NCBI GenBank assembly: GCA_903825465.1
Contig: CAIKAR010000067.1
Location: 1 to 51,114 of the forward strand
From: an uncultured Hyphomicrobiales bacterium
Lineage (GTDB): Bacteria; Pseudomonadota; Alphaproteobacteria; Rhizobiales; Beijerinckiaceae
Direction: 5' to 3'
Length of the DNA: 51,114 nt
Both the position numbers and the translations under genes were made by a program. Positions 1 to 51,114 of this stretch are shown here, one piece after another. Positions within the stretch are counted from its first letter, which is position 1; each line of letters opens with the position of its first letter. The notes beneath the pieces were generated by a model. The model was not told where the DNA came from and searched no databases. It was given only the letters and a program-made list of their open reading frames with translations.

Positions 1-1
1 C

Positions 2-958
2 CACGGCTACGGCGTCGAAGTCTCGGCGGGCAAGGACACGCCCTCCGGCCATTGGGAAATCGCCGGCGCGCCGCTCGATTTTCCCTGGGGCTTTTTTCCC
101 GACGCGAGGCCCGCGTTCCCGCCCGAACTGACGCGCGCCATGATCGCGCGCTGCGGCTTGCCGGGCCTGCTTGGCGACCGCCGCGCCGAAGGCCTGCAAA
201 TCATCGAGGAGCTTGGCGAGGAGCATCTGCGCACAGGCGCGCCCATCGTTTACACGTCGGTCGATTCCGTGCTGCAAATCGCCGCGCACGAGGAGGCCTT
301 TGGATTGAAGCGCCTTTACCAACTGTGCGAAACGACGCGCGAGCTTGTCGATCCCCTGCGCGTCGGCCGTGTCATCGCGCGCCCGTTCGTCGGCGCGCGG
401 CGCGGGGAGTTCAAGCGCACCGGCAACCGCAGGGATTTCGCCATGCCGCCGCCGTTTGGCAACCTGCTCGACCGCGCGGCGGAAGGCGCGCGCGAGGTGG
501 TCTCCATCGGCAAGATCGGCGACATCTTCCGCCACCGAAACGCCGGCGAGGAAATCAAGGGCCACGGCCACGCGGACCTTTTCGACAAGTTTCTGCGCGC
601 GTTCTCCGGACTTCCCGACGGCGGCCTGATCTTCGCCAATTTCCTCGACCTCGACACCGAATTCGGCCACCGGCGCGATGTCGCGGGCGCGGCGGCGTGC
701 GTCGAGGATTTCGACCGCCGTCTGGCGGAATTGTCGCGGTTGTTGACGCCGGGCGACATCGCCGTCGTCACCGGCGACCACGGCAACGATCCGACGTGGC
801 GCGGGTCCGACCACACGCGGGAGCACGCGCCGATCCTCGCCTTCGGGCCCGGCGTCGCCGCGGAAAACATCGGGCGGCGCGAGACGTTCGCCGACATCGG
901 CGCGACGCTCGCGCGGCGCCTCGGCCTCGCGCCGACGTTGAAAGGGAGGCCCTGGTGA
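2..958 (+). CDS. deoB: Phosphopentomutase DeoB, 5'-truncated by window edge
   Basis: Interconverts (deoxy)ribose 1-phosphate and 5-phosphate in nucleoside salvage; a cytosolic Mn-dependent enzyme of the alkaline-phosphatase superfamily. The reading frame is open from base 2 and the first visible residues include [13 protein letters not shown], a DeoB signature. Near the C-terminus are the metal-binding stretches [10 protein letters not shown] and [11 protein letters not shown]. About 318 residues are visible, so roughly the first 70-90 residues of a usual ~400-residue protein lie outside. The stop overlaps the GTG of the next gene (GTGA at 955-958), implying coupling with the UPRTase-like gene, as expected for a salvage operon. 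Confidence 0.95.
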
Positions 959-1599
959 CGAGGTTCGACACGGGCTGCGCCTGCTGCCGCGACGATTTCT
1001 ACGACTACGAGGAATGGCTCACGCAGCGCGTGTCGCTCGTCGAGCATCCGCTCGCGCAACACGCGCTGACCGCGATGCGCGACAGGGCCGCCCCGGCGGC
1101 CGCGTTCCGCGATTGCCTGCGGGCGGCGGGAGCCGCGCTTGTCCACGAGGCGTTGCGCGAAGTCGAGCCCGACATCGCGGAAACGGAATCCGGTGGCGTG
1201 GGCGTGCTGGGACCGACGCTGGCGAAGAAGAACGTCGCGCTCGCGGCGCTGTCGTCCGCCGGCCGATTCGTCGTCGAAGGCGCCGCCGTGGCCGCGCCCT
1301 TCGCCAGGGTTGTCGCCGCCGACGGCTCGTCGCTCGCGGACCATCTCGTCGTCGCGCTGGACGCCGGGCTCGCGTCGGGCGACGAAGCGGTCGCGGCGAT
1401 CGCCGCCCTGAAGGAGCGCGGCGCGGTCGATATCCGCTTTGGTTGCGTCGTCGCGTCGGCGGAGGGCGTGGAAAAACTGCGCTGCGGCCATCCCGAGATC
1501 CCGTTGTGGATGGCGGCGATCGACAGCCATCTCGATGTCGCCGGCAATATCGTTCCGGGCGTCGGCGATATGGCCGCGCGCCTGGCGGAGACCGCCTGA
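955..1599 (+). CDS. Degenerate uracil phosphoribosyltransferase homologue
   Basis: The 214-residue protein matches UPRTase (Upp, ~208 residues) along its length. It has an N-terminal [10 protein letters not shown]-type segment, a central [11 protein letters not shown] block (like VAAPEGI), and a C-terminal [19 protein letters not shown] block. Key catalytic motifs are altered: the PRPP loop DPMLATGGS reads DAGLASGDE, the RAGLGM stretch is not recognisable, and the uracil-side GDAGDR reads GDMAAR. UPRTase activity is therefore doubtful; it may be a pseudoenzyme or bind another ligand. The N-terminus carries a CACC cluster (Cys8, 10, 11). GTG start at 955 overlaps the deoB stop, and its stop abuts the mutM ATG, so the three genes are tightly coupled. 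Confidence 0.75.
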
Positions 1600-2469
1600 A
1601 TGCCCGAGTTGCCGGAGGTCGAGACGGTGCGCCGCGGCCTCGCGCCGGCGATGGAGGGACATCGCTTCGACAGGGTCGAGCAGCGTCGCGGCGACTTGCG
1701 TTTCCCCTTCCCCGCCGATTTCGCCGCCCGTTTGTCGGGTCGGCGCGTCGAAGCGCTTTCGCGGCGCGCGAAATACCTGATCGCCGACCTCGACGACGCC
1801 TCCGCGCTCGTCATGCATCTCGGCATGAGCGGCTCCTTCCGCGTCGACGCGTCGACGCCGGGCCTGTTCCACATCGACCGCTCGAAGGATCCCGGGCACG
1901 ATCACGTGGTGTTCCACATGAGCGGCGGCGCGATGGTCACCTACAACGATCCCCGCCGCTTCGGCTTCATGCTGCTGGAGCCGCGCGCGACGCTCGCCGA
2001 ACACAAGCTGTTTCGCGACATGGGCGTCGAGCCGCTCGGCAACGCGCTCGACGGCGCGCTGCTGGCGCGCCTGTTCGCGGGCAAGAAGGCGCCGTTGAAG
2101 GCGGCGTTGCTGGACCAGACGCTCGTCGCCGGGCTGGGCAACATCTACGTCTGCGAATCGCTGCACCGCGCCGGGCTTTCGCCGCGCCGCGCGGCCGGCA
2201 CGCTGGCGCGAAAGAACGGCGCGCCGACCTCCGGCGCGGACCGTCTCGCCGCCGCGATCCGCGAAACCCTCGACGCCGCGCTCGCGGCCGGCGGATCGAG
2301 CCTGCGCGACCATCGACAGGCCGACGGCTCGCTCGGCTATTTCCAGCATTCGTTCCGCGTTTATGGCCGCGAGAGCGAGGCCTGCCAGACGCCGAATTGC
2401 CGGGGCGCGGTCCAACGGCTTGTCCAGTCCGGCCGCTCGACGTTTTATTGCGCGGTCTGCCAGCGTTGA
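1600..2469 (+). CDS. mutM: Formamidopyrimidine-DNA glycosylase (Fpg/MutM)
   Basis: Removes 8-oxoguanine and formamidopyrimidines and nicks the abasic site (bifunctional glycosylase/AP lyase). The protein begins [14 protein letters not shown], giving the catalytic Pro2 and Glu3; Lys58 in RRAKYL is the conserved lysine. The C-terminus has the zinc finger C-x4-C-x16-C-x2-C ending FYCAVCQR, complete and of alphaproteobacterial type. Length 289 residues is normal. The ATG directly follows the TGA of the UPRTase-like gene with no gap, so translation is probably coupled to the deoB unit. Confidence 0.97.
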
Positions 2470-2547
2470 CGAAGGCGCCATTGGCGCGGACGCCGGCAGC
2501 CCTTATGACGGGACGCGTGGCCGTTCGCCGCGCCAGGACTTCGCCCT

Positions 2548-4041
2548 TTGACCCTCCCCAGCGGCTCCTTCGATCCCGCGAAAACGACATCGCTCTTCTG
2601 GTCGGTTTATCCCTCCGTCATGCTGCCGATGTACATGGCGGTGCAGGACCAGACGATCGTCGCCAGCGCGCTGCCCGGCATCGCCGCGTCGCTTGGCGAC
2701 GTCGAGCATGTCTCGTGGGTCGTGGTCGCCTATCTCGTCGCCGCCACTGTCGCCGCGCCGGTCTATGGCTATCTGGGCGATGTTTTCGGGCGGCGAAAAC
2801 TCCTGTTCTTCGCGCTTGGCCTGTTCATGGCGTCGTCGGTGATGTGTTCGCTCGCGCCCGACATCGCCACGCTCGCCGCGGCGCGCGCGCTGCAAGGGCT
2901 TGGCGGCGGCGGCCTGATGGCGTTGTCGCAGGCGCTGATCGGCGAGATCGTGCCGCCGCGCATGCGGGGCCATTACCAGGGCTATCTCGCGACGGTGGCG
3001 ACGGTCGCCGCTGTGCTCGGCCCGGTCGTTGGCGGCCTGATGACGCAAAGCTTCGGCTGGCGTTCCATTTTCCTTTTCAACGCGCCGATGGTGGCCATCG
3101 CGGCGCTGCTCGTGTTCCGCATTCCGCAAAAGCCCGGCGCGCGGCGCGAGGGGTTTTCGTTCGACGCGCCGGGCCTCGCCTATTTCGTTTGCTTCATCGT
3201 GCCCGTGCTGATCGCGCTGGAACAGGCGCGGCGGATCGACGCGGGAACGGCGCCGTTCATCGTGGCGCTGCTCGCGCTCGGCGCCGCCGCGCTTGTCTTG
3301 CTGTTGCGGCGCGAGAAGCGCGCGGCCTCGCCGCTGCTGCCCCTCGACATGCTGCGGCAGACCGCGATCTGGAAGGCCAATTGCCTCGGCGTCTGCCACG
3401 GCGCGGCGTTGACGCCGCTGGTCGCGTTTCTGCCGATCTACTTCCGCGTCGCCCATGGCGCGAGCGCGTCGGAAACCGGGTTGCTGCTGTTGCCGATCAG
3501 CGTTTTCATCGGCCTGGGGTCGATCCTCACCGGGCGGCTGGTCACGCGGACGGGGTGGACGATGATCTGGCCCACGATCGGCCTGGCCTGCGCGGCGCCG
3601 CTGTTCGCGCTGTTCGCGTTTTCGCTGACATCGTTGTCGTTGCGGAACTTGATGATCATCGTCAGCGCCGCGTCTTTTTTCATCGGCTCGGTCATGGCCG
3701 TGGTGCAGGTGACCGTGCAAACGGAGGCGGGCCGCAAGTTCATCGGCTCCGCCGCCGGCTCGGTGCAGTTCTCGCGCACGGTCGGCGCGGCGTTCGGCAC
3801 GGCGGCGATGTCGAGCGTGTTGTTCGCCACGCTGTCGGCGAGCGATCCGGAGGCGGCGTCGCTGTTCGCGCAGGTCGTGGACTATGGGCCGCGGTCGCTT
3901 GACGGGCTCGACGCCGCGCGCCGCGCCGTGGTCGAAGGCGAAATCGCCGGCGCCTTCCGCGCCGCGTTTCTGCTGGTCGCGGGATTCGTCGCCATGGGCT
4001 TCGCGCTCGCCGCGACGAACCCTTCCCGCCGCGTGAAGTGA
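2548..4041 (+). CDS. MFS drug exporter, DHA2 (14-TM, EmrB/QacA-like)
   Basis: Predicted proton-driven multidrug efflux protein of the inner membrane, 497 residues. Motif A is seen in GYLGDVFGRRKLL after the second helix, and motif C-like AAVLGPVVGGLM around helix 5; hydrophobic segments fit about 14 helices, as in EmrB/QacA. QDQTIVASALPGIA in the first helix matches the D-x-T-I-V-x-x-A-L-P pattern of this family. The chosen start is TTG at 2548 because the frame is closed by TGA at 2506-2508 and this start keeps the whole first helix; ATG at 2620 would cut it. No EmrA-type adaptor gene is adjacent. Substrate unknown. Confidence 0.88.
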   Translation: MTLPSGSFDPAKTTSLFWSVYPSVMLPMYMAVQDQTIVASALPGIAASLGDVEHVSWVVVAYLVAATVAAPVYGYLGDVFGRRKLLFFALGLFMASSVMCSLAPDIATLAAARALQGLGGGGLMALSQALIGEIVPPRMRGHYQGYLATVATVAAVLGPVVGGLMTQSFGWRSIFLFNAPMVAIAALLVFRIPQKPGARREGFSFDAPGLAYFVCFIVPVLIALEQARRIDAGTAPFIVALLALGAAALVLLLRREKRAASPLLPLDMLRQTAIWKANCLGVCHGAALTPLVAFLPIYFRVAHGASASETGLLLLPISVFIGLGSILTGRLVTRTGWTMIWPTIGLACAAPLFALFAFSLTSLSLRNLMIIVSAASFFIGSVMAVVQVTVQTEAGRKFIGSAAGSVQFSRTVGAAFGTAAMSSVLFATLSASDPEAASLFAQVVDYGPRSLDGLDAARRAVVEGEIAGAFRAAFLLVAGFVAMGFALAATNPSRRVK

Positions 4042-4117
4042 CCGGCGCCGCGCGAAGCGGGTTTCCAGTTCCGCGCCGCGCGGCTATCATCGCGGCGGTT
4101 CGAAGGCGGGTGAATCG

Positions 4118-5143
4118 ATGTTTGTGAAAAACGCCTGGTACGTCGCGGCGTGGCCGCGCGAAGTGACGGACAAGCCGCTGGCGCGCGTGATTTGCGGCGA
4201 ACCCGTGGTGCTTTATCGCGACGGCGCCGGCGCGGCGGTGGCGCTGCGCGACATGTGCTGCCACCGCGCGCTGCCGCTTTCGCTCGGCAAGATCGTCGGC
4301 GGAAACATCCAATGCGGCTATCATGGCTACACCTACGACGGCACCGGCGCCTGCGTCGATATTCCCGGGCAATCGCATATTCCCGAGCATGCGCGGACGC
4401 GGTCGTATCCGGTCGCCGAGAAGTTCCACTGCGTGTGGATCTGGATGGGCGACGCGCCCGCCAACCCCGCCGAAATACCCGCCCTCTGGTGGCTCGACCA
4501 CGCGGAATGGAAGCCTTCGACGCCCGACATGGCGCATCTGAAATGCGACTACCGCCTGATCATGGACAACGTGCTCGACGCCACGCATCTGACTTATGTG
4601 CATCCCACGACGATCGGCGCGTCGAGCATCGTCGCGTTCGAGCCCGAGATCACGCACGACGAGCGCGTGGTTCGGATTTCGCGCTGGATGCTCGACCGGC
4701 CGCCGCCGCCGGCCTACGCGAAGGCTGGCGACTTCGACGGCAACGCCGACCGCTGGGCCGCGGTGGAATATTGGGCGCCGGCGGTGTGCGTGAATTTCGC
4801 GGGCTGCGTCGATGTCGGCCACGGGGGGCCGGGCAAGGACATCAGGCAAAGCCCGCGCCGCGTCGAACTTGTGTCGATCAACCTGCCGACGCCGGCCGAA
4901 GAGGGCGCGTGCCACTACTTTTTCGCCTTCGCCCGCGCCTTCAAGCACGACGATCCCGAGATTGACCACTTCTTCGGGCCGGGGATGGTGAAGGTGTTCG
5001 AGGAGGATTTCGGCATTCTCGAAGCTCAGCAGCGCATGCTGGAAAAATATCCAGCGGAAAAGCGGGTCAGCACCATTTACGACAGGGGTCCGGCGATGGC
5101 GCGGCGCATGCTCGAGCGCATGGTCGAGGCGGAGCGGGGGTGA
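4118..5143 (+). CDS. Rieske non-haem iron oxygenase (VanA-like)
   Basis: 341-residue oxygenase component of the ring-hydroxylating/O-demethylating type. The Rieske [2Fe-2S] motif is C47-x-H49 with C66-x2-H69; the mononuclear iron site is N150, D153, H156, H161 (NVLDATHLTYVH), a complete 2-His-1-Asp set. Size and order resemble vanillate O-demethylase VanA and related monooxygenases. No ferredoxin reductase partner (VanB-like) is present nearby, so electrons must come from elsewhere. The substrate cannot be read from the sequence. ATG at 4118 follows a 76-base gap after the MFS gene. Confidence 0.9.
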   Translation: MFVKNAWYVAAWPREVTDKPLARVICGEPVVLYRDGAGAAVALRDMCCHRALPLSLGKIVGGNIQCGYHGYTYDGTGACVDIPGQSHIPEHARTRSYPVAEKFHCVWIWMGDAPANPAEIPALWWLDHAEWKPSTPDMAHLKCDYRLIMDNVLDATHLTYVHPTTIGASSIVAFEPEITHDERVVRISRWMLDRPPPPAYAKAGDFDGNADRWAAVEYWAPAVCVNFAGCVDVGHGGPGKDIRQSPRRVELVSINLPTPAEEGACHYFFAFARAFKHDDPEIDHFFGPGMVKVFEEDFGILEAQQRMLEKYPAEKRVSTIYDRGPAMARRMLERMVEAERG

Positions 5144-5264
5144 CCGCTTCGCCACGGGAAGCCGCGCTTCGCGTTCGCGCGGCGCTTGCTTTCATGTCGG
5201 AAATGGAATTGGGTCTGGGCAAAGCGCGGCCTTGGCGGACGCGCGCGAGTTTCGGGAGGTTTCC

Positions 5265-6953
5265 ATGCGGCGCCACATGATCGCGGCTTTCGTCGGCGTT
5301 GTCGCGCTCGCGGCGTTCGCGCCGGCGCGCGGGCAAACGCTTGTGATCCAGGGCGGCACGCTGATCGACGGCACCGGGCGGGCGCCGATTTCCAATTCCG
5401 TCATCGTCATCGAGGGCAACCGTCTGAAGGCGGTCGGCGCGCGCGGCGAGGTCGCCATTCCCGCCGGCGCGCAGGTGTACGACGCGACGGGCAAGACAAT
5501 CCTGCCGGGCTTCATCGACGGCCATTGCCATTACGAGGCGTTCTGGGGCGAGCTTTACCTGCATCTCGGCGTCACCACCTGCGTCGCCATCGAGACCCAG
5601 CAGAACGGCCCCTGGGTGCTGGCGCAAAAGAAGGGCGTGGAGCTGGGCAAAATTCGCGGCCCCCGCATCTGGGCCTCGGGGCAGGCGCTGGGCGCGCGCG
5701 ATGGCGAATACGAGACCGAGGGATCGCGCGCCTGGCGCGGCTACATGAAAGTCAAAGACGAGGAAGCGGCGCGGAAAATCGTCCGCGAAAAGAAAGAGCA
5801 GGGCTACGAGGTCATCAAGGTCAGCGAATTCCTCGAACCCAAGCTGATCGCCGCCGTGACCGACGAGGCGCACAAGCTCGGCATGGGCGTGACATCGCAC
5901 AGCTGGGACACGACGGCCACCGCCAACGCCGGCGTCGACGGCGTCGAGCACATCTGGTCCATCGGCTACGCCTCGATCATGGATTTGCAAAAGCGCAACA
6001 AGCTCGCCGTCGACCGCACCGCCGGCCGCATCGACGCGGAGGAGGCGGGCGCGCAATACCAGGTCGAGAATTTCGACACCGTGATCGCCGCGCTGGTCCA
6101 CAACCACGTCGCGTGGACGCCGACGATCGCCAAATGGCTGCGGCCGCTGTCGCCGAGCGCGCCGCGGTTCTGGGCGCGCGAGCAGGAAATTCTGGGAAAT
6201 CCGAAGGCGAACTTCCCCGCCGCCGTGCGCATCGTCACCGAATACACGACGGAGAAGCTGTTCAAGCGCTACAAGCCGCAGCAGCTTGAGAACACGCGGA
6301 TCGGGCTGGCGAAGGCCAACGAATTCATCCGCCGCTTCGTTCAGGCCGGCGGCATTCTGAAGGAAGGCTCGGACTCGCCGCGCGGCATGGCGGCGCTGTT
6401 GATGCACGAGGCGCTGACGATGGACGTCGAGGCGGGCGTGCCGCCGATGGTGGCGATACAGGCAGCCACGATCAACGTCGCCAAGACCTTTCACAAGGAC
6501 AAGGACTACGGCAGCGTCGAGGTCGGCAAGGTCGCGGATCTCTCGATCATCGAGGGCGACCCGCTGCGTGACATCTGGATGACGCAGAACGTCAAGATGG
6601 TGGTGCTCGACGGAAAACTCGTCGACCCCGCCTTCACGCATTTCGAAAATCCGATCCCCGAGTTCAACTCGTGGCAGCAGTTGTCCGAACACATCGAGGC
6701 GACGCCGCTGGCGCTGACGCAGGGCGAGACGGCGACGATCCACGTCAAGGGCAAGGGCTTCTGGCCGTTCCATCAGGTGCTGGTGAACGGCAAGGAACTG
6801 GAGACGAAGTTCGTCAGCCGCACCGAGCTGGAGGCGACGCTGCCGGGCGACGTGATCGCGGCGCCGGGCATGTACCTCGTCACGGTCAAGAGCAAGGGCG
6901 AGCCGGTGGCGCAATCGGGGCCGGCGCCGCTGGTGGTGGGCTTCAAGCCGTAG
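5265..6953 (+). CDS. Secreted amidohydrolase with C-terminal Ig-like (IPT/TIG-type) domain
   Basis: 562 residues. The signal peptide (cleavage near ARG-QT, residue 24) sends it to the periplasm. The metal-dependent amidohydrolase core has H87-C-H89 in GFIDGHCHYE, a histidine in TSHSWD, VEHIW, and Asp in EGSDSPRG, as in imidazolonepropionase-like/Xaa-Pro-type members. After the core (about residue 480) comes an ~80-residue segment rich in beta-strand pattern (PLALTQGETATIHVKG onward) resembling an IPT/TIG fold, which is unusual for this family. ATG 5265 is chosen because GGGAGGT lies just upstream and the signal peptide then starts the protein. It may work with the downstream haem/propeller protein, 121 bases away. 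Confidence 0.88.
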   Translation: MRRHMIAAFVGVVALAAFAPARGQTLVIQGGTLIDGTGRAPISNSVIVIEGNRLKAVGARGEVAIPAGAQVYDATGKTILPGFIDGHCHYEAFWGELYLHLGVTTCVAIETQQNGPWVLAQKKGVELGKIRGPRIWASGQALGARDGEYETEGSRAWRGYMKVKDEEAARKIVREKKEQGYEVIKVSEFLEPKLIAAVTDEAHKLGMGVTSHSWDTTATANAGVDGVEHIWSIGYASIMDLQKRNKLAVDRTAGRIDAEEAGAQYQVENFDTVIAALVHNHVAWTPTIAKWLRPLSPSAPRFWAREQEILGNPKANFPAAVRIVTEYTTEKLFKRYKPQQLENTRIGLAKANEFIRRFVQAGGILKEGSDSPRGMAALLMHEALTMDVEAGVPPMVAIQAATINVAKTFHKDKDYGSVEVGKVADLSIIEGDPLRDIWMTQNVKMVVLDGKLVDPAFTHFENPIPEFNSWQQLSEHIEATPLALTQGETATIHVKGKGFWPFHQVLVNGKELETKFVSRTELEATLPGDVIAAPGMYLVTVKSKGEPVAQSGPAPLVVGFKP

Positions 6954-7075
6954 CCGCCGACGCGGCGCCTGGGCCGCCCGCTTGAAACAGGGCGCGCGCG
7001 AGGCTTGCGTCGCCGCGCGGCTGGGTGGATAAACCCGGCTGAAACAACACGGCGTTCGAGCCGGGGAGGAAAGCC

Positions 7076-8746
7076 ATGTCCAGGAAAATTCCAGCAATCC
7101 GGGCCTCGTTGATGCTCGGCGTCGCCGCCGCCGCCTTGTGCGCGTCGCCGACCTTCGCGCAGACGCTCGCGGGCAAGGCGACCTCGGCGGAGGAAGGCGC
7201 GATGGAAGGCGTTGTCGTCAGCGCCAAGCGCGCGGGCTCGACGATCACCGTGTCTGTCGTCACGGACGCGAAGGGCGAGTTCCATTTCCCCGCCGGCCGG
7301 CTCGATCCCGGCTCCTACGCGGTGACGATCCGCGCCATCGGCTACGATCTCAAGGCCCCCGCGAAGGTCGATGTCGCGGCGGCGGCGCCGGCGCAAATCG
7401 ATCTCGCGCTGGTGAAGACGAAACGGCTGCACGCGCAGTTGTCGAACGCCGAATGGCTGATGTCGATGCCGGGCACCGAGCAGCAGAAGTCTTCGCTGAT
7501 CGGCTGCGGCGAGTGCCACACGCTGCAGCGCCCGCTGTTCTCGTCCTACGAGGCCGACGACATGGCGAAGGTGGTGCAGCGCATGTCGACGCACACCACG
7601 AACGCCGCGCCGAGCCATCCCTTCTTCAATCAGGACGCCAACGAGCAGCAGGCCAAGCCGCCGACCAAGCAGCAGGCCGACCTCGGCGCTTATATCGCCT
7701 CCATCAACCTGTCGTCGGGCGACAAGTGGGGCTTCGATTTCAAGACGCTGCCGCGGCCGAAGGGCAAGGCGACGCAAGTCATCTTCACGAGCTACGACCT
7801 GCCGCGCGCGGACGCCGCGCCGCACGACACCGGCCGCGACAAGGAAGGCAACATTTGGTATTCGGATTTCCAGTCGCCCATCTTCGGCAAGCTCGATCCG
7901 AAGACCGGCAAGGTGACCGAATATCAGATTCCGACGCAGAAGCCCGTCGACAAGGGTTTTCCCACCGGCGCTTTGCAACTCGCCTTCGACAAGGACGACA
8001 ACGTCTACATCGGCACAATGGGCCAGGCGCAGGTCGTTCGCTTCAATCCGAAGACCGAGAAGATGGACACGTGGCCCGCGCCCGACTGGCAGACCGGCGA
8101 CGCCCGCGTCACCATGATCGATCCGCGCTTCGCCACGGACACCGGCGAAATCTGGGTCAACGAGGCGGGCCTGCCGCCGGGCAACACGGCGTTCAAGTTC
8201 AACATCAAGGCCAATGAATGGTCGCGCGTGACGGTGCCGCAGGGCGAGCCGCCGGCTTACGCCTATGGCATCGCGGCGGACGAGCGCAACAACGTCTATG
8301 GCATGGGCATGGCCAACGACAACATCTGGGAAACCGACGCGAAGACGCTCAAGACAAGCTACATCCCGCTGCCGACCAGGGGCGCGGGCGGCCGCCGCGG
8401 CCACTTCGATTCGCAAAACCGGCTGTGGTTCGCGCAGTTCTACGGCAACAGCATCGCCATGTTCGACCCCGCGACGAAAAAGGTCACGGCGTGGCAAGTC
8501 CCGACGAAATTCATGAACCCCTACGACGCGCAGTTCGACGACAAGAATTACGTGTGGTCGGGCGGCATGAGCGCCGATCTGATCGAGCGCATGAACACAA
8601 CGACGGGCGAGTTCGTCGAATATACGATGCCGCGCGAAACCAACATTCGCCACGTCGATGTGCAAAAAGACGGGACGCTGTCGAGCCTGTGGGTCGAGGA
8701 CCAGCACAACGGCAAGATCATCCACGTCGAGCCGCTGAGCGAGTAG
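7076..8746 (+). CDS. Secreted carboxypeptidase-regulatory-like / cytochrome c / Vgb-like propeller fusion
   Basis: 556 residues with a signal peptide ending at FAQ (about residue 29). Three parts follow: a carboxypeptidase-regulatory-like Ig fold (about 33-112, with GEFHFPAGRLDPGSYAVTIRA); a region with one c-type haem attachment site C144-G-E-C147-H148; and, from about 235, a six- or seven-bladed propeller of Vgb/SMP-30 type with repeated D-x-x-G-N-I-W/V-Y blades. Virginiamycin B lyase itself lacks the first two parts, so lyase activity should not be assumed. A periplasmic redox-linked hydrolase or quinoprotein-like role is possible. A GGGGAGG Shine-Dalgarno precedes ATG 7076. Confidence 0.82.
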   Translation: MSRKIPAIRASLMLGVAAAALCASPTFAQTLAGKATSAEEGAMEGVVVSAKRAGSTITVSVVTDAKGEFHFPAGRLDPGSYAVTIRAIGYDLKAPAKVDVAAAAPAQIDLALVKTKRLHAQLSNAEWLMSMPGTEQQKSSLIGCGECHTLQRPLFSSYEADDMAKVVQRMSTHTTNAAPSHPFFNQDANEQQAKPPTKQQADLGAYIASINLSSGDKWGFDFKTLPRPKGKATQVIFTSYDLPRADAAPHDTGRDKEGNIWYSDFQSPIFGKLDPKTGKVTEYQIPTQKPVDKGFPTGALQLAFDKDDNVYIGTMGQAQVVRFNPKTEKMDTWPAPDWQTGDARVTMIDPRFATDTGEIWVNEAGLPPGNTAFKFNIKANEWSRVTVPQGEPPAYAYGIAADERNNVYGMGMANDNIWETDAKTLKTSYIPLPTRGAGGRRGHFDSQNRLWFAQFYGNSIAMFDPATKKVTAWQVPTKFMNPYDAQFDDKNYVWSGGMSADLIERMNTTTGEFVEYTMPRETNIRHVDVQKDGTLSSLWVEDQHNGKIIHVEPLSE

Positions 8747-8758
8747 CAAAGCCCGCTT

Positions 8759-8782
8759 CCCCTCCCCGCGCGCGGGGAGGGG
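8759..8782. terminator. Perfect 24-bp GC palindrome between convergent genes
   Basis: CCCCTCCCC at 8759-8767 is mirrored by GGGGAGGGG at 8774-8782 around GCGCGC. It sits in the 42-base gap between the 3' ends of the Vgb-like gene and glyS, so it can act as a bidirectional terminator. There is no T-run on either side, so it is not a textbook intrinsic terminator. Confidence 0.55.
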
Positions 8783-8788
8783 CGATGG

Positions 8789-11071
8789 CTATCCCGAAAT
8801 CTTCGAGAAATCCGCCACCACCCGCGTGGCCTCGCGCAGTTCGTTGAGAATGCGCAGCCGGTTGAGGCGGCGCGCGGGGTCGGCGTCGTTGACCGTCACG
8901 GCGACGAAGAAATTATCCACGGGCTCGCGCAATTGCGCCAGCGACCGCATCGCCGCCTCGAAATCCTCTTCGGCGACATGTTTGCGCGCGTTCTTCGCGG
9001 CGCGGTCGATTTCCAGCGCCAGCCTGTCTTCCTCGGGGCCGTTGCGCAGGCTCGGCGCGTGTTTTTCCAGGAACGACTTGCCGCCGTCCGTCTCCTTCTT
9101 TTCTTCGGCCTTCAGGATGTTGGCGGCGCGCTTGAAGCCGGCGAGCAGGTTCTTGCCATCGTCGGTGTCGAGGAATTTTCCGAGCGCGTCAACGCGGCGC
9201 GTGATGAGAAGGAGGTCGTCTTCGCCGCCGTCGCCAATCGCGGCGTCGATGAGATCATGCCGCGCGCCCTTGTCGCGGAGATAGACTTTCAGGCGGTCGA
9301 TGAAGAAAGCGAGGAGGTCCAATAATAAAGGCGATTCATCCGGCTGGTGAACAGCGAAGAATCGAATTCGATTGCCAATTTCTCTCGCCTGCTCGCCCAA
9401 AGCCGCGTTCTCAATAGCGGCGGCAGTGTTAAACTTCGCCTCTTGTAGTTGCAGCCGCCTGAGGCGTGCCATGATCGTGTGAATTCGAGCAAAACGGAGT
9501 GGCGTAAGAATCCGCTCCAATAGATTCAATTTTATTCCATTCTCCAACACAATCCTGATCACCCCCAGCGCCGCGCGCCGGAGCGCGAAGGGGTCTTTGC
9601 TCCCAGTCGGCTTTTCGTCGATGGCCCAAAATCCCACCAGCGTGTCGATCTTGTCGGCAAGCGCCACCGCGATCGCCACCTTGTTGGTGGGAACCCGGTC
9701 GCTTGGACCCTGCGGCTTGTAGTGATCCTCGATGGCGACGCAGACATCCGCGTTTTCGCCCTGTATTTCGGCGTAGCGGCGGCCCATCAATCCCTGCGTT
9801 TCGGGAAATTCGCCGACGACTTCCGTCACCAGATCGGCCTTGCACAATTCCGCCGCGCGCGCGGCGTCGTCCGCGTTGGCGCCCAGCAATGGCGCGAGCG
9901 CCTTCGCCAGTTCCTTGATGCGATCGACGCGCTCGCCCTGCGTGCCCAGCTTTTCGTGGAACACGATGTTCAGCGCGCGCAGCTTCGCCATGCGCTGATC
10001 GAGCAGCTTGCCCTTGTCGGCGTAGTCGGGCAGCGGCTTCTGGTCCGTTTGCCAAAAATAAAGCGCGTCCGACAGCCGCGCGCGAACAACGCGGCCATTG
10101 CCCGCGGCGATGGCCTTGCCGCCGTCGGTCGCGGCGATGTTCGACACGAGGATGAATTTGTTGGCCAGCGCGCCGTCGGGCCCGCGCAGCACAAAGCACT
10201 TCTGATTGGCGCGGATTGTCGCGCGGATCACTTCCGCCGGAATTTGCAGAAACGCCGCGTCGAATTCGCCCATCAACACGACGGGCCATTCGACAAGCCC
10301 GGCGACCTCCGCCAACAGACCCTCGTCCTCGACGAGTTCGAGCCCCTGCGCGAAGGCGAGGTCCTTCGCGTCGTGCAGGATGATGTCGCGGCGGCGCGCG
10401 GGGTCGAGCACCACCTTCGCCTTCTCAAGCGCGGGCGCGTAGTCGTCGAAGCGGCGCGTCTTTATTTCGCCCGGCGCCAGAAACCGGTGGCCGCGCGTCA
10501 CATTCCCCGCTTTGACGCCATCCACCTCGAACGGCACGATCTCCGGCTCTTCGGTTTCCGGCCCGAAGGTGGCGACGATTGAATGCAGCGGCCGCACCCA
10601 TCGCAACGCCTCGGGGCGCGTGGAGCCCGCGCCCCAGCGCATGGATTTCGGCCAGGGAAACGCCTTGATCACAGCGGGCAGAATCTCGGCCAGCACGTCG
10701 AGCGTGGCGCGGCCCTTGCGCTCGGCGACGGCGACGTAGAATTCGCCCTTGCCTTTGGGGTCTTTCTCGATCTTCGCCTGATCGATGGAGGCGATGCCGG
10801 CGGCTTTCAGAAAGCCGGCGACGGCCTGTTCGGGCGCGCCGACGCGCGGGCCCTTGCGCTCCTCGCGCGTGTCGGGCTGGCGCGCGGGCAGGCCGGCGAC
10901 ATGCAGGGCGAGGCGCCGCGGCGTGGCGAAGGCGGCCGCGCCCTCGTAAAGCAGGCCGGCCTCGACAAGCCTGTCGGTCACCAGCTTTTTGAGGTCGGCC
11001 GCGGCCTGCGCCTGCATGCGCGCGGGAATTTCCTCGGAGAACAGCTCAAACAGAAGATCGGGCATCGCCAT
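8789..11071 (-). CDS. glyS: Glycyl-tRNA synthetase beta subunit
   Basis: Beta chain of the alpha2beta2 glycyl-tRNA synthetase, which charges tRNA-Gly in the cytosol. The 760 residues open with [18 protein letters not shown], the GlyS hallmark, and end in the anticodon-binding-like region with [19 protein letters not shown] at 11071 or at 11065 could start; no strong ribosome site decides between them. The stretch encoded by about 9310-9560 is visibly poorer in G+C and uses different codons from the rest, and corresponds to an apparent extra segment before [20 protein letters not shown]. The alpha subunit gene glyQ is not in the window, although the two are often neighbours. Confidence 0.96.
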
Positions 11072-11161
11072 CTATGCGTTGTTCGCCGCTGGCGGCGAAG
11101 GGGAACACTAGGGTTGGCGAGCCCTACAACGCGGCGGGAGGCAAGTCGAGGCGCGCGGCTT

Positions 11162-11192
11162 CGGCGCGGCGCGCGGGGTTTTCGCCGCGCCG
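11162..11192 (-). terminator. 10-bp GC stem-loop between the GST gene and glyS
   Basis: CGGCGCGGCG at 11162-11171 pairs perfectly with CGCCGCGCCG at 11183-11192 across an 11-base loop. It lies just past the end of the minus-strand GST gene and about 90 bases upstream of glyS. It could end GST transcription; no T-run follows. Confidence 0.4.
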
Positions 11193-11222
11193 CCTTGACG
11201 ACCGCGCGGCGAAACGAAGGCC

Positions 11223-12098
11223 TCAGCCGGCGGGCGCGATCTTGTCCTGCGTTTTGGTCGCGAAGTCGCCGCTGTCGTGGCGTTCGCGCAACTGTTCCGA
11301 GGGCTCGCCGGTCGCGCGGTTGACCATGCGTCCGCGCTTGACGGCCGGCCGGCTGAAAATCGCCTCGGTCCAGCGCTGCAGATTCTTGTATTCGGAGACG
11401 CCGAGGAATTCGCCGCCGCCGTAGAGCCAGCCCTTCGCCATGCCGCCGTACCAGGGCCACACCGCGATGTCGGCGATCGTGTAGTCGCCGCCCGCCAGAT
11501 ATTCGCTTTCCGCGAGGCGACGGTCGAGAACGTCGAGTTGGCGCTTCGTCTCCATGGCGAAGCGGTCGATGGCGTATTCGATCTTCGTCGGCGCGTAGGC
11601 GTAGAAATGGCCGAAGCCGCCGCCGAGATAGGGCGCGCTGCCCATTTGCCAGAACAGCCAGGACAGGCATTCCGCGCGCGCCGGGCCCGCGCTTGGCAGA
11701 AAGGCGCCGAACTTTTCGGCGAGGTGGAGAAGGATGGCGCCGGATTCGAACAGACGCACGGGCTTGGGGCCCGAGCGGTCCATGAGCGCGGGTATCTTCG
11801 AGTTCGGGTTCACATCGACGAAGCCGCTGCCGAACTGGTCGCCGTCGCCGATCTTGATCAGCCAGGCGTCGTATTCGGCGCCTTTGTGACCGGCGGCGAG
11901 CAGCTCTTCGAGCAAGATCGTGACCTTCTGGCCGTTCGGCGTGGCCAGCGAATAGAGTTGCAGCGGATGCTTCCCAACCGGCAGTTCCTTGTCATGCGTG
12001 GGGCCTGCGACAGGGCGATTGATGTTGGCGAATCTGCCGCCGTTGCCCTTGTTCCAGGTCCAGACTTTCGGCGGCGTGTAATCGGCTGGTTCGGTCAT
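11223..12098 (-). CDS. yghU: YghU-type glutathione S-transferase (Nu class)
   Basis: Predicted glutathione-disulfide reductase/organoperoxidase of the cytosol. The 291-residue protein matches YghU: the long N-terminal extension PPKVWTWNKGNGGRFANINRP, the thioredoxin-like domain with LATPNGQKVTILLEEL, then SKIPALMD and the FESGAILLHLAEK glutathione-site loop, and an all-helical C-domain ending in a charged tail. The Thr/Asn glutathione site of Nu-class enzymes (TPNGQK) is kept. A GGAG precedes ATG 12098. It is divergent from the small membrane gene at 12296. Confidence 0.93.
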   Translation of the reverse strand: MTEPADYTPPKVWTWNKGNGGRFANINRPVAGPTHDKELPVGKHPLQLYSLATPNGQKVTILLEELLAAGHKGAEYDAWLIKIGDGDQFGSGFVDVNPNSKIPALMDRSGPKPVRLFESGAILLHLAEKFGAFLPSAGPARAECLSWLFWQMGSAPYLGGGFGHFYAYAPTKIEYAIDRFAMETKRQLDVLDRRLAESEYLAGGDYTIADIAVWPWYGGMAKGWLYGGGEFLGVSEYKNLQRWTEAIFSRPAVKRGRMVNRATGEPSEQLRERHDSGDFATKTQDKIAPAG

Positions 12099-12295
12099 GG
12101 GCGCGCTCCGGGATTTGGGATGTCGGCGGGCGCGTCCGTTCGGCGCCCGGTCGGGACGATTGTAAACCAGCCGTCAGCGGCTTGCCATCCCGGCGACCGC
12201 CAATCGCCGCGGCGCGTTTGACTGCGCGGGCGCCGCCGCGCGTTTGCGTGTAAAAGACGGCAATCGGCGCCCGCGCCCCGCAACGGTCTTGAGCC

Positions 12296-12631
12296 ATGAA
12301 CGACGACGAACCTCGAAACAGCCCGCCCCGCCGCGAGCCACAGATCGAAATATTGCCGCCTGAGCCGCGCCGCGACGACGCGGCGGGATGGCGTGGGTTA
12401 GGCTCGGGTTTTGGCTCGGGTTTTGGCGCGAATTTTGGCGATGGCGTTCGCGTCGAGCGCGTCTTCATCCAGCGCGTCGGCCCGCTGCGGCTGCTGGCCT
12501 GGACGATCGTCGCGGTTGTCGTGGCGGGGCTGCTGATTTTTCTGTTCGCCGGCGCCCTGGCGATTTTAACCCTTGTCGCGGCCGCCTCGATCGCTGTGGC
12601 GTGGGTGTCGAGATGGTTTCGTGGACGATAG
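12296..12631 (+). CDS. Small membrane protein, unknown function
   Basis: 111 residues, not recognised. The first 45 residues are charged and Pro/Gly-rich, with a repeated GSGFGSGFGANFGDG stretch. Residues about 65-104 are strongly hydrophobic with one or two membrane segments (LLAWTIVAVVVAGLLIFLF and following), and the tail is SRWFRGR, basic and therefore likely cytoplasmic. It is followed after 30 bases by cdh on the same strand, so the two may be co-transcribed; a link to phospholipid turnover is only suggested by that position. Confidence 0.7.
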   Translation: MNDDEPRNSPPRREPQIEILPPEPRRDDAAGWRGLGSGFGSGFGANFGDGVRVERVFIQRVGPLRLLAWTIVAVVVAGLLIFLFAGALAILTLVAAASIAVAWVSRWFRGR

Positions 12632-12661
12632 GCCGGGCGTCGAGCGTCGGGAGCCGCTGTT

Positions 12662-13438
12662 GTGAAAAACGCCGTCAATATCGCGCGTGTCATCGGCCTC
12701 GCCGGCGTCTTCGCGGTCGCGGCCATCGGCTGGGGGCTCGCGACGGACCGCTCGGCGCTGTGGAATATCGCGCACGGGAAATGCGAGCCGCGTTTCGAAG
12801 CCGCCGGCGATCCCAAGCCCTGCGCGCTGGTCGATGTGTCGAAGGGCGAGGCGAATGGCTTCGTCGTTCTCAAAGACCTTGTTGGCGGCACGCAATTCCT
12901 GCTGATCCCGACGCGTCGAATCGCGGGAATTGAAAGCCCGGATGTTGTCGCGCCCGACGCGCCCGACTGGTTCGCCGACGCCTGGGACGCCAGACGCTTC
13001 CTGTTTGAGCGCCTGGGCCGGCCGCTGCCGCGCGACAACATCGCGCTCGCCATCAACTCCGCCGGCGAAAGAAGTCAGGACCAGTTGCACATTCACATCG
13101 ACTGTTTGCGGCGCGACGTTCGCGATCGGGTCGCCGCTCTCGCCGACGGACTTGGCGAGGGATGGTCGCGGGATTCCGTTGATCTCGCGGGAAGCTCCTA
13201 TCGCGCCCTGAAAATCGCCCGGGACAATCTCGGCGGGCTCAATCCCTTCCGTCTGGTCGCGGAAGGGTTGCCGGAGGCGAAGGACGCCATGGGCCAAATG
13301 ACGATTGTCGTTGTTGGCGCGGGCTTTCGCGACCAAGGCGACGGATTCGTCGTGCTGGCGGGGCGCGGCGACGCCGCGAATCCAACGGGCGGCCATGGCG
13401 AGGATTTGCAGGATCACGCCTGCGCGATTGGACGGTGA
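12662..13438 (+). CDS. cdh: CDP-diacylglycerol pyrophosphatase
   Basis: Hydrolyses CDP-diacylglycerol to phosphatidate and CMP at the inner membrane. The 258-residue protein has one N-terminal membrane anchor (about residues 7-27), a Cdh core with LWNIAHGKC, and the HIT-superfamily histidine motif SQDQLHIHIDC (H143, H145). Length and motif order match the enterobacterial Cdh family. GTG at 12662 is the start consistent with the membrane anchor. It lies 30 bases downstream of the small membrane protein. Confidence 0.88.
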   Translation: MKNAVNIARVIGLAGVFAVAAIGWGLATDRSALWNIAHGKCEPRFEAAGDPKPCALVDVSKGEANGFVVLKDLVGGTQFLLIPTRRIAGIESPDVVAPDAPDWFADAWDARRFLFERLGRPLPRDNIALAINSAGERSQDQLHIHIDCLRRDVRDRVAALADGLGEGWSRDSVDLAGSSYRALKIARDNLGGLNPFRLVAEGLPEAKDAMGQMTIVVVGAGFRDQGDGFVVLAGRGDAANPTGGHGEDLQDHACAIGR

Positions 13439-13471
13439 AGGGCCGCCGCGCGAGCCTGTTTCAGGCGGGGC

Positions 13472-13888
13472 TCACACCCACGGCGCGCATTCGCCGCTGG
13501 CGTAAACGCGCCACGACATGAGGCCCGACTTGGCCACGACGACGTGGCCCTCCTTCGCCTTGGCGATCAGGTGTTTGAACACCAGCGGATGCCGCCACGC
13601 CTGCGGGCGGGCGGGATCGGTGACGGCCTGATACTGGTCCGTGTCGGGGTCGATCATCAGGATCGTGCCGGTGAGGTTGGGCTTCAGCGGGTTCGCGAGC
13701 GACCGCTCCATCAACCACTCGCATTCGAAGTCGCGGCACACCTCTGGGCGCTTCTTGTAGATGGTGCAGCCGTTCGTCGCCGTGCAGTGTCCGCACAGGG
13801 GGCCGGCCCTCTTGTCGAGTTCCTCGATGTCGAGAACCTTGCAGCACATGTTGCAAGCCCCGCACGCTTTTCCTGGCGCCGCCGTCAT
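13472..13888 (-). CDS. YkgJ-family cysteine cluster protein
   Basis: 138 residues. Nine cysteines fall in the first 56 residues (C9, 12, 15, 16, 32, 35, 41, 51, 56), in the pattern of the YkgJ/UPF0153 Zn- or Fe-S-binding family (CGACNMCC and CRDFECEWL). The rest is a soluble alpha/beta tail. The function of the family is not established; a metal or Fe-S cluster role is assumed from the cysteines. It stands alone, convergent with cdh across a 33-base gap. Confidence 0.85.
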   Translation of the reverse strand: MTAAPGKACGACNMCCKVLDIEELDKRAGPLCGHCTATNGCTIYKKRPEVCRDFECEWLMERSLANPLKPNLTGTILMIDPDTDQYQAVTDPARPQAWRHPLVFKHLIAKAKEGHVVVAKSGLMSWRVYASGECAPWV

Positions 13889-13991
13889 ACGTCCCCGTCA
13901 CAAACCGAATCGACGCGCAAGTGTGTTCGCGCGCGCGCGCGCAAGCAAGCGCCGAACGCGGCCAGTCCCCGGAAATCCAAGCCCCCCGAAA

Positions 13992-15308
13992 TCACGGCCT
14001 GCGAGGGTCGCGCAGCACCCAGATGCCCCATTTGTCGTCGTCGGCGTAGATGTAGCCGCGCGAATCCTGCGCGACATCCTCCATCCAGTTCGTCGGCGCG
14101 GCGTGCGGCCCGGACATCTTCGGCGCGTCGGGGCGTTCGGGCGGCATGAACCAGCCGACCTCCGTCGGCAAATAGGGATCGGAAATGTCGAAGGCGCGCA
14201 GGCCGGCGTTGAACCATGTGACATACATGGTGTCGCCCTGCTTGCGCACATCCGGATTGTGCTGCTCCATGACGGTGTTGTGCGGCCCGAAGCGCCCGCC
14301 TTTGAAGCAGAAGTCCGTGTAGGGGAGGCCCTTCGGCGGCCGCGGCGTCGGGAAGAGCGACATGAGGCGCGGCTTGGCGGGATTCTTGTTGTCGATGAAG
14401 GCCGCCCAGTTCATGCCGTCTTCGTCGCAGCCCCACTTGCTCGCCTCGGAGCTGGCGTAGATCAGCTTGCGGTCCCAGAAGGGCAGGGCCGTGTGCACGG
14501 ACTGATTGCCCGCGTACATGAAGGGCGGCGTCATCGTCAGCCGCCCGATCAGCTTGGGATGCGCGATGTCGGAGATGTCGACGTTCACAACGTCGGGCGT
14601 AAAGCCCATCGTCGCCATCTTGCCGTCGGGACTGACGTTGACCGGACCGTGAAAGCCTGGCCCGATGGCGGGCTTTGGCTCGCCGTTCTTCTGGCCTGGC
14701 TGCGCCCACACGCCGGCGACTTTCGGCGCGGCGGGATCGGAGATGTCGAGAATCACCATCTCGTGGCCGTTGCCCTGATAGCCGTCGGCGAACGTCGACA
14801 GATAAGCGTATTTGCCGCCGGGGTAGGTGTTGCGATGAGAGCCGCCCTCGGCGCCCTTCCACTGGCCGACGCGCTTTGGATTCTCGGGATCGCCGATGTC
14901 CCAAATCAGAATCGAGGGGTCGGGCTCCGAATCCTTGTCGAGCGCGGTGATCATGATGTCGTCGTGCAAGGTGACTTGCGCGGTGAGAACGCCAGGCGTC
15001 TTCGTCTCGTAGGGAATGAACTTCACGTAGCGCGGATTCCGCGGGTCGGTGACATCGATGATGCTCCAGCCCTGGTCGAAGGAATGGCCGGCGTAGAGAT
15101 ACCAATGGTCGTTGCGCGCGTGCTTGATCGCGAGCTTGAAAGCGCCCGGCCTGCCGCCGAGCGCGGAGAAGCCGAGGACATCCAGGTTGGACGCTGTCCA
15201 TCCCGGCGGCATGGGGTCGGCCTTCGCGGCGCCGGCGAGCAGGCTGGCGAAGAAGGCCGCGCCGCCGATCACGCCGAGCCCGCGCCGCCGCCTCGTTTGC
15301 TTGGACAT
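13992..15308 (-). CDS. Secreted LVIVD-repeat beta-propeller protein
   Basis: 438 residues. The N-terminus KQTRRRRGLGVIGGAAFFASLLAGAAKAD is a signal peptide with an arginine run that could be Tat-type. The body carries repeated blades of the form I-x-D-[IV]-[ST]-D-P-x-x-P-K/R (WSIIDVTDPRNPRYV, ILDISDPAAPKVAG, NVDISDIAHPKLIG, AFDISDPYLPTEVG), the LVIVD repeat. Such proteins are periplasmic or surface and mostly uncharacterised. ATG 15308 is chosen because GGGGGAGATC precedes it; the frame runs further upstream through a repetitive stretch that is probably not translated. It diverges from the NEW3/ABC operon. Confidence 0.85.
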   Translation of the reverse strand: MSKQTRRRRGLGVIGGAAFFASLLAGAAKADPMPPGWTASNLDVLGFSALGGRPGAFKLAIKHARNDHWYLYAGHSFDQGWSIIDVTDPRNPRYVKFIPYETKTPGVLTAQVTLHDDIMITALDKDSEPDPSILIWDIGDPENPKRVGQWKGAEGGSHRNTYPGGKYAYLSTFADGYQGNGHEMVILDISDPAAPKVAGVWAQPGQKNGEPKPAIGPGFHGPVNVSPDGKMATMGFTPDVVNVDISDIAHPKLIGRLTMTPPFMYAGNQSVHTALPFWDRKLIYASSEASKWGCDEDGMNWAAFIDNKNPAKPRLMSLFPTPRPPKGLPYTDFCFKGGRFGPHNTVMEQHNPDVRKQGDTMYVTWFNAGLRAFDISDPYLPTEVGWFMPPERPDAPKMSGPHAAPTNWMEDVAQDSRGYIYADDDKWGIWVLRDPRRP

Positions 15309-15323
15309 TTGGATCTCCCCCTT

Positions 15324-15378
15324 GAATTGGTTTCCGAATTGGAATTCGCCGTTGAAGTGGAATCGATCTTCGAATTGG
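15324..15378. repeat. Six-base-periodic GAATTG-like repeat upstream of the LVIVD gene
   Basis: GAATTGG occurs at 15324, 15336 and 15372, with variants GAATTCG at 15342, GAAGTGG at 15354 and GAATCG at 15360. All starts lie in one six-base register. The block falls in the 237-base divergent region, just outside the Shine-Dalgarno of the LVIVD gene. It could be a decayed hexamer microsatellite or a set of operator half-sites. Confidence 0.6.
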
Positions 15379-15545
15379 TTTTCGCGAACGGGTGTTAGCA
15401 CGTTTCGCGCGTCGTCCGCGCGCTCGCGCCAGTGTGATTGCGACACTTGCTTTCAGTCCCATTTTAGCCTTATTTCCCCCCCACTTCACCGTCGCGTTCA
15501 CGGGTGGGCGCGGCACGTCAGGGTTAACATCGGGAGGGTTCGCGC

Positions 15546-16709
15546 ATGCGCAGTGGCGTTTTGGCGCTTTTTGTCGGTTTGTCGTTGGGCAATGTGGCCT
15601 ATGCGAAGGATCCGAGCCCGGACAACGTGAAGGGTCTTTACCTCACGACCGACTTTCCCGCGATCCAGATACGCGCTGGCGAAGACACCACTCTTCCGAT
15701 CACCATTTACAACTATGGCCTGCCGCCGCTTCGCACCGCGGTCACCATGTCCGGCCTGCCCGCCGACTGGAAGGTCGAACTTCAGGGCTCGGGCAAGCCG
15801 GTCAGCGCCGCCTTCGTCGACTACGACGGGCGCGCCAGCCTCAATCTGAAACTCACGCCGCCGGCCAACGCCAAGCCCGGCGCCTATCCCATCACGCTGT
15901 CGGCCGAAGGCGACGGCGCGAAATCGACGCTGCCGATCGCCATCGACCTCGCCGCGCCCGTCGCCGCGAAATTGACGGCGACGCCGAAATTCCCGGTGTT
16001 GAAAGGCACGCCGAAGACGAGCTTCGACTTCTCGGTCGCCGTGAAGAACGAGAGTTCGTCCGACATGACGGTCAACCTCGCCGCGGCGACGCCGGCCGGC
16101 TACACGACCACCTTCAAGGAAGGCTACAACACGCAGGAAATCACCTCCCTGCAAATCAAGACGAACGAGAGCAAGGACATCTCGGTCAACATCAAGCCGG
16201 CGCCCAACGCGCCGGCGGGCCAGTCGCCGGTGAAGGTGTCGTTCACGGCCGACAAGGCGAAGGTCGAATCCGATCTGACGCTCGACATCGCCGGACAGCC
16301 CACGGTGTCGATCTCCGGACAGGACGAGCGCCTGAGCGGCGACGCCGTCGCGGGCCAGGAGAAGACGTTCCCGCTGGTCGTGCGCAACACCGGCACCGCC
16401 GCGGCGACCGGCCTGGCGATGAACGCGACGCCGCCGAGCGGCTGGACGGTGACCTTCGATCCCAAGACCGTTCCCGATGTCGCGCCGAACGGCGAGCAGA
16501 AGGTGAACATGGTCGTCACGCCGACAGCCAAGGCCATCGCGGGCGACTATGTGGTCAGCGCGCGCGCCTCGGGCGATGGCGTGTCGGAATCGGCGAGCTA
16601 CCGCGTCACCGTCACGACCTCCACCCTGTGGGGCATCACCGGCCTCGCCGTCATCGCCGTGGCCTTGCTCGTGCTCGTGGGCGCGGTTGGAAGGTTTGGG
16701 CGTCGATGA
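15546..16709 (+). CDS. NEW3-domain exported membrane-anchored protein
   Basis: 387 residues. The signal peptide ends near AYA (residue 20). Then come about three Ig-like NEW3 (NPCBM-associated/COG1470) repeats, recognisable in PLRTAVTMSGLPADWKVEL, MTVNLAAATPAGYTTTF and TGLAMNATPPSGWTVTFDP. One C-terminal membrane helix (about 362-383) ends in GRFGRR. It would sit outside the inner membrane facing the periplasm. Its stop overlaps the ATG of the ABC ATPase (ATGA at 16706-16709), so it is probably a periplasmic partner of that transporter. What is transported is unknown. Confidence 0.85.
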   Translation: MRSGVLALFVGLSLGNVAYAKDPSPDNVKGLYLTTDFPAIQIRAGEDTTLPITIYNYGLPPLRTAVTMSGLPADWKVELQGSGKPVSAAFVDYDGRASLNLKLTPPANAKPGAYPITLSAEGDGAKSTLPIAIDLAAPVAAKLTATPKFPVLKGTPKTSFDFSVAVKNESSSDMTVNLAAATPAGYTTTFKEGYNTQEITSLQIKTNESKDISVNIKPAPNAPAGQSPVKVSFTADKAKVESDLTLDIAGQPTVSISGQDERLSGDAVAGQEKTFPLVVRNTGTAAATGLAMNATPPSGWTVTFDPKTVPDVAPNGEQKVNMVVTPTAKAIAGDYVVSARASGDGVSESASYRVTVTTSTLWGITGLAVIAVALLVLVGAVGRFGRR

Positions 16710-17641
16710 GCGAGCCGGTCATTCGAGCCGAGCGACTGACGAAAAAATACGGGAACGCGGTCGCGGTCGACAGTCTCGACCTCCAGATCGAGCCCGGCGA
16801 GGTGTTCGGCCTGCTCGGACCGAACGGCGCCGGCAAGACAACGACGATCCTGATGCTGCTTGGCCTGACCGAGCCGACATCGGGCAAGGCGACCGTGGCG
16901 GGCTTCGACCCGCTGCGCCAGCCGTTGGAAGTCAAGCGGCGGGCCGGATACATGCCCGACCAGGTCGGCTTCTACGACAACCTCTCCGGGCTCGAAAACC
17001 TGCGCTACACAGCCAAACTGTGCGGGTTGCGCGGCCAGGACGCCGACGACAGGATTCAGGCCGCGGCGAAACGCGTGAAGCTCGACTACGCGATGCGGAA
17101 GCCCGTGCGCACCTATTCGCGCGGCATGCGGCAACGCCTCGGCATCGCCGAAATCCTGATGAAGGGCGCCTCCATCGCCATTCTCGACGAGCCCACGAGC
17201 GGGCTCGATCCGCAGGCGTCGCGCGAGTTTCTGGAGCTCATCCGCTCGCTCAAGAACGACGGCATGACCATCCTCCTGTCGTCCCACCTGCTGGAGATGG
17301 TGCAGTCGATCTGCGACCGCGTGGCGTTGTTCAACCGCGGCAAAATCGGCCTGATGGGCAAGGTCGGCGACCTGATGAGCAACGTGCTCGGCGGCACGCA
17401 CGTCATCCGCGTCGAGGCCGAAGGCGCCAACGTCGCGGCGGCGATCGCGAAAGTGCCGGGCGTCGCGCGCGTCGCGCCGGAAGGCGGGCGCCTGCGCGTC
17501 GAGGCCTCGGGCGACCTGCGCGGCGACATCGCCCGCGCGGTGGTGAACGCGGGCGGCGACCTCAAGATGATCGACGCGGGCGAAGCCAGCCTCGAGGATG
17601 TTTACACGCGTTATTTCGAAGGAGTTCCGAATGCCGCGTGA
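16706..17641 (+). CDS. ABC transporter ATP-binding protein (NosF/ABC-2 type)
   Basis: 311 residues. Walker A is GPNGAGKT (38-45), the signature is [10 protein letters not shown], Walker B is [13 protein letters not shown], and the H-loop is SSHLLEM, all intact. A C-terminal ~80-residue domain ([17 protein letters not shown] onward) is typical of ABC-2 exporters such as NosF/CcmA-like ATPases. It powers the permease encoded next, whose start lies inside this gene (11-base overlap). ATG 16706 overlaps the NEW3 gene stop. Confidence 0.93.
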
Positions 17642-18587
17642 GGGTTCCGCTTTCGCCGGCGTCGGCGCGGTGATGATGAAAGAGCTCGCCGACAACCTGT
17701 CGAGCACGCGCATGCGCCTCCTCGAAGGGTTGATTTTCATCACCGGCGCCGGCGCGGTCTATTCGACCATCGGCGCGGTGAAGGAGGTGATCGGCGAGGA
17801 CCCGTTCATCTTCCTGCGCGTGTTCACCACCGGCATTCCGCCGCTGCCGTCCTTCGTCGGCTTTCTCGGCTTCCTGATTCCGATCATCGCCATCGCGCTC
17901 GGCTTCGACGGCGTCAACGGCGAGTTCAACCGCCGCACGATGAGCCGCATTCTGGCGCAGCCGATCTACCGCGACGGCCTGCTGTTTGGAAAGTTTCTCG
18001 CCGGGCTGGCGACAATCTCCATGGCGCTGACGGCGCTGTGGCTGTTCGTCATCGGCCTTGGCATCTGGATGATGGGCCTGCCGCCGAGCACCGAGGAGGT
18101 CATGCGCAGCCTCGCGTTCCTCGTCGCGTCGATCGCCTATGGCGGCGTGTGGCTGGCGCTGGCGATGTTGTTCTCGGTGATCTTCCGCTCGGCCGCCACG
18201 GCGGCGCTGGCGGCCCTGTCGGTGTGGCTGCTGTTCGCCTTCTTCTGGCAGATGCTGGTCGTGCTGCTGACGCCGATCATCGCGCCGGCGGACCCCTATA
18301 GCGTCGCCTCGCAAGTGCACACGGTCGAGGTCGGCCTTGGCCTGTCGCGCCTGTCGCCGAACACGCTGTTCTCGGAGACGGCGCTGGCCTTCCTCAACCC
18401 CGCCGAGCGCGGCCAGAACCTCGGCGTGCTGCTGCCCCAGCAATTGCAGGGCGCCATCAGCGGGCCGCTGCCCTTCGCCGAAAGCGTCGGGCTGGTGTGG
18501 CCGCAGGTGGCGGGCTTGTTCGCCAGCTTCATCCTGCTGTTCACGATCGCGTATGTGCTGTTTCAAAGGCAGGAAGTGCGGGCGTAG
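17631..18587 (+). CDS. ABC-2 type permease (NosY-like)
   Basis: 318 residues with about six membrane helices and one larger periplasmic loop ([27 protein letters not shown]), the ABC-2 permease shape. It pairs with the preceding ATPase; NEW3 protein, ATPase and permease form one translationally coupled operon. ATG 17631 is preceded by AAGGAG seven bases upstream, which decides the start over an earlier in-frame ATG at 17598. The conserved [22 protein letters not shown] stretch precedes the third helix, as in NosY-type permeases. Substrate unknown. Confidence 0.9.
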
Positions 18588-18592
18588 GGGCC

Positions 18593-18610
18593 GCCGGAAA
18601 CTCCGGCTTT
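18593..18610 (+). terminator. Short stem-loop with T-run after the ABC operon
   Basis: GCCGGA (18593-18598) and TCCGGC (18602-18607) pair around AAC and are followed by TTT. It starts six bases after the permease stop and fits a weak intrinsic terminator. Confidence 0.6.
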
Positions 18611-18628
18611 CCCCGCCCCTCGACGGGC

Positions 18629-20161
18629 CTATCCTTCGACGGGCATGGTCCACACCTCGGTCAGCGTCCGCCCCGCGGCGCGCAGCGACACTCTGACATC
18701 GGCGGCTTCTCCCGGCGCGGCTTCGATATCGACCGTCGCGCGGAAGCCTTTGACGTGTGGATTGGGCGCGGCGGTGGCCGCCACCACGCGGCCGTTGTTG
18801 GCGGTGGCGAGGACTTCGACGCGGGAGGGGTCGCCGAGGAAATAGGCGAGATCGCCGCCGGAAAAATCGACGCGCAGCCGTTTGCCGCTGGCGCCGGCGT
18901 CCGTCGGGCGCGACACGAACGTGTCGACGACCCGCCCGAGCGGAGTCGCGGGGGTCGGCGCCATGCTGGCGAAAACCCGGTAGGCGTAATTCAGGGGCTT
19001 GTCGGGTTCGAGCTGGGCGTTGGCGACCCAGGCGGCGGAAATATTCGACGCGTTGATGTCAGCCGCGGGTTGTTCGCGCAGTTCAACGTGGCCCTCGCCC
19101 CAGTCGCCGACGGGCTCGATCCAGTAGCTTGGCCGGGCCTCGAACGCCTGCTCGAGGTCCTGGAATCGCGCGAACGCGCGGCCGCGCTGCGCGAGCCCGA
19201 AACCGCGGGGGGCGCGGTCGAGAAACTCGAAGCGCTCCGCCTCGGACGGGTTGCGCAGCGGGCGCCACAGCCATTCGCCGGCGCCGTTGCGCAGCGCCAG
19301 CCCGTCTGAACTATGCGCGGCGGGAGGGAAATCCATCGCGGTCCCGCCCGCGCCGCGCAGATACATCGACACGATGGGCGCGAGGCCGAATTTGCCGCCG
19401 ATTCGGCGGGGAAAGAGCGTGGCGACGACATCCAGCGTCGAATCGGCCCCGGGCGCGACCTGGAAACTGAAGGCGCCGGTGACCGATTCGCCGTCGAGAA
19501 GCGCGAAAACCGTGGCGCGCGCGGCGTTGGGTCCGGGAATCTGGACCCAGAATTCGCGGAAAAACGGGAATTCCTCGTTGGCTTCGCCGGCGTTCACGGA
19601 CAACGCGCGCAGCATCGCGCCCATTCTCTGGCCGCGTCCGAGGAATTCGAATTGGCTGGCGGCGGTGAAGACCAGCGCGTCGTCGGCGGAAGCCGGCTGG
19701 TTCATCGGGAATTTCAGGTGGAAGCCGGCGAATCCAAGATTGAGCGGCAGCGGCCGTTCGAATTTCGCGCGGCCGAAATCGAACAGGTTGGCCGAGTAGG
19801 GGATCGGCGTCGCGATCCCGTCGCGGATGAGGTTGACGGTGACGGAGCGGGCGCTTTTCGGATCGAGATGAATGGGCTCCAGCCGAAACCGGGTTCCGGT
19901 CGAAGCGAGAAAGTCCTTCTCCGGGCGAAACTTGATGTCGCTCGCGACGCCGGGGTCCAAGCGCGCCAGCGGCTCCGGCAACGGCTTCGCGGGCGTCATC
20001 GGCGCCGTCGCGAGGCCACGCGCGCGCGCCACCACTTCGGCGTAGCCGAATCGCGGCGGTTGCTGCGGCGCGGCGTTCTGGGCCATGGCGGGGTCGACGG
20101 CGACCGCGGCGCCCGCGTTGACCAGCGAAACAACAAAACCGCGGCGGTCGATCCTGCCCAT
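18629..20161 (-). CDS. OpgD/OpgG-family periplasmic glucan biosynthesis protein
   Basis: 510 residues of the MdoG/OpgG family, which acts in the periplasm on the backbone of osmoregulated glucans. The N-terminus GRIDRRGFVVSLVNAGAAV is a twin-arginine (Tat) signal, which is closer to OpgD than to the Sec-exported OpgG. The N-terminal beta-sandwich is marked by RFGYAEVVARARGLA and DIKFRPEK, and the C-terminal Ig-like domain by LNYAYRVFASM. ATG 20161 opens the Tat signal. It is divergent from the ornithine decarboxylase unit, and no OpgH glycosyltransferase is next to it. Confidence 0.88.
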   Translation of the reverse strand: MGRIDRRGFVVSLVNAGAAVAVDPAMAQNAAPQQPPRFGYAEVVARARGLATAPMTPAKPLPEPLARLDPGVASDIKFRPEKDFLASTGTRFRLEPIHLDPKSARSVTVNLIRDGIATPIPYSANLFDFGRAKFERPLPLNLGFAGFHLKFPMNQPASADDALVFTAASQFEFLGRGQRMGAMLRALSVNAGEANEEFPFFREFWVQIPGPNAARATVFALLDGESVTGAFSFQVAPGADSTLDVVATLFPRRIGGKFGLAPIVSMYLRGAGGTAMDFPPAAHSSDGLALRNGAGEWLWRPLRNPSEAERFEFLDRAPRGFGLAQRGRAFARFQDLEQAFEARPSYWIEPVGDWGEGHVELREQPAADINASNISAAWVANAQLEPDKPLNYAYRVFASMAPTPATPLGRVVDTFVSRPTDAGASGKRLRVDFSGGDLAYFLGDPSRVEVLATANNGRVVAATAAPNPHVKGFRATVDIEAAPGEAADVRVSLRAAGRTLTEVWTMPVEG

Positions 20162-20272
20162 GCGAGCCTCAAAATAGCGGCCCCGAGGCCCGACACGTCA
20201 GTAATGCGGCGGTCGAGCCGCCGCAAGTCGTGACAGTGGCGGGAAAAAGTTCGCCGCAAGGCGAAAAAACCC

Positions 20273-20300
20273 TTGCGGAATTTCAGAATTGCCGTATCTA
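20273..20300 (+). promoter_or_regulatory. Candidate housekeeping promoter for the odc leader
   Basis: TTGCGG (20273-20278) and TATCTA (20295-20300) are 16 bases apart, a plausible sigma-70-type pair. Transcription from about 20307 would give a leader of roughly 470 bases before the odc ATG. Assigned by eye only; the spacing is at the short end. Confidence 0.4.
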
Positions 20301-20341
20301 CCGGCTTGCCCAAATCGCACGTGCCTGTGGTCGTGTGTCGG

Positions 20342-20419
20342 TTGGCGGGGATCCGGACAAGAGGCCGGTTAACCGTCAGTAAAAACCGGCAGCCGGAGCG
20401 AACCGGCGAACCCCGCCAA
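20342..20419 (+). ncRNA. Structured leader RNA of ornithine decarboxylase (candidate speF-type element)
   Basis: A nine-pair helix (20342-20350 with 20411-20419) encloses two hairpins, GCCGGTT/AACCGGC (20364-20370 with 20384-20390) and GCCGG/CCGGC (20392-20396 with 20403-20407), giving a three-way junction. It lies about 360 bases upstream of the odc ATG in a 618-base gene-free stretch. Alphaproteobacterial ornithine decarboxylase genes are known to carry the conserved speF RNA motif in this place; I infer, but cannot verify without a covariance search, that this is it. Further hairpins follow toward the start codon. Confidence 0.55.
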
Positions 20420-20631
20420 ACGGGGGACGCGACTTAAAGCAACGACGGACCGGGCCTTTTTCGTCTCTGCCTGCCTCCAAAGCGGGCGTACCAAAGAGGC
20501 TAGTCTATCTTGCCGGGCGTGCGGACGGGAGCTCATCCCTTCCAAACGATGGCTACGAACACCCTCCGTTCCCGGTGAATCCGGTCGGTGGCGAAGCGTA
20601 TCCACGGCGCAGCACCTGACCTGTTTTTCGC

Positions 20632-20647
20632 GTCCGGGCGACCGGAC
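20632..20647 (+). promoter_or_regulatory. GNRA-capped hairpin in the odc leader
   Basis: GTCCGG (20632-20637) and CCGGAC (20642-20647) pair perfectly around GCGA, a GNRA tetraloop. This is a stable, tertiary-contact-capable element inside the leader between the three-way junction and the start codon. Confidence 0.5.
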
Positions 20648-20759
20648 ACGTCGAACACGGTTACGTTTGGCGGGTCAACTGACTCGGTCGCGTCTCCAAA
20701 GCGCGCCCGACGATGCATCGCCATCCACGAAGCAACTTGCTTGGCGCGGAGTATCCGCG

Positions 20760-20771
20760 CCCTTCGAAGGG
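20760..20771 (+). promoter_or_regulatory. 12-base palindrome covering the odc ribosome-binding site
   Basis: CCCTTCGAAGGG is a perfect palindrome whose right arm AAGGG is the Shine-Dalgarno for the ATG at 20780, eight bases away. If it folds as a hairpin the ribosome site is masked, so it could be the expression platform of the upstream leader. Confidence 0.5.
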
Positions 20772-20779
20772 ATGCAGCG

Positions 20780-21922
20780 ATGACCGACCGTATTCTCCGT
20801 TTCCTCGAGGACCGCCGTCGCGAAGGCCGCGACGATGGCCCTTGCGTGGTCCTCGATCTCGACGTCGTGCGCGACAACTACGGCGCCTTCGCCAAGGCGC
20901 TCCCGGACACGCGCGTGTTCTACGCGGTGAAGGCCAATCCGGCCCCCGAAGTGCTCGACTTGTTGTCGCGCCTCGGCTCCTGCTTCGACACGGCGTCCGT
21001 CGTCGAGATCCAGCAGGTGCTGGCGACCGGCTGCTCGCCCGACCGCGTCAGCTACGGCAACACGATCAAGAAAGAGCGCGACATCGCGCGAGCCTACGCG
21101 CTCGGCATCCGCCTCTTCGCTGTGGATTGCGAAGCCGAGGTCGAGAAGATCGCCCGCGCCGCCCCCGGCGCGAAGGTCTTCTGCCGCATCCTGTGCGATG
21201 GCTCGGGCGCCGAGTGGCCCTTGTCGCGCAAGTTCGGCTGCGCGCCGGAAATGGCGACGCGGGTGCTTGAGCACGCCTTCCGCCTGGGTCTGCACTCCTA
21301 CGGGGTGTCGTTCCACGTCGGTTCGCAGCAGCGCAATCCGCGCATGTGGGACGGCGCGCTGAAGTCGGCGTCGACGATCTTCCGCGATCTCGCGGAGCGC
21401 GGGATTCACCTGTCGATGGTCAACCTCGGCGGCGGCTTCCCGACGAAGTACCTCAAGGATGTGCCGGCCGTCCGCGCCTATGGGCAGTCGATCTTCCGGT
21501 CGCTGCGCAAGCACTTCGGCAACCGCATCCCGGAGACGATCATCGAACCGGGCCGCGGCATGGTCGGCAACGCCGGCGTCATCGAGGCGGAAGTCGTGCT
21601 GATCTCGAAGAAGTCGGACGACGACAAGGTCAAGTGGGTCTATCTCGACATCGGCAAGTTCAACGGGCTCGCCGAGACCATGGACGAGATGATCCGCTAC
21701 CCCATCCGCACTGCGTTCGACAACGACGACCTCGAACCCTGCGTGCTCGCGGGGCCGACCTGCGATTCGGTGGACGTGCTCTACGAGAAGGAGCCGTACA
21801 TGCTGCCGGTGAGCCTCGAAATCGGCGGCAAGGTGCTGATCGAGGGCACGGGCGCCTACACGACGACCTACTCGGCCGTCGAGTTCAACGGCTTTCCGCC
21901 GTTGAAGTCCTACGTGATCTAG
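20780..21922 (+). CDS. odc: Ornithine decarboxylase, fold-type III (PLP)
   Basis: Makes putrescine from ornithine (some homologues also use lysine), the entry to polyamine synthesis; cytosolic dimer. The 380-residue protein has the alanine-racemase-like barrel with PLP lysine K51 in FYAVKANP, the HVGSQ block, the glycine loop NLGGGFP, EPGRGMV, and the active-site cysteine region GPTCDSVDVL, all intact. ATG 20780 follows AAGGG; the frame is open further up to 20588 but that part lacks a family match and overlaps the structured leader. A strong hairpin follows the stop. GNAT gene downstream is a common neighbour of odc in this group. Confidence 0.95.
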   Translation: MTDRILRFLEDRRREGRDDGPCVVLDLDVVRDNYGAFAKALPDTRVFYAVKANPAPEVLDLLSRLGSCFDTASVVEIQQVLATGCSPDRVSYGNTIKKERDIARAYALGIRLFAVDCEAEVEKIARAAPGAKVFCRILCDGSGAEWPLSRKFGCAPEMATRVLEHAFRLGLHSYGVSFHVGSQQRNPRMWDGALKSASTIFRDLAERGIHLSMVNLGGGFPTKYLKDVPAVRAYGQSIFRSLRKHFGNRIPETIIEPGRGMVGNAGVIEAEVVLISKKSDDDKVKWVYLDIGKFNGLAETMDEMIRYPIRTAFDNDDLEPCVLAGPTCDSVDVLYEKEPYMLPVSLEIGGKVLIEGTGAYTTTYSAVEFNGFPPLKSYVI

Positions 21923-21926
21923 GCTT

Positions 21927-21953
21927 CGGACGACGGCCGCCGTCGTCCGTTCT
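21927..21953 (+). terminator. Intrinsic terminator after odc
   Basis: CGGACGACGG (21927-21936) and CCGTCGTCCG (21940-21949) form a perfect ten-pair stem with a three-base loop, followed by TTCTC. It begins five bases after the odc stop. Confidence 0.75.
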
Positions 21954-22033
21954 CATCGCCCCAATCCCCCTGTTCCCGTTCGGCGCCGCTGACGCGGTGG
22001 TGCGAGGGTCGTCCTGCCCTGATGGAGGCAAAG

Positions 22034-22630
22034 ATGACCTTGACGACGTTTGACGCGAAATCCTTCGAAGCCGCCCGCCCGCTGTTGTTCGCGCCGGCGT
22101 TTTCGACGCCCGCCACGGCGATCCGCGACGAGCGCGCGCGCGATTTCGCGGCGCGCGAAAAACTGCTCGACGAGGCCTGTGGGCCGAACCGCCGCCGCAA
22201 GACAAGCGAGCGCCTCCGCGAGGGCCGTATTTGCGCGCGCGGGCTTTCCCTGATCGCCTCCAACGACGGCGAAATCGTTGGCACGGTCAGGCTGTGGCAT
22301 GTGGACGCCGGCGGCGTTGCCGCGCTGCTGCTCGGGCCGCTGGCGGTCGCGGAGAGCGAGCGCGGCGTGGGGCTCGGCGCGCGGCTGATGGGAGAGGCGC
22401 TGTTCCGCGCCGCGAGCCTCGGCCACAAGGCGGTGTTGCTTGTCGGCGACGCGCCCTATTACGCGCGCTTCGGATTTTCACGCGCGCCAACGCGCGGTCT
22501 GGCGCTGCCTGGCCCCGTCGATGTCGAGCGTTTCCTGGCGCTGGAATTCGAGCCGGGCGCGCTCGACGGCGCCAAGGGGATGGTTGTCGCGACCGGCGAG
22601 GTCGCGGCGGCGGGGCTAAAGGCGGCGTGA
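22034..22630 (+). CDS. GNAT-family N-acetyltransferase
   Basis: 198 residues. The acetyl-CoA-binding motif is ESERGVGLGARLMGEAL (Q/R-x-x-G-x-G/A type), preceded by the beta-strand LLLGPLAV and followed by GHKAVLLVGDAPYYARFGF, as in YhbS-like GNAT proteins. The substrate is not known; polyamine or amino-acid acetylation is suggested only by the odc neighbour. ATG 22034 is chosen because GGAGG ends six bases upstream; an earlier ATG at 22022 lies before that site. It is bracketed by terminators at 21927 and 22651, so it may have its own promoter. Confidence 0.88.
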   Translation: MTLTTFDAKSFEAARPLLFAPAFSTPATAIRDERARDFAAREKLLDEACGPNRRRKTSERLREGRICARGLSLIASNDGEIVGTVRLWHVDAGGVAALLLGPLAVAESERGVGLGARLMGEALFRAASLGHKAVLLVGDAPYYARFGFSRAPTRGLALPGPVDVERFLALEFEPGALDGAKGMVVATGEVAAAGLKAA

Positions 22631-22650
22631 TTTTTTGATCGACCGCGGCT

Positions 22651-22690
22651 TGGCCGGCGCTCCTCCGGGAGGGCCGGCCATCTGCTTTTC
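22651..22690 (+). terminator. Intrinsic terminator after the GNAT gene
   Basis: TGGCCGGC (22651-22658) and GCCGGCCA (22673-22680) pair, with an inner CTCC/GGAG stem, followed by TCTGCTTTT. This is the best-formed terminator in the window. Confidence 0.75.
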
Positions 22691-22783
22691 AAGCCCGCGG
22701 CGCGCCGATTGCCCCACCAGCCTCTATTTGGTTATGTAGCGACAAGGCCGCCCACGAATTAAGCGGCCAAGAGGAACGCCGCC

Positions 22784-24034
22784 ATGCTCACGGCCGAACA
22801 AAACCGCGCGCTCACCGAAGTCGGTCCCGACAAGCCGATGGGCAAGCTGCTGCGGCGCTACTGGATTCCGTTTTGCGGCGCCAGCGAGCTGGAGAAAACG
22901 CCGGTCAAGGCGGTGCGGCTGTTGTGCGAGGATCTCGTCGTTTACCGCGACCTCGACGGCGCGTATGGCCTCGTCGACCGCCATTGCGCGCACCGCCGCG
23001 CCGACCTTTCCTACGGCTTTGTCGAGAAATGCGGCCTGCGCTGCAACTATCACGGCTGGCTGGTGAACCATCGCGGCGACGTGGTGGAGATTCCCTACGA
23101 CGACACCGCGCACCCCAAGCAGAACCTCAAGTCGCAGGCGAAGACGAAAGCCTACCCGGTGAAGGAATGCGCCGGCCTTTTGTTCGCCTACATGGGGCCG
23201 TCGCCGGCGCCGGAACTGCCGGTCTGGGCGCCGTTCACATGGCAAGGCGGCTTTCGCGAGATCGTGCGCTCGGACATTCCCTGCAACTGGTTTCAATGCC
23301 AGGAGAACTCCTGCGATCCCGTGCATTTCGAATGGATGCACGACAACTGGAGCCAGCGCCTCAACGACAGCTTCGAGTATTCGACGAAGCATTTGCAGCT
23401 CGCCTTCGACGAGGTGGAGTACGGCCACGCCTACCGCCGCGTCCGCGAGGGGCAGGAGGAGAATTCGCCGCTGTGGACCATCGGGCGCCTGGCGCTGTGG
23501 CCCATCGGATTTTATCTCGGCGAGCACTTCGAATGGCGCGTGCCGGTCGACGACGAGAACACGCTGTCGCTCGCGTGGTTCTATTCGCAGCCGCCGAAGG
23601 ACGCGAAGCCCTTCGAGCAGCCCAGCGTGCCGGTGTGGGAAAGCCCGATCACCGACGAGAACGGCCGCTGGGTGACGAGCCACGTCATCAACCAGGACAT
23701 CGTCGCCTGGGTCGGGCAGGGCCGGATCGCCGACCGCACGAAGGAATTCCTCGCGGCCAGCGACCGCGGCATCATGATGATGCGCAAGCGCTACTTCGAG
23801 GACATGAAGCGCATCGAAGAGGGCAAGGACCCCAAGGGCGTCATCCGCGATCCCGAGGTCGCCAAATGCGTGCCGCTGGCGTTGGTCGGCCGCGTGTCGG
23901 GCGCGGGCGAACTGACGATGGAGGAATGGAAAACGCATCCCTTCCTGAAGCTGCGCCTGCTCGACCACCGCCATTGCTACGGCCAGCCGAAGGACGTGCG
24001 CGCGGCGTTCCGCCAGGCCATGGGATTCGACTAA
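22784..24034 (+). CDS. Rieske ring-hydroxylating oxygenase (phthalate-oxygenase-like)
   Basis: 416 residues. Rieske ligands are C68-x-H70 and C87-x2-H90; the mononuclear iron ligands are D178, H181 and H186 in ENSCDPVHFEWMH. The LTEVGPDKPMGKLLRRYWIP start and the overall length are those of the phthalate 4,5-dioxygenase group of oxygenases, different from the shorter VanA-like protein at 4118. No reductase gene accompanies it. Substrate unknown, though binding-protein, UbiD and dihydroxyphthalate-decarboxylase-like genes elsewhere in the window point to aromatic acids. Start ATG 22784 follows AAGAGGAA. Confidence 0.9.
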   Translation: MLTAEQNRALTEVGPDKPMGKLLRRYWIPFCGASELEKTPVKAVRLLCEDLVVYRDLDGAYGLVDRHCAHRRADLSYGFVEKCGLRCNYHGWLVNHRGDVVEIPYDDTAHPKQNLKSQAKTKAYPVKECAGLLFAYMGPSPAPELPVWAPFTWQGGFREIVRSDIPCNWFQCQENSCDPVHFEWMHDNWSQRLNDSFEYSTKHLQLAFDEVEYGHAYRRVREGQEENSPLWTIGRLALWPIGFYLGEHFEWRVPVDDENTLSLAWFYSQPPKDAKPFEQPSVPVWESPITDENGRWVTSHVINQDIVAWVGQGRIADRTKEFLAASDRGIMMMRKRYFEDMKRIEEGKDPKGVIRDPEVAKCVPLALVGRVSGAGELTMEEWKTHPFLKLRLLDHRHCYGQPKDVRAAFRQAMGFD

Positions 24035-24053
24035 AGCGGGACGCTCCAGCGCG

Positions 24054-24647
24054 TCACGCCCGTCCTTGCATCCGCGCGCGCAATCCAAGTCCGAGCGTCA
24101 GCCAGCCCGAGCCGGCGAAGATCAGATCGACGCCGAGGATCGTGCCGAGCACGATCAGGCTGTCGCCGGGCCAGCCGACGAGGATCAACAAGCCGAACAA
24201 GGTCGTGACGACGCCCGACGCGACCGCCGCCCAGCGTGGCGCGCCCGCCGGCAAATGCGTTGAGAGGAACAGGCGGACCACGCCGCTCGCGATCAACCCG
24301 GCGCCGAGCATCAGCGTGAAGAACGCGGCGGCCATGCCGGGCTTGGAGATGGCGACGACCCCGGCGAGCGCGTAGATGACGCCCGACGCGATCCAGAGAA
24401 ACAGGCGGCCCCAGGTCCGCGCGCCAAAGCCGATGCCGATTTCGACGGCCCCGGCAAGGAACATGAAAAACCCGATGGTGAAGACCGAGACGAGCGTCGC
24501 CGCGCCCACCATGACGAGCGCCGCGACGCCGAACAGGCAGACCAGCGCGCCGAAGGCGGCGATGTAGAACCACCGCTGCTCAAGGCGGCGAATCCCGTCT
24601 TCGAGCGAACGCGGCGTGGGCGCGATGGGCGTCGGCGTGTTGGTCAT
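24054..24647 (-). CDS. HdeD-family membrane protein
   Basis: 197 residues with six membrane helices arranged as three repeated pairs, the HdeD (DUF308) layout; a cytoplasmic N-terminus with a proline/threonine-rich start is followed by LEDGIRRLEQRWFYIAA. HdeD is linked to acid resistance in enterobacteria; the role here is unproven. ATG 24647 is chosen over 24659 because GGAG sits six bases upstream. It lies 30 bases downstream of the Bug-type binding protein on the same strand, so the two may share a transcript. Confidence 0.85.
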   Translation of the reverse strand: MTNTPTPIAPTPRSLEDGIRRLEQRWFYIAAFGALVCLFGVAALVMVGAATLVSVFTIGFFMFLAGAVEIGIGFGARTWGRLFLWIASGVIYALAGVVAISKPGMAAAFFTLMLGAGLIASGVVRLFLSTHLPAGAPRWAAVASGVVTTLFGLLILVGWPGDSLIVLGTILGVDLIFAGSGWLTLGLGLRARMQGRA

Positions 24648-24677
24648 GGCTGGCTCCATTGGCGGACCGTCCGCGTT

Positions 24678-25682
24678 TTATTCTCCGGAAATCTTTCGCG
24701 CGGGGGCGACGATCTCGTCCGGCGTCGCGTAGATTTGTTTGACGACTTCAAGCGCCTCGTCGGCGTTTTTCGGCGCGACCGGTTGCCGGATGAGCGCCGC
24801 GTCGGCGAGAAATCCCGGATCGCGCATGGTCTCGTCGAAGGCGTTTCGAAGCATCGCGAGCCGGTCGGCGGGCACCGCGGCCGAGGCGATGAACGGCCGC
24901 CCCACCTGCCCGGACCCCGTCAGCAGCTTGATGATGTCGCGCGATGTCGCGTCGGGCGCGATGTCGGCCATCACCGGCACGCCGTCGGGCATGCCCAGCG
25001 CCGATATCGGCGCGGTCCGCACGAGCGGCGCGACCTTGTGGTTGTCGATCCAGTCCGGCGGCAGGCTGACCCAGGCGCCGCAATCGCCGTCGAGTTCGCC
25101 GCGCTCGATGGCGATGCGCTGCTCCGCGCTGCCGGGATAGCCGAGCACCTGCTTAATCTTCACGCCGAAGATGTTCTTGAGAATGCTCTGATTGACGAAC
25201 GCCGATGTGCCGGGGCCGACGTCGCCCATGTGGACCACGGGCATGGCGCGCGCCTGGTCGAGCGTTTTGACGCCGAGCGCGCCCCATGTGTAGCAGACGG
25301 TGACATCCTCGCTGACGCTGCCGAGCCAGGCGTATTTGCGGAAGTCGGCTTTCACCCGCTCGGGTAAAACGCGGGAATCGCCGATCAGCCCGAAATTGAA
25401 GGTCGCGATGAAGGTGCCGTCGCGCGGCGCGATGGTGTCGAGATATTGCACGCCGGTCAGGCTCGCCGCGCCGGGCATGTTGACGACGACGACATCGGGT
25501 TTGCCCGGAAGATGTTGTCCAAGATGGCGCGACACCAGCCGCGCCACGATGTCGAAGCCGCCACCGGACGAAAAGCCGACGACGATGCTGACGGTCTTGC
25601 CCTTGAAGGCCTCCTGCGCTGGCGCCTGTGTCGCGGCGATCGCCGCCAGCGGCGCCAAAACCATGCCGATCAACCGCCCCAT
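24678..25682 (-). CDS. Bug/TctC-type periplasmic solute-binding protein
   Basis: 334 residues, with a signal peptide ending AQA-PAQ (about residue 23). The family pattern is GKTVSIVVGFSSGGGFDIVARLVSRHLGQHLPG, followed by VNMPGAASLTGVQYL and APRDGTFIATFN. Such proteins deliver carboxylates to tripartite tricarboxylate (TctABC) transporters, but no TctA or TctB gene is in the window, so it is an orphan receptor here. ATG 25682 follows AGAGGA; the frame opens a little earlier with no ribosome site. Confidence 0.88.
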   Translation of the reverse strand: MGRLIGMVLAPLAAIAATQAPAQEAFKGKTVSIVVGFSSGGGFDIVARLVSRHLGQHLPGKPDVVVVNMPGAASLTGVQYLDTIAPRDGTFIATFNFGLIGDSRVLPERVKADFRKYAWLGSVSEDVTVCYTWGALGVKTLDQARAMPVVHMGDVGPGTSAFVNQSILKNIFGVKIKQVLGYPGSAEQRIAIERGELDGDCGAWVSLPPDWIDNHKVAPLVRTAPISALGMPDGVPVMADIAPDATSRDIIKLLTGSGQVGRPFIASAAVPADRLAMLRNAFDETMRDPGFLADAALIRQPVAPKNADEALEVVKQIYATPDEIVAPARKISGE

Positions 25683-25734
25683 TCGTCCTCTTCCCGCCAA
25701 TTTGAATTTGTCGTTGGCGCGATCCTACGCAATC

Positions 25735-25787
25735 CGCGCGGCTTGGGAAAGCGCTGCGCGCGGCTTTGGAAAAGCGCTGCGCGCGGC
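25735..25787. repeat. 22/23-bp tandem direct repeat in the divergent region before the SulP gene
   Basis: Two units, 25735-25756 and 25757-25779, differ by one inserted A and one substitution (GCTTGGGAAAGCGCTG versus GCTTTGGAAAAGCGCTG), followed by a partial third unit to 25787. It lies between the binding-protein and SulP genes and could be an operator or a slippage product. Confidence 0.6.
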
Positions 25788-25860
25788 GACGGCTCCTTGC
25801 CACGCCATGCAAATCCGCACATGGTCGCCAACCCCCGCTGTCATGCTCAAGGAGCGCGCC

Positions 25861-27513
25861 GTGACGTCGACCGCCCCACAGTCCGCCTTGTCGGGTGGCC
25901 GCGCCGCCGATCTGGTCGCCGGCCTTTCCGTCGCGGGGCTGTTGCTGCCGGAGGCGGTCGCCTATTCGACCATCGCCGGCCTGACGCCGGAGCACGCGAT
26001 CTTCGCCGCCGTGCTTGGGCTGCTTGTTTACGCCATCGCCGGGCGCAGCCGCTTCGCGGTGGTGTCGCCGACATCGTCGTCGGCGGCGATCCTGGCCGCC
26101 GCCGTGGCGTCGTTTCCCTCGGCCGACCCTTCCGAAAAACTGGCGCTGGCCTATGGCCTTGTGCTGTTCACAGGCGTGCTTTTCATGGCCGCGGGCGTCG
26201 CCCGCCTCGGCGCGCTCGCGAGCTTCATTTCACGTCCGGTTCTGCGCGGTTTCGCCTTCGGCATCGCCGTGACGATCGTGATCAAGCAATTGCCGCTGAT
26301 CGCGGGCGTCAAGGCTTCGGGAGATCCCGCGCAAACGCTGCTTGCGTTGCTGTCGCGGCTTAAAAGCTGGAATGCGACGGGGTGCCTGATTGGCGTGGCC
26401 GCGCTGGCGGTTTTGTTTTCGCTCAAGCGCTTTCCGCTCGTGCCGGGCGCCTTCGTCGTGTTGGCGCTTGGCGTCGCGGCGTCGATGGCCGGCGGCTTGT
26501 GCGATGGCCAGGTCGCCTGCGTGGGAAACATCGACGCGGCGCTGCTGTTGCCGGGCGTGCCGTCGCTCGGCTGGAACGAATGGAGCCGGCTGGCGCAGCT
26601 CGCCGCGCCACTGGCGATGATCCTGTACGCGGAATCGTGGGGCTCGCTGCGCACCTACTCGCTCCGCCACAACGAGCCGCTCGATCCCAGCCGCGAGTTG
26701 ATCGCGCTGGGCCTGGCGAACACCGCTTCCGCGCTGATGCGCGGCATGCCGGTCGGCGCCGGCTTTTCGGCGACCTCCGCCAACGAGGCCGCGGGGTCGC
26801 GTTCGCGCCTGGCGGGCGTCGTCGCCGCGGCGGCGATTGTTCTCCTGATGGCCTTGGGGGGGAAATACATCGCCCTGCTGCCGGAAGCCGCGCTCGCGGC
26901 GGTGGTGATTTCGGCGCTGGCCCACGCGCTTGATTTAAAGCCGCTGATTCACCTCTGGCGCATCGACCGCGACCAGTATGTCGCCACCGGCGCGGCGCTG
27001 GCCGTGCTCGTGTTCGGCGTGCTCAACGGCATGCTGATCGCGATCGCGCTGTCGTTGGCCGCCGTCATCCAGCGGTTCTCCCGCCCCATGGTCGCGCAAC
27101 TCGGGCAATTGGGCGACACGCGCGATTTCGTCGACGTGGCGAAGCATCCCGACGCGAAAACGGAGCCGGGCATCGGCGTCCACCGCCCCGCCGAACCACT
27201 GTTCTTCTCGAATTGCGAGCGCGTGTTCGCCCATGTGGAGCGCGCCGGCTCGCCGAACTGGGTGGTGCTGAGCATCGAGGAAAGCGACGACCTCGACAGC
27301 ACCGCGCTCGAAGCTTTGATCGAGTTCGACAACCGCCTGACGAAAGCCGGCCGAACGCTGTTCCTCGCGCGGGTCAAGGATTCGACGCGCGACCTTCTGA
27401 ACAGGGCGGGCGCGTCGTGTTTGGCGACATCCGACCGCGCCTTCTACAGCGTCGCGGACGCGGTCGACGCCGCGCGGGCGGGCGCGAAGCCTTCGGTCAC
27501 TCCGTCGGCTTGA
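25861..27513 (+). CDS. SulP-family anion transporter with STAS domain
   Basis: 550 residues. The membrane part (about 10-14 helices) begins DLVAGLSVAGLLLPEAVAYSTIAGLTPEHAIFAAV, the SulP signature; a cytosolic STAS domain follows from about residue 435 (VLSIEESDDLDSTALEALIEFDNRL). It probably imports sulfate, bicarbonate or another anion or dicarboxylate across the inner membrane. GTG 25861 is preferred because AAGGAG is six bases upstream; ATG 25843 lies before it. The 3' end overlaps trcR by 17 bases in convergent orientation. Confidence 0.9.
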   Translation: MTSTAPQSALSGGRAADLVAGLSVAGLLLPEAVAYSTIAGLTPEHAIFAAVLGLLVYAIAGRSRFAVVSPTSSSAAILAAAVASFPSADPSEKLALAYGLVLFTGVLFMAAGVARLGALASFISRPVLRGFAFGIAVTIVIKQLPLIAGVKASGDPAQTLLALLSRLKSWNATGCLIGVAALAVLFSLKRFPLVPGAFVVLALGVAASMAGGLCDGQVACVGNIDAALLLPGVPSLGWNEWSRLAQLAAPLAMILYAESWGSLRTYSLRHNEPLDPSRELIALGLANTASALMRGMPVGAGFSATSANEAAGSRSRLAGVVAAAAIVLLMALGGKYIALLPEAALAAVVISALAHALDLKPLIHLWRIDRDQYVATGAALAVLVFGVLNGMLIAIALSLAAVIQRFSRPMVAQLGQLGDTRDFVDVAKHPDAKTEPGIGVHRPAEPLFFSNCERVFAHVERAGSPNWVVLSIEESDDLDSTALEALIEFDNRLTKAGRTLFLARVKDSTRDLLNRAGASCLATSDRAFYSVADAVDAARAGAKPSVTPSA

Positions 27514-28216
27514 GATCCTTGAGCTTCGCGAAGACGGAATCGATGTCGATCTTTGTTTCCTCTTCGCGCGCGGGCCGCGCGCCGCCGAAAACGTTTTCGT
27601 GGGTGGGCGCCTGCTCCGGCCGCGGCGCGGTGGTGATTTCCGCCGGCACCAGCGTCGCGCTCGTGTCCTCGGCCTCGCGCGGCTTGTCCTTGTTGGCGCG
27701 CCCCACTTCCATGTCGAGGTCGATCTGCTTGCAAAGGCCCAGCGTCACCGGATCGAGGGGCTGCAACGTCGCCGAGTTCCAGTGCGTCCGCTCGCGGATC
27801 GCCTGAAGGGTGGTCTTGGTCGTGCCGACAAGGCGGATGACCTGCGCGTCCTTCAATTCGGGATGGTTGCGCAGCAGCCAGAGAATGGCGTTTGGCCGGT
27901 CCTGCCGCCGCGACAAGGGGGTGTAGCGCCCGCCGCGCGTGGTTTTTTTGAATTCCGGAAGGATCGTCTTCGGCGGGGCGAGCTGCAGTTTCACCGCGTC
28001 GCTCTTTTCGGCGTGGGCGATCATGTCGCGGGTCAACTGGTTCGAGGTGATGGGATCGTGGCCCTTGATGCCCGCCGCGACTTCCCCGTCGGCGATTCCC
28101 TTGACCTCGAGCGGGTGCAGCTTGCAGAAATCGGCGATCTGATCGAAGGTCAGCGACGTGTTTTCGACCAGCCACACGGCGGTCGCCATGGGCATCAACG
28201 GGGCGTTGGCGCTCAT
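27497..28216 (-). CDS. trcR: Cell-cycle transcriptional regulator TrcR (DUF1013)
   Basis: 239 residues. The DUF1013 core runs from MATAVWLVENTSLTFDQIADFCKLHPLEVKGIADGE through KTILPEFKKTTRGGRYTPLSRRQDRPNAILWLL, with a HTH-like segment DAQVIRLVGTTKTTLQAIRERTHWNS; the last 60 residues are low-complexity and charged. TrcR homologues are confined to alphaproteobacteria and act in the CtrA-connected cell-cycle network, so this gene supports the taxonomic call. ATG 28216 has AAGGAG six bases upstream. The 3' end overlaps the SulP gene. Confidence 0.9.
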   Translation of the reverse strand: MSANAPLMPMATAVWLVENTSLTFDQIADFCKLHPLEVKGIADGEVAAGIKGHDPITSNQLTRDMIAHAEKSDAVKLQLAPPKTILPEFKKTTRGGRYTPLSRRQDRPNAILWLLRNHPELKDAQVIRLVGTTKTTLQAIRERTHWNSATLQPLDPVTLGLCKQIDLDMEVGRANKDKPREAEDTSATLVPAEITTAPRPEQAPTHENVFGGARPAREEETKIDIDSVFAKLKDLKPTE

Positions 28217-28400
28217 TTCAGTCTCCTTGCGGCGCACGGCGCCTTGTGGGGGATCGCGGGCAAGCGCCGCCGGGCTCCGGCCCGGCCGAGGCGCAGCCTC
28301 ATATTCGCGATCTAGCGGGAATGCGCTCCTATAGACCTTTCAACTCGGCAAGGCAAGAAAAACCCGGCCTTTCGGCGCCCGCACAACCCGTGCAACCGGC

Positions 28401-29417
28401 TCAGGCGGGCTCGGCCACGTCGGGCACGAACACGCGCCGAAGCGGAATCAGCCGGCGATAAACGATGTCGAGCCCGTCGTAGTATTTCTGGATGAGTTCG
28501 ACGAGTTCGACGCCGTTGATCAGGCGCAGGTTCGCCTTGGAGCGCCCGAATTCGAGCGCCGCCGACGTGAAGCCGCCCGACGCGATGAACACGCCGACAT
28601 CGCGTTCATGCACCATCGCGCAGAACGCCTTGACGCTGTCCGCGCCGATGTTCGCCTCGACGACCTTGGTCTGGATTTTGAGGATCGGCGGCTCGATGCC
28701 CAACTCGTCGCGATGGGCGATGACATCGACGCCGTCGTCCTTGACCTTGCGGGTGACGCGCGCCCGATAGCCCATGGCCCGGAACAGGTCGGCGATGAAG
28801 GGCTCGAAGGGATACCCCTTCAATTCGGTCTTTATTTTCCTCGAAATGAAATCGCGCGTCGCGTCGCCGATGTCGCGTCCGACCGCCGCCGTGGCTTCCT
28901 CCTCGGAAACGCCGGAACCGTCCTCCATCTCCGGCGCCGCGCCTTCGAATCCGCGCCAGATTTCGGCCACGAAGGACTTCACCTCGAACAACGCCATCAG
29001 CGCGCCCAGTTCGTAGAGCGCGCCCTGCGAAAACTCGTCCCGGCTTCGTTTGCCGAGCCACCGCGCGGCGCGCCGATGGGCGAATTCGCCGCCGTCGACG
29101 CCCTCGAAAACGTAGGGACCGACGACCTCTCCCCAATGGAGCGTCCTGTCGTGACGGCGCGGATAGATCAACCGATCGCCGATGCGCATTTCGTGAACGA
29201 AGCGGAACAACTGCCCGGCCTGCGCGGGAACCGCCTCGGGACGTTCGACCAGCGCCTCGCCAAACGCCGCCTTGAAGGCGCCCCTTGTCGCGGGCAGCGC
29301 GCTGACGTCGCCCTCGACATCCGCCGAACTGATGGCGATTTGTCCGGACTGCAGGAATATCGAATCCGCCTGTCCGAAAACGCCGGCCCGGATGGCCCAC
29401 AAGCGTGGGAAATTCAT
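28401..29417 (-). CDS. Mrr-like restriction endonuclease
   Basis: 338 residues. The C-terminal catalytic domain is PD-(D/E)XK of the Mrr type: helix with E205 (YPFEPFIADLFRAMGY), D231 in DDGVDVIAH, and Q249-T-K251 in ILKIQTKV, followed by IASGGFTSAALEFG. The N-terminal ~150 residues fit the regulatory part of Mrr-related 'restriction system' proteins. It probably cuts modified DNA, so it needs no cognate methylase, and none is adjacent. ATG 29417 follows CGGAGGGA; earlier in-frame starts lie in AT-rich DNA and lack a ribosome site. Solitary and divergent from the DUF1007 gene. Confidence 0.85.
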   Translation of the reverse strand: MNFPRLWAIRAGVFGQADSIFLQSGQIAISSADVEGDVSALPATRGAFKAAFGEALVERPEAVPAQAGQLFRFVHEMRIGDRLIYPRRHDRTLHWGEVVGPYVFEGVDGGEFAHRRAARWLGKRSRDEFSQGALYELGALMALFEVKSFVAEIWRGFEGAAPEMEDGSGVSEEEATAAVGRDIGDATRDFISRKIKTELKGYPFEPFIADLFRAMGYRARVTRKVKDDGVDVIAHRDELGIEPPILKIQTKVVEANIGADSVKAFCAMVHERDVGVFIASGGFTSAALEFGRSKANLRLINGVELVELIQKYYDGLDIVYRRLIPLRRVFVPDVAEPA

Positions 29418-29736
29418 TCGTCCCTCCGATGAATTTGAGTTCGATTTTTTCCGGGATGTTTCGCGCTCGTTAGGAAACAATTGAATTAGACTCGACATTT
29501 ATTAAGATTTATTCCTTCGAAAACAAATAGTTGGGGAAGATGAGGCGGTTCTGTTCCAGCGTTGGCGGTCGCGGCGGACGCGAAGCGCCATCGACGGAGG
29601 GCTTGCGCGAAACGGCTCAAGCGTTCATTTTCGGCGAGGGAAGAAACGCGGCGCCCGCCATCTTCGCGCCGGAATCGCGGCATTGATGCCGAAGCTGGAG
29701 CGGCGAGGCTGTTTCGCGAATCGAAAGTTGAACCTC
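29418..29736. other. Divergent intergenic region, AT-rich
   Basis: This 319-base gap separates the Mrr-like gene (leftward) from the DUF1007 gene (rightward). About 29440-29530 is distinctly AT-rich compared with its surroundings and probably holds the promoters of both genes. No gene, strong hairpin or repeat was seen in it. Confidence 0.6.
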
Positions 29737-30387
29737 ATGCGCAACACAGTCGCCGCGGCGGCGCTCGCCTTGGCCTGTCTCGCCGCCGCGCCGGCGCCGG
29801 CGTTGGCTCATCCCCACGTGTGGGTCGCGGTGAAGGCCGAGGCCATTCTGGGTCCGGACGGAAAAGTCGTCGCCATTCGCCACCACTGGACGTTCGACGA
29901 CATGTATTCGGCTTTCGTGACGGCCAACCTCGGCAAGGATGGCCAGCCGCCCACGTCCGAGGATTTGCAGCCGGTCGCGCAGACCAACGTCGAGTCGCTG
30001 AAGGAATTTGATTTTTTCACTTACGGCAAGCTCAACGGCAAGCCCGTGACATACGCCGACCCCAAGGACTATTCGATGACCTACGACGCCAAGGAGGAGA
30101 TGGCGACGCTGCATTTCACCTTGCCGCTGGCCAAGCCCGCCGACACGAAAAGGGCCTTCGCGTTCGCGGTCTACGATCCCAGCTATTTCGTCGCCTTCAC
30201 GTTTGAAAAAGGCGACGCGGTGAAGCTCGAAGGCGGCCCGAAAGGCTGCTCGATGAGCGTTCTCAAACCGCAGGCGCTCAACGCGGAAGAACAAAAGAAA
30301 CTCGATCAGGCGATGACGGAGAACTTTTCGCCGGGCGACGATTTCGCCTTCCGTCTGGCCGACCGCGCCATCGTCGCGTGCCCGTGA
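29737..30387 (+). CDS. DUF1007 periplasmic protein, probable metal-export partner
   Basis: 216 residues. The signal peptide ends near ALA (residue 26) and is followed at once by HPHVWV, the DUF1007 hallmark, then HHWTFDDMYSAFV. DUF1007 proteins regularly sit next to NicO/RcnA-type nickel-cobalt exporters and are thought to be periplasmic partners; the biochemical role is not known. Its stop overlaps the GTG of the NicO gene (GTGA at 30384-30387), so the two are translated together. ATG 29737 places the signal peptide at the start. Confidence 0.88.
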   Translation: MRNTVAAAALALACLAAAPAPALAHPHVWVAVKAEAILGPDGKVVAIRHHWTFDDMYSAFVTANLGKDGQPPTSEDLQPVAQTNVESLKEFDFFTYGKLNGKPVTYADPKDYSMTYDAKEEMATLHFTLPLAKPADTKRAFAFAVYDPSYFVAFTFEKGDAVKLEGGPKGCSMSVLKPQALNAEEQKKLDQAMTENFSPGDDFAFRLADRAIVACP

Positions 30388-31418
30388 GTTCCTGGCTGAA
30401 TCCCCGGCGGCGCGCGCTTGTTCTGGGCGTCTGCCTCGTCGTCGCGGCCCTGGCGCTCGGCGGCGAGGCGCTGGCGCAGGCGCGCAACCCATTCAACGTC
30501 GGCATCACCGAGGGCGGTGGGCAGGGCACGGGCCTGGTCGGCTGGATCATCGCCAAACAGATCGAGATGGAGCGCGGCCTCAGCGCCGCCATTCGCGCGG
30601 TTCACAACGGCGGCGGCGCCTTGTGGACGCTGACCAGCCTGAGTTTCGTCTATGGAGTCTTCCACGCCGCCGGCCCCGGCCACGGCAAGGCGGTCGTCGC
30701 CTCCTACATGCTCGCCAACGAGCGGGCGCTGCGGCGCGGCCTGGTTATTTCGTTTCTGGCGGCGATCCTGCAAGGCGTCGTCGCCATCGCCATTGTTGGA
30801 GTTCTCGCGTTTCTGCTGCGCGCCACGGCCGCGCGGATGCGCGACGCGGCGGCGTTCGTCGAAATGGCGAGCTTCGCCGGCGTCGCGACGCTCGGCGCGT
30901 GGCTGGTCTGGCGCAAGGGCAACGCCGTTTTGGCGGCGTGGAACGTCGCGCCGGCGTCGCTTTCCGCGGCCGCGGTGGGCGCGCCTTCCCGTTTCGCGTG
31001 CGAGGCGGTCGACGCGGACGCCGCCCACACGCACGACGAGAATTGCGGCCATTTCCACATGCCCGATCCTTCGACGCTCGGCGGCCGCGACTTTTCGTGG
31101 CGGGAGGCGGCGCTGACCGTTGTCGCGGCGGGCGCGCGGCCCTGTTCGGGCGCGATCATCGTGCTCGTCTTCGCTTTGGCGCAGGGCTTGTTCTGGGCCG
31201 GCGTGGCGTCCACATTCGCCATGGCGCTGGGCACCGCGATCACCACGGGCGCCCTGGCGGCGATGGCGGTGTTCGCCAAAAGCCTGGCTCTCCGGTTCAC
31301 CGGAACGAAGTCGCGGCGCGGCGACCTGCTTGGCCGGGGTTTCGAGCTCGCGGCGGCTTTCGCCGTGCTGTTTCTGGGCGTGGCGTTGTGCCTGGGCTAC
31401 GCGGCGGCGGGCATTTGA
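30384..31418 (+). CDS. NicO/RcnA-family nickel-cobalt exporter
   Basis: About 344 residues with six or more membrane helices. Helix segment SLSFVYGVFHAAGPGHGKAVVASYML has the conserved H and GPGHGK of the NicO family, and AGARPCSGAIIVLVFALAQGLF is the second signature. A His/Cys/Asp-rich loop (DADAAHTHDENCGHFHM) lies between them and likely binds metal. It probably pumps Ni or Co out of the cytosol. GTG 30384 gives a four-base overlap with the DUF1007 gene; GTG 30378 is also possible. Confidence 0.9.
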   Translation: MSSWLNPRRRALVLGVCLVVAALALGGEALAQARNPFNVGITEGGGQGTGLVGWIIAKQIEMERGLSAAIRAVHNGGGALWTLTSLSFVYGVFHAAGPGHGKAVVASYMLANERALRRGLVISFLAAILQGVVAIAIVGVLAFLLRATAARMRDAAAFVEMASFAGVATLGAWLVWRKGNAVLAAWNVAPASLSAAAVGAPSRFACEAVDADAAHTHDENCGHFHMPDPSTLGGRDFSWREAALTVVAAGARPCSGAIIVLVFALAQGLFWAGVASTFAMALGTAITTGALAAMAVFAKSLALRFTGTKSRRGDLLGRGFELAAAFAVLFLGVALCLGYAAAGI

Positions 31419-31431
31419 CGCCGCGCGGACC

Positions 31432-31677
31432 CTAACGCGACAGCCGGCGCTTGTTGGCGCGCACCTTGCCGCGATAGGAGCGCACGACGCTGTTGGGCGT
31501 CGCGCCCATCATCATTTCGAACGTCGAGCTTTGCGCGGCGAATATCTTTTCGGACACCATGCGGTTGACTTCGAGCATGGCTGGCGCGCCGCCCTCCGCG
31601 AGTTTCATCATCCGCAGCGTGATAACCTGCTGGGATTCCGCGGCGAGCTTGGCGAGATTTGTCCAGTATTCGAACAT
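31432..31677 (-). CDS. Small conserved-looking protein, phasin-like pattern
   Basis: 81 residues, not firmly recognised. It is largely helical, with Met/Ala-rich heptad-like stretches (TLRMMKLAEGGAPAMLEVNRM, QSSTFEMMMGATP) and a basic tail RGKVRANKRRLSR. The pattern recalls short phasin-like proteins of Hyphomicrobiales, a weak resemblance only. ATG 31677 is preceded by AAGGAATTTTC. It stands alone between the convergent NicO gene and the DUF2161 gene. Confidence 0.65.
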   Translation of the reverse strand: MFEYWTNLAKLAAESQQVITLRMMKLAEGGAPAMLEVNRMVSEKIFAAQSSTFEMMMGATPNSVVRSYRGKVRANKRRLSR

Positions 31678-31789
31678 GAAAATTCCTTGTTGGAAAGATT
31701 AGGTTGGAAAAACCCCCGACAAGCTTCACAACGCGCGGGCGCGGGATCGTGTTCCATGCGCGCCCTCCCGTCAAGCGCCGCGGCGCCCG

Positions 31790-32461
31790 CTACTCGGCGG
31801 CCTGCGCGGGGAGGAAATCGCCCCATCGCGACAAGGCCTCGCGGCCGGCGCCGGTGAGCGCGTAGGTGCCGCGCTCGACGCGGATGAACCAGCCATAGAC
31901 ATTGTCGCGCAGTATTTTCGCCGCGTCCGGCATCGTTGGCTTGAGATCGCGTGGCCGCGCCGGCGCCGTGGCCATCGCGGCCGCGCAGCCCAGGGCCTGT
32001 TGGCGGTAGGCGGTCATCACCGGCCGCTTGTTGCCGCCGCCCTCCGAGGGGTCGCCGCGCCGCCGCCGATGCTCGTCGACGATGCGCGAGCGGCGCTTGG
32101 CGTCCTTGCGCGGCTTCCACGGAACGGGCTCGACAAAGGCCTCGACGCGCCCCGAACTGAAGACGACGAGCAGGCCGAATCCCAGCAGCCGGCACAGTTT
32201 CTTGACGCGCGAATCGTTCTCGCGGCCACCGCCTTGCTTCGACGCGCGCACCGCGAGCCACACCTCGTCGCAGGCGGCGGCGCGATCGACGGCCTGCAAC
32301 ACCAGTTCCAGCGTGAAGCTGAGCTTCAATTCGCAAATGACGACCGCGACGGGGTCGCCTTTGTCCAGCGCGACGACGTCGCAGTCGCGCACTTCGCCCT
32401 TGACCTCGAAGCCGAGGCCTTCGAGGAAGCGCTTCACCGGCGCGTAAAGGGCGGTTTCCAA
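31790..32461 (-). CDS. DUF2161 protein, PD-(D/E)XK-type fold
   Basis: 223 residues. The N-terminal half has D28 and E44-x-K46 (VVICELKLSF), the PD-(D/E)XK arrangement of the DUF2161 putative phosphodiesterases; the C-terminus is winged-helix-like (DNVYGWFIRVERGTYALTGAGREAL). DNA or RNA cleavage is inferred from the fold only. Start TTG 32461 is chosen because the family begins with ET-[SA]-L-Y-x-P-V-K and GGAG lies five bases upstream; the frame is open to 32641 but overlaps the UbiD gene. It follows UbiD on the same strand after 80 bases, so membership of that operon is uncertain. Confidence 0.75.
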   Translation of the reverse strand: METALYAPVKRFLEGLGFEVKGEVRDCDVVALDKGDPVAVVICELKLSFTLELVLQAVDRAAACDEVWLAVRASKQGGGRENDSRVKKLCRLLGFGLLVVFSSGRVEAFVEPVPWKPRKDAKRRSRIVDEHRRRRGDPSEGGGNKRPVMTAYRQQALGCAAAMATAPARPRDLKPTMPDAAKILRDNVYGWFIRVERGTYALTGAGREALSRWGDFLPAQAAE

Positions 32462-32541
32462 GGGCGCTCCGCGAATCAGCCTCGCCTTGAGCGCTAACGC
32501 CGATTTCCGGGCAAGTCGAGCGCGCGGCCGCGTCCGCGGGA

Positions 32542-34014
32542 TCAGTCCTTCAGGAAACTCAGCTTGCCCGCCCATTTCGCCGCGATTTCGGCGGAATATT
32601 CCGGCGGCACGCGGTTCACTTGCGGGAAGCTGTCCTTCCACGCGAAGGGCCGCACGGCGTAGATGATGATGCGGCTATTGGCGAGCTCGTGGCGCGCGCG
32701 CCGCTCGGGCAGCAGCATGGGGTCGATGAGGCCGGTCCACATGCCGTCGATGATGTCGGTCGCCGTCTTCGGGTCCCAGCGCGTGCCGACCGCCCACATG
32801 ACTTCGGCGGCGTTGGTGATGTCGATGTCGTCGTCGACGACGATGACGATGCGGCCAAGGTAGGCCGACGAGCCGCAACCCGCGGCGACAAGCCCCGCCA
32901 TCTTCGCGTGGCCCTGGTGCATCTGTTCGATGGCGACGACGCTGATGAAGCGCGAGCCGCCGCCGGGCATGCGCCAGCAGCCCTTGACGCCGGGCACCCC
33001 GGCGGCTTCGAGATCGTCCCACAGCGAGGCCGCGCGCAGCAGCGCCGAGCCCGCCGTGCCGTAGTAGGTGCCGGGAAACGTCGGCCGCGCCGGCGGCGAC
33101 GCCGTCATGATGGGGTCGTCGCGGTGATAGATCGCCTTCACCCGCAGGATGGGTTCGGGCCCTGACGCCGCGTAATAGCCGGGCCATTCGCCGAACGGCC
33201 CCTCATGCATGGTGATTTCCTCGGGCGGCGGCATGAAGCCCTCGTAAACAAGCTCGCAATCGGCCGGGAAGGGCACGCCGGTGAGCTTGCCCGTCACCAG
33301 TTCGATCGCGCGGCCCAGGCGCCCGCCCGCCGCCGCGAATTCGGTGACGTTCTCGGCCATGGTCTGCGCCGCCACCGCGCCCAGCGCCGGCGCCTGGCCG
33401 ACGCTGACGACCATCGGGCAATGCTCTCCCTTGGCCCAGTATTTCTTGCGGATAATGTCCGCGTGCTTGCCGGGCTCGATGAAGACGCTGAGCGTGCGGC
33501 CGTCGCGCACGGAGACGCGGTAGGTGCCGGCGTTGACCCAGTCGCTGTCGGGGTCTTTCGTGATCACCATGCATTCCGTGCCGATGTACTGGCCGCCGTC
33601 GCCGGCGTTCCAGTGCGGCGCGGGAAATTTGAGGACATCGACCTCGTTGTCCATCAGCGTGTTTTGCATCACCGGTCCGGAGGCGACGTGAACGGGCGCG
33701 ATGGGCTCGGAACTCTTGCGGTTGCCTTTGCGGAAACTCCGCACAAGATCGAGGCCGACGCCCGCCGCGAAGACCTTCGACGCGCGCATGTTGACGACGA
33801 CGCGGTGGTTGTCGGGATAGCCTTTGATCTTGCGGAACAGCAGCACCGGCGGCGTCGGCTTGCGCAGGCTGAGTTCGTAGATCGCGCCCATTTCCAGATG
33901 TGGGTCGGCGCCTTCGATCACGTCGAGCTCGCCAATTTCCTCCGCGATCTCGATGGCCCTGCGGAGGTCGCCGAGGGCGGCGTGGCGGTTGGCTTCGGAA
34001 ACCTGCTTGGTCAT
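32542..34014 (-). CDS. UbiD-family prenyl-FMN-dependent decarboxylase
   Basis: 490 residues of the UbiD superfamily, which (de)carboxylates aromatic or unsaturated acids using prenylated FMN, Mn and K. Recognisable blocks are NTLMDNEVDVLKFPAPHWNAGDGGQYIGTE, GAVAAQTMAENVTEFAAAGG, HEGPFGEWPGYY (the E-x-P-F-G-E catalytic region) and VVDDDIDITNAAEVMWAVGTR. ATG 34014 follows GGACGCGGGACAAGAC; a longer frame upstream has no family match. It lies 16 bases after cupin 1, within the cupin/AAA operon. The prFMN synthase gene ubiX is not in the window. Substrate unknown. Confidence 0.93.
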   Translation of the reverse strand: MTKQVSEANRHAALGDLRRAIEIAEEIGELDVIEGADPHLEMGAIYELSLRKPTPPVLLFRKIKGYPDNHRVVVNMRASKVFAAGVGLDLVRSFRKGNRKSSEPIAPVHVASGPVMQNTLMDNEVDVLKFPAPHWNAGDGGQYIGTECMVITKDPDSDWVNAGTYRVSVRDGRTLSVFIEPGKHADIIRKKYWAKGEHCPMVVSVGQAPALGAVAAQTMAENVTEFAAAGGRLGRAIELVTGKLTGVPFPADCELVYEGFMPPPEEITMHEGPFGEWPGYYAASGPEPILRVKAIYHRDDPIMTASPPARPTFPGTYYGTAGSALLRAASLWDDLEAAGVPGVKGCWRMPGGGSRFISVVAIEQMHQGHAKMAGLVAAGCGSSAYLGRIVIVVDDDIDITNAAEVMWAVGTRWDPKTATDIIDGMWTGLIDPMLLPERRARHELANSRIIIYAVRPFAWKDSFPQVNRVPPEYSAEIAAKWAGKLSFLKD

Positions 34015-34030
34015 GTCTTGTCCCGCGTCC

Positions 34031-34546
34031 TCAACTGTCCTTGAAATCCGGCGACGTTTCCTTTTGCTCCAGGTCCGACGCGAGGAACTCCTGCATTGGC
34101 ACATGGATGAAGGCAGCCCAGACCGCGGGTTTCGCCGGGTCGAGGTTGAAATGCTGGTGCTCGACGCCGCCGGGCTTCAACGGCAGCAGGACGAGATCGC
34201 CCTTTTTCCAATCGACGCGCTCGCCATCGACGATGGAGTAGCCGGTTCCATCCACAACGTAGATGACAAGGCCGCCCTGATGCACATGACGGCCCGATTT
34301 GGTGCGGATTTCGTGGGTGAACACGCGCCACTGCTGCAAGGGCGTGTCCTTGAAGCTGACCGGATCGAGGAAGAAGCGCAGCTTGCCCTGCCGCGCCTGA
34401 AAATACGGGCGGTCGTCGGCGCGCAGCACGACGGGGCCGTTCTGGTTGCGCTCCTTCATGGCCTTGCGGTGACGCATGACGGATTCATAGGGGTTGTCGG
34501 CGATCGGCGGGCGTTCGCGCTCGCGCACGCGGTCCATCTCGGCCAT
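34031..34546 (-). CDS. Cupin protein 1, metal ligands present
   Basis: 171 residues with one cupin barrel. The putative metal ligands are intact: H87-x-H89 in SGRHVHQGG, with H130 and H132 in GGVEHQHFN, and H78 nearby. The N-terminal 70 residues are helical and charged (MRHRKAMKERNQ). The family resembles ring-cleavage or small-molecule-binding cupins found beside UbiD genes; reaction unknown. It starts three bases after the AAA ATPase stop and ends 16 bases before UbiD, so it is surely co-translated with both. It is a paralogue of cupin 2 at 36720, which has lost most of the histidines. Confidence 0.88.
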   Translation of the reverse strand: MAEMDRVRERERPPIADNPYESVMRHRKAMKERNQNGPVVLRADDRPYFQARQGKLRFFLDPVSFKDTPLQQWRVFTHEIRTKSGRHVHQGGLVIYVVDGTGYSIVDGERVDWKKGDLVLLPLKPGGVEHQHFNLDPAKPAVWAAFIHVPMQEFLASDLEQKETSPDFKDS

Positions 34547-34549
34547 GGC

Positions 34550-36718
34550 TTACACTCCCCTGATGTTGGCGCGCCACGCGCGCAACGCCTCGATCGCGTC
34601 GTCGCGCGTCGGCGCGGCGGCGCGGGTGAAGTTGGTCTTGCGAATGGCGATGCGCTTCGCCTCGTCGCAGAGGTGGCGGAGGTCGGCGCCCGACAGGCCC
34701 TCGGTGTCCGGCGCAAGCGCGGCGACAACCGCGTCGAGCCCGCCCGCCGCGTCGGCGGCTTTCGAGCGCAGGCACACACGCAGAATTTCCGCGCGCGTCG
34801 CTTCGTCGGGCAGGCCCACGGGGATGTGCAGGCCGAAGCGGCCCGGCCGCAGGATCGACGGGTCGATGAGGTCGACGCGGTTCGTCGCGCCGATGACGAC
34901 GACGCGCGACAATTGCTCGACGCCGTCCAGCTCGGCGAGCAACTGGCTCACCACGCGGTCGGCGGTGATCGAGCCGGCGTTCTGGCCGCGGATGGGCGCG
35001 ATGGCGTCGAGCTGGTCGAAGAAAATGACCGCCGGCGCCACCTGCCGCGCGATGCGGAACACCTGCCGCACGCCCTCCTCGGATTCGCCGAGCCATTTGG
35101 TGAACATCTCCGGCCCGTCCACCGAAATGAAATTGACGCCGCATTCGTTGGCGATGGCCTTGGCGAGCAGCGTCTTGCCGGTGCCCGAGGGCCCGTGCAG
35201 CAACATGCCGACATGCGGCGGCAGGCCGCTTTGCGTCAGCAGCGCCGGATTGCGCAGAGGCAGTTCCACCGTCTCTCGCAGGCGCTTTTTCACATCTTCG
35301 AGGCCGCCGATGTCGGACCACGACACATCGGGGACGCTGATGAGCGTCTCGCGCAGCGCGCTCGGCCGCGTTTCCGTCAGCGCCGTCTCGAAATCCTCCT
35401 TCTCGACGCGCAGATCCTCGACCGGGATGCGGAACGCGGCGCGGGGATCGGAAAGGTTGCCGGCGCTGCGGCGCAGCGCGCTGAGGCCCGCGTCGCGGCA
35501 AAGCTCCATCAGGTCGGCGCCGAGATAGCCGTGCGTGCGGCGCGCCGCCTCGTCGAGATATTTGAGCGCGTCGTCCGACAGCGGCATTTCGCGCGTTTGT
35601 ATGCCGAGTATCTCCCGGCGTCCCGGCGCGTCGGGCGGTCCGATGAAGATTTCGCGGTCGAAGCGGCCGGGCCGGCGGAACGCCGTGTCCACCGCGTCCA
35701 CACGGTTCGTCGTGCCGATAACGATGACCGAATCGACGCGCTTCAGGCCGTCCATCAGGGACAGCAATTGCGTCACCGTGCGGATGTCGGATTGCGCGCC
35801 GGTCTCGCCGCGCTTCGGCGCCATCGCGTCCAACTCGTCGATGAAGATGATGGACGGCGCGTGGTGGCTCGCCTCCGAGAACATGCGGCGCAGGTTCGCC
35901 TCGGTTTCGCCGGTGTAGGTGCCGATCACGTCCGGCCCGTTGATGTAGTAAAAACGCGCGTCGACCTCGTTGGCCACGGCGCGCGCGAGATGCGTTTTGC
36001 CCGAGCCCGGAGGCCCGTACAAAATGATGCCGCGCGGCGCGTTGATGCCGAGATGGCGGTAGACGTGCGGGAACTTCAGCGGCAGTTGCACCAGCTCGCG
36101 GATGAGCTTGATCTGGGCGCCGAGGCCGCCGACATCCTCGTAGGTGATGTCGAAGGCGCCGTCGGGAATATGCGAGTCGTGGTAGTGCAGGACGACTTCC
36201 GTTTCCTCGGTGACGAGGCCCGGCCCGTCGGGCGTCTTGTGCACTTCGTAGGTCGTGCCCGCGTGCGAATTCGGGAACGGAATGTAGAGCACCGCGCCCT
36301 GGCTGGCGGGCGTCCGGCTCGCCACCAGAACCGCTTTCAAATGCGGCGTCAGGTCGTGAGCCATCGACACGTCGACGGCGGGCAACAGCTCCAGCTTCTT
36401 CAGCGGCCGGAGCTTCGCCGGCTCGATCTCGACATCCTCGTTGAGATGCGCCTTCAGCGCCTGCCGGACGAAGCGGTCGAGGCGGATGATCTTGGCGCCG
36501 GTGTCCGCCGCGCTTGGCTCGCCCAGCCGCGCGACGATCGAGCGGCCGCGGTCGGTGGCGACGCGCACGAGGTCGCCGACGCCGACGCCCATGACGCGCA
36601 TCAGATCGGCGTCGAGCTTGATCGCCAGCTTCGCGCCCAGCGATTGCTCGTTGGCGAGGTGGTCGACGTGGGCGTGCGCGTGGCCGCCGTGGGAATGCGA
36701 ATGTCCGTGGTCGCTCAT
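34550..36718 (-). CDS. Cdc48/VAT-like double AAA+ ATPase with altered second Walker B
   Basis: 722 residues. A His-rich start (eight His in residues 4-20) precedes a Cdc48-N-like region (27-190) and two AAA modules. D1 has Walker A GPPGSGKT (235-242), Walker B IIFIDELD (D294, E295) and RRPGRFD. D2 has Walker A GPSGTGKT (509-516) but Walker B VIFFDQLD with Gln569 for the catalytic Glu; its RPGRFG keeps the arginine. Cdc48 unfolds or extracts protein partners. Here D1 should hydrolyse ATP while D2 may bind without turnover. It lies between two cupin genes, one base and three bases away, in an operon with UbiD, so a client among those enzymes is inferred. Confidence 0.92.
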   Translation of the reverse strand: MSDHGHSHSHGGHAHAHVDHLANEQSLGAKLAIKLDADLMRVMGVGVGDLVRVATDRGRSIVARLGEPSAADTGAKIIRLDRFVRQALKAHLNEDVEIEPAKLRPLKKLELLPAVDVSMAHDLTPHLKAVLVASRTPASQGAVLYIPFPNSHAGTTYEVHKTPDGPGLVTEETEVVLHYHDSHIPDGAFDITYEDVGGLGAQIKLIRELVQLPLKFPHVYRHLGINAPRGIILYGPPGSGKTHLARAVANEVDARFYYINGPDVIGTYTGETEANLRRMFSEASHHAPSIIFIDELDAMAPKRGETGAQSDIRTVTQLLSLMDGLKRVDSVIVIGTTNRVDAVDTAFRRPGRFDREIFIGPPDAPGRREILGIQTREMPLSDDALKYLDEAARRTHGYLGADLMELCRDAGLSALRRSAGNLSDPRAAFRIPVEDLRVEKEDFETALTETRPSALRETLISVPDVSWSDIGGLEDVKKRLRETVELPLRNPALLTQSGLPPHVGMLLHGPSGTGKTLLAKAIANECGVNFISVDGPEMFTKWLGESEEGVRQVFRIARQVAPAVIFFDQLDAIAPIRGQNAGSITADRVVSQLLAELDGVEQLSRVVVIGATNRVDLIDPSILRPGRFGLHIPVGLPDEATRAEILRVCLRSKAADAAGGLDAVVAALAPDTEGLSGADLRHLCDEAKRIAIRKTNFTRAAAPTRDDAIEALRAWRANIRGV

Positions 36719-36719
36719 C

Positions 36720-37229
36720 TTACTTGGTGAACTCCGGCGCGTTTTCCAGTTGCTCGTAGCCGCAGCCGCGGTCCACCGTCACGCACTCGAACCAGTTGGG
36801 CTCGGCGGCGACGAATTTCGCCGGCTTCGCCTTGTCGACGTTGAAATGCTGAACGATCACGCCGTCGGCGCGCAGCGGGATGTTGACGACATCGCCCGAT
36901 TTCCACGGGTGGCGCACGCCGTCGAGGATCGTGTAGCCCTCGCCCTCGACGATCATCATCACCTGCCCGCCCTGGAATTTGACGCGGCCCGTGCGGCTGC
37001 CCGGCGGTATCTCCTGCTCGAAGAAGATCATCGTTTGCAGCGCCGTGTCGCGGATCGAGGGGTGAAGATACCAGCGCATCAGCCCCTGTTGGTTGGTCTC
37101 CTGCGGCAGGTCCTCGTCGCGCACCACCTGAATGGCGCGCTTCGCCTCCTCGCGCTGGCGGTCGCGCAGCGCCAGCAACTCGCCGTAATGGTTTGTTTTG
37201 GCGAGTTTCGCTTTCCGGTCTTCCGACAA
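36720..37229 (-). CDS. Cupin protein 2, metal ligands mostly lost
   Basis: 169 residues, clearly paralogous to cupin 1: the same helical N-part (LLALRDRQREEAKRAIQVV), GEGYTILDGVRHPWKSGDVVNIPL and VQHFNVDKAKPAKFV. The metal-ligand motif reads GRVKFQGG (V83, F85) instead of GRHVHQGG, and V126 replaces the first His of the later pair; only H128 remains. It is therefore likely a structural or ligand-binding partner, not an enzyme. Start TTG 37229 is set by GGGAGGA five bases upstream. It ends one base before the AAA ATPase ATG. Confidence 0.85.
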   Translation of the reverse strand: MSEDRKAKLAKTNHYGELLALRDRQREEAKRAIQVVRDEDLPQETNQQGLMRWYLHPSIRDTALQTMIFFEQEIPPGSRTGRVKFQGGQVMMIVEGEGYTILDGVRHPWKSGDVVNIPLRADGVIVQHFNVDKAKPAKFVAAEPNWFECVTVDRGCGYEQLENAPEFTK

Positions 37230-37318
37230 GCCGTCCTCCCGTGTGTGCGCGCCCGCCAGGCGCGAAAAAAACGCATTATGGACATGGCGGCGGCGCGCGT
37301 CCACCGGCGGCGAAACGC

Positions 37319-38584
37319 CTATTTGCAGATCACGAATTCGGCGACGTCGTCGGCGCCGTAGCGCAGCGCGCAGGCCATGCCGGGCTGCAGCGCCTCCACC
37401 TTGCCCGGCGCGCCCGCGATCATGACGACGGATCTTTCCGGCGCGAGCTTGATGGCGCGCCTGCCGCCGTCCTTGTCCGCGATGTCGACCGACGACGGCC
37501 CCGACATCGCGACAACGCCCGAGAGCGATTTGAGGTCGGCGTTCTCGGTCACGCCGGACTCGAGCGCGGCGCGGGCGCGGGCGATGTGTTCCGGCTTCGC
37601 GCCCGTCATGCTCTTGACCAGCGCGTCGACCTCGGCCGCGGAACTTGGATTGATGGGCAGGCTGGCGCGCGCGGCGCCGTCGAGAAACTCCTTGTCCTTG
37701 ACGATGGCGTCGAAGGCCGCGCGCAGCGCCGCGACGCGGTCGGCGGGCACGCCCGGCGCGACCAGCAGCGTGCGCGCCATGATGTCGCGGTCGGTGACGA
37801 GGCGCATGACGCTTCGCTCGTCCTCGTCGCGGGCGAAGTCGAGGATGTGCGGCACGCCGGCCAGCGTCGGGTCGCGGCGCGCGGTCTGAATGATCGGCTT
37901 CAATTCGCCGGACTCGAAGTAGGTCTTGAACGCCGAGCGCAGCGAGCTGACCATGAAGGCGCAGGAGCCCTGCGCCTCGCCGTTCTGCATCGCGACGAGG
38001 ATGTCGCTGGTGCCGGGGTAGCCGTGAATGACGCGCGCGCGCGTGCCGTAGATCGCGTTGAAGGCGCGCGGATATTCGCTGGCGAGGCCGGACGGCGAGG
38101 TGGCCGCGAGCAGCGTCGGCGTGTTGAGCAGGTCGGCGAAGCTCGTCAGCCCCGAGCCCTTCCACGCCGAGCATGTGCCCGTCGCCTGGTCGAGGTTGCC
38201 GATCCATTGGAATTCGTTGGGCTCGAAAAGCGCGGCGGGGTTGCCGAACAGGCGCGTGAAAACCGCGGCGGCCTGCGGCATGCCGATCACGGTGCCGTCG
38301 CGCGGCGCGGTTTTGTAGACGTAGTTGGCCGACAAAAGCGACGACGCGCCCGGCATGCTGCGCACGATGATGGTCGGCGCGCCCGGCAGAAAACGCGGCA
38401 ACTCCCGCGCGAACAGCCGCGCGTAAGTGTCGGCGGCGCCGCCGGGCGGATCGCCAAGCACGATTGAGACGACCTTGCCTTTATAGAAGTCGCTCTGCGC
38501 CAAGGCCGCCGGCGCGGCGACGAGCCACGCGGCGAACCCTGCGCAAAGCCCCGCCAAAAAAACAACGCCGCGCTTGCGCGACAT
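37319..38584 (-). CDS. Bug/TctC-type solute-binding protein with C-terminal extension
   Basis: 421 residues, about 90 longer than usual. The signal peptide ends near ALAQ (residue 31). The Bug core (SDFYKGKVVSIVLGDPPGGAADTYARLFARELPRFLPG, VRSMPGASSLLSANYVY, APRDGTVIGMPQ) ends near residue 350; then comes a ~65-residue tail with strand-like pattern, RRAIKLAPERSVVMIAG and GMACALRYGADDVAEFVICK. The tail is not part of typical Bug proteins. ATG 38584 follows GGGAGGA. It is first in the cupin/AAA/UbiD operon, 89 bases before cupin 2, and probably senses or binds the pathway substrate; no TctA/B is nearby. Confidence 0.87.
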   Translation of the reverse strand: MSRKRGVVFLAGLCAGFAAWLVAAPAALAQSDFYKGKVVSIVLGDPPGGAADTYARLFARELPRFLPGAPTIIVRSMPGASSLLSANYVYKTAPRDGTVIGMPQAAAVFTRLFGNPAALFEPNEFQWIGNLDQATGTCSAWKGSGLTSFADLLNTPTLLAATSPSGLASEYPRAFNAIYGTRARVIHGYPGTSDILVAMQNGEAQGSCAFMVSSLRSAFKTYFESGELKPIIQTARRDPTLAGVPHILDFARDEDERSVMRLVTDRDIMARTLLVAPGVPADRVAALRAAFDAIVKDKEFLDGAARASLPINPSSAAEVDALVKSMTGAKPEHIARARAALESGVTENADLKSLSGVVAMSGPSSVDIADKDGGRRAIKLAPERSVVMIAGAPGKVEALQPGMACALRYGADDVAEFVICK

Positions 38585-38736
38585 GCGAGTCCTCCCTTGG
38601 ATGTACGCTCGTGGCCAAGCGCGAAAACGCATTATGAAGAGGGCGGTCGCGCGCGTCCAGCGGGGCATCCGCGCGATGTCGGCGTTGGCCGGCACCTGTT
38701 GAAACGAAATAGCCGCGGAATTTTCACGGTTTTGTT

Positions 38737-38766
38737 TTGACATATACGGAATTTCCGTAGTACAAA
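38737..38766 (+). promoter_or_regulatory. Promoter and palindromic operator of the HigBA-type operon
   Basis: TTGACA (38737-38742) and TACAAA (38761-38766) are 18 bases apart. Between them is TACGGAA-T-TTCCGTA (38745-38759), a perfect inverted repeat and an obvious site for autorepression by the HTH antitoxin. The expected transcription start, about seven bases past the -10, coincides with the GTG start codon at 38773. Confidence 0.75.
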
Positions 38767-38772
38767 TCAGCG

Positions 38773-39120
38773 GTGCAAACGGTCGTTGAAACCCCCGCTT
38801 ATCTCTCCGCGGCCAAGGACGCCGGCGTCACGGAAATCGAACGGTCGCAAATCGTCGAATTTCTCGCCGCCAATCCGCTGGCGGGGGATGTGATGGAAGG
38901 CGCGGGCGGCGCGCGCAAGTTCCGCTTCGCAGGTCGCGGCAAGGGCAAAAGCGGCGGCTACCGGGTGATTAGCTACTACGCCAACGAATCGTTTCCGGTT
39001 TTTTTGTTGGACATTTTCGGCAAGGACGAGAAGGCCAATTTATCGAAGGCCGAACGGAACGAGCTTAACGCCATCCTGACGACAATCGCCGACCTCTACA
39101 GGAAAAGGAGACCAAAATGA
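38773..39120 (+). CDS. HigB/RelE-family toxin
   Basis: 115 residues of the RelE/ParE superfamily, HigB branch: the first strand [39 protein letters not shown], and [23 protein letters not shown]. Toxins of this kind cut mRNA on the ribosome. Toxin-before-antitoxin order and the four-base overlap (ATGA at 39117-39120) match higBA. The GTG start at 38773 lies only six bases after the -10 box, so the mRNA is probably leaderless and no Shine-Dalgarno is present. Confidence 0.88.
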
Positions 39121-39416
39121 GCAAGGCGGGCAAGCGCATTCTTCAGGGCGCGAGGGAAGCCCTGGCCTTTGTGAACGACGCGGCCGATCTCGACGCCTAT
39201 GTTGTTCACGTTCCCAAAAAAATGGACCTGCGCGCGCTGCGCAAGGCCCGCAATATGACCCAGGAGGCGTTCGCGATCCGGTATGGTTTCAACGTCGCGC
39301 GTCTGCGTGATTGGGAACAGGGCCGCTCGCAACCCGACGGGGCGGCGCGCGCTTATCTCAAGCTCATCGAGCGGGAGCCCGAGGTCGTCGAGCGCGTCCT
39401 CGCGGACGCTTCCTAG
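39117..39416 (+). CDS. HTH antitoxin of the HigA/NadS type
   Basis: 99 residues. A helix-turn-helix of the Xre class covers about residues 35-75 ([36 protein letters not shown]), followed by a short helix [15 protein letters not shown]. It should neutralise the preceding toxin and repress the operon through the palindrome at 38745-38759. Its ATG overlaps the toxin stop, with AAAAGGAGACC as ribosome site inside the toxin gene. Confidence 0.9.
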
Positions 39417-39565
39417 ACGGCGAAATGGCGGATCAGGCGCCGCGGCATCCCGACATTGAGCCCGCGCCGCCGCGTGAATTGCCCGCCCATTTCCGACTTG
39501 GGAAGGCCGCGCCGAGACCGTCAAGAAGGCAGCGGTTATGCGGTGGGGGAATCGCGACTAAACGG

Positions 39566-39593
39566 TTGACTTCCGATTTTCAATCAATATATT
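39566..39593 (+). promoter_or_regulatory. Promoter of the HTH-ImmA/IrrE module
   Basis: TTGACT (39566-39571) and TATATT (39588-39593) are 16 bases apart, and the -10 box forms the centre of the 42-bp palindrome. Transcription would begin near 39600, leaving a 20-base leader with GAAGTGAGG before ATG 39621. Confidence 0.7.
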
Positions 39594-39610
39594 GATTGAA
39601 AATCGGAAGT
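39569..39610. promoter_or_regulatory. Perfect 42-bp palindrome overlapping the promoter (probable operator)
   Basis: Every base from 39569 (ACTTCCGATTTT...) to 39610 (...AAAATCGGAAGT) is matched by its complement around the centre AATATATT. It covers the -10 region and ends eleven bases before the first codon. A symmetric operator for the module's own HTH protein is the simplest reading; a cruciform or transcription stop for the upstream toxin-antitoxin operon is also possible. Confidence 0.85.
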
Positions 39611-39620
39611 GAGGCTGTCG

Positions 39621-40292
39621 ATGGCCAGCAAAATTTACGAAACTCCGGCCGCTGCCGCCCGCCGGCTCATGGAACTCGGCGTATCGATGGAAGCTCTTCA
39701 GCGTGCCATAGCTGACGGTCACGCGAGGCGAATAGCATCCTCGCCCAACGATGCCCCTCACATGCCGGGCACATATGCATGGGCGCAGACCCTTTGCACC
39801 CTCCGGGACGAGCTGCTTCCTTTGGGTTGGCGAAAGGCTGACCCCGGAAATTTCTCACTGACCATAAACGATGCCCGCAAGATCAACGTCGTTGTGGAGA
39901 GCGGTGATCGGTTTACACGGAAAGCTCATGCAGAGCCAAGAACGAAGGGATTGAAAGGGCTTTATATCGAAGCCGTCGCCCTTCGGAACAGGCTTGAAAT
40001 GGATATGTTTCCTGAAACCGTCGCGGACGCTTTGCGGCGCGTTGCAGCACTTCTTGAATATCAAACCTACATTCTTCTTGAATATCAAACCTACATTCTT
40101 CTCATTCACATCAAAGACGACTCCTACGTGGCGGAACTTTCTCTGCCTGATATCGTCGAGGACAATCAAATTGTCAGTTGGAAAGAACGCATTTTCATAC
40201 CCGATCCCGAAGCCCCCTTCGCTGATCGCAAGCCCCTTCCATCACGCGACGACGGCGATGAGATCGATGTTCCCGTGAGGCGGAAAGCGTGA
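39621..40292 (+). CDS. Unknown protein paired with HTH-ImmA/IrrE peptidase
   Basis: 223 residues, not recognised. The N-terminus (MASKIYETPAAAARRLMEL, SMEALQRAI) is helical; a central part TYAWAQTLCTLRDELLPLGWRK and SLTINDARKINVVVESGD is mixed alpha/beta; the C-terminus is charged and probably disordered. Residues 144-151 (LLEYQTYI) are exactly repeated as 152-159, from a 24-base tandem duplication. No signal peptide or membrane helix. Codon use is more AT-rich than neighbouring core genes. It is three bases upstream of the HTH-ImmA/IrrE gene and shares its promoter. A toxin, effector or sensor substrate for the peptidase is a possible role. ATG 39621 is preceded by GAAGTGAGG; GTG 39609 is possible. 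Confidence 0.8.
   Translation: MASKIYETPAAAARRLMELGVSMEALQRAIADGHARRIASSPNDAPHMPGTYAWAQTLCTLRDELLPLGWRKADPGNFSLTINDARKINVVVESGDRFTRKAHAEPRTKGLKGLYIEAVALRNRLEMDMFPETVADALRRVAALLEYQTYILLEYQTYILLIHIKDDSYVAELSLPDIVEDNQIVSWKERIFIPDPEAPFADRKPLPSRDDGDEIDVPVRRKA
40050..40097 (+). repeat. In-frame 24-bp exact tandem duplication
   Basis: Bases 40050-40073 are repeated exactly at 40074-40097 (unit begins CTTCTTGAATATC). It adds eight residues to the encoded protein without shifting the frame and looks recent, since both copies are identical at every base. Confidence 0.95.
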
Positions 40293-40295
40293 TCC

Positions 40296-41384
40296 ATGCT
40301 GAATCCTTCGAGACTTACTGTCGCCCGTCAACGGGCGGGGCTGACCAAGAAGGAATTGGCTAATCGCATAGGCGTTGATCCACGCGCAGTTTCTGGTTTT
40401 GAGGCGGGACAGTACGAGCCTACAGGCGAGAACCTGCGTCGCCTTGCGCGCGCTACTGGATTTCCTGCAGAATTCTTGGAAGCGGATGACATTGAAATCT
40501 TGTCGACCAATGGCGTCAGCTTTCGGTCAATGACTAAGATGACCGCCAAACAGCGGGACGCAGCGATTGCTGCCGGATCGATTGCTTTTGTTCTGAGTGA
40601 TTGGGTTGACCGAGAATTTGATCTCCCTGATGTTGACATACCGGACTATTCGAACGTCGATCCGGAGATAGCCGCTGAGTCTTTACGCATGCATTGGCGC
40701 CTCGGCGTTCAGCCCATCAAGAACATGTTGCACTTGCTAGAGTTGCGCGGGGTCCGTGTTTTTTCGTTGGCGGAAAACTCCAACGAAGTTGATGCTTATT
40801 CAGTTTGGCGCGGGCGTCGTCCTTTTGTGTTCCTGAATACAGGGAAGTCCGGTGAGCGGCGTCGGTTTGATGCTGCGCATGAACTGGCGCATTTGGTGTT
40901 GCATCGTCGTGCTGCGCAAAGTGGGTCCGATGCTGAGAAAGAAGCGCATGCGTTTGCTTCTGCGTTTTTAATGCCAAAATCGAGCATCAAAGCGATAGGT
41001 CGCGTTGTCCCAAATTTCAATTTTATAATTCAGCAGAAACAAATTTGGTCTGTTTCTGCAAGCGCAATGACAATGAGGCTTCATTCGCTCGGCATGCTTA
41101 CTTACTATCACTATAATCGGTTGTTTGTTGAGCTTTCAAGGCGAGGGTTTCGCTCAGGAGAGCCCGGCGGGATGAAGCCGGAAACTTCTCAGGTATGGCG
41201 AAAGGTATTTGCCGCCGTTCGGAGCGAAGGACTTGGTGTGCAAGGGCTTGCTGACAAGCTGCTATTACCCGCTGAGGAAATTGTGAAGCTCGTTTTTGGG
41301 CTGGTAAAAATTGGCCTTCCATCGGGGGAAGCTAGGTTAAATGCGACTCCTTCTCGGGGCGATTATTTGACTGTCATTAAATAG
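40296..41384 (+). CDS. HTH-Xre / ImmA-IrrE family metallopeptidase
   Basis: 362 residues. An Xre helix-turn-helix occupies about residues 5-60 (LTKKELANRIGVDPRAVSGFEAGQYEPTGENL), and an ImmA/IrrE (COG2856, DUF955) domain follows with zinc-peptidase motif H195-E-L-A-H199 and a third ligand probably E216 in EKEAHAFASAFLMP. Family members cleave phage or stress repressors (ImmA, IrrE). The HTH plausibly binds the 42-bp palindrome upstream and the peptidase would act on a repressor or on the partner protein. Lower-GC codons than the surrounding core genes suggest acquisition. ATG 40296 follows the partner's stop by three bases. Confidence 0.88.
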   Translation: MLNPSRLTVARQRAGLTKKELANRIGVDPRAVSGFEAGQYEPTGENLRRLARATGFPAEFLEADDIEILSTNGVSFRSMTKMTAKQRDAAIAAGSIAFVLSDWVDREFDLPDVDIPDYSNVDPEIAAESLRMHWRLGVQPIKNMLHLLELRGVRVFSLAENSNEVDAYSVWRGRRPFVFLNTGKSGERRRFDAAHELAHLVLHRRAAQSGSDAEKEAHAFASAFLMPKSSIKAIGRVVPNFNFIIQQKQIWSVSASAMTMRLHSLGMLTYYHYNRLFVELSRRGFRSGEPGGMKPETSQVWRKVFAAVRSEGLGVQGLADKLLLPAEEIVKLVFGLVKIGLPSGEARLNATPSRGDYLTVIK

Positions 41385-41617
41385 ATGGACGCGGGCGTGC
41401 CGACCAAAAAGCACGGCCCCTACAAAAAGATCGCCGATCAAAATTCAAACTGACCCACAACCGCACACCGCCCCAACTTGCCTCCCCCGCACCTTTCCGC
41501 TAATCCATATCGGCAATGGGCCCCGGGCACTCCTTTTTGGGATTTGCGCCGGGGTTTTGTTTGCGCGCATGGCAAACGACATGTCGCGTGAAAAAAATCG
41601 GGATTTGAACCACCGCT

Positions 41618-42913
41618 ATGGCCAATGTCGTCGTCGTCGGCGCCCAGTGGGGCGATGAGGGTAAGGGCAAGATCGTCGACTGGCTGTCGATTCAGGCCGA
41701 TGTCGTCGTTCGCTTTCAGGGCGGCCACAACGCCGGCCACACGCTCGTCATCGACGGCAAGGTCTACAAGCTCTCGCTGCTGCCCTCGGGCATCGTGCGG
41801 CCGGGCAAGCTCTCGGTCATCGGCAACGGCGTCGTCGTCGACCCCCACCACCTCGTCAAGGAGATCGCCGTCCTCGAAGGGCAGGGCGTCGAGATCACGC
41901 CCGACAATCTCAAGATCGCCGAGAACGCGCCGCTGATCCTGTCGCTGCACCGGGAGCTCGACGCCCACCGGGAAGGCGCCTCGACCGGCGCCACCAAGAT
42001 CGGCACGACCATGCGGGGCATCGGCCCCGCCTATGAGGACAAGGCGGGGCGGCGCTCGATCCGCGTCATGGATCTCGCGGAACCCGACACGCTGGACGAC
42101 AAAATCCACCGCGCGTTGGCCCATCATAATCCACTGCGGCGCGGGCTCGGGCTTCCGGAGATCGACGCGGCGGCGATTCGCGAGGAATTACTGAGGGTTG
42201 CGCCGAAAGTGCTGGCGCACATGGCCCCCGCGTGGAGTTTGCTCGACGAACTACGCCGCGCCGGAAAGCGCATTTTGTTCGAAGGCGCGCAGGGCGCCTT
42301 GCTCGATGTCGACCATGGCACCTATCCCTTTGTAACATCGTCGAATACCGTCGCGGGCAACGCCGCCACGGGGTCCGGTTTGGGCCCCGGCGCCATCGGC
42401 TATGTGCTCGGAATCGCCAAGGCATATACAACGCGAGTTGGCGGTGGACCCTTCCCGACGGAACTGTTCGACGACACTGGCAAGCTCATCGGCGAAAAAG
42501 GCAAGGAATTCGGGGTGGTTACGGGGCGGCCGCGACGTTGCGGCTGGTTTGACGCGGTGTTGACCCGGCAAACCGTCAAGACCTCGGGGATCAACGGCAT
42601 CGCCTTGACAAAGCTGGATATTCTCGACGGATTCGAGACGATAAAAGTATGTTCGCGCTACAAGCTGGATGGTCAAATCATCGACCGCCTCCCCGCCAGC
42701 CAGGCGGCCCAAGCGCGTGTCGAGCCGGTGTACGAGGAAATCGAGGGATGGGAGGGCACAACCGCCGGCGCGCGGTCGTGGGCCGATCTTCCGGCGCAGG
42801 CGGTGAAATATGTCCGCCGCATCGAAGAATTGATCGGCGCGCCCATCGCTCTTTTGTCCACGAGTCCGGAACGGGAAGACACGATTCTTGTGCAAAATCC
42901 ATTTCAGGATTGA
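41618..42913 (+). CDS. purA: Adenylosuccinate synthetase
   Basis: Joins IMP and aspartate with GTP to make adenylosuccinate in AMP synthesis. The 431-residue protein starts [22 protein letters not shown] (P-loop GDEGKGK) and carries [47 protein letters not shown] and [11 protein letters not shown], all intact. By eye the first 470 bases use almost only C/G-ending codons, while the rest is more relaxed. The 233-base gap before it contains a small hairpin near 41535-41585 with a T-rich tail but no gene. Confidence 0.97.
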
Positions 42914-43029
42914 ATCTGTGTTCGCGAGGGACGGCGCGGCGCGGGTTGACGCGGGATGGACGAAGCGTCCATCTACAAATACCTGATCGCGAGGGATGGC
43001 CGAATTGACGACAGCGCACGACTACGATC

Positions 43030-44553
43030 ATGGCTGAATATTATCCCCTGCTGGCCAAAGCCGCGGCGAATCTGAAAGAGCCGAGCGCGGAAGCGCGTCG
43101 GGCGCTGTACGAGCGCGCGCGCAAGGCGTTGTTGGCGCAACTGAAAAACGCTCAGCCGCCGGTTCCGGACGCGGACATCGCCCGCGAGGAGGCCGCCCTC
43201 GACGCCGCCGCGACGCGGGTTGAGACTGAAATCGCCGCGCACTTGGCGCAGGGCGCGCCGCTGACCGCGCCCATGCCGGCCCAGGCGCCGAGTCCCGTTT
43301 CCTCCGCGGAAAAGGGCGATGTGTCCCTGTCGCCGCCCGCGGCGCCTTCGCGGTTCAACTCTCCGCCCGCTTTGCGTCCACCGCCGCCCTTGCGCGCGCC
43401 GCCATCCGTCCGGCCTTCGGCCGCAAGGCCAAGTGCGCCGCCCCCAGCCGTGAACCAAACGCCGCTTTCCCTCGATAAAGCGGCTGTCGCGCGGACGCCG
43501 CCACCCTTCGGGGCCTGGCCCGAGCCATCAACAGCCGTGCCGACAATTGACGCGCCGAGGACCGAAACAAACGCGACCGCGGGGATCGAGCCCTCGCCCC
43601 TTTCCAGTCAGGACGACCCCGCGGGTGGGGACTTCCTGCGGAATTTCGGGCGTTCCCGCGTTGAAGCGTCCGTCGCCGACAACGCGTCCGCGGATGTCGA
43701 GCGGCGCGAGATCCAAACGCGGCCGGAAGCGGTGCGCCCCTTGGCGCCCGTGTCGCGCGACGCCTCGGGCGGCGTCAATAAAAGCGTGCTGTTCGGCGCG
43801 CTCATCGCGCTCCTGGCGATGGCCGCGATTGGCGGCTACGCCTATTCGACGCGCGATAAGCCGGAGGATTTCGCTCCGCCGACCGCCACGCCGAGCGCGG
43901 ACGTGGACCCGGGCGCGAACAAGATCGCGGGGCGCGCCGCGCCTGCGAAGGACACAGGCGGCGACGCGGTTCAGGGGAAGACAGCGGCGGCCGCGCCATC
44001 GCCAGCGGGAGTGCCTGTGGCGCAACGGGCCGCGCTGCTGATCGAGGCGCCAGACGAGCCCTCCAAGGTCAAGACGCTCGTTGGAACCGTTGTGTGGTCG
44101 ATTGAAACGGCGTCCAACGGACTGCCGGGATTGCGCGCCAAGGCCAGTATTCCCGGGGCTAATTTCAATCTCGATATTTTCATTGTCAAAAACATCGATC
44201 CGAAGATAGCCTCGACCCATCGGATAGAATTGCGCTTCGCCGTCGGCGCGAACGACAACGGCGTCTCCGGCGTGAAGCAGATCGCGGCTCCCGAAATGCG
44301 CCTTGAAGACCACCCGTCGGGCGACGCCATGAATGGAGTGACGGCGCAGGTGACCGACTCCTACTTCTGGTTCGCCCTCGCGCAGGGCGACACCGCCGTC
44401 GAGCGCAATATCGACTTGCTGCGCAGCCGCGGATGGCTCGATGTGCCGATATTGTTGACGACGAACAAGATCGCGAAAATCACGCTGGAAAAAGGCGCCG
44501 TTGGCGACCAACTGGTCCGGCAAATCATCGACGCGTGGGCCCAACAACAGTAG
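43030..44553 (+). CDS. Large membrane-anchored protein between purA and rpoH, unknown function
   Basis: 507 residues. The N-terminus (MAEYYPLLAKAAANLKEPSAEARRALYERARKALLAQL) is a helical domain met in many Hyphomicrobiales proteins; a proline/alanine-rich linker (about 80-250) follows; one membrane helix lies near 257-275 (SVLFGALIALLAMAAIGGYAY); the last ~170 residues form a soluble, probably periplasmic domain (ALLIEAPDEPSKVKTLVGTVVWSIE onward). Similar proteins usually lie at this place, next to rpoH, in related genomes; this is recalled, not searched. Function not known. Convergent with rpoH across 42 bases. Confidence 0.8.
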   Translation: MAEYYPLLAKAAANLKEPSAEARRALYERARKALLAQLKNAQPPVPDADIAREEAALDAAATRVETEIAAHLAQGAPLTAPMPAQAPSPVSSAEKGDVSLSPPAAPSRFNSPPALRPPPPLRAPPSVRPSAARPSAPPPAVNQTPLSLDKAAVARTPPPFGAWPEPSTAVPTIDAPRTETNATAGIEPSPLSSQDDPAGGDFLRNFGRSRVEASVADNASADVERREIQTRPEAVRPLAPVSRDASGGVNKSVLFGALIALLAMAAIGGYAYSTRDKPEDFAPPTATPSADVDPGANKIAGRAAPAKDTGGDAVQGKTAAAAPSPAGVPVAQRAALLIEAPDEPSKVKTLVGTVVWSIETASNGLPGLRAKASIPGANFNLDIFIVKNIDPKIASTHRIELRFAVGANDNGVSGVKQIAAPEMRLEDHPSGDAMNGVTAQVTDSYFWFALAQGDTAVERNIDLLRSRGWLDVPILLTTNKIAKITLEKGAVGDQLVRQIIDAWAQQQ

Positions 44554-44595
44554 GCTCACGCGTCCCCAAGCTCCGAATCAGCGTGTTTCGCTGGA

Positions 44596-45513
44596 TCAGC
44601 GCGCCGGCAGCGCCGGCCTCGCCACGGCGGGCGGGGGCAGTGTTTCAAGCCGCGCCACGCCGTCTTTGACCGCTTGCTGCACCTTTTCGAAGGCGCGCAC
44701 CTCGATCTGCCGCACGCGCTCGCGCGACACGCCGAATTCGGTCGACAGATTTTCAAGGGTTTCCGGTTCCTCGCGCAGCCTGCGGGCTTCGAAAATCCGA
44801 CGTTCGCGTTCGTTGAGCACGCTCAAGGAGCTTCGCAGCGCGCCAAGGCGGTTTTCTGACTCCTCGTGATCGACCAGCAGACTTTCTTGGCTGGCGCCGC
44901 CATCGACAAGCCAGTCCTGCCACTCGCCAGAACCTTCGCCGGTGTTGCGTATGGGCGCGTTTAGCGAAGCGTCGCCGCTCAGGCGGCGATTCATGTCCAC
45001 CACTTCCTGCTCGCGAACGCCAAGTTTGGTGGCGATGGTTTTGACCTGATCCGGGCGGAGATCGCCGTCCTCAAGCGCCGAAATCTGGTTTTTCGCTTTG
45101 CGCAGGTTGAAGAACAGCTTCTTCTGGTTTGCGGTGGTGCCCATTTTCACCAGCGACCACGAGCGCAGGATATACTCTTGAATGGACGCTCGAATCCACC
45201 ACATGGCGTAAGTGGCGAGCTTGAAGCCCCTTTCCGGCTCGAAGCGCTTGACCGCCTGCATGAGGCCGATGTTGCCCTCGGAAATGACCTCGCCAATCGG
45301 CAGGCCATAACCGCGATAGCCCATGGCGATTTTGGCCACGAGGCGAAGGTGCGAGGTGACCAATTTCGAAGCCGCGTCACGGTCGTCGTGCTCGCGCCAA
45401 CGCTTGGCCAACATATATTCCTCCGCCGGATCCAGCATTGGAAATCGGCGGATTTCGGCGAGATAGCGGGAAAGGCCGCCCTCGGCGGCAATCATCGGAA
45501 ACGCGGCAGCCAT
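44596..45513 (-). CDS. rpoH: RNA polymerase sigma-32 factor RpoH
   Basis: Heat-shock sigma factor, 305 residues. Region 2 is LVAKIAMGYRGYGLPIGEVISEGNIGLMQAVKRFEPERGFKLATYAMWWIRASIQEYIL; the RpoH box follows at about 130-139 (QKKLFFNLRKAK); region 4 is LREEPETLENLSTEFGVSRERVRQIEVRAF. All are typical, so it is sigma-32 and not the housekeeping factor. AAGGAGG lies six bases before ATG 45513. It should drive groL, seen at the right edge of the window, among others. Many alphaproteobacteria have two rpoH genes; which one this is cannot be told. Confidence 0.95.
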   Translation of the reverse strand: MAAAFPMIAAEGGLSRYLAEIRRFPMLDPAEEYMLAKRWREHDDRDAASKLVTSHLRLVAKIAMGYRGYGLPIGEVISEGNIGLMQAVKRFEPERGFKLATYAMWWIRASIQEYILRSWSLVKMGTTANQKKLFFNLRKAKNQISALEDGDLRPDQVKTIATKLGVREQEVVDMNRRLSGDASLNAPIRNTGEGSGEWQDWLVDGGASQESLLVDHEESENRLGALRSSLSVLNERERRIFEARRLREEPETLENLSTEFGVSRERVRQIEVRAFEKVQQAVKDGVARLETLPPPAVARPALPAR

Positions 45514-45672
45514 CAGATCCTCCTTGGACCCCCGATCGGGGCGTCCGACGGCGACCGCGCAAACCTGTCGCCGTTGTTTGCATATAGGGATGGCGCCGCG
45601 TGGCGAAAAGAGGGCGGGGCTGGGGCGCTCGCGAGCGGAAGATCACTTATTGGTGTCTTTTGCCGCGCGGAG

Positions 45673-45687
45673 TTAACCAAAAATCAA
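45673..45687 (+). promoter_or_regulatory. Near-consensus CtrA box before the PilZ gene
   Basis: TTAACCAAAAATCAA fits TTAA-N7-TTAA with one mismatch (TCAA) and has the favoured TTAACC left half. It is about 88 bases upstream of the PilZ ATG, in the 261-base divergent region shared with rpoH. Confidence 0.35.
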
Positions 45688-45748
45688 TCTTTGGGCGGTG
45701 CCGGGAAACTTTTTCTTTCCCTCGGGAAGGGATGGAACATAACTGTAT

Positions 45749-45769
45749 CCCCTTGCAATAACGCAGGGG
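45749..45769 (+). promoter_or_regulatory. Hairpin masking the PilZ ribosome-binding site
   Basis: CCCCT (45749-45753) pairs with AGGGG (45765-45769), extended by GC/GC after a one-base bulge. The right arm AGGGG is the Shine-Dalgarno for ATG 45775, so folding would hide it. Confidence 0.4.
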
Positions 45770-45774
45770 CGGCC

Positions 45775-46089
45775 ATGCCAGCGCGCAGCAAACTATCCAA
45801 GCGAGGCGGCGTTCGCCGCAAAACATTCCAGACTGGCTTCATCGCTTATGGGCGCGCGCCCAAAACGCGGCGGATTTGCTTCATCAGGGATATCTGCGCC
45901 GAGGGCGCGCGAATTGAGTTGGCCGAGGTGTTTTCGCCGCCGCCGCATTTCGTGCTCGAAATCCGGGAAGCCCTGCCGCCGCGCAACGCCCACGTCGTTT
46001 GGCGCGATGGCCGCCATGTCGGCGTGAGTTTCCGCGAAACGGAGGGTCTCGTGGAGCCGATGGCCCCCTTGGCGCGGTGGCCGGCCTGA
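45775..46089 (+). CDS. Single-domain PilZ protein, non-canonical
   Basis: 104 residues with the PilZ beta-barrel pattern: R10-x3-R14 and D39-x-C41-x2-G44 (canonical D/N-x-S-x-x-G, here Ser to Cys). FQTGFIAYG and RNAHVVWRDGRHVGVSF are the family strands. PilZ proteins bind cyclic di-GMP and often control motility or exopolysaccharide; the altered motif leaves binding unsure. ATG 45775 is chosen from the AGGGG site; the frame continues far upstream into the rpoH shadow. Possibly CtrA-controlled. Confidence 0.78.
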   Translation: MPARSKLSKRGGVRRKTFQTGFIAYGRAPKTRRICFIRDICAEGARIELAEVFSPPPHFVLEIREALPPRNAHVVWRDGRHVGVSFRETEGLVEPMAPLARWPA

Positions 46090-46103
46090 TCTTGTCGCGC
46101 AAA

Positions 46104-46119
46104 TCAGGCCCTGGCCTGA
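46104..46119 (-). terminator. Stem-loop between convergent PilZ and Pht5-like genes
   Basis: TCAGGCC (46104-46110) pairs with GGCCTGA (46113-46119). Read on the minus strand it is followed by TTT, so it suits the Pht5-like transcript; a second weaker pairing with 46084-46090 is possible. Confidence 0.4.
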
Positions 46120-46174
46120 AAATTCGCGCTCTCGCCCCCCGTCGCCGCTTCGGTGCGGCGCGCCGGACGCCGAC

Positions 46175-47164
46175 TTAGACGATAATCTGGGTGTCGATTC
46201 CCGCGGGGAAGATTTCCTCGACCTTGGCGTGGCGATGCGCGATGCCCTGTTGATAGGTGTAGAGCAGCAACTGCTCCCACGTCGGGCGGTTCGCCTCGAC
46301 GCCGAACGGGAAAGTGTCGCCATGCATCATGTCGCGCATCTTGCGCGCGTAGGTCGACAGCCACGGCAGCGGGTAGCGCGACACCGCCGGGTCGAAGAGG
46401 CGCTCAAGGCTGCGGCGCTTTGATTCATTGAAGGCGTTGAGCAGGTTGCGGGCGATCCAGGGGTTCTCTTCGAGCAGTTTCTTCTTCATCGTCATGATGT
46501 GCATGATCGGCCAGACCTTGGTTTTCTCGAAGTACTGTTCCTCCATCTCCAGATAGTTGGGAAACAGCCGGACGATGTCTGGATGGCCTTCGAGGAAACA
46601 GGTCGGCGGGCGCGCGATGATGGCGCAATCGATTTCGCCCGAAGCCAGCATTTCAGACAACGATTTGTCCGACACGCGGGTCAGCTTCACGCCCTCGGGC
46701 AGGCTCAGCTCGACTTTTTCCTCGCGCCCGGCGTCGTTGGCGCCCGCTTGATACCAATGCACGTCCTGCAACTTCACGCCGCATTCGTTGTGCATCCAGC
46801 CACGCATGTAGACCGCCGCCGAATGGGCCCATTCCGGCGAGCCCACGCGTTTGCCCTTGAGATCCTGCACCGTCTTGATGCCGCTTTTTTTATTCACGTA
46901 AAACGAGGAGAAGCGGAAGAGGCGCGAGCAGATCACCGGCAGGCCGATCACGTCCGAGTTGTCGCGCGTGACCTGCGCGGAGAATTTGGCGCAAGACAGC
47001 TCGGAGACGTCCCATTCCCGGTTGAAGGTGAAGCGGGCGAAAACCTCGTGATGGCCGAGGTTGAGCCAACGATGCTCGATGCCTTCGGCCTGAACCAGGC
47101 CGAAGCGAAAGTCGCGGAAGTGGTCGTAGTCGGTCGACGCGATCGTCAGCTTCACCTTGTTCAT
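46175..47164 (-). CDS. 4,5-dihydroxyphthalate decarboxylase-like / NMT1-type protein
   Basis: 329 residues, no signal peptide. It resembles the Pht5/4,5-dihydroxyphthalate decarboxylase family, which shares the periplasmic-binding-protein fold: LTIASTDYDHFRDFRFG, NLGHHEVFARFTFNREWDVSELSCAKF, VGSPEWAHSAAVYMRGWM and AIIARPPTCFLEGHPDIVRLFPNY. True decarboxylase activity is not certain, since many homologues are annotated as binding proteins; lack of a signal argues for a cytosolic enzyme. The truncated LysR gene just upstream on the same strand could be what is left of its regulator. Confidence 0.8.
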   Translation of the reverse strand: MNKVKLTIASTDYDHFRDFRFGLVQAEGIEHRWLNLGHHEVFARFTFNREWDVSELSCAKFSAQVTRDNSDVIGLPVICSRLFRFSSFYVNKKSGIKTVQDLKGKRVGSPEWAHSAAVYMRGWMHNECGVKLQDVHWYQAGANDAGREEKVELSLPEGVKLTRVSDKSLSEMLASGEIDCAIIARPPTCFLEGHPDIVRLFPNYLEMEEQYFEKTKVWPIMHIMTMKKKLLEENPWIARNLLNAFNESKRRSLERLFDPAVSRYPLPWLSTYARKMRDMMHGDTFPFGVEANRPTWEQLLLYTYQQGIAHRHAKVEEIFPAGIDTQIIV

Positions 47165-47298
47165 GGCGGGGTCCTCCGGACGTGGAATTTAACGCTCGCT
47201 ATAGGGGAAGCCTTCGCGCGGATCAATCTGGCGAACGCGGCGGCGCGTGGCGACGGGCGCGGTTCCGGCGAATGGGTCTCCACAACTCACGCGTCGTG

Positions 47299-47631
47299 TC
47301 AGGAAACATAACGAAAAAGATTGTCGAAGATGCCGGCGAGTTCGTCCTCGAAAACGCTGGAGTTTCGTTTTTGTCGATGGACGATCGACATTTCGACATC
47401 AACGATGCGGGGAAGGTCGCGAACCGCGCTCATCCCAAGAACTTCGATGGCGGGAGCGATCATTGGCGCAACGCCGAGCTTGGCGCGGACGGCCGCCTTC
47501 AGAACGTTGAAATCCGCGCTTACGCACGCGATTTCATAGCGGCGCCGGGCCGCGTCGACCGCGTCGATGGCGAGTTGTCGATACAGCGAGCCGGGAGGCG
47601 TCAAGACGAGGCTCAGAGGCTCCTTCGGTGG
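47299..47631 (-). pseudogene. LysR-type regulator remnant (C-terminal third only)
   Basis: About 105 codons in one open frame, encoding LSLVLTPPGSLYRQLAIDAVDAARRRYEI, then VLKAAVRAKLGVAPMIAP and VEMSIVHRQKRNSSVFEDEL, the distal half of a LysR effector-binding domain with its own stop. There is no HTH and no upstream part: at about 47620-47635 the sequence changes into the start of flgA. It is therefore a 5'-deleted pseudogene at a recombination junction. It overlaps the flgA remnant in another frame. Confidence 0.8.
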
Positions 47632-47756
47632 CCCGGGTAGATGACGACCGCGGGCATCGGGATCGCGTCCGCGGCGCGCGCGCCTTTCGGCGCCGCCGAG
47701 GCGAACAACATCGCGGCGATGGCCGCGCGGACCCAGGTTCGCTGGCGTGCTGGCAT
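47613..47756 (-). pseudogene. flgA: flgA remnant (first ~42 codons, then out-of-family tail and stop)
   Basis: The ATG at 47756 lies five bases after the flgG stop, the usual place of flgA (P-ring assembly chaperone) in alphaproteobacterial flg operons. The peptide has a signal sequence (AAIAAMLFASAAPKGARAADA) followed by IPMPAVVIYPG, the FlgA start pattern. After YPG it reads HRRSL and stops, where normal FlgA continues for another 100 or more residues. The break coincides with the start of the LysR remnant, marking a deletion or rearrangement. Confidence 0.75.
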
Positions 47757-47761
47757 GGTGC

Positions 47762-48550
47762 CTATCCGCGCATGTTCGAGATGGTGCCGGACATCTGATC
47801 GGCCGCCTGCACGACTTTGGAGTTCATTTCGTAGGCGCGCTGCGCGGAGATCATGTTGGTGATTTCCGAGACGGGATCGACGTTCGAGGCTTCAAGGTAA
47901 CCTTGCTGAACGATGCCGAAGGCCGTGTCGCCGGGGACGCCGACGTTTGGCTGGCCCGACGCCGCGGTCTGTTGGAACAGGTTGCTTCCCAGCGGCTGCA
48001 AGCCGGCTTCGTTGACGAAGTTCGCCATCGTCAGCTGTCCCAGCTGCTGCGGCGCGGTCTGGCCGTTGATGGTCGCCGACACGACGCCCGTCTGGCTGAC
48101 AGCCACGCTGAGCGCCGTGGGTGGAATGAGAATTGGCGGGATGACCTGGTAGCCGTCGGTCGTGACGAGCTGGCCCGTGGCGTTGGTGTTGAAGGCGCCG
48201 CTGCGCGTGTAGACCGTGTCGCCGTTCGGCGTCGTCACCTGGAACCAGCCACGTCCGTTGATCGCCAGATCCAGCGAGTTGCCGGTGCTGGTCAGCGAGC
48301 CCTGTATGTTGACGGTCCTGACGGCCGCCGTTCGAACGCCCAGACCGATGCTCGCGCCTTCGGGGATGGTGGCGTCCCGTCCCCTGTTGCTGACGCCCAT
48401 CAGCCGCTCGGTCTGGTAGATCAAATCGGTGAATTCGGCGCGCGACCGCTTGAACCCCGTCGTGTTGATGTTGGCGACGTTGTTGGCGATGACTTCCAGG
48501 TTCTTCTCCTGGGCGCTCATGCCGGTGGCCGCGATCGCTAACGCTCTCAT
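47762..48550 (-). CDS. flgG: Flagellar distal rod protein FlgG
   Basis: 262 residues, complete. N-terminal rod signature [40 protein letters not shown], the specific FDLLYQ-like [10 protein letters not shown] segment, central domain, and C-terminal [39 protein letters not shown] are all present. It polymerises into the distal rod outside the inner membrane, exported by the flagellar type III system. It follows fliE by 26 bases in the flgB-flgC-fliE-flgG run. Confidence 0.97.
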
Positions 48551-48576
48551 GCTTTTTCACCCTTTGGAAAACAGGC

Positions 48577-48885
48577 CTAAATGGCCATCCGGGAAACTTC
48601 CTGGAAGGCGGCGACGGCTTTGTCGCGGATCGCCAGCGCGCCTTGCAGGGTGCGCTGCGCGTTCATCACCGCTTCGACGACCTTGAACGGGCTCACGCCG
48701 CCCTGAATTCCCTGAATCGCCGCCGCTTCGCCGCCCTGGATCGCGCCCATGGCGCTGCTGGCGGCCTGCCCGAGCATGTCTCCGAACGACACCCCCGTGG
48801 GCGCGGTGGCCGCGCCGACGCCCGCCGTCGGCCCCGCGCCGAGCGTCTTCGTCGCGCTCGAGAGCGCCGCAAGTCCATTTATCAT
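48577..48885 (-). CDS. fliE: Flagellar hook-basal body protein FliE
   Basis: 102 residues; joins the MS ring to the rod. The C-terminal half VSPFKVVEAVMNAQRTLQGALAIRDKAVAAFQEVSRMAI is the conserved FliE helix; VSFGDMLGQA is the other family block. ATG 48885 is chosen because AGGAG is six bases upstream; an in-frame GTG at 48912 would include that site inside the gene. Confidence 0.95.
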   Translation of the reverse strand: MINGLAALSSATKTLGAGPTAGVGAATAPTGVSFGDMLGQAASSAMGAIQGGEAAAIQGIQGGVSPFKVVEAVMNAQRTLQGALAIRDKAVAAFQEVSRMAI

Positions 48886-48940
48886 CGCCAGCTCCTGTTC
48901 AAGCGAGGCCACGGTCCACAGGGGCCGCGCGCCCTTGTCG

Positions 48941-49360
48941 TCACGCGTCCTTCAGCAGATTCACGGTCATCGTCATGAGCTCCGCGGCTTGCTTGGCCAC
49001 CTGAAGATTGGCCTCGTAGCTTCTGTTCGCCTCGCGCATGTCGGCGAGCTCCGTCAGGATGTCGACGTTCGGCATTTTCACCATCCCGTTCTCGTCGGCC
49101 GCGGGACTGCTCGGGTCTTTGTCTATCTTGAATGGACTCGCGTCGACGCCGATCGACTTCACCTGGACGAGGTCGGCGCCGGAAGCGCGGTCGAGTTCGT
49201 TGGCGAAGGTGATGGTCTTGCGCGCGTATGGATCGGCGCCTGGTTGGCCTCCAATCGACTGCGCGTTGGCGACGTTCTCGGACACGACGCGCAGACGCGC
49301 GGACTGAGCGCTGAGTCCGGAACCCGCGATTCGAAGCGCCGCCTGAAGGCCATCCTGCAT
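48941..49360 (-). CDS. flgC: Flagellar proximal rod protein FlgC
   Basis: 139 residues, complete: N-terminal [86 protein letters not shown]. It forms the proximal rod with FlgB and FlgF. ATG 49360 is five bases after the flgB stop; coupling is expected. Confidence 0.96.
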
Positions 49361-49365
49361 GGCGG

Positions 49366-49743
49366 CTACTTCAGCGACGCTAGAAGCATTTGATGGAAGG
49401 CGCGCTGGATGTTCACATCCATCGTGTGCGACCTGTTGATGTTTCCAAGTTCCACCAGTTGTTGCTCGATGTTGACCGAATTGCCCGACAGTGTCGTCTC
49501 GGGCGATGGCGTGTTGAGGGCTCGAAACGACGCCGCGCCGTCGGACGAGGTGGAAATATGAGCGGCGTTGGTGGCCGCAAGCTCGAAGCTCGCGCCCGAA
49601 TCCCGCATCGAGAACGGCGCGATCCGCTTGGCCTCGTAGCCAGGCGTGTTCGCGTTCGCGATGTTCGAAGCCACCATGGCCTGGCTCTCGCCAAGCCACT
49701 GAACGTTGCGGGACGCCAGGCGAAAGAGAAAGATGTCGGACAT
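49366..49743 (-). CDS. flgB: Flagellar proximal rod protein FlgB
   Basis: 125 residues: [38 protein letters not shown] is the rod signature and [25 protein letters not shown] the C-terminal helix. First gene of the run; ATG 49743 follows GGCGGCTTTCC, a weak ribosome site. A TTAA-N7-TTAA box lies about 130 bases upstream. The fliI and flgF genes often found before flgB are absent here. Confidence 0.95.
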
Positions 49744-49871
49744 GGAAAGCCGCCAGCGTTGAACGTTTTCCTTCATCGCCGAGCGAGCTTGCCCGGGGCT
49801 TGTCTGCGCCCCGCCTCGGACGCCGAGCAACCCAATGAGCGAATTGGAACTCAAGCTGAATGTCGCGAAGA

Positions 49872-49886
49872 TTAACCCGCTGTTAA
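49872..49886 (-). promoter_or_regulatory. CtrA-type box upstream of flgB
   Basis: TTAACCCGCTGTTAA is an exact TTAA-N7-TTAA match, the full CtrA recognition site, and is also an inverted repeat. It lies about 130 bases before the flgB ATG. CtrA controls early flagellar operons in many alphaproteobacteria. Confidence 0.65.
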
Positions 49887-50396
49887 AGTTTGCCACGCTC
49901 GGGACCGATTGAATTTCCCGCTATGGACACGTCGTCCGAATTCATTGTCGGCGCAAGGACCCGATCGCAAAAGACGCGGCGATAATAATGCTGTTGAATG
50001 ATTTTCGCGCCTGAAAGCACGCACATATTTCAAAGCGAATTCACGCCGCCAAGCCATGGGCGGCGGCGGATATGCGAAGCAATGGTGGATATTTTCGTCG
50101 TCTGAAAACATCCGTTATTTTTAGAAAACGTGTTCGGAAGAGTTGGTGGCGGACGCGGTCCCGTCGAACCCGTCCGCGGCGCCAAATTCCCCGCCAACAG
50201 GGAAAACAGCGGGGAAAAACCGCGAATTTTGGGAATGCGTGTTAGTCGGCGCGGGGTCGGTATTCAGAGTCGATTCACACGCGGGGGAGGAAGTGGTTGC
50301 GTTGATCGCATGTACGCACACCGTTGACGACGACGGGGCCGTTGCGCGCGTCTCGATCGAATTGCCCGTTGATTTGTGGCCTGGGGCGCCGGACCC

Positions 50397-50425
50397 GATC
50401 CAAGCCGGAAATCCCGGCTTGGATC
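50397..50425 (-). terminator. 12-bp perfect hairpin behind groL
   Basis: GATCCAAGCCGG (50397-50408) pairs perfectly with CCGGCTTGGATC (50414-50425) over a five-base loop, about 30 bases past the groL stop. No clear T-run follows on the minus strand, so it may act by structure or Rho. Confidence 0.65.
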
Positions 50426-50453
50426 GTAGCGGATTTATCTCAACTGATTTGCC

Positions 50454-51114
50454 TCAGTAACCCATGCCGCCGCCCGCGGGCATGGCCGGCTTGTCCGCCG
50501 GGGCCTCGCCAATCATCGCTTCGGTCGTGATGAGCAGCCCCGCCACTGAAGCGGCGTTCTGCAAGGCGACGCGCACAACCTTGGCCGGATCGACGATGCC
50601 CATCGCGATTGTGTCGACATACTCCTCCGTCTGGGCGTTGTAGCCGTAGGTCTCCGACTTGTTCTCGAAGATCTTGTTGACGACGACCGAGCCTTCGACG
50701 CCCGCGTTGTCAACGATCTGGCGCAGAGGCGCTTCAAGCGCCTTGAGCACGATCTGGATGCCGGCGGCGACCTCGGCGTTGTCGCTCTTCAGCTTGGCGA
50801 CCGCGCCCTTGGCGCGCAGCAGCGCGACGCCGCCGCCCGGAACGATGCCCTCTTCCACCGCCGCGCGGGTGGCGTTGAGCGCGTCGTCAACGCGGTCCTT
50901 CTTCTCCTTGACTTCGACTTCCGTCGCGCCGCCGACGCGGATCACCGCGACGCCACCCGCGAGCTTGGCGAGGCGCTCCTGGAGCTTTTCCTTGTCGTAG
51001 TCCGAGGTGGTTTCCTCGATCTGCGCCTTGATCTGCGAGACGCGGGCCTCGATTTCCTTCTTCTTGCCGGCGCCGTCGACGATGGTCGTGTTTTCCTTGT
51101 CGATGCGGACCTTC
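50454..51114 (-). CDS. groL: Chaperonin GroEL, C-terminal part (cut by window edge)
   Basis: The last ~220 residues of the 60-kDa chaperonin are visible: [98 protein letters not shown] and the tail [11 protein letters not shown]. All equatorial-domain motifs are normal, including the [14 protein letters not shown] block. groES, normally upstream, lies outside the window. Likely part of the RpoH regulon. Confidence 0.97.

Follow-up and report, generated by a model that had tools for sequence, protein, structure and literature searches.

A Cdc48-class AAA ATPase encoded with paired cupins in alphaproteobacteria, perhaps an iron-loading activase or assembly chaperone for heteromeric cupins

Closest described systems

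Cdc48 machines are known to segregate protein complexes, and Cdc48/p97 and the archaeal VCP-like ATPase combine, as does the protein considered here, an N domain with two AAA domains (D1 and D2). The E-to-Q change in the Walker B motif of such proteins is a laboratory means of blocking hydrolysis. A bacterial Cdc48-like double AAA protein, Cpa of actinobacteria, has the sensor asparagine and arginine finger in D2 only and interacts with the proteasome, and its E566Q change was engineered within a double mutant, according to the available part of the report (PMC6017811). In the NorQD model, as given in the accessible portion of its source, a MoxR-class AAA+ machine encoded beside its client, nitric oxide reductase, and acting with the VWA protein NorD, drives non-haem iron insertion through remodelling (PMC13036017).

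Among cupin enzymes, gentisate 1,2-dioxygenase (3bu7) and the monocupin 5-nitrosalicylate 1,2-dioxygenase (5NSDO) share with one of the cupins described below (cup1) the barrel and a three-histidine site, which in those enzymes binds iron in aromatic-acid catabolism, but each is built of a single kind of chain. The usual assumption is that mononuclear iron dioxygenases take up their iron unaided. The subunits of hydroquinone 1,2-dioxygenase are unequal in size, whereas cup1 and its companion (cup2) are nearly equal. That enzyme comprises two different cupin subunits with a metal site in one only, a site of the 2-His-1-Glu type, as far as the available part of the source describes it (PMC10306065). 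Searches of open-licence papers found no description of a system joining an AAA protein to paired cupins; the original prediction likewise knew of no described system with this make-up.

The cupin pair, the ATPase and their neighbours

The window, that is, the whole stretch of 51,114 nucleotides analysed, carries on its minus strand the genes for a BUG-like binding protein, cup2, a double AAA ATPase (AAA), cup1, a UbiD-family decarboxylase and a DUF2161 protein, in that order and with intergenic gaps of 89, 1, 3, 16 and 80 bases, so that the tightly packed operon reported earlier is real and all its gaps are as claimed. The binding protein (37319..38584, 421 aa) has no Pfam hit at E 0.01, and its similarity to TctC structures goes no further than E 3.6e-4; the earlier label of a Bug-type protein holds as a distant likeness and not as clear family membership. 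The DUF2161 protein (31790..32461; family match at E 4e-34) was present in the window only and absent from the other loci in a blastp comparison of 30, and is therefore probably outside the AAA/cupin system.

The small cupins cup1 (34031..34546, 171 aa) and cup2 (36720..37229, 169 aa, with a TTG start) are paralogues, 38.6% identical, which match Cupin_2 at E 2e-10 and at E 0.001 (under the cut-off), respectively. Four histidines, H87, H89, H130 and H132, are invariant in 27 cup1 sequences, so that a three-His metal site (H87, H89 and H130/H132) is kept; the HxH motif is missing from cup2 in 25 of 25 sequences, a set from which the protein of L125 at 6479, only 28% identical to cup2, had been dropped as a different cupin. 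With the complete metal motif confined to cup1, cup2 is, judging by sequence, probably its non-metal partner. Profiles of both cupins find their best match among solved proteins in gentisate 1,2-dioxygenase (cup1 against 3bu7, E 1.1e-19), and the cup1 residues correspond to the three-His iron site of that enzyme, iron being the presumed metal; scores against the family model TIGR02272 (26 bits for cup1, 23.6 for cup2) lie far under its cut-off of 442.1. The motifs of the pair, a putative complex, also fit the two-cupin, one-metal-site scheme of hydroquinone 1,2-dioxygenase, with three histidines in cup1 as against the 2-His-1-Glu site that the accessible part of the source gives for that enzyme. 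The N-terminal tail of cup1 (residues 1-14) is its most conserved part, with a mean top-residue fraction of 0.84 versus 0.64, 0.76 and 0.69 elsewhere; this conservation acts on the protein, not on the codons, and the tail is common to pairs otherwise diverged in sequence. Residues 1-7 and 11-13 are modelled at pLDDT <50.

The AAA protein (34550..36718, 722 aa) contains two PF00004 stretches, one per AAA domain, and a weak CDC48_N match (E 1.4e-7, yet 32.1 bits against a cut-off of 35.1), and scores 705.1 bits against the CDC48 model TIGR01243, under the curated cut-off of 802.65. Among solved structures its best match in sequence is 5g4f and its best match in fold is p97, the predicted structure being of moderate quality (mean pLDDT 73, pTM 0.41) and serving for fold class only. 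It groups with Cdc48/p97 and not with the MoxR class of NorQ; it is double-ringed, its putative client is a pair of soluble cupins, and no VWA family occurred among the neighbours scanned, which were part of all neighbours. In a phylogenetic tree the AAA proteins of this type form a branch of their own (hereafter, the clade) at 100/100 support, whose sister group is unsure because, as the tree tool warns, long branches meet. Besides the low TIGR01243 score of the window's protein, two motif changes separate the clade from Cdc48/p97 and the archaeal VCP-like ATPase. A His-rich motif is present in 14/14 clade N-termini and in none of 30 other Cdc48s, which have at most three histidines per 25 residues, and the Walker B motif of D2 has glutamine in all 14 clade rows that reach the site, against glutamate in 27/27 other Cdc48s. 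The catalytic Walker B glutamate is thus found in one ring of two (DE in D1, DQ in D2), the D1 motifs being intact and pore loops present. Unlike the D1 of Cpa, that of AAA looks complete, and the D2 change is natural while resembling the engineered E566Q of Cpa, so far as the available part of that report goes. On account of the separate branch and the motif differences, the reading as an ordinary Cdc48 is rejected.

Linkage and co-occurrence of the ATPase and the cupins

Both cup1 and cup2 adjoin every readable AAA gene of the clade (14/14, in 13 genomes; contig ends interrupt two of these genes, each of which was counted from two pieces), and the association is kept across three gene orders and a cassette make-up that varies between loci, gene boundaries in the relatives being rough calls from a simple purpose-made caller. 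Within the window's genus (51 genomes), AAA and strong cup1 relatives occur in the same nine genomes, an exact overlap with a chance of 3.3e-10 for 9/51 on the assumption of independent genomes, which these are not, and with the limit for a strong relative (1e-30) set after the list was seen. Hits just under that limit (1.3e-26 to 9e-18), mainly cup2 genes, come from these nine genomes as well; one further hit, of 38% identity, is in G333, a genome without AAA. The carriers are related and almost all metagenome-assembled genomes (MAGs), the system being rare and known from a few alphaproteobacteria, so their shared occurrences do not count as independent events. The arrangement is beyond chance, and the tie between AAA and cupins is strongly supported; AAA homologues lying mostly without cupin neighbours, the pattern named beforehand as refuting such a tie, did not appear in the clade. 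Loci of distant Cdc48s, 26 bacterial and four archaeal, had no cup1 or cup2 match in 30 of 30 cases, 22 of them with only ~1.5 kb of flank. At one, L087 of Microvirga, an unrelated annotated cupin lies ~4 kb off.

Copies of cup1 (two to six per genome) exceed AAA genes (one or two) in six of the nine genomes, with totals of 25 and 10, so that a single AAA would act in trans on several pairs. The window's genome itself carries a second cup1/cup2 pair, at G000:C96, in whose vicinity there is no AAA gene, and 14 of the 30 cupin loci listed have no AAA nearby, some of them stopping at contig ends. Ranked by similarity, AAA and the cupins run in parallel across 55 pairs from 11 loci (rho 0.77 and 0.74); this cannot serve to prove coupling, because common descent would produce it as well. 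In viral contigs, two stretches fit a cup1 pattern and neither is a relative; a plasmid collection gave cup2 in one record and cup1 in three, all weak matches, and AAA matches in 2055 records, all at <60% identity.

A candidate activase and competing readings

We give a probability of roughly one half to the reading that AAA is a dedicated remodelling chaperone (activase) acting in trans on all cup1/cup2 pairs. The two cupins would then be subunits of one gentisate-dioxygenase-like enzyme of aromatic-acid catabolism, with a single metal site, in cup1, and one AAA would attend to every pair of the cell. Its hexamer would grip the conserved cup1 tail, with ATP hydrolysis in D1 supplying the work and D2, whose Walker B naturally carries the E-to-Q change, remaining ATP-bound and keeping the ring together; the resulting movement would open or assemble the barrel and so admit Fe(II), for which the His-rich N-terminus might be donor or buffer. 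More general, and in our view rather unlikely, would be a Cdc48-class iron-loading activase for a family of split two-subunit ring-cleaving cupin dioxygenases, which threads the shared cup1 tail with D1 as motor and D2 as locked ATP clamp and brings the metal on its His-rich arm. The metallation suggested in the original prediction draws indirect support from the His-rich N-terminus and the three-His site of cup1, and AAA-driven iron loading gains plausibility because the NorQD AAA+ machine, by the accessible account, drives non-haem iron insertion. His-rich stretches are, for their part, no proof of metal delivery, and 5NSDO was made in E. coli and crystallised with iron, the available part of the source mentioning no helper ATPase. 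If true, the proposed role would give Cdc48 a new function, devoted to a single enzyme family, and AAA-driven metal insertion a second route in addition to that of MoxR/NorQ, performed by a natural double-ring AAA whose second ring has the E-to-Q change, and could account for failures to express enzymes of this kind in ordinary hosts.

Instead of a handle for AAA, the cup1 tail may be an oligomerisation or active-site element, with AAA contacting cup2 or another part, which is compatible with the other readings and possible, if somewhat doubtful. In 5NSDO the tetramer is held stable by N-terminal regions, and in salicylate dioxygenase (SDO) such regions reach the neighbouring subunit's active site, as the available part of the source has it (PMC10306065); yet those regions are described there as mostly helical, whereas most of cup1 residues 1-13 have very low model confidence, and the tail recurs in pairs of otherwise diverged sequence. 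We consider it unlikely that AAA only assembles or disassembles the cup1/cup2 heteromer as quality control, with metal entering spontaneously and the His-rich arm incidental or meant for another partner. The segregating activity established for Cdc48 machines and the pore loops and D1 motifs of AAA favour this reading, which the linkage data suit equally well, but a His-rich motif throughout the clade and absent from 30 other Cdc48s asks for a role. Improbable in our estimation is a Cdc48 captured in a catabolic cassette and hitch-hiking with the cupins: the carriers are related, the cassettes vary and the similarity ranks agree as they would from shared descent alone, but the clade-wide motif changes, the fully supported separate branch, the survival of the association across gene orders and the restriction of extra cup1 copies to AAA genomes (within the genus searched) argue against it.

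The remaining candidate client is the UbiD-family decarboxylase (32542..34014, 490 aa), which matches PF01977 (E 2e-50), PF20696 and PF20695 over their cut-offs and reaches no NCBIfam cut-off. That AAA serves a whole catabolic module, for example by activating UbiD, is very improbable: the genome carries one UbiX and UbiD lies within 3 kb of 5/14 clade AAA genes, but the other nine have none at that distance (at L010 and L012 one lies further away) while all 14 have both cupins, and UbiDs in general depend on UbiX, not on an AAA protein. UbiD is accordingly rejected as main client, and of the earlier proposal that the ATPase remodels, metallates or activates cupin/UbiD enzymes, the link to the cupins is strongly supported and the UbiD half is not supported as part of the work of AAA, UbiD being also within 3 kb of 2/14 cupin loci without AAA. 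The informative unit is AAA with the cupin pair, not AAA with UbiD. UbiD looks like an optional pathway gene, and along with binding proteins, Rieske proteins and hydroxylases would be pathway-specific cargo; proteins related to the BUG-like binding protein are found close to many cupin loci.

Composition of the operon

The six minus-strand genes and the intergenic gaps of the original prediction (31790-38584) were confirmed as written: DUF2161 (31790..32461), UbiD (32542..34014), the 171-aa small cupin cup1 (34031..34546), the 722-aa Cdc48-class double AAA ATPase (AAA; 34550..36718), the paralogous 169-aa cup2 (36720..37229), and a binding protein (37319..38584). In a domain family search AAA shows a pair of AAA domains and matches CDC48_N weakly. 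It scores 705 bits against TIGR01243, below the cut-off of 802.65, and among solved structures it is most like p97 and an archaeal VCP-like ATPase. UbiD clearly belongs to its family and reaches no NCBIfam cut-off; its nearest solved sequence is the UbiD family decarboxylase 7pda, and its cofactor could in principle be furnished by the single UbiX of the window's genome. The binding protein is related to TctC/Bug only distantly, if at all, with a terephthalate-binding protein among its weak matches.

Distribution and linkage of the ATPase and the cupins

A scan that took a single genome from each species and uses short exact patterns, and so misses relatives, gave 11 AAA loci at 68-92% identity, the next being at 46%, among the 80 of 199 matches listed. 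All 11 lie in metagenome-assembled genomes labelled Rhizobiales, Hyphomicrobiales, Xanthobacteraceae, Bradyrhizobiaceae or Beijerinckiaceae; clade members at 61-62% surfaced only in a subsequent family-wide search. In that search 60 of 397 genomes matched AAA at E 1e-100 or better, eight from the window's own genus at 852 bits or more and the other 52 at no more than 531. At strict limits the window's own genome alone was matched, by AAA at E 1e-162 (385 class and 398 phylum genomes) and by cup1 at E 1e-20 (397 order genomes) and E 1e-15 (299 phylum genomes), in partly overlapping samples; the AAA-cupin system is therefore rare and narrow.

A partnership between AAA and the cupins is likely. 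Among 14 readable clade AAA genes from 13 genomes (the window; loci L006, L171, L007-L010, L164, L012, L121-L123; and L013+L016 and L125+L169, two genes cut by contig ends), every one adjoins both cup1 and cup2, cup1 extending past the contig end at L121. The association survives rearrangement, since gene order varies among cup2-AAA-cup1, AAA-binding protein-cup2-cup1 and cup1-cup2-cup1-AAA. Within 3 kb of the cupins lie UbiD at five of the 14 loci, a same-cluster binding protein at nine, and a full-length gentisate-dioxygenase-like bicupin at seven; also nearby are genes for a small Rieske ferredoxin, an amidohydrolase, LigXa-type Rieske oxygenases and FAD aromatic hydroxylases, with hydantoinase and ABC transporter genes in one branch. 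UbiD, which the original prediction placed among the ATPase's possible clients, is thus one among several optional pathway genes. At 30 loci of other Cdc48s (26 bacterial, 4 archaeal; 22 with only ~1.5 kb of flank) there was no cup1- or cup2-like match; for four, existing annotation was also examined over 8 kb on each side, and in Microvirga (L087) an annotated cupin-domain gene that matches neither cupin lies ~4 kb upstream.

Co-occurrence points the same way. Across 51 genomes of the genus, AAA and strong cup1 (E 1e-30 or better) occur in the identical nine, a coincidence of chance 3.3e-10 if genomes were independent, which they are not; one further genus genome (G333) has a single 38% cupin match and lacks AAA. 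Together the nine contain 25 strong cup1 genes against 10 for AAA, cup1 being the more numerous in six. A second pair of the window's genome (G000:C96:4346-5385) follows a binding-protein gene, and the 16 kb examined there contain no AAA. In each of four further genomes, picked for having AAA, there is a single AAA gene, and two pairs are present in one of the four. This excess of cup1 genes and pairs over AAA argues for AAA acting in trans on a family of pairs, and we give an activase or assembly role of this kind roughly even odds.

Features of the ATPase and of the cupins

On balance the data point to a Cdc48-class machine that would have evolved to act on putative heteromeric cupin enzymes, much as NorQD serves nitric oxide reductase (PMC13036017, excerpt). 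In a tree the clade's 12 full sequences group at 100/100 on a long stem, apart from 30 other Cdc48s. The clade's N-terminus has 6-8 His within the 25 residues that lead up to a conserved DHL (14 of 14 rows reaching it), against at most three per 25-residue window in the first 150 residues of 30 others; His-rich arms are also found in established nickel chaperones, HypB among them. The first ring, D1, keeps Walker A, Walker B, sensor and arginine-finger residues as in other Cdc48s. In the second, D2, the Walker B catalytic glutamate is glutamine in all 14 clade rows that reach the site (two of 16 do not) and glutamate in 27 of 27 other rows; the Cpa double mutant E566Q + D312N, of which E566Q is a like change, binds nucleotide and does not hydrolyse it (PMC6017811, excerpt).

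In cup1, H87, H89, H130 and H132 are invariant (27/27 rows), whereas cup2 lacks His at both HxH positions (25/25) but keeps the later His. Gentisate 1,2-dioxygenase 3bu7 is the best solved relative of both in profile searches (E 1.1e-19 and 1.5e-9), and the gentisate and aminosalicylate dioxygenase models are matched, far below cut-offs, by 27 and 27 of 27 cup1 and 24 and 25 of 25 cup2 sequences. A fold search with a cup1 model (mean pLDDT 81) retrieved many cupins, 3bu7 ranking third, and singled out no function. Hydroquinone dioxygenase combines two cupins, of which one has a metal site, and 5-nitrosalicylate is ring-cleaved by a single-cupin three-His enzyme (PMC10306065, excerpt). Where a complete bicupin dioxygenase adjoins them, cup1 and cup2 may catalyse a different step.

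The N-terminal tail of cup1 (residues 1-14; pLDDT <50 at 1-7 and 11-13) is its best conserved part, with a mean top-residue fraction of 0.84 versus 0.64 (15-60), 0.76 (61-150) and 0.69 (151 on). Synonymous codons differ there at a rate of 0.52 versus 0.43-0.45 elsewhere, at least as often, and the constraint therefore falls on the protein. By eye, neither cup2 nor nine neighbouring bicupins share the tail, which could be a handle for AAA; it could instead hold the tetramer or belong to the active site, since N-terminal regions of related dioxygenases stabilise the tetramer or extend to the neighbouring active site (PMC10306065, excerpt).

Iron loading of the cupins by AAA is the most appealing version of this proposal and is based on the His-rich arm and on the analogy with NorQD; the full picture is tentative, with the odds well against it.

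Other gene neighbourhoods

A gentisate-like bicupin, a 102-aa Rieske ferredoxin and an Amidohydro_2 protein recur upstream of cup2-AAA (L006:5713-8317, by family scan; L007:1194-3810 and L016:2916-5524, by clustering), and at L012 members of the same clusters come after AAA. In triplet arrangements a single cup2 gene accompanies two cup1 genes, at L158:8070-9584, where the cup1 copies are tandem and closely similar, and at L012:331-2035. In two genomes (L168:2777-6235 and L167) a cup2/cup1 pair, with neither AAA nor UbiD within 3 kb, lies beside ubiE/COQ5- and ABC1/UbiB-like genes (family scan and clustering, respectively).

Window positions 22784-25700 encode a DUF308 protein and a LigXa-type Rieske oxygenase, and also contain a second gene of the distant binding-protein-like kind (32% to that in the operon); the Rieske and binding-protein clusters recur at cupin loci. 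At 38773-41384, a RelE-like gene stands directly upstream of the operon on the opposite strand, with an HTH/IrrE-type peptidase gene further on; nearby, at 40-42 kb, G+C drops to 0.54, and toxin-antitoxin genes or an island edge are possible. On Methylocella tundrae plasmid p1 (L086) a different Cdc48-family ATPase is encoded at the end of a cluster of gas-vesicle genes, two genes past an Hsp20 gene, and on a Halobacterium plasmid (L196) an Hsp20 gene immediately precedes Cdc48.
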